From NCBI GenBank assembly GCA_937863205.1, contig CALMGA010000259.1, forward strand, positions 1 to 14,520: DNA of 14,520 nucleotides, written 5' to 3'. Each line of letters opens with the position of its first letter. Positions within the stretch are counted from its first letter, which is position 1. Origin of the DNA: an uncultured Beijerinckiaceae bacterium (GTDB taxonomy: Bacteria; Pseudomonadota; Alphaproteobacteria; Rhizobiales; Beijerinckiaceae). The notes under the pieces are model-generated. The model worked only from the letters and a program-made list of their open reading frames with translations. It was not told the origin of the DNA and did no database searches. Below are positions 1 to 14,520 of this stretch, one piece after another. The translations under genes were made by a program, and so were the position numbers.

Positions 1-2
1 CC

Positions 3-1199
3 GCAATGGTTGTCGACTGGCACACCGGCGAGATCCTCGCCCGCGCCGGCAGCGCCGCCTACCGCGATGGCGCGCGCCGGGGCATGATCGACATGACAAC
101 GGCGCTGCGCTCGCCCGGCTCGGCGCTGAAACCCTTCATCTACGGCTTCGCCTTCGACTCGCTCCTCGCCCATCCCGACACCGTGGTGCCGGACGAGCCG
201 ACCCGCTTCGACGATTACGCCCCGCACGATTTCGACGGCAGCTTCCATGGCGACACCACCGTGCGCCGCGCCCTGCAGATGTCGCTCAACCTGCCGGCGG
301 TGATGACCCTGCAGCGCCTGGGGCCGGTCGCCTTCGCCGCGCGCTTTCGCGCCGCCGGCCTGCCGCTGGCCTTCGGCGACGACGCTGCCGCCCCCAGCCT
401 GCCGATGGCGCTCGGCGGCGTCGGGGTGACGCTGGAACGGTTGGTGACCGCCTACGCCGCGCTGGCCGACGGCGGCACGATGAAGCCGCTGGTCGAGCGA
501 TACGGCCGCGCGGCCTCGTCCTCGCCAACTGGAAGGATGCTTGGTGAAAGGGTATTTGGCGACAGGGTACTTGGCGAGACGCTTCTCGGCCGGGCGGCGG
601 CCGATGCGGTCGTGGACATCCTTGCCGGATTGCCGCCGCCCAAGGGGATCGCCAGGGCCGCCGGGGACAGCGCCGGCCGCATCGCCTACAAGACCGGCAC
701 CTCGTTCCGCTTCCGCGACGGCTGGGCGATCGGCTTCGACGACACGCGCGTCATCGGCGTCTGGCTCGGGCGGGCCGATGGCGGCACCTGCGCGGGCTGC
801 GTGGGCACGGCCGCCGCCGGCGTGCTGTTCCACCTGTTCGACCTCGTGGCGCCGCAGCCCTTGGCGCCGCGCGTCCTGGCACCGCTGTTCGCCGGGCCAC
901 CGCCGGCGGCGCTCAAGCGGCTCACGGCGGCGCCCCACCTTGCCGATCCGCCCCGCATCGCCTTTCCCCTCGCCAACTCGCACCTCCTCATCGACGCGGC
1001 GCCGGTCAGGCTAAGTGTCGCGGGCGGGCACAGGCCCTATCGCTGGACGGTGGACGGCCGGGTGCTGCGAGCTTCGCCCTTCGCCCGCGATGCGTCGTGG
1101 CAGCCGGCCGGCGCCGGCTTCGCTACGATCGGCGTCGTCGATGCCGCCGGCCATGGCGACGAGATCCAGGTCCGCATCGTCGAGAACCCGGCTCGCTGA
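3..1199 (+). CDS. pbpC: Penicillin-binding protein 1C, C-terminal part (5' end outside window)
   Basis: This is a bifunctional class A penicillin-binding protein of the PBP1C type, which polymerises and cross-links peptidoglycan on the periplasmic side of the inner membrane. The frame is open to the left edge, so the N-terminal membrane anchor and glycosyltransferase-51 domain lie upstream. Counting from the first in-window Met (base 6), the transpeptidase motifs are all intact: SxxK with nucleophile Ser39 and Lys42 in a 'RSPGSALKPF' context, SLN at 94-96, and KTGTS at 230-234 followed by 'RFRDGWAIGF', which is typical of PBP1C. Residues about 310-395 resemble the BiPBP_C domain that ends this family. 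Between the SLN and KTGTS motifs lies an unusual run of four near-identical five-residue units (534-593). The stop at 1197-1199 is followed by non-coding repeat DNA, so this appears to end its transcription unit. The family call is firm; the symbol follows family usage. Confidence 0.93.
   Translation, partial: AMVVDWHTGEILARAGSAAYRDGARRGMIDMTTALRSPGSALKPFIYGFAFDSLLAHPDTVVPDEPTRFDDYAPHDFDGSFHGDTTVRRALQMSLNLPAVMTLQRLGPVAFAARFRAAGLPLAFGDDAAAPSLPMALGGVGVTLERLVTAYAALADGGTMKPLVERYGRAASSSPTGRMLGERVFGDRVLGETLLGRAAADAVVDILAGLPPPKGIARAAGDSAGRIAYKTGTSFRFRDGWAIGFDDTRVIGVWLGRADGGTCAGCVGTAAAGVLFHLFDLVAPQPLAPRVLAPLFAGPPPAALKRLTAAPHLADPPRIAFPLANSHLLIDAAPVRLSVAGGHRPYRWTVDGRVLRASPFARDASWQPAGAGFATIGVVDAAGHGDEIQVRIVENPAR
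534..593 (+). repeat. Four 15-bp tandem units inside pbpC
   Basis: Four in-frame units of 15 bp encode RMLGE, RVFGD, RVLGE and TLLGR. Units 2 and 3 share AGGGTA.TTGGCGA and differ at few positions. They fall in the loop between the SLN and KTGTS motifs of the transpeptidase, a part of the family that varies in length, so the expansion probably does not harm the active site. Confidence 0.6.
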
Positions 1200-1200
1200 A

Positions 1201-1382
1201 GCGTCGGTCCGACGCGTGCGCAGCGGTCTTCAAGTGAACTCGCTGCGGGACGAGACATCGAAGCATCCGCTGGCCTAAGAGCATCGGACCGAAAAGTGCG
1301 CAGCGGTTTTCGGACAAATCCGATGCGACACAACAGGTTAGAGCATCAGACCGGACTCGGTTCAGGGTTCGATGCTCTAAGA
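1201..1382. repeat. Intergenic palindromic repeats of rhizobial type
   Basis: Two related elements fill the space after pbpC. The better one (1278-1382) has two hairpins. In the first, GCATCGGACCGAAAA (1281-1295) faces TTTTCGGACAAATCCGATGC (1307-1326). In the second, TTAGAGCATC (1338-1347) pairs perfectly with GATGCTCTAA (1371-1380). A degenerate direct copy of the first half sits at 1201-1231 and matches 1281-1311 at 25 of 31 positions. A third relative lies at 7838-7866 in inverse orientation. Elements of this look ('GCATC..CCGAAAA..TTTTCGG..GATGC') are common in intergenic DNA of Rhizobiales. There is no T-run, so a role as an intrinsic terminator is doubtful. Confidence 0.75.
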
Positions 1383-1578
1383 GCGCCGCGAGATCAGCGC
1401 CGGCCTGTCCGGCCGGCTGTCGCTTGGGCAGGAGCGCCGGTCCACGGTCGCCGCATCCCGTCGCGCTGCTGCCGAAGGTTACACGTCCCATGAAATAAAT
1501 ATTGTCGTATCTTTCGTAACGCGAGCGGCGCCCTCGCCGAATAGTGACTTGCAAGACATCGCAAAGCATTCGCAAAGC

Positions 1579-1584
1579 AAAGGA
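1579..1584 (+). promoter_or_regulatory. Ribosome-binding site for the small secreted protein
   Basis: AAAGGA lies nine bases before the ATG at 1594, at a normal Shine-Dalgarno distance. This is the main support, with the signal peptide, that the short reading frame behind it is translated. Confidence 0.5.
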
Positions 1585-1593
1585 TAAAGTATC

Positions 1594-1815
1594 ATGCGCA
1601 GCCTCGTCCCTGTTGCCTTCCTTTTCGGCGCCTTCGCCGCTCCCGTCTCGGCGCAGCCGCACCGCCATGCCGCAAGGCATTCGGCGGCCTCGTTCCAGGC
1701 CCTCACCCCGACCGGATTCCGTGATCGCGAGCCCGCCGTCTCGCGCGCTGCCCTCGCCGCGCCGACCTCCGACGCCGGGTATCCCTGCATTTGGGGATCC
1801 CTTGGCCGCTGCTGA
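1594..1815 (+). CDS. Small secreted protein, family not recognised
   Basis: I do not recognise this 73-residue protein. Residues 1-20 look like a classical Sec signal peptide: Arg2, a hydrophobic core, then 'PVSA' before a likely cleavage at Ala20/Gln21. The predicted mature part of about 53 residues starts His-rich (QPHRHAARHS), is rich in Ala, Ser, Pro and Arg, and ends with two cysteines, Cys65 and Cys73, framing a short CIWGSLGRC tail that could close as a disulfide loop. The start has a good ribosome-binding site. The gene stands alone in a gene-poor region, with an AT-rich patch about 90 bp upstream (1491-1520). The frame could also be the N-terminal remnant of a longer gene, because the DNA after the stop looks degraded. 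Existence is moderately likely; function is unknown. Confidence 0.45.
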   Translation: MRSLVPVAFLFGAFAAPVSAQPHRHAARHSAASFQALTPTGFRDREPAVSRAALAAPTSDAGYPCIWGSLGRC

Positions 1816-2029
1816 CCAGGAGCGGTCGGGAGGGTCGAGGCTGGCGCGGGATCGCCGTTCTGACGCCGTCGGCCGTCTCCGCCGCGCGATCGATGCTCGC
1901 TCGGCATCGGCCACCCAGGCAGCGCCTTCCGCGCCGACCTCAGGTGCAGTCGACAGCCGGACGTGCACGCATGATCCCGGATGCAAAACGACGCAGATCG
2001 GAGGCAACGGAGCGCGAGACAGCTATCAT

Positions 2030-2060
2030 TTGACAAGAAAACTGCCGCTGCAATTGTAAT
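2030..2060 (+). promoter_or_regulatory. Possible sigma-70-type promoter
   Basis: A consensus -35 box TTGACA (2030-2035) is followed after 17-19 bases by weak -10 candidates within ATTGTAAT (2053-2060). It lies upstream of the short frame at 2083 and about 450 bp before the transferase gene. The -35 match is exact, but the -10 is poor, so this is tentative. Confidence 0.3.
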
Positions 2061-2082
2061 CCGTCTCTACTGCGATGATTTG

Positions 2083-2301
2083 ATGAGCGTATGGGACATA
2101 GAGAGCGTCTTCGCGTCGTTGCTATCCCCGGGCGTGATTGCGTTTGCGATGGAAAAGCTCGCGCTCTACCTCGATGCGCTGTTAGACCATTTCAAAGGTT
2201 TGCAAGGCGGCTGTTCCGGTTTATTGCTAGGACACTTGCGGGATCATGGATCGTCAGGGCGCTGGAGACGTTCGATACCGATGATCGCGCAGCCGCGATG
2301 A
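2083..2301 (+). CDS. Doubtful short ORF, 72 residues
   Basis: This frame begins MSVWDIESVF and continues with an amphipathic to hydrophobic stretch (about residues 8-38, including 'AFAMEKLALYLDALLDHF') before turning into Arg/Ser-rich sequence of low quality. The first half reads like real protein and the local base composition is less GC-rich than the flanks. There is no Shine-Dalgarno sequence before the ATG and I recognise no family. It could be the start of a gene frameshifted around 2230, or chance. It is listed so that the region is not left blank. Confidence 0.2.
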   Translation: MSVWDIESVFASLLSPGVIAFAMEKLALYLDALLDHFKGLQGGCSGLLLGHLRDHGSSGRWRRSIPMIAQPR

Positions 2302-2522
2302 GGTTGAGGATGATCGGCGACCGCGCTGCGATCTGCTGAGCCCGGTCGCGAAGGCAAGTCGCAGACGGCAATATTCGGCGATCGGCGGCCGTGACCCGCA
2401 CGGGTCTATACCGCGGCTTGACGACGATGACCAAGATTGTGGAAACCGTGTTCACCGACAGGGTGGGCCGAGCCTGAGTGTCCAAACCGAGTGTCATTGA
2501 GGTTTCACGTACATCCGCGTCG

Positions 2523-3311
2523 ATGCCCTCCATGCTGAGGCCTTCCAGGCCGGTGAACGGGAGTTGCGGCATCGCCGTCATGGCCAAGGCGTCGAAAGCC
2601 GGGCTCACGAAAACGCGTCTTGCCCCGTGCATCGGCATGGGCGAGGCGGCTCGCCTCAACACCGCCTTCCTCCGGGACGCGGCGGCCAACGTCGTTCGCG
2701 CCGGCCAGATCCTGCGCGAATCGCTTGAAGCTCCCGATGATGCCTCCCTCCACGGCTACATGGCCTACGGTCCCCCCGGCGAGGGCGGCTTCTTCGACTT
2801 CCTTCCCGATGGCATCGGCCTGATCGAGGCTTGGCAGGCAAGCTTCGGGGACACGCTGATGCAGGCCTTCGCCGGCCTGCTCGACCGCGGACATGCTGGC
2901 GCCTGCCTCATCAACGCCGACAGCCCGACGCTGCCGCCCGCGCTGCTCGCCGAAGCGGCACGCATGCTCCTCGCGCCGGGTGAACGCGTCGTGCTCGGCC
3001 CCTCGACCGATGGCGGCTACTACCTGATCGGCGCCAGGCGTCTCCATGCCGATCTGTTCGAGGGCATCAGCTGGAGCACGGCCGCCGTGTTCGAGCAGAC
3101 CCTGGACCGGGCTGCGCGGATTGGGCTCGACGTTTGCGTGCTGCCGGTCTGGTACGATGTGGACGACGCCGCCTCGCTGGACACCCTGCGCGCCGAGCTT
3201 TTCGATGGCATGCCGTTCGGGGCGCCGGACCTTCGAGGGGGCGAAGCGCGGCACACCCGCGAAATGCTCGCCGCCATCGACGGGGCCCGCCAGCCGGCGG
3301 CCGTCCCATGA
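2523..3311 (+). CDS. TIGR04282/DUF2064 family transferase
   Basis: The product belongs to the TIGR04282/DUF2064 family, a GT-A-fold nucleotidyl- or glycosyltransferase-like group often found beside radical SAM genes and named in databases for arsenosugar biosynthesis. With Met at 2523 it has 262 residues. The N-terminal nucleotide-binding signature 'AVMAKASKAGLTKTRL' is at about 18-33, 'ADSPTLP' (metal and substrate region) at 132-138, 'STDGGYYLIG' at 161-170 and 'WYDVDD' at 210-215. It has no signal peptide or membrane segment, so it is cytosolic. The start is uncertain: a GTG at 2478 and an ATG at 2532 are also in frame, none has a strong ribosome-binding site, and the conserved domain begins only about 16 residues after 2523. 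It is first in a four-gene same-strand block, 164 bp ahead of the radical SAM gene. The family is confident; the substrate is unknown. Confidence 0.85.
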   Translation: MPSMLRPSRPVNGSCGIAVMAKASKAGLTKTRLAPCIGMGEAARLNTAFLRDAAANVVRAGQILRESLEAPDDASLHGYMAYGPPGEGGFFDFLPDGIGLIEAWQASFGDTLMQAFAGLLDRGHAGACLINADSPTLPPALLAEAARMLLAPGERVVLGPSTDGGYYLIGARRLHADLFEGISWSTAAVFEQTLDRAARIGLDVCVLPVWYDVDDAASLDTLRAELFDGMPFGAPDLRGGEARHTREMLAAIDGARQPAAVP

Positions 3312-3416
3312 GAAACCGTGCACACCCCGGCCTGCCGCTTGCAGGGCGCGCCACGCCATCTTTCCCGCGCTACCCCGGCGGCGCGGGCGCCCAAACCACG
3401 ACACTTCCCGCCCTCG

Positions 3417-3439
3417 CCTCGGAAACGCAGGTTTCGAGG
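3417..3439 (+). promoter_or_regulatory. Hairpin ahead of the radical SAM gene
   Basis: CCTCGGAAAC (3417-3426) and GTTTCGAGG (3431-3439) can pair over nine base pairs with one bulged G and a four-base GCAG loop. The hairpin ends about 37 bases before the radical SAM start. There is no T-run, so it is more likely an mRNA processing, stability or leader element than a terminator, if it has a role at all. Confidence 0.35.
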
Positions 3440-3475
3440 TAACATTTCACCGCCGCAGGGCGAAAAAGGATGGAT

Positions 3476-4537
3476 ATGGAGACCTCAACGACACTTCCCG
3501 ATCCGCGCCGCTATTTCGAAAGCGTCACGCCTCGGCGCGGACCGCAGGTGCAGCGCGGCCCGGTCTGCCTCTACCTGGAGGTGACGAACCGCTGCAACCT
3601 GTTGTGCACCACCTGCCCGCGCACCTACGTCGAGCTGGAGCCGCCGGCCGACATGTCGTGGGAGCTGTTCACGTCGATCGTCGACCAGTCGCCCGACATC
3701 AAGCGCGCGGTTCTGCACGGCGTCGGTGAGCCGATGCTGGTGAAGAATCTGCCGCAGATGGTCCGCTACCTGAAGGATCGAGGCGTTTACACGCTTTTCA
3801 ACACCAACGGCACGCTGCTCACCGAGCGCAACGGCCGGGCGATGATCGAGGCCGGGCTCGACGAGCTGCGGGTCTCGCTGGACGCTTCCAACCCGACCTC
3901 CTACCTCGCCGTGCGCGGCAAGAACTACTTCCATCGCATCCTCCACAACGTCCGGCGCTTCCGCGAGATCCAGGACAAGGAGGGCCACGCGCTGCCCCGC
4001 GTGTCGGCTTGGCTGACCGGCCTCAAGGAGACCATCGACGAGCTGCCCGACTTCGTCCGCGTCGCCGCCGACATCGGCGTCAAGGAGGTCTACCTGCAGC
4101 GCCTCGTTTTCTTTGAAGAGGACGCCAACGGCCTCGCCCGCCCCGATCAGGCTCTCTACGAGCAGCTCGACTCGACCGAAAGCGTCCGCATCGGCGAGGC
4201 CGAGGAGCTTGCCGCCTCGCTCGGCATGACCTTCAGCGCGTCGGGTGCGGCTTCCGAGCCCGGCATGAGCCTGAAGCGGTCCGACAGCTCCTCGCCGTGG
4301 TCGCTGTGCCGGCGCCCGTGGAGCGTGATGTACTTCACCGCCAACGGCCGCTCGCTGCCCTGCTGCATCGCCCCCTTTTCGCAGCGCGGCTACGAGAACT
4401 ACACGCTCGGCGATGCTTCGCAGCAGAGCCTGCGCGACATCTGGAACGGTGACGCCTACGCCGATTTCCGGGACGCTCTTATCTCCGATGCGCCACCCAA
4501 GGCCTGCGCGAGCTGCGGCCTGCGCTGGAGCCTGTAG
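3476..4537 (+). CDS. Radical SAM protein with C-terminal SPASM-type domain
   Basis: This is a 353-residue radical SAM enzyme that should cleave S-adenosylmethionine at a [4Fe-4S] cluster to start radical chemistry on an unknown substrate. The CxxxCxxC motif is Cys40, Cys44 and Cys47 in 'NRCNLLCTTCPRT'. The SAM-contacting region 'GVGEPMLVKNL' and 'FNTNGTLL' follow. The C-terminal region has a SPASM/twitch-like cysteine set: Cys278 ('LCRRPW'), Cys296-Cys297 ('LPCC') and Cys344/Cys347 ('CASC'), with the usual 'LGD...SLRDIWNG' between them. This is enough for one auxiliary cluster rather than two. ATG 3476 was preferred over ATG 3470 because AAAAAGGA (3463-3470) overlaps the earlier codon but lies five bases before the later one. 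The neighbours are two transferases and a nucleoside phosphorylase, so a sugar or nucleoside-derived substrate is plausible. No peptide substrate gene is seen nearby. Confidence 0.92.
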   Translation: METSTTLPDPRRYFESVTPRRGPQVQRGPVCLYLEVTNRCNLLCTTCPRTYVELEPPADMSWELFTSIVDQSPDIKRAVLHGVGEPMLVKNLPQMVRYLKDRGVYTLFNTNGTLLTERNGRAMIEAGLDELRVSLDASNPTSYLAVRGKNYFHRILHNVRRFREIQDKEGHALPRVSAWLTGLKETIDELPDFVRVAADIGVKEVYLQRLVFFEEDANGLARPDQALYEQLDSTESVRIGEAEELAASLGMTFSASGAASEPGMSLKRSDSSSPWSLCRRPWSVMYFTANGRSLPCCIAPFSQRGYENYTLGDASQQSLRDIWNGDAYADFRDALISDAPPKACASCGLRWSL

Positions 4538-4563
4538 GTTGGGGTTGGCCGGAGCCTCCTGAG

Positions 4564-5256
4564 TTGCCGCGACCCGTTGTTCTCGCCATTCCGACGCTGA
4601 ACGAGGCGGCTTCGATCGGCCCCCTGCTCGCCTGCGTTCCGCGCGGTGGCGTCAGCGAGATCGTGGTTGCGGACGGCGGCAGCACGGACGGCACGCAGGA
4701 AGCGGCGGCCCAAGCCGGTGCCCGCGTCCTCGACGCCGGACGGGGCTACGGCCGCGCCTGCTTCAAGGCGGCGGAAAGCGCGCCGGCCGATGCCGTGATG
4801 GTGTTCATGGACGGCGACGGCGCCGACGACCCCGCCCTCATCCCCGATCTCACGGCGCCGATCCTGTCGGGATCCCATGATTTCGTGATCGGCTCGCGCA
4901 CGCGCGGCATCCGCGAAGCGGGCAGCATGGGATGGCATCAGGTCGCCGCCGGTCACCTCATCGGCGCGATGGTGGGCACCCTATATAAGGTCCGCTACAC
5001 CGACATGTGCGCCTTCCGCGCGATCGGGCGCGACACCCTGCTGCAGCTCGGCATGCGCGAGATGACCTACGGTTGGAACCTCGAAATGCAGATGCGGGCG
5101 GCGCGCAAGGGATTGCGCATCCTTGAGCTGCCGGTGACCTGTCGATGCCGGACGGGCGGCGTGTCCAAGGTCGCCGGCACCGTCCGGGGCACGGTGAGGG
5201 CGGGCACGCGCATTGCGGCGACGTTCGCGCGAACGGCGATGGAGAACCGTGGATGA
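4564..5256 (+). CDS. Family 2 glycosyltransferase (DPM1-like, soluble)
   Basis: A GT-A-fold family 2 glycosyltransferase of 230 residues that should transfer a sugar from a nucleotide-sugar donor. Its motifs are 'AIPTLNEAASIG' at the N-terminus (about 8-19), 'DGGSTDGT' at 37-44, the metal-binding acidic motif 'DGDGADDP' at 83-90, 'GSRTRG' at 110-115, and 'GWNLEMQM' at 170-177, where dolichyl-phosphate-mannose-synthase-like enzymes keep a similar pattern. No transmembrane segment follows the catalytic domain, so it is probably cytosolic. The start is TTG at 4564, chosen because GGAG (4551-4554) lies nine bases upstream and there is no earlier in-frame start. It begins 26 bp after the radical SAM stop, and its stop overlaps the next start by four bases (ATGA), so the genes are very likely co-transcribed and translationally coupled. 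The acceptor is unknown. Confidence 0.9.
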   Translation: MPRPVVLAIPTLNEAASIGPLLACVPRGGVSEIVVADGGSTDGTQEAAAQAGARVLDAGRGYGRACFKAAESAPADAVMVFMDGDGADDPALIPDLTAPILSGSHDFVIGSRTRGIREAGSMGWHQVAAGHLIGAMVGTLYKVRYTDMCAFRAIGRDTLLQLGMREMTYGWNLEMQMRAARKGLRILELPVTCRCRTGGVSKVAGTVRGTVRAGTRIAATFARTAMENRG

Positions 5257-6104
5257 GTGCTTCGGGTGCGGTCGACGAGAGCATCCCCCTGCTCGGGCGC
5301 GACGACTTCGAGGAGCCGTCGCTGTTTCGCCCCGAGGTCACGTTGCGCGAAGCGCGGCGGCAGAACAAGCTCCGCTCCGGGCCGGTGCCGCCCGTCTGCA
5401 TCCTCGACCCCGATGGCGATCTGGTCGAATATGCCCGCACCGAGTTCAACGCCACCGTTTCGCGCGATTGGGGCTGCTTCCACACGCGGATGTGGGAATG
5501 GGAGGCTCACGGGTCGCGCTGGGGCGTGATCGGGCATGCCGTGGGCGCTTCCTTCGCGGTGCTGTGCGCCGAGCAGGCCTTCGCATCGGGCTGCGAGGTG
5601 CTCGTCAGCATCACCTCGGCCGGGCAGCTTCGCGCGGTTGGCGAAACGCCCTACCACGTGGTGATCGAGCGGGCGCTGCGCGACGAGGGCACGAGCTACC
5701 ACTACCTGCCGCCCTCGACCTGGGCCGAGGCCGACCCGGCCCTGCTCGCCCTCGTGCAGCGCAGCTTCGCGCCGCTCGCCCAAGGGACCCACCACGAAAT
5801 CCACCGGGGCGCGAGCTGGACCACCGATGCGCCCTATCGGGAAACCGAACGGGCGATCGCCGCGCGGATCGCCGCCGGTGCGGTGGTGGTGGAAATGGAG
5901 GCGGCGGCGCTTTACGCCTTTTCCCAGGCCACCGGCCATCCCGTGCTCTGCCTGGCCCACGTCACCAACAGTCTCGATCGCACCGACAACAACTTCGAGA
6001 AGGGCTTGTACAACGGCGCCCGGGCCTCGCTCGACCTCGTGGAAGCCTTCGTCGGCGCGTGGCTTCCACGCGAAGCGGTGGTGCGCGAGGCCATGATCAC
6101 CTGA
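5253..6104 (+). CDS. Nucleoside phosphorylase (PNP/UDP family)
   Basis: A 283-residue member of the purine/uridine phosphorylase superfamily, which cleaves a nucleoside N-glycosidic bond with phosphate to give a free base and a sugar 1-phosphate. The family core is visible: 'WGVIGHAVGASFA' (90-102), 'ITSAGQL' (120-126, phosphate/base pocket), 'GASWTTDAPYRET' (187-199) and the hallmark 'VEMEAAALYAFS' (213-224), whose Met and Glu contact the ribose in characterised enzymes. The first ~75 residues form a longer N-terminal part than the compact ~250-residue uridine phosphorylases have. ATG 5253 overlaps the glycosyltransferase stop, and GGAG (5241-5244) lies eight bases before it. Its coupling to the radical SAM/glycosyltransferase genes suggests a dedicated pathway role rather than general salvage. 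The actual substrate cannot be read from sequence. Confidence 0.9.
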   Translation: MSASGAVDESIPLLGRDDFEEPSLFRPEVTLREARRQNKLRSGPVPPVCILDPDGDLVEYARTEFNATVSRDWGCFHTRMWEWEAHGSRWGVIGHAVGASFAVLCAEQAFASGCEVLVSITSAGQLRAVGETPYHVVIERALRDEGTSYHYLPPSTWAEADPALLALVQRSFAPLAQGTHHEIHRGASWTTDAPYRETERAIAARIAAGAVVVEMEAAALYAFSQATGHPVLCLAHVTNSLDRTDNNFEKGLYNGARASLDLVEAFVGAWLPREAVVREAMIT

Positions 6105-6116
6105 CGATCACCTGAC
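6095..6116 (+). repeat. 11-bp tandem duplication across a stop codon
   Basis: GATCACCTGAC occurs twice back to back (6095-6105 and 6106-6116). The first copy contains the phosphorylase stop codon at 6102-6104. It looks like a small slippage duplication. Confidence 0.7.
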
Positions 6117-6310
6117 GCGGCTACCCGATGCGGAGGTCGCAGCCGACGACCCGACGCTGCGGCGCTCCCGGCACCGGTTTGATCCGGCTCGCCGCCGGCC
6201 CGATCTCCGCGACCCGTGGTTCGGCCGGCTTGACTTGTCGGGGACGGCGCGATCTCATCCGAACCGTTGGATCACGGGTGATCAGGCGTACAACTCCGGC
6301 GCGCAAGCAG

Positions 6311-6580
6311 ATGTTGGCACGGCTTCATGGAGCACTCGGCCTGTGCCTGGCCATCGCCCTGTGGGCGACGGTGAGCGCCCTGCTCTACCTGCGCTTTCCC
6401 AAGTCGCAGCGCAGCGACGACATTTGGAAGATCTATCTCGCCGCCCGCGACGGCATCGTCATCGCGGCCCTGATCGTCATCGCCGCCGATCACGCACCTT
6501 ATCTCGGCGTCGGCGGGACGAGCCGTCTCGATCAGCATGCCAGCCATGACGCCGCATCCCGCTCGGCCCTGACCCCATAG
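6311..6580 (+). CDS. Small two-helix membrane protein, hypothetical
   Basis: I do not recognise a family. The 89-residue frame from ATG 6311 contains two convincing hydrophobic segments, about residues 6-28 ('GALGLCLAIALWATVSALLYL') and 48-66 ('IVIAALIVIAADHAPYLGV'). They are joined by a polar linker (RFPKSQRSDDIWKIYLAARDG), and a short hydrophilic tail follows. Membrane topology is therefore likely. GTG 6278 is an alternative start that would add MIRRTTPARKQ, a basic N-terminus. Neither start has a strong ribosome-binding site. The gene lies 206 bp after the phosphorylase on the same strand and converges on the AAA ATPase gene. A hairpin between the two stops (6591-6609) fits a gene end here. 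Confidence 0.5.
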   Translation: MLARLHGALGLCLAIALWATVSALLYLRFPKSQRSDDIWKIYLAARDGIVIAALIVIAADHAPYLGVGGTSRLDQHASHDAASRSALTP

Positions 6581-6590
6581 CGGCGCACCC

Positions 6591-6609
6591 TCGTCGCGGC
6601 CAGCGACGA
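6591..6609. terminator. Hairpin between convergent gene ends
   Basis: TCGTCGC (6591-6597) and GCGACGA (6603-6609) form a perfect seven-base-pair stem with a five-base loop. It sits exactly between a plus-strand stop (6580) and a minus-strand stop (6620). No T-run follows on either side, so it is at best a weak or factor-assisted bidirectional terminator. Confidence 0.4.
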
Positions 6610-6619
6610 CGGCAACGTT

Positions 6620-7771
6620 CTATCGCTTGGGCCAGACCCAACGCGGCGCATCGAGGTCGGGCGTCCCCGTCTCGCCGAAGCTTTTCCGCAGATGGATTTG
6701 CGCGACCTCCCTCTCGTTCCCGATCGCGCCGATCAGCGCCTCGCTGTGGCTGACGAGAACGATCTGGCAATGGTGCGTGGCCAGGGCGAGGAGCCGGGCC
6801 AGCGCGGGCATCAGCGAGGGATGCAGGCTGCCTTCCGGCTCGTTCAGCACCATCAGCTCGGGCGGTCGCGGCGAAAGCAGCGCGGCGACGAGCAGGAGGT
6901 AGCGCAGCGCTCCGTCCGAAAGCTCGGCCGCGCCCAAGGCGCGAAGGAGTCCGTGCTGCACGAGCCGAAGCCCGCCGACATCGCCGCCCTCGATCTCCAG
7001 GCGGGATCCGGGGAAGGCGTGTTCGACCGCCTCGTCCAAGGCCGCCTCGTCGCCGATCGCGCGGATGGTGGCAAGGGCGGCGGCGAGATCGGCGCCGTCA
7101 CCGGCGAGCACGGGCGTGTAGGTCATCACCCGCGGGCGGCGCGCGGGCGCCTCCGGGTCGGTGCGCAGCGCGTCGTAGAACCGCCAGTCGCGCATGCGCT
7201 CGCGCATGGCCAGAAGTTCGGCACCCTCGGCCGGATCGGCGCAGTGCGTCACCATCGAGTCGAAGGGCGAGAGCCCTTCCATCGCGATGCGCCATCCGCC
7301 GCTGCGCGAACTGCGGATCCGGACGAGGGCGGCGCGGCGCTCGGCGAAGAGCGAGGTGCGGCCGAGAACCTCGCCGGTCCACATCGCCTCGACCTTGGTC
7401 GCGGGATCGCGGGGAAAGGGGTTCTCGGGGCTCGGCTGGCCGAGATCGACCGCATAGCCGAAGTCGTCGCCGGAGAAGCCGAGCTTGAGGCTGACGCGTT
7501 CCCTGCGGACCGTGCCCTGGACCGGATGGAGCCCGGAGCGCACGTCCCGGCCGATCGTTTCGGGACCCGCCCACAGCGTCGACGACAGGCCGCCCTCGGC
7601 CGCAAGCGTGGCGACGAGCCGGCCCTGCGCCGTTTCGGCGAGGAGGCGGAGCGCGCGGTAAAGGCTGCTCTTGCCGCTGCCGTTGGCGCCGGTGACGATC
7701 GTCAGGCGCCCGAGCGGAACGACGAGGTCGCGCAGCGAGCGATAGCCGGATACGGCGAGCGTGGTGATCAC
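6620..7771 (-). CDS. AAA family ATPase, RecF/SMC-like (COG4637 type)
   Basis: A 383-residue ABC-type ATPase of the RecF/SMC/OLD fold. Walker A is 'GANGSGKS' at 28-35, just after the 'SGYRSLRDLVVPLGRLTIVTG' opening typical of RecF-like AAA proteins. The ABC signature region is 'ELSDGALRYL' at 283-292, Walker B is 'LMVLNEPEGSLHP' at 306-318, and a switch His lies in 'VSHSE' at 340-344. Walker B has Asn where many ABC ATPases have Asp, which I recall as usual in this subgroup. There is no TOPRIM nuclease domain at the C-terminus, unlike OLD nucleases. The start is GTG with an excellent AGGAGG seven bases upstream. It lies 117 bp downstream of, and on the same strand as, the HerA-like gene. A DNA-related role is likely from the fold, but the exact job is unknown. 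Confidence 0.88.
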   Translation of the reverse strand: MITTLAVSGYRSLRDLVVPLGRLTIVTGANGSGKSSLYRALRLLAETAQGRLVATLAAEGGLSSTLWAGPETIGRDVRSGLHPVQGTVRRERVSLKLGFSGDDFGYAVDLGQPSPENPFPRDPATKVEAMWTGEVLGRTSLFAERRAALVRIRSSRSGGWRIAMEGLSPFDSMVTHCADPAEGAELLAMRERMRDWRFYDALRTDPEAPARRPRVMTYTPVLAGDGADLAAALATIRAIGDEAALDEAVEHAFPGSRLEIEGGDVGGLRLVQHGLLRALGAAELSDGALRYLLLVAALLSPRPPELMVLNEPEGSLHPSLMPALARLLALATHHCQIVLVSHSEALIGAIGNEREVAQIHLRKSFGETGTPDLDAPRWVWPKR

Positions 7772-7837
7772 GCCCTGCCCTCCTGGTCGCGAGAAAGAAG
7801 GTCGCCGCCGTGAAGCATCGGGCTGCGTCGACGCACA

Positions 7838-7866
7838 AGAGCATCGGATTCGATCCGAAAACCGCC
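7838..7866 (-). repeat. Second copy of the rhizobial-type palindromic repeat
   Basis: Read on the minus strand, this segment is GCGGTTTTCGGATCGAATCC followed by GATGCTCT, matching the half-element at 1303-1326 (GCGGTTTTCGGACAAATCC, GATGC). It lies between the HerA-like and AAA ATPase genes. Only one hairpin half is well kept. Confidence 0.7.
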
Positions 7867-7868
7867 GC

Positions 7869-7881
7869 GACCTTTGAGGTC
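7869..7881 (-). terminator. Weak hairpin after the HerA-like gene
   Basis: GACCT and AGGTC flank a three-base loop (7869-7881) directly after the HerA-like stop on the minus strand, followed a few bases on by GGTTTTC from the palindromic repeat. It could attenuate transcription into the AAA ATPase gene. The stem is short and no strong T-run follows. Confidence 0.25.
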
Positions 7882-7888
7882 CGCTGCT

Positions 7889-9379
7889 TCAACCCCGAAC
7901 GCGCCGCCCCGGCGGGGAAGCGAGGCTCGGCTCGCCCGGCGCGGTCTCGACGCCGAGGTCGGGCAGAGCGATGATGGGCGCGCCGCGCAGGTCGCGGCGG
8001 ATCACGATCGTTCCGCGTTCTTCGAGGTAGGCGAGCATGCGCCGCGCCCGACCGCCCGAACTCGTGCCGTAGGCCTCCGCCAGCGAAGCGTCGGAGGGCG
8101 TCGGCGCCCCGGCGACGGCCGCGCGCGCCACCACCAGGAACAGCCCGGCGAGGTCGTCGGGCAGGGTCGCCGCCATGTCCTGCGCGCGCGCCCATTCCGG
8201 CCCGTCCGGCACGGCGCCCGCGTCGGCGCCCCCTTCCGCCCGGGCCACCGCCAGCCGTCGCTTGAAGTCCGGCAGGGCGATCTCGCCGATCCGGCGGACC
8301 CGGCAGCGCATGGTGAAATCCCCGTACAGGATGGCCGGCGTCGCCGTGGCGGCATCGGCATCGGCGAGCACGGACGCCATGATCGTCCCCAGCTCGGCCT
8401 CGCGCTCGGCCGGGTCGCGGGTCTGTTCGGCCGGCAGGTCGTCGGGCGGCGGCGGGCGATAGTTGGCGAGCTGCACGATCACGTCGGGAATGCTGGGGCG
8501 CGGCTTGGCCCGCGGGGTTGCCGGGCGCGCCGGCGCGGCGCCCGGCGCGAGGATCAGGCTTTGGCTGTCGCCGCTCGGCTCGGGCGGCGGCATCAGGGCA
8601 AGCGGCACGCTGCGGCTTTGCGTCAGCGTCGCGCCGGGCGCGATCGGCAGCGGTCGCCGCGACATGGCCGGGCCCAGCGCCACGAAGTGCCCGCGCGCGA
8701 GGTCGCGGAACATCTCCGCCTGCCGGCGCTCCAGGCCGAGCAGGTCGGCCGCCCGCGCCATATCGATATCGAGAAAGGTGCGGCCCATCAGGAAGTTGGA
8801 GGCTTCCGCCGCGACGTTCTTGGCGAGCTTGGCCAGGCGCTGGGTGGCGATGATGCCGGCGAGCCCACGCTTGCGGCCGCGGCACATCAGGTTGGTCATC
8901 GCCGCCAGCGACAACCGCCGCGCTTCCTCCGTGGCGTCGCCCGACGCGGCCGGGGCGAAGAGCTGCGCCTCGTCCACCACCACCAGCAAGGGATACCAGT
9001 GCTCGCGCTCGGCGTCGAACAGCCCGTTGAGGAAGGCGGCCGCGGCGCGCATCTGGTCGTCGGCGTCGAGTTCGGCCAGCGACAGCACCACCGACACGCG
9101 GTGCTCGCGCACGCGGGCGGCGATGCGTCCGAGTTCACCATCGCACTGGGTCGGCTCGATCACCACATGGCCGTACCGCTCCGACAGGGTGGCGAAGTCA
9201 CCCTCCGGGTCGATCACCACCTGCTGCACGAGGCCGGCGCTCTGCTCCAGCAGCCGGCGCAGCAGGTGCGACTTGCCCGACCCCGAATTGCCCTGCACGA
9301 GCAGGCGGGTCGCCAGCAGTTCCACGAGGTCGAGGGTTGCCGGGCGGTCGCCGGCGAGGCCAAGGTCGATCGCGATCAT
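7889..9379 (-). CDS. HerA-like ATP-binding protein (DUF87/COG0433)
   Basis: A 496-residue RecA-fold ATPase of the HerA/FtsK group, motors that act on DNA. Numbered from ATG 9379, Walker A is 'GNSGSGKS' at 30-37, an early acidic motif 'IDPEGDF' is at about 56-62, and Walker B is 'LLVVVDEAQLF' with Asp136/Glu137. The conserved 'RGRKRGLAGIIATQRLAKL' region follows, with a sensor Gln. After residue ~270 comes a Pro/Ala-rich linker and a C-terminal part whose end resembles a winged helix ('LAEAYGTSSGGRARRMLAYLEERGTIVI'). A TTG at 9400 is an alternative start. The gene is divergent from gapR and followed on the same strand by the AAA ATPase. No NurA-like nuclease is adjacent. A role in chromosome maintenance is the simplest guess; a defence role is possible but not supported. 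Confidence 0.87.
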   Translation of the reverse strand: MIAIDLGLAGDRPATLDLVELLATRLLVQGNSGSGKSHLLRRLLEQSAGLVQQVVIDPEGDFATLSERYGHVVIEPTQCDGELGRIAARVREHRVSVVLSLAELDADDQMRAAAAFLNGLFDAEREHWYPLLVVVDEAQLFAPAASGDATEEARRLSLAAMTNLMCRGRKRGLAGIIATQRLAKLAKNVAAEASNFLMGRTFLDIDMARAADLLGLERRQAEMFRDLARGHFVALGPAMSRRPLPIAPGATLTQSRSVPLALMPPPEPSGDSQSLILAPGAAPARPATPRAKPRPSIPDVIVQLANYRPPPPDDLPAEQTRDPAEREAELGTIMASVLADADAATATPAILYGDFTMRCRVRRIGEIALPDFKRRLAVARAEGGADAGAVPDGPEWARAQDMAATLPDDLAGLFLVVARAAVAGAPTPSDASLAEAYGTSSGGRARRMLAYLEERGTIVIRRDLRGAPIIALPDLGVETAPGEPSLASPPGRRVRG

Positions 9380-9444
9380 CTGGCATGTACCATCACCCAA
9401 CCTACCACGGCGCGACGGCAGCCGGCGGCGGCCCCGCGCTTTTA

Positions 9445-9464
9445 CCCGTTATTCACCGAACGGG
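9445..9464. promoter_or_regulatory. Inverted repeat between herA-like gene and gapR
   Basis: CCCGTT (9445-9450) and AACGGG (9459-9464) form a dyad with an eight-base centre, 40 bp before the gapR start and inside the 125-bp divergent intergenic region. It could be a protein-binding site governing gapR. No known consensus is matched. Confidence 0.3.
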
Positions 9465-9504
9465 GTCCATTCCTATGCCCGGTCACGTATGGGGAAGGAT
9501 CGGG

Positions 9505-9777
9505 ATGTCTGACACGGTTGGTCTCGCGGGCGACCGCATCCGCTCGTTCGTCGAGCGCATCGAGCAACTTGAAACCGAGCTGAGGGAGCTGAACGAGGGC
9601 AAGAAGGAGGTGTTCGCCGAAGCCAAGGGCGAAGGCTTCGACGTCAAGATCCTCAAGGAGATCATTCGGCTGCGCAAGCAGGACGACGAGGAGCGGGAGG
9701 AGCACGAAACCATGCTCGACGTGTACATGCGCGCGCTCAGCGAAGCCGGCGACGAGCCGGCGGCCAAGGCCGCCTGA
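9505..9777 (+). CDS. gapR: GapR (DUF2312) nucleoid-associated protein
   Basis: A 90-residue protein matching the GapR/DUF2312 family, which in Caulobacter binds AT-rich and overtwisted DNA ahead of replication forks and helps replication and chromosome segregation. The sequence is nearly all helical and highly charged, with heptad-like spacing through 'IRSFVERIEQLETELRELNEGKKEVFAEAK' (split here only for description). The family's 'EAKGEGFDVKILKEIIRLRK' core is followed by 'HETMLDVYMRAL'. It fits the usual length of about 90 residues. The start at ATG 9505 was chosen because GGGGAAGGA (9490-9498) lies six bases before it and because family members begin here; the frame stays open upstream but that part looks non-coding. 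It is a single gene, divergent from the HerA-like ATPase. The identity is confident. Confidence 0.95.
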   Translation: MSDTVGLAGDRIRSFVERIEQLETELRELNEGKKEVFAEAKGEGFDVKILKEIIRLRKQDDEEREEHETMLDVYMRALSEAGDEPAAKAA

Positions 9778-9886
9778 AGATCCGCGGCATCGGCGGCCGG
9801 TCCCTCGCCGTCGGCATGAAGCGCCGCGCTTGCGCCGCAACCCCTCGGGGCGGGCGGAAGCGCGGCAGGATTGGTTGAAAACGGCA

Positions 9887-9904
9887 GCCGGTGACGACAC
9901 CGGC
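9887..9904. terminator. Small hairpin between gapR and the DUF4189 gene
   Basis: GCCGGTG (9887-9893) and CACCGGC (9898-9904) make a seven-base-pair stem with a four-base loop between the convergent ends of gapR (9777) and the DUF4189 gene (9936). No T-run follows, so termination is possible but unproven. Confidence 0.35.
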
Positions 9905-9935
9905 CGCCGTGAAGCTCAACCTGCCGTCATGAAAC

Positions 9936-10346
9936 TCAGTCGTCGCATTCGGACGCGACAACGCGGCAGATGCCGGCGCCGCACTGGGTCAGGGCCTTCT
10001 CCTTGGCCACGTCCGCCGACTTGCCCCACCCGATGCCGAAGTGGTCGTTGGAACTCGCATAGGCGCCGCACTTCTCGAACGAGACCTTGACCTTGCAGGT
10101 GTCGTTCCCGGCCTCCTTGCATTTGCTCACCGCCGAAGCTTCGGCGCTCGCGCGGTCGTCGCCGAAGCCGATCCCGTAGCCGGCTTCACTCGGCTTGGAT
10201 CCGGCCACGTCATCGACGGCGATCGCTCCGGTCGCAAAAGCCGCGGTCGATGCGAGCGATGCCAGTGTTACCGCAACAAACAGCGCACAACGTTTAATGA
10301 TCTTCCCCGCCTCGACTTGCTGCGAACGACCTGACCGGTCAGGCAA
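9936..10346 (-). CDS. Secreted DUF4189-like cysteine-rich protein
   Basis: A protein of about 136 residues with a signal peptide (basic 'KIIKR', hydrophobic 'CALFVAVTLASLASTAAFA') and a mature domain resembling DUF4189. It carries two repeats of the type 'GYGIGFGDDRASAEASAVSKC..AGNDTCKV' and 'HFGIGWGKSADVAKEKALTQCGAGICRVV', with cysteines spaced to form disulfides outside the cytoplasm. The function of the family is not established. The start is a real question. TTG 10346 has a strong GGAGG five bases upstream and gives a 38-residue signal region. ATG 10403 has a poorly placed site. The natural-looking signal peptide begins at ATC/ATT 10301-10296, where no standard start codon exists. I chose TTG 10346. 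It is convergent with gapR. Confidence 0.8.
   Translation of the reverse strand: MPDRSGRSQQVEAGKIIKRCALFVAVTLASLASTAAFATGAIAVDDVAGSKPSEAGYGIGFGDDRASAEASAVSKCKEAGNDTCKVKVSFEKCGAYASSNDHFGIGWGKSADVAKEKALTQCGAGICRVVASECDD
10330..10343. promoter_or_regulatory. Perfect 14-bp palindrome at the DUF4189 gene start
   Basis: CCTGACCGGTCAGG is fully self-complementary and lies immediately inside the chosen TTG start (10344-10346). A palindrome here would suit a repressor site if transcription started close by. If it is an operator, the true translation start may be further downstream. Confidence 0.35.
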
Positions 10347-10523
10347 TACGCCCTCCGGTCGTCCGCATCCGAGCCCATGGCAAGAATTGGTGATTTTGTA
10401 CATCGCTTCCGGCACCGACCGCTGCCCGCGCGTCGCGATTCCCAACCGGAATGTTCATCGGCCGTGGCGATCCCGTGATGGGGAGGCATGCCGGTGCGGG
10501 CCGAACGTCGGCGCCGGCCCGCT

Positions 10524-10967
10524 TCAGGACCTTCGTCGCAGCGGACGGGCGTAGGCCGCGCCGACCTTTGCGAAGCCGGTCGCGTCGAGAAAGGCGGCGA
10601 GGTCGGTATCAGCCGCCGCGACCAGCAGTTCGTCGCAACCGGCGAGGCGGGCGGACTGCGAAGCCGCCTTCAGCAACAGGCGTCCGACGCCGCGGCGCCT
10701 GCTGTCGGGCGCGACCAGCAGCATGTCGAGGTGCGCGACACCCGCGTCGGTGCGCAGCGTCCGCGTCCAGTTCACCGCGACGAGCCCGCTGGGCGGTCCC
10801 CATTCCACGGCGATCAGGGCCGTACCGCCGCGTCCCAGCGCCTCCAGCCGCGCGCCCAGCCTCTCGGCAGCGGGAACCGGCAGGCCGCAGGCGCCCATCA
10901 CGTCGCAAAGGCCGGGCGCATCGGCCGCGGTGGCGGCCCGGATCTGCAGCCCGTATCGATTGCTCAC
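10524..10967 (-). CDS. GNAT family N-acetyltransferase
   Basis: A 147-residue single-domain GNAT protein, which would transfer an acyl group from acetyl-CoA to an amine of an unidentified substrate. The fold is shown by 'IRAATAADAPGLCDVM' at the N-terminus, a beta-strand run 'TALIAVEWGPPSGLVAVNW' (49-67), motif A 'LLVAPDSRRRGVGRLLLKAA' with the pyrophosphate-binding RRRGVG at 90-95, and a closing 'FLDATGFAKVGAAYARPL'. The start is GTG with no clear ribosome-binding site. It lies only seven bases after the stop of the upstream 76-residue gene, so translation probably depends on coupling to that gene. No product-specific feature is seen. Confidence 0.85.
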   Translation of the reverse strand: MSNRYGLQIRAATAADAPGLCDVMGACGLPVPAAERLGARLEALGRGGTALIAVEWGPPSGLVAVNWTRTLRTDAGVAHLDMLLVAPDSRRRGVGRLLLKAASQSARLAGCDELLVAAADTDLAAFLDATGFAKVGAAYARPLRRRS

Positions 10968-10974
10968 CGGAGGA

Positions 10975-11205
10975 TCAGGATTTGTTGATACTGTATTCGC
11001 CGGGATGTAGCGTCACCACGTCGGGATCGGCGGGTTCGACGTCCGGTTCCCCAGCCCGGCTCTCGGCGAGTGCCTGGGCGGCCATGCGCAGCATGCTGGA
11101 CGCGTATTGGCGCTGCGTCGGGTTGCTGGCGCGGGCGAGCTTGGCCTCGTATTTCGCGACGGCGCGCTCCAGCTTGCCGACGGAGGCGCCCTTCGGCTTC
11201 AGCAT
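10975..11205 (-). CDS. Conserved-looking 76-residue hypothetical protein
   Basis: I do not recognise this protein by name. It has 76 residues, begins MLKPKGASVG, and has a charged helical centre ('KLERAVAKYEAKLARASNPTQR') that could form a short coiled coil, followed by 'MLRMAAQALAESRAG' and an acidic tail 'EPDVEPADPDVV' ending 'HPGEYSINKS'. It has no signal peptide or membrane segment. ATG 11205 was chosen over the upstream ATG 11313 because GAAGAGGAA lies at the right distance and the upstream part reads as non-coding. It is followed after seven bases by the GNAT gene, so the two very likely share one transcript. Confidence 0.7.
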   Translation of the reverse strand: MLKPKGASVGKLERAVAKYEAKLARASNPTQRQYASSMLRMAAQALAESRAGEPDVEPADPDVVTLHPGEYSINKS

Positions 11206-11287
11206 TGCTTCCTCTTCCACATGGCTGTTCCCTGGCTCCCCGACGAGACGCGGCTTCATGCGAGCGGGGCAGCGACCACCGATCTCA

Positions 11288-11304
11288 TCTGGTTCAAGAC
11301 CAGA
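11288..11304. promoter_or_regulatory. Inverted repeat upstream of the 76-residue gene
   Basis: TCTGGT (11288-11293) and ACCAGA (11299-11304) flank a five-base centre, about 80 bp before the ATG of the 76-residue gene. On the minus strand a TTGAAA lies just upstream (11308-11313). This could be an operator/promoter region for the two-gene unit, or, lying after the photolyase-like stop only on the far side, chance. Confidence 0.28.
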
Positions 11305-11356
11305 ACATTTCAAGAACTTAGGATCGTCGCGCCCTGAACTCGCGACGGCGAACCCA

Positions 11357-12484
11357 TCAGGTCCAGTACAGCACCCGCGTGCCCGGCAGGACGGCGGCGA
11401 GCCCGTCCGTCAGCCGGGCGCGCATTTCCTTCATCAAGGCGGCGGGGTAGACGTGCTTGACCCCGCCGAACTTGGTCAACTTGCGCGAGCGGGCGGTCTC
11501 GTCCATGTCGAGCTTGCTGGCGGGATACCAGCCCTGCAGCACGCCCTTCGACTTGGGGGTGAAGCGGTGGGTGATGAACTCGGCCGTCAGGTCGAGGTCC
11601 GGCGCGCCGGCCACCGCCTTGGCGACGTCGGCGAGCAGCGCGGCGTAGCTTTCGCGCCAGCCCTCCACCGGCTGGATCGGCGCCACCGTCAGCCCGACCT
11701 TGTAGCCGCAGCGGGCAAGCTGGCCCAGCGCCCGCAGGCGGGCGGGCAGCGCCGACGTGCCGCCCTCGAAGCGCATCAGGTCGGGGATGTTGAGCGAGAA
11801 GCGAACACGCACCCTGCCGCCATGGTCGAGCCCGAGCAGGGGCGCCACGTCGGCGAACTTGGTGGTGAAGCGCAGTTGCACCGCCGCGTCCCAGCGCCCG
11901 AAGAAGCGCACGGTGTCGGCAAGGCTGCCGGTGAGGTGCTCGATGCCGAGCGGGTCGGTGTAGCAGGAGGCTTCAAAGGTGGTGCCCTCGTGCGAGCGGG
12001 CGAGCGTGCCGGTGGTGACCGCGCCCTTGCCGAGGTAGGCCGGCAGCTCGTCCAGGATCTCTTCGGTGTTGGCGTAGACCCGCGTCACCGGCGGGCCGCC
12101 GAGCGAACCCGCGAGGTAGCAGTACTGGCAATGGGCCGGGCAACCCTCGGCGAGGACGAAGCGCCAGTCGGCGGAGGGCGGGATCGGCTGCAGGCGACGC
12201 TTGGCAGGGGACGCCACGGTGACGGCCAGCGTCGCCTTGGCGAGGCGATAGGCGGCGCGCGGGTCCGCCTCGGTGGACAGGCCGGCGAGGCGGTCGCCGG
12301 GCAGTTCGATGACATCGGCGCCGAGCGCCGCCGCCCGCCCGGCGATGAGGCGGCCACGCGGCCAGTCCCGCGCCGCCCGCGTCAGCAGCACCCGCTTGGG
12401 CCGCCACAGCCGTGCTTCGCCGGGCCCGTCCGGCGCGGGAGACGGCGGGACGTCAAGGACGGAAGCTGTCGCGGGCAGGATCAT
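11357..12484 (-). CDS. Spore photoproduct lyase family radical SAM protein
   Basis: A 375-residue radical SAM protein that matches the SplB family, whose Bacillus member repairs the thymine dimer 'spore photoproduct' in DNA by direct reversal. The SAM-cluster motif is Cys115, Cys119 and Cys122 in 'AEGCPAHCQYCYLAGSLGGPP', close to the family pattern. Cys174 in 'FEASCYTDPLGIEHLTGSL' aligns with the H-atom-donating cysteine of Bacillus SplB (Cys141 in 'ACTSD.VGIDHLTHSL', from memory). The C-terminus runs to a normal length ('...RVLYWT'). The start is ATG 12484 without a clear ribosome-binding site; the conserved region begins at about residue 27. It is a standalone minus-strand gene between the MgtC-like gene and the 76-residue gene. 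Since the window is alphaproteobacterial and non-sporulating, the natural lesion or substrate is uncertain. Confidence 0.88.
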   Translation of the reverse strand: MILPATASVLDVPPSPAPDGPGEARLWRPKRVLLTRAARDWPRGRLIAGRAAALGADVIELPGDRLAGLSTEADPRAAYRLAKATLAVTVASPAKRRLQPIPPSADWRFVLAEGCPAHCQYCYLAGSLGGPPVTRVYANTEEILDELPAYLGKGAVTTGTLARSHEGTTFEASCYTDPLGIEHLTGSLADTVRFFGRWDAAVQLRFTTKFADVAPLLGLDHGGRVRVRFSLNIPDLMRFEGGTSALPARLRALGQLARCGYKVGLTVAPIQPVEGWRESYAALLADVAKAVAGAPDLDLTAEFITHRFTPKSKGVLQGWYPASKLDMDETARSRKLTKFGGVKHVYPAALMKEMRARLTDGLAAVLPGTRVLYWT

Positions 12485-12551
12485 GACGGGTCAAGTGCCG
12501 GGCCAGGCGGGACGTTCCGGCGCGGACCCTTGCCGCGACGTCGAGCCGCCG

Positions 12552-13220
12552 TCAGCCAGCCTCCACCGCGACCACGCAGGGCAAGGACTTCAGCTTGGCG
12601 ACGATCTCGTCCGTGGCGTCCCTGGTCAGGCGGGTGAACGTCACCTCGATCGTGTCCGTCTCGTCGCCGGCCCCATGGCGCAGGATGAACTGCTTCACGC
12701 GCGCGGCGCGACCGCCGATGACGTCATGGAGCGTGGCCAGGGACATGCTGTCCCGCTGCGCCGAGATCAGCACCTGCCGTATTTGCGTGCGCTCGCGGAC
12801 GCGCTCCTCGATTGGTTTGATCCCGGCCAGGATGACCAGCACGATCAGGGTGGTGGCAAGGCCGGCGACGTAGAGCCCGCTGCCGATGGCCAAGCCGATC
12901 GCCGCGACCGCCCAAAGGCTGGCGGCGGTTGTGAGGCCCTTCACCACCTCGCCCCGGAGCAGGATCGTGCCGGCACCGAGGAAGCCGATGCCCGAGACGA
13001 CCTGCGCGGCGATGCGGGACGGGTCGAGCACGACATGGCTGCCGAGCACGTCGGAGAACCCGTACGCCGAGACGATGATGATGAGGCAGCTGCCGACCGA
13101 CACCAGCATGTGCGTGCGCAGGCCGGCCGCCCATTGCAGCCGCTCCCGTTCCAAACCGACGAGGCTGCCGGCGAGGGCTGCGACCAGCAGTCTGAGGAGG
13201 GTTTCGGCGGAACCGATCAC
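12552..13220 (-). CDS. MgtC/SapB family membrane protein
   Basis: A 222-residue inner-membrane protein of the MgtC/SapB family, linked in other bacteria to Mg2+ limitation, acid stress and control of F1Fo-ATP synthase. Helices are apparent at about 7-25, 37-54, 70-88, 97-115 and 117-134. The family signatures are 'GLERERLQWAAGLRTHMLVSVG' (split: GLERE at 22-26, GLRTHMLV at 33-40) and 'GIGFLGAGTIL' at 77-87. The C-terminal ~75 residues form a soluble ACT-like domain ('TDTIEVTFTRLTRD...SLPCVVAVE'). The start is GTG 13220, with AAAGG seven bases upstream; the frame extends to 13271 but that part is not family-like. It is divergent from the ATP synthase genes. A link between the two is tempting because Salmonella MgtC acts on ATP synthase, but adjacency alone does not show it. 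Confidence 0.9.
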   Translation of the reverse strand: MIGSAETLLRLLVAALAGSLVGLERERLQWAAGLRTHMLVSVGSCLIIIVSAYGFSDVLGSHVVLDPSRIAAQVVSGIGFLGAGTILLRGEVVKGLTTAASLWAVAAIGLAIGSGLYVAGLATTLIVLVILAGIKPIEERVRERTQIRQVLISAQRDSMSLATLHDVIGGRAARVKQFILRHGAGDETDTIEVTFTRLTRDATDEIVAKLKSLPCVVAVEAG

Positions 13221-13573
13221 ATGAAGCCTTTCTGACGCGCGCTTTCTAAGGCCGGCTACTCGGGCCGGCAAGGTTGCCGAAGGCCGGCGGGCGTCGCCGC
13301 GGTCGCCGTCGACGGTGCGGAGGGCCGAGGCCCGCCGGGTCTGCCGATAAAAAAGGCAGGACGAGCGCGGCTCCGCTTTCGCCCTGTGCGGCGGTTGCGC
13401 ACAAAAAAGCCCTATGTTACGGGGACCGCGCCGAGCGGAGACAGTCCGCGAGGGCGCAATCCGCGAACGAACGGTCTGGCGGCTGACACCTCGCGGCGCG
13501 AAACGCCGCGATCGCCCCGGGTCGGCCGCGGGCCAGGATTGCAGGTCGAGAGCGGGACGAGGGCGGGACGGTT
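13221..13573. promoter_or_regulatory. Divergent intergenic region ahead of the atp operon
   Basis: This 353-bp stretch separates the MgtC-like gene from atpH and should hold the promoters of both. Visible features are an inverted repeat GGGCC..GGCCC (13322-13333), a CTGCC/GGCAG stem around an A-rich loop (13341-13359), and a TATGTT (13413-13418) after a run of A's that could be a -10 box. The nearest -35-like TTGCGC (13395-13400) is only 12 bases away, which is too close. No ORF here looks real. Confidence 0.4.
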
Positions 13574-14152
13574 TTGGCGCGGGACAGTTCGGCGAAAGAA
13601 GAAACCTACGTCTCGGGTGTCGCCGGACGCTATGCCCAAGCCTTGTTCGATCTGGCCAGGGAATCGAACGCCACCGACACCGTCGGTGCCGATCTCGCCA
13701 CCTTCGGACGGCTCATGGACGAGAGCGACGATTTCCGCCGCTTCCTGCGCAGCCCGGCCATTCCCTCGGGGGAACAGGTGAAGGCGCTGGATGAGGTGTT
13801 GAAGCGCGCCGGCATCGCCGGCACCGCCGCCAACTTCCTCAAGCTTGTTTCCGCCAAGCGTCGCCTGTTCGCCGTCGCCGACATGATCCGCGACTACAAC
13901 AAGCTCAACGACGCGGAAAAGAACGTCGCCCGCGCCGAAGTGACCGTCGCCGAGCCGCTGAAGGAGGCGCACGTGCTCGCTCTCAAGGACGCGCTGGCCT
14001 CCGTGGCCGGTTCCGCCGACGTCAACGTCAAGATCACCGTCGATCCCGCCCTCATCGGCGGCATGGTCGTCAAGCTCGGCTCGCGGATGATCGACTCCTC
14101 GCTTCGCACCAAGCTCAACATGATGCGCACCCGCATGAAAGAGGTCGGCTGA
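13574..14152 (+). CDS. atpH: ATP synthase F1 subunit delta
   Basis: The delta subunit (OSCP homologue) of the F1Fo ATP synthase, part of the peripheral stalk joining the alpha3-beta3 head to Fo subunit b. It has 192 residues, normal for an alphaproteobacterial delta. The opening '[16 protein letters not shown]' (about 13-28), the helical N-terminal domain through '[19 protein letters not shown]', and the C-terminal signature '[33 protein letters not shown]' (broken here: [22 protein letters not shown]) are diagnostic. The start is TTG 13574, the only start that keeps the family N-terminus; G-rich sequence (GAGGGCGGGA) precedes it. Its stop overlaps the atpA start by one base (TGATG), so translation is coupled. 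It is the first gene of the atp operon in this window. Confidence 0.96.
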
Positions 14153-14520
14153 TGGATATCCGCGCCGCAGAAATCTCGGCGATCCTGAAGAACGAGATCG
14201 CCAACTTCGGCAACGAGGCCGAGGTGACGGAGGTCGGCCAGGTGCTGTCGGTGGGCGACGGTATCGCCCGCGTGTATGGCCTCGACCAGTGCCAGGCCGG
14301 CGAGATGGTCGAGTTCGAGACGGGCGTGCGCGGCATGGCGCTGAACCTCGAAGCCGACAACGTCGGCATCGTGATCTTCGGGGCCGACCGCGAGATCAAG
14401 GAAGGCCAGACGGTCAAGCGCACCGGCACCATCGTCGACGTGCCGGTCGGCAAGGAGCTGCTCGGCCGCGTCGTCGACGCGCTCGGCAACCCGATCGACG
14501 GCAAGGGCCCGATCAACGCG
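14152..14520 (+). CDS. atpA: ATP synthase F1 subunit alpha, N-terminal part (runs off window)
   Basis: The catalytic-head alpha subunit of the F1Fo ATP synthase, present for its first 123 codons. It begins [16 protein letters not shown], the amphipathic N-terminal helix that contacts delta. It then shows the beta-barrel crown ('[28 protein letters not shown]') and '[17 protein letters not shown]', ending at '[17 protein letters not shown]' shortly before the nucleotide-binding P-loop would come. The start overlaps the atpH stop in TGATG, with GAGGTCGG upstream acting as ribosome-binding site. Nothing is unusual in the visible part. Confidence 0.97.

What the first reader, a model, noticed from the sequence alone, without database searches (positions are those of the whole stretch)
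2523..6104. Four-gene radical SAM / two transferase / nucleoside phosphorylase cluster of unknown product
Seen: a DUF2064/TIGR04282 transferase, a SPASM-type radical SAM enzyme, a family 2 glycosyltransferase and a PNP/UDP phosphorylase lie in order on one strand, the last two with a 4-bp ATGA overlap. Known: radical SAM enzymes can attach 5'-deoxyadenosyl groups to substrates (HpnH on hopenes; ArsS in arsenosugar formation), and a phosphorylase can then remove the adenine (HpnG after HpnH). TIGR04282 is tied to arsenosugar loci. Inference: this block may build a glycosylated or ribosylated small molecule in which the phosphorylase works on a nucleoside-like intermediate. No arsM, arsS, hpnH or hpnG is visible, so it is not simply one of the known pathways.
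Basis: partly seen in the sequence, partly recalled or inferred. Interest (0 to 1): 0.72.

Follow-up and report, generated by a model that had tools for sequence, protein, structure and literature searches.

The report
Radical-SAM variant of methylthio-sugar capping locus
Four neighbouring genes look like the core of a pathway that turns a sulphur-containing by-product of metabolism into an unusual sugar for the bacterial envelope; it resembles the pathway that caps a tuberculosis surface glycan, but with a radical enzyme where related loci carry an ordinary sugar epimerase.

Summary
In detail: DUF2064, radical SAM/SPASM, family 2 glycosyltransferase and PNP-type genes lie in order on the + strand (2523-6104) with an ATGA overlap. 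The set is conserved: in 44 distinct loci with this rSAM, DUF2064 is in 44, GT2 in 43, PNP in 17, and 12 keep the exact order.

Relatives add what the window lacks: a GT-C membrane glycosyltransferase (GT87, or a 668-aa protein whose model best matches arabinofuranosyltransferase AftA), an MsrP-like molybdenum enzyme with cytochrome b561, and genes that process methylthioadenosine (MTA). This resembles the actinobacterial methylthioxylose (MTX) locus. Where the rSAM is absent a GalE-type epimerase stands instead (0 of 44 against 22 of 26). All 17 genomes with methylthioribose kinase in the locus lack MtnA (8 of 18 other genomes have it).

Best reading: MTA gives a 5-methylthiopentose that is activated, loaded on polyprenyl phosphate and placed on the envelope; the rSAM does the epimerase's job and the phosphorylase supplies the sugar. 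No step is shown biochemically. New variant of a known kind.

The parts
2523..3311 (+). DUF2064 / TIGR04282-like gene, predicted nucleotidyltransferase for a 5-modified pentose-1-phosphate
   Evidence: PF09837 84.8 bits; TIGR04282 130.2 of 134, CofC TIGR03552 17.9 of 105; closest solved sequence 3cgx, a putative nucleotide-diphospho-sugar transferase; the relative in L117 passes the CofC Pfam cut-off and is fused to a Nudix domain; fused to GT2 in L217. Role inferred.
3470..4537 (+). radical SAM/SPASM enzyme, predicted to act on the (lipid-linked) sugar in place of an epimerase
   Evidence: PF04055 and PF13186; best NCBIfam TIGR04317 145 of 380; nearest solved sequences BtrN, a tetraether synthase, DesII, cytosylglucuronate decarboxylase, MoaA, PqqE; fused to GT87 in L127 and L150.
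3593..3616 (+). CxxxCxxC cluster motif (Cys42, Cys46, Cys49)
   Evidence: invariant in 24 of 24 aligned rSAMs
4307..4516 (+). SPASM region with Cys280, Cys298, Cys299, Cys346, Cys349
   Evidence: invariant in 24 of 24
4564..5256 (+). GT2, predicted polyprenyl-phosphate sugar synthase (DPM1-like)
   Evidence: PF00535 59.4 bits; AglJ TIGR04182 120 of 325; solved relatives glucosyl-3-phosphoglycerate synthase and dolichol monophosphate mannose synthase; fused to GT87 in L117.
5253..5256 (+). ATGA overlap of GT2 stop and PNP start
   Evidence: sequence
5253..6104 (+). PNP-fold enzyme, predicted nucleosidase or phosphorylase for MTA-like nucleosides
   Evidence: PF01048 102.4 bits; AlphaFold pLDDT 92.2; top five Foldseek PDB hits are 5'-deoxy-5'-methylthioadenosine phosphorylase chains; by profile, uridine phosphorylase 4lnh is first and MTA phosphorylase 1jds second.
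5607..5609 (+). Ser119 codon, where PDB phosphorylases have Arg
   Evidence: Arg in 0 of 64 family members; Arg in all five printed PDB alignments

Best explanation
The four genes are the cytoplasmic core of an envelope-glycan pathway that works like the mycobacterial methylthioxylose (MTX) capping pathway. Inferred route: (1) MTA is cleaved to 5-methylthioribose or its 1-phosphate, by the PNP-fold enzyme here, and in relatives by MTA/SAH nucleosidase + MtnK or by MTA phosphorylase; (2) DUF2064 nucleotidylates the sugar-1-phosphate; (3) the DPM1-like GT2 moves the sugar to polyprenyl phosphate; (4) the radical SAM/SPASM enzyme changes the sugar or lipid-linked sugar, doing the job of the GalE-type epimerase of sister loci (most simply ribo to xylo at C3); (5) a GT-C enzyme (GT87 or the 668-aa type) places the pentofuranose on an envelope acceptor; (6) in many relatives an MsrP-like Mo enzyme with cytochrome b561 acts on the cap in the periplasm, most likely reducing its sulfoxide. 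Shown by computation: gene set, fusions, exchange of rSAM and epimerase, co-location of MTA-processing genes. Inferred: every reaction. The parts for steps 5 and 6 are seen only in relatives; none lies in the 14.5-kb window.
For: Gene set in 44 loci: DUF2064 44, GT2 43. Fusions GT87+GT2 (L117), GT87+rSAM (L127, L150) and DUF2064+GT2 (L217). GT87 (20 loci) and the 668-aa protein (18) never occur together; the 668-aa model's best Foldseek hit is AftA and its ten hits at E<=0.001 are GT-C enzymes (GT-C label recalled). Epimerase 0 of 44 rSAM loci, but 6 of 6 non-rSAM loci with this GT2 (L204, with DUF2064 but no such GT2, has none) and 16 of 20 loci of rSAM-free genomes with the 668-aa GT-C. MtnK over cut-off in the locus in 9 of 44 rSAM loci and 8 of 20 rSAM-free loci; 17 of 17 of those genomes lack MtnA, and in 8 of 8 tested it is the only MtnK. 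MTA/SAH nucleosidase over cut-off in L215, L216, L219; MTA phosphorylase over cut-off in L227. Actinobacterial loci with epimerase, GT2 and DUF2064, L203 also with an MTAP-like gene, and L203 and L206 with a Mo domain protein. MTX made by MtxS/MtxT in M. tuberculosis (PMC8780516 legend); its sulfoxide found in LAM (PMC8531672 passages).
Against: No product is known; GT2 similarity to the actinobacterial GT2s is only 34-39% and DPM1-like GT2s are common. The window has no GT-C, Mo enzyme, epimerase or mtnK, and L142 and L146 show no GT-C in 20 kb. 27 of 44 rSAM loci have no counted PNP and 18 no Mo enzyme (some contigs are short). MtnA is also absent from 10 of 18 other genomes of the family sample, so its absence alone is not unusual; the 17 genomes are close kin. 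Genome G001 also has an MTA/SAH nucleosidase outside the locus, so PNP is not its only candidate for MTA. PNP is closer by profile to uridine phosphorylase 4lnh than to MTA phosphorylase. The Mo enzyme scores nearer sulfite dehydrogenase than MsrP in the actinobacterial form.
Confidence: 0.55

Rival explanations
1. Same lipid-linked sugar pathway, but the sugar is a 5-deoxypentose made from 5'-deoxyadenosine, the by-product of radical SAM enzymes, not a 5-methylthiopentose.
For: Two radical SAM enzymes occur in 8 of 44 loci; a promiscuous MtnK-like kinase has been proposed to give 5-deoxyribose-1-phosphate (PMC6302742 passages); 5'-dAdo salvage into a special sugar exists elsewhere (PMC8102628, abstract start in a listing).
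Against: The MTA/SAH nucleosidase, MTA phosphorylase and MtnK genes stay with the locus in rSAM-free genomes, where no rSAM by-product from this enzyme arises; the MsrP-like Mo enzyme suits a thioether or sulfoxide.
Confidence: 0.18
2. The rSAM is a maturase for the molybdenum enzyme or another protein, not a sugar-modifying enzyme.
For: Best NCBIfam hits are TIGR04317 (tungsten oxidoreductase maturase) and TIGR04311, far under cut-off; the Mo enzyme is in 26 of 44 rSAM loci.
Against: 19 of 20 rSAM-free loci keep the same Mo enzyme without the rSAM; 18 of 44 rSAM loci show no Mo enzyme; fusion to GT87.
Confidence: 0.12
3. One reading: the rSAM attaches a 5'-deoxyadenosyl group to a small molecule, the phosphorylase removes adenine, and the transferases glycosylate the product.
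For: The rSAM/phosphorylase pairing recalls HpnH/HpnG (recalled); TIGR04282 is named for arsenosugar loci.
Against: PNP is absent from 27 of 44 rSAM loci; the rSAM trades places with an epimerase; no HpnG, TIGR04283 or other equivalog score is reached.
Confidence: 0.08
4. The phosphorylase is an ordinary or unrelated nucleoside salvage enzyme that happens to sit next to a GT2/rSAM/DUF2064 sugar cluster.
For: Most family members live in other neighbourhoods (77 of 80 loci without this rSAM); 27 of 44 rSAM loci have no counted PNP.
Against: ATGA overlap; same position in 12 of 44 loci; a separate PNP clade joined the locus in Bradyrhizobium-type loci; 26 of 44 rSAM+ against 30 of 252 rSAM- genomes; PNP in 12 of 13 rSAM+ genomes without a MTAP hit and 14 of 31 with one (p = 0.006, mostly one clade).
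Confidence: 0.25

Closest known systems
Methylthioxylose (MTX) capping of mycobacterial lipoarabinomannan (MtxS = Rv0539, MtxT = Rv0541c)
   Same: DPM1-like GT2 next to DUF2064; in relatives a membrane GT, a Mo domain protein and MTA-processing genes. The Mycolicibacterium locus L203 has MTAP-like, epimerase, GT2, DUF2064, Mo domain protein, a 451-aa membrane protein and MenE, like the M. tuberculosis order as I recall it.
   Different: rSAM/SPASM instead of the GalE-type epimerase; a different GT-C family; separate cytochrome b561 and Mo enzyme; the acceptor cannot be LAM in these bacteria (recalled).
Three-component pentofuranose systems (undP-Ribf, epimerase, flippase, GT-C; PMC11127046)
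   Same: Polyprenyl-P-pentofuranose, an epimerase acting on the lipid-linked sugar, a GT-C transferase (first part of the Discussion read).
   Different: Those start from PRPP with a phosphoribosyltransferase; here GT2 and DUF2064 imply a nucleotide-sugar donor. A PRPP-type synthase was not searched for.
Arsenosugar loci (TIGR04282, TIGR04283, ArsS)
   Same: TIGR04282-like protein, an rSAM and a GT2.
   Different: TIGR04282 just under cut-off, TIGR04283 far under; ArsM and ArsS were not seen in the window's ORFs.
HpnH/HpnG adenosylhopane pathway
   Same: rSAM with a PNP-fold enzyme.
   Different: HpnG 25 of 187 bits; HpnH not among the 25 best rSAM matches shown.

Membership tests
MTX capping locus | DPM1-like GT2 (MtxS type) next to DUF2064 | tested here: met
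   Both in the window, with the rSAM between them; GT2 34-39% identical to the GT2s of L203, L205, L206, L207. No MtxS model exists in the libraries used.
MTX capping locus | GT-C transferase (MtxT) | tested here: inconclusive
   Absent from the window, present as GT87 or the 668-aa protein in 38 of 44 rSAM loci; not the actinobacterial family.
MTX capping locus | GalE-type epimerase | tested here: not met
   0 of 44 rSAM loci including the window
MTX capping locus | Product is a 5-methylthiopentose on an envelope glycan | not testable with these tools
   Needs chemistry; only gene co-location supports it.
Arsenosugar biosynthesis | TIGR04282 and TIGR04283 over cut-off | tested here: not met
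   130.2 of 134 and 40.2 of 182
Arsenosugar biosynthesis | ArsM and ArsS present | tested here: inconclusive
   Not among the window proteins scanned; the genome is not held.
HpnH/HpnG | HpnG equivalog score | tested here: not met
   25.1 of 187.1
Methionine salvage | MtnA with MtnK or MTA phosphorylase | tested here: not met
   MtnA absent from 17 of 17 genomes with in-locus mtnK; not testable in the window's own genome.
Tungsten/metalloenzyme rSAM maturases (TIGR04317, TIGR04311) | Equivalog or subfamily score | tested here: not met
   145 of 380 and 115 of 400
Nucleoside phosphorylase (phosphorolytic) | Arg at the phosphate-site position (role recalled) | tested here: not met
   Arg in 0 of 64; Arg in the five printed PDB sequences
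Three-component pentofuranose system | PRPP-dependent polyprenyl-P synthase | not tested
   No search with that family was made.

The most novel reading that the evidence does not exclude
The full loci build a renewable sulphur shield. An MTA-derived 5-methylthio-pentofuranose caps an envelope glycan and is oxidised to its sulfoxide by reactive oxygen or chlorine species; the MsrP-like Mo enzyme, fed by cytochrome b561 from the quinone pool, reduces it back, so a surface carbohydrate works as a rechargeable antioxidant. In the window's lineage a radical SAM/SPASM enzyme has taken over the epimerase step on the lipid-linked sugar.
Probability: 0.25. Interest if true: 0.88.

Novelty: new variant of a known kind. 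Interest (0 to 1): 0.74.

Why it matters
In the papers seen, MTX is described for the tuberculosis complex. Similar gene sets in alphaproteobacteria, on Methylobacterium plasmids, and in Myxococcota and Rubrobacteraceae MAGs suggest that MTA-derived sugars may be far wider on bacterial surfaces. If true, DUF2064/TIGR04282 gets a testable role (activation of 5-modified pentose-1-phosphates, which would also fit arsenosugar loci), an uncharacterised rSAM/SPASM family gets a candidate reaction, an orphan MtnK without MtnA is explained, and MsrP-like Mo enzymes get a possible carbohydrate substrate.

Tried and rejected
Rejected as identities: arsenosugar pathway, HpnH/HpnG, ordinary methionine salvage, Mo-enzyme maturase (see membership and rivals). 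Led nowhere: paper searches for TIGR04282/DUF2064 (2 papers, listing only), radical SAM with arsenosugar and nucleoside phosphorylase (0), two of Rv1679-Rv1681 (0). The rSAM2, SBP-like and acyl-CoA-dehydrogenase genes of Bradyrhizobium-type loci (NCBIfam Rv1681-, Rv1680-, Rv1679-like; only rSAM2 over its cut-off) occur in 8 of 44 rSAM loci and remain unexplained. My early idea that PNP is the only MTA-cleaving enzyme of the Xanthobacter-type genomes was dropped when an MTA/SAH nucleosidase turned up in G001. My early link of mtnK with PNP was corrected: mtnK goes with the GT-C/Mo block, since 8 rSAM-free loci without PNP have it too.

Choices behind counts: thresholds are mine; 'close Mo enzyme' (bits 300 or more) was chosen after seeing the table. 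The 43 relatives are 36 of the 44 rSAM+ genomes, plus G364, G007, G002, G003 and three plasmids; G468, G470, G539, G554, G583, G631, G637 and G643 were not fetched at length. Of 29 rSAM-free genomes with the 668-aa GT-C, 20 were fetched; the 4 of 20 loci without the epimerase are L220, L222, L228 (contig ends or short stretches; L228 shows only the Mo enzyme contig) and L229 (no Mo enzyme). Of the non-rSAM DUF2064 loci, L204 was left out of the 6 because it has no matching GT2; with it the tally is 22 of 27. L056 supplied the epimerase query. Genes were called by my own codon script. The 47 Mo-enzyme rows count two loci twice.
Full report
What is there. The four ORFs and the ATGA overlap are as described and Pfam confirms the families. 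No NCBIfam cut-off is reached: TIGR04282 is 3.8 bits short, the others far short. Neighbours in the window by Pfam: a penicillin-binding protein C-terminal part, AAA ATPase, HerA-like protein, GapR, DUF4189, GNAT, spore-photoproduct-lyase family, MgtC and ATP synthase delta. No whole genome is held for the window; an alphaproteobacterial source is my inference from these and from the named phosphorylase relatives (Beijerinckia, Azorhizobium).

Conservation. By tblastn 3 of 80 carry this rSAM together with GT2 and DUF2064 (L005, L007, L009); L002 carries GT2 and DUF2064 without the rSAM; L056 carries GT2 and, at its contig end, a partial DUF2064. From the rSAM side: 2 of 385 genomes sampled from the class and 44 of 296 from the family of Xanthobacter. 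I fetched up to 20 kb for 40 genomes and three plasmid regions. With the window this makes 44 distinct rSAM loci (45 table rows; L007 and L154 are one). In the 44: DUF2064 44, GT2 43, PNP 17, Mo enzyme 26, cytochrome b561 26, PRC-barrel protein 22, 668-aa GT-C 18, GT87 20, mtnK 9, epimerase 0. GT2 directly follows the rSAM in 41; the window's exact order is seen in 12 including the window.

A GT-C partner. GT87 and the 668-aa membrane protein never occur together; six loci show neither (L119, L121, L142, L144, L146 and the window). L117 has one protein with GT87 and GT2 domains; L127 and L150 one with GT87 and rSAM/SPASM domains; L217 one with DUF2064 and GT2. The 668-aa protein has no Pfam or NCBIfam match. 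Its model (pLDDT 80.6) matches AftA best (E 1e-6, TM 0.50, rmsd 12.4), then C-mannosyltransferase DPY19 and oligosaccharyltransferases: fold level only.

The sister locus. In L203 (Mycolicibacterium), L205 and L207 (Pseudonocardia) and L206 (Nocardioides) DUF2064 sits beside a GT2 (34-39% identical to the window's) near a GalE-like epimerase. L203 and L206 also have a Mo domain protein and an unnamed membrane protein of 451 or 453 aa. In L203 an MTAP-like gene lies directly before the epimerase and a MenE over its cut-off follows. This is like the M. tuberculosis region Rv0535-Rv0545c as I recall it. Papers: MtxS (Rv0539) forms MTX-P-C50 and MtxT (Rv0541c) transfers MTX to LAM caps (PMC8780516, legend passage; also PMC8081860, passages). 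The primary paper (Angala 2017) is not held. The sulfoxide form MSX is found with MTX in LAM (PMC8531672, passages); anti-oxidative properties of MTX have been proposed (PMC10503756, passages).

Exchange of rSAM and epimerase. The 668-aa GT-C is in 56 of 296 genomes of the family sample, 27 of them rSAM+. Of the 29 without the rSAM, 20 were fetched. In these 20 loci: epimerase 16, GT2 15, DUF2064 14 (L217 has it fused to GT2 and is not counted), Mo enzyme 19, GT-C 19, mtnK 8, rSAM 0, PNP 0. A Cys/Met-family PLP enzyme is in 14 (in L212 350 bits of 513 for cystathionine gamma-synthase) and a small transporter in 8 (ArnF-like, 61.9 of 99 bits in L212). With L002, L056, L203, L205, L206 and L207 (6 of 6 with the epimerase) the tally is 0 of 44 against 22 of 26, or 22 of 27 with L204. 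The simplest inference is that the rSAM supplies the epimerase's chemistry, perhaps also that of the PLP enzyme. Its nearest solved sequences include sugar-active enzymes (BtrN, DesII, cytosylglucuronate decarboxylase) but also a tetraether synthase, MoaA and PqqE, so this is weak. Published pentofuranose systems put the epimerase after loading on undecaprenyl phosphate (PMC11127046, part 1 of the Discussion read), which suits an rSAM fused to a membrane GT.

Where the sugar comes from. MtnK in the locus is over cut-off (L009 448.5, L212 454.7, of 275). In 8 of 8 such genomes tested it is the only MtnK. All 17 genomes with in-locus mtnK lack MtnA. For comparison MtnA is in 20 of 23 fetched rSAM+ genomes without in-locus mtnK, in 8 of 10 fetched rSAM-free genomes without it, and in 8 of 18 other genomes of the sample; so missing MtnA is common in the family, and the 17 are close kin. 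MTA/SAH nucleosidase lies in L215, L216 and L219 (275-288 bits of 152) and MTA phosphorylase in L227 (299 of 274.85). Of 44 rSAM+ genomes 31 have a MTA phosphorylase hit (25 over the cut-off); 13 have none, among them all 9 with PNP and mtnK in the locus. G001 has an MTA/SAH nucleosidase elsewhere (296.6 of 152); the similar hits of G433 and G486 were fetched but not scored.

The phosphorylase. Its model (pLDDT 92.2) has MTA phosphorylase chains as its top five PDB hits; by profile uridine phosphorylase 4lnh ranks first and MTA phosphorylase 1jds second. The position where the five printed PDB sequences have Arg holds Ser (52), Gly, Asn, Ala, His or Thr in 64 of 64 family members; position 56 is acidic in 64 of 64; the E-M-E ribose stretch is kept (E214 and M215 64 of 64, E216 59 of 64). 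That Arg binds phosphate in phosphorylases is recalled; hydrolysis is therefore my guess. PNPs of rSAM loci fall in two groups: 12 of 13 Xanthobacter-type ones, with the window, in a 36-row clade (97/99; the other 24 rows are metagenome proteins of unknown neighbourhood, L154 lies outside on a long branch), and 4 Bradyrhizobium-type ones in another clade (100/100).

The molybdenum enzyme. PF00174. In Xanthobacter MsrP (82 of 207 bits) is ahead of sulfite dehydrogenase (31 of 420); in L203 and L206 sulfite dehydrogenase is ahead. CVEGW is in 46 of 47 rows. Close homologues and the 668-aa GT-C go together: 51 genomes have both, of 53 and 56. Sulfoxide reduction on the cap is my boldest reading and is not shown.

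Novelty in print. Searches for TIGR04282/DUF2064, MTX gene names, arsenosugar/rSAM combinations, methylthio sugars with alphaproteobacteria, MTX with MsrP/molybdenum/radical SAM, MTX with MTA/Xanthobacter and GalE3/MTAP/methylthioribose listed, among the rows shown, no paper on such loci outside mycobacteria. The library is open-licence PMC, several lists were cut, and most papers were seen only as listings.

Verdict. A conserved system and a new variant of the MTX kind, with a radical SAM enzyme where sister loci have an epimerase. The window carries only its cytoplasmic core.

Noticed in passing
L004, L029, L030, L031, L037, L039, L061, L076 and others of L001-L080: Phosphorylases of this family outside the GT locus often lie within four genes of ArsR-type regulators, MFS transporters, DsrE-like proteins, cysteine-desulfurase-like proteins, MBL hydrolases and metal ATPases (my reading of the sequences; families 1, 2, 3, 4, 8, 15): a possible sulphur or metal link.
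   Followed up: partly
L005:4484-7657, L047:8794-11721, L056:3545-8685: A three-gene module like mycobacterial Rv1681 (rSAM, over cut-off), Rv1680 (SBP-like) and Rv1679 (acyl-CoA dehydrogenase) travels with the phosphorylase in Bradyrhizobium, Pseudonocardia and Myxococcales loci.
   Followed up: partly
L115, L116, L117: The cluster is plasmid-borne in Methylobacterium aquaticum and M. radiotolerans (plasmids typed mobilizable) and Miltoncostaea oceani, where selD, selA and selB lie about 9 kb from the rSAM.
   Followed up: no
L117:9756-10958: DUF2064 fused to a Nudix domain, and over the CofC Pfam cut-off.
   Followed up: no
L127 and L149: A protein that looks like a ModA-type molybdate-binding protein lies next to cytochrome b561 and the Mo enzyme (my reading of the sequence; not scored).
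   Followed up: no
L212:15223-16398: A Cys/Met-family PLP enzyme is part of 14 of 20 rSAM-free loci; its role is unknown.
   Followed up: partly
L204:9727-14621: A Pseudonocardia locus with DUF2064, another type of GT2 and an rSAM2-like protein, perhaps an arsenosugar-type locus (not scored).
   Followed up: no
window 11357-12484 (-): Spore-photoproduct-lyase family protein (PF20903, 254.7 bits) between MgtC and a small unnamed ORF.
   Followed up: no
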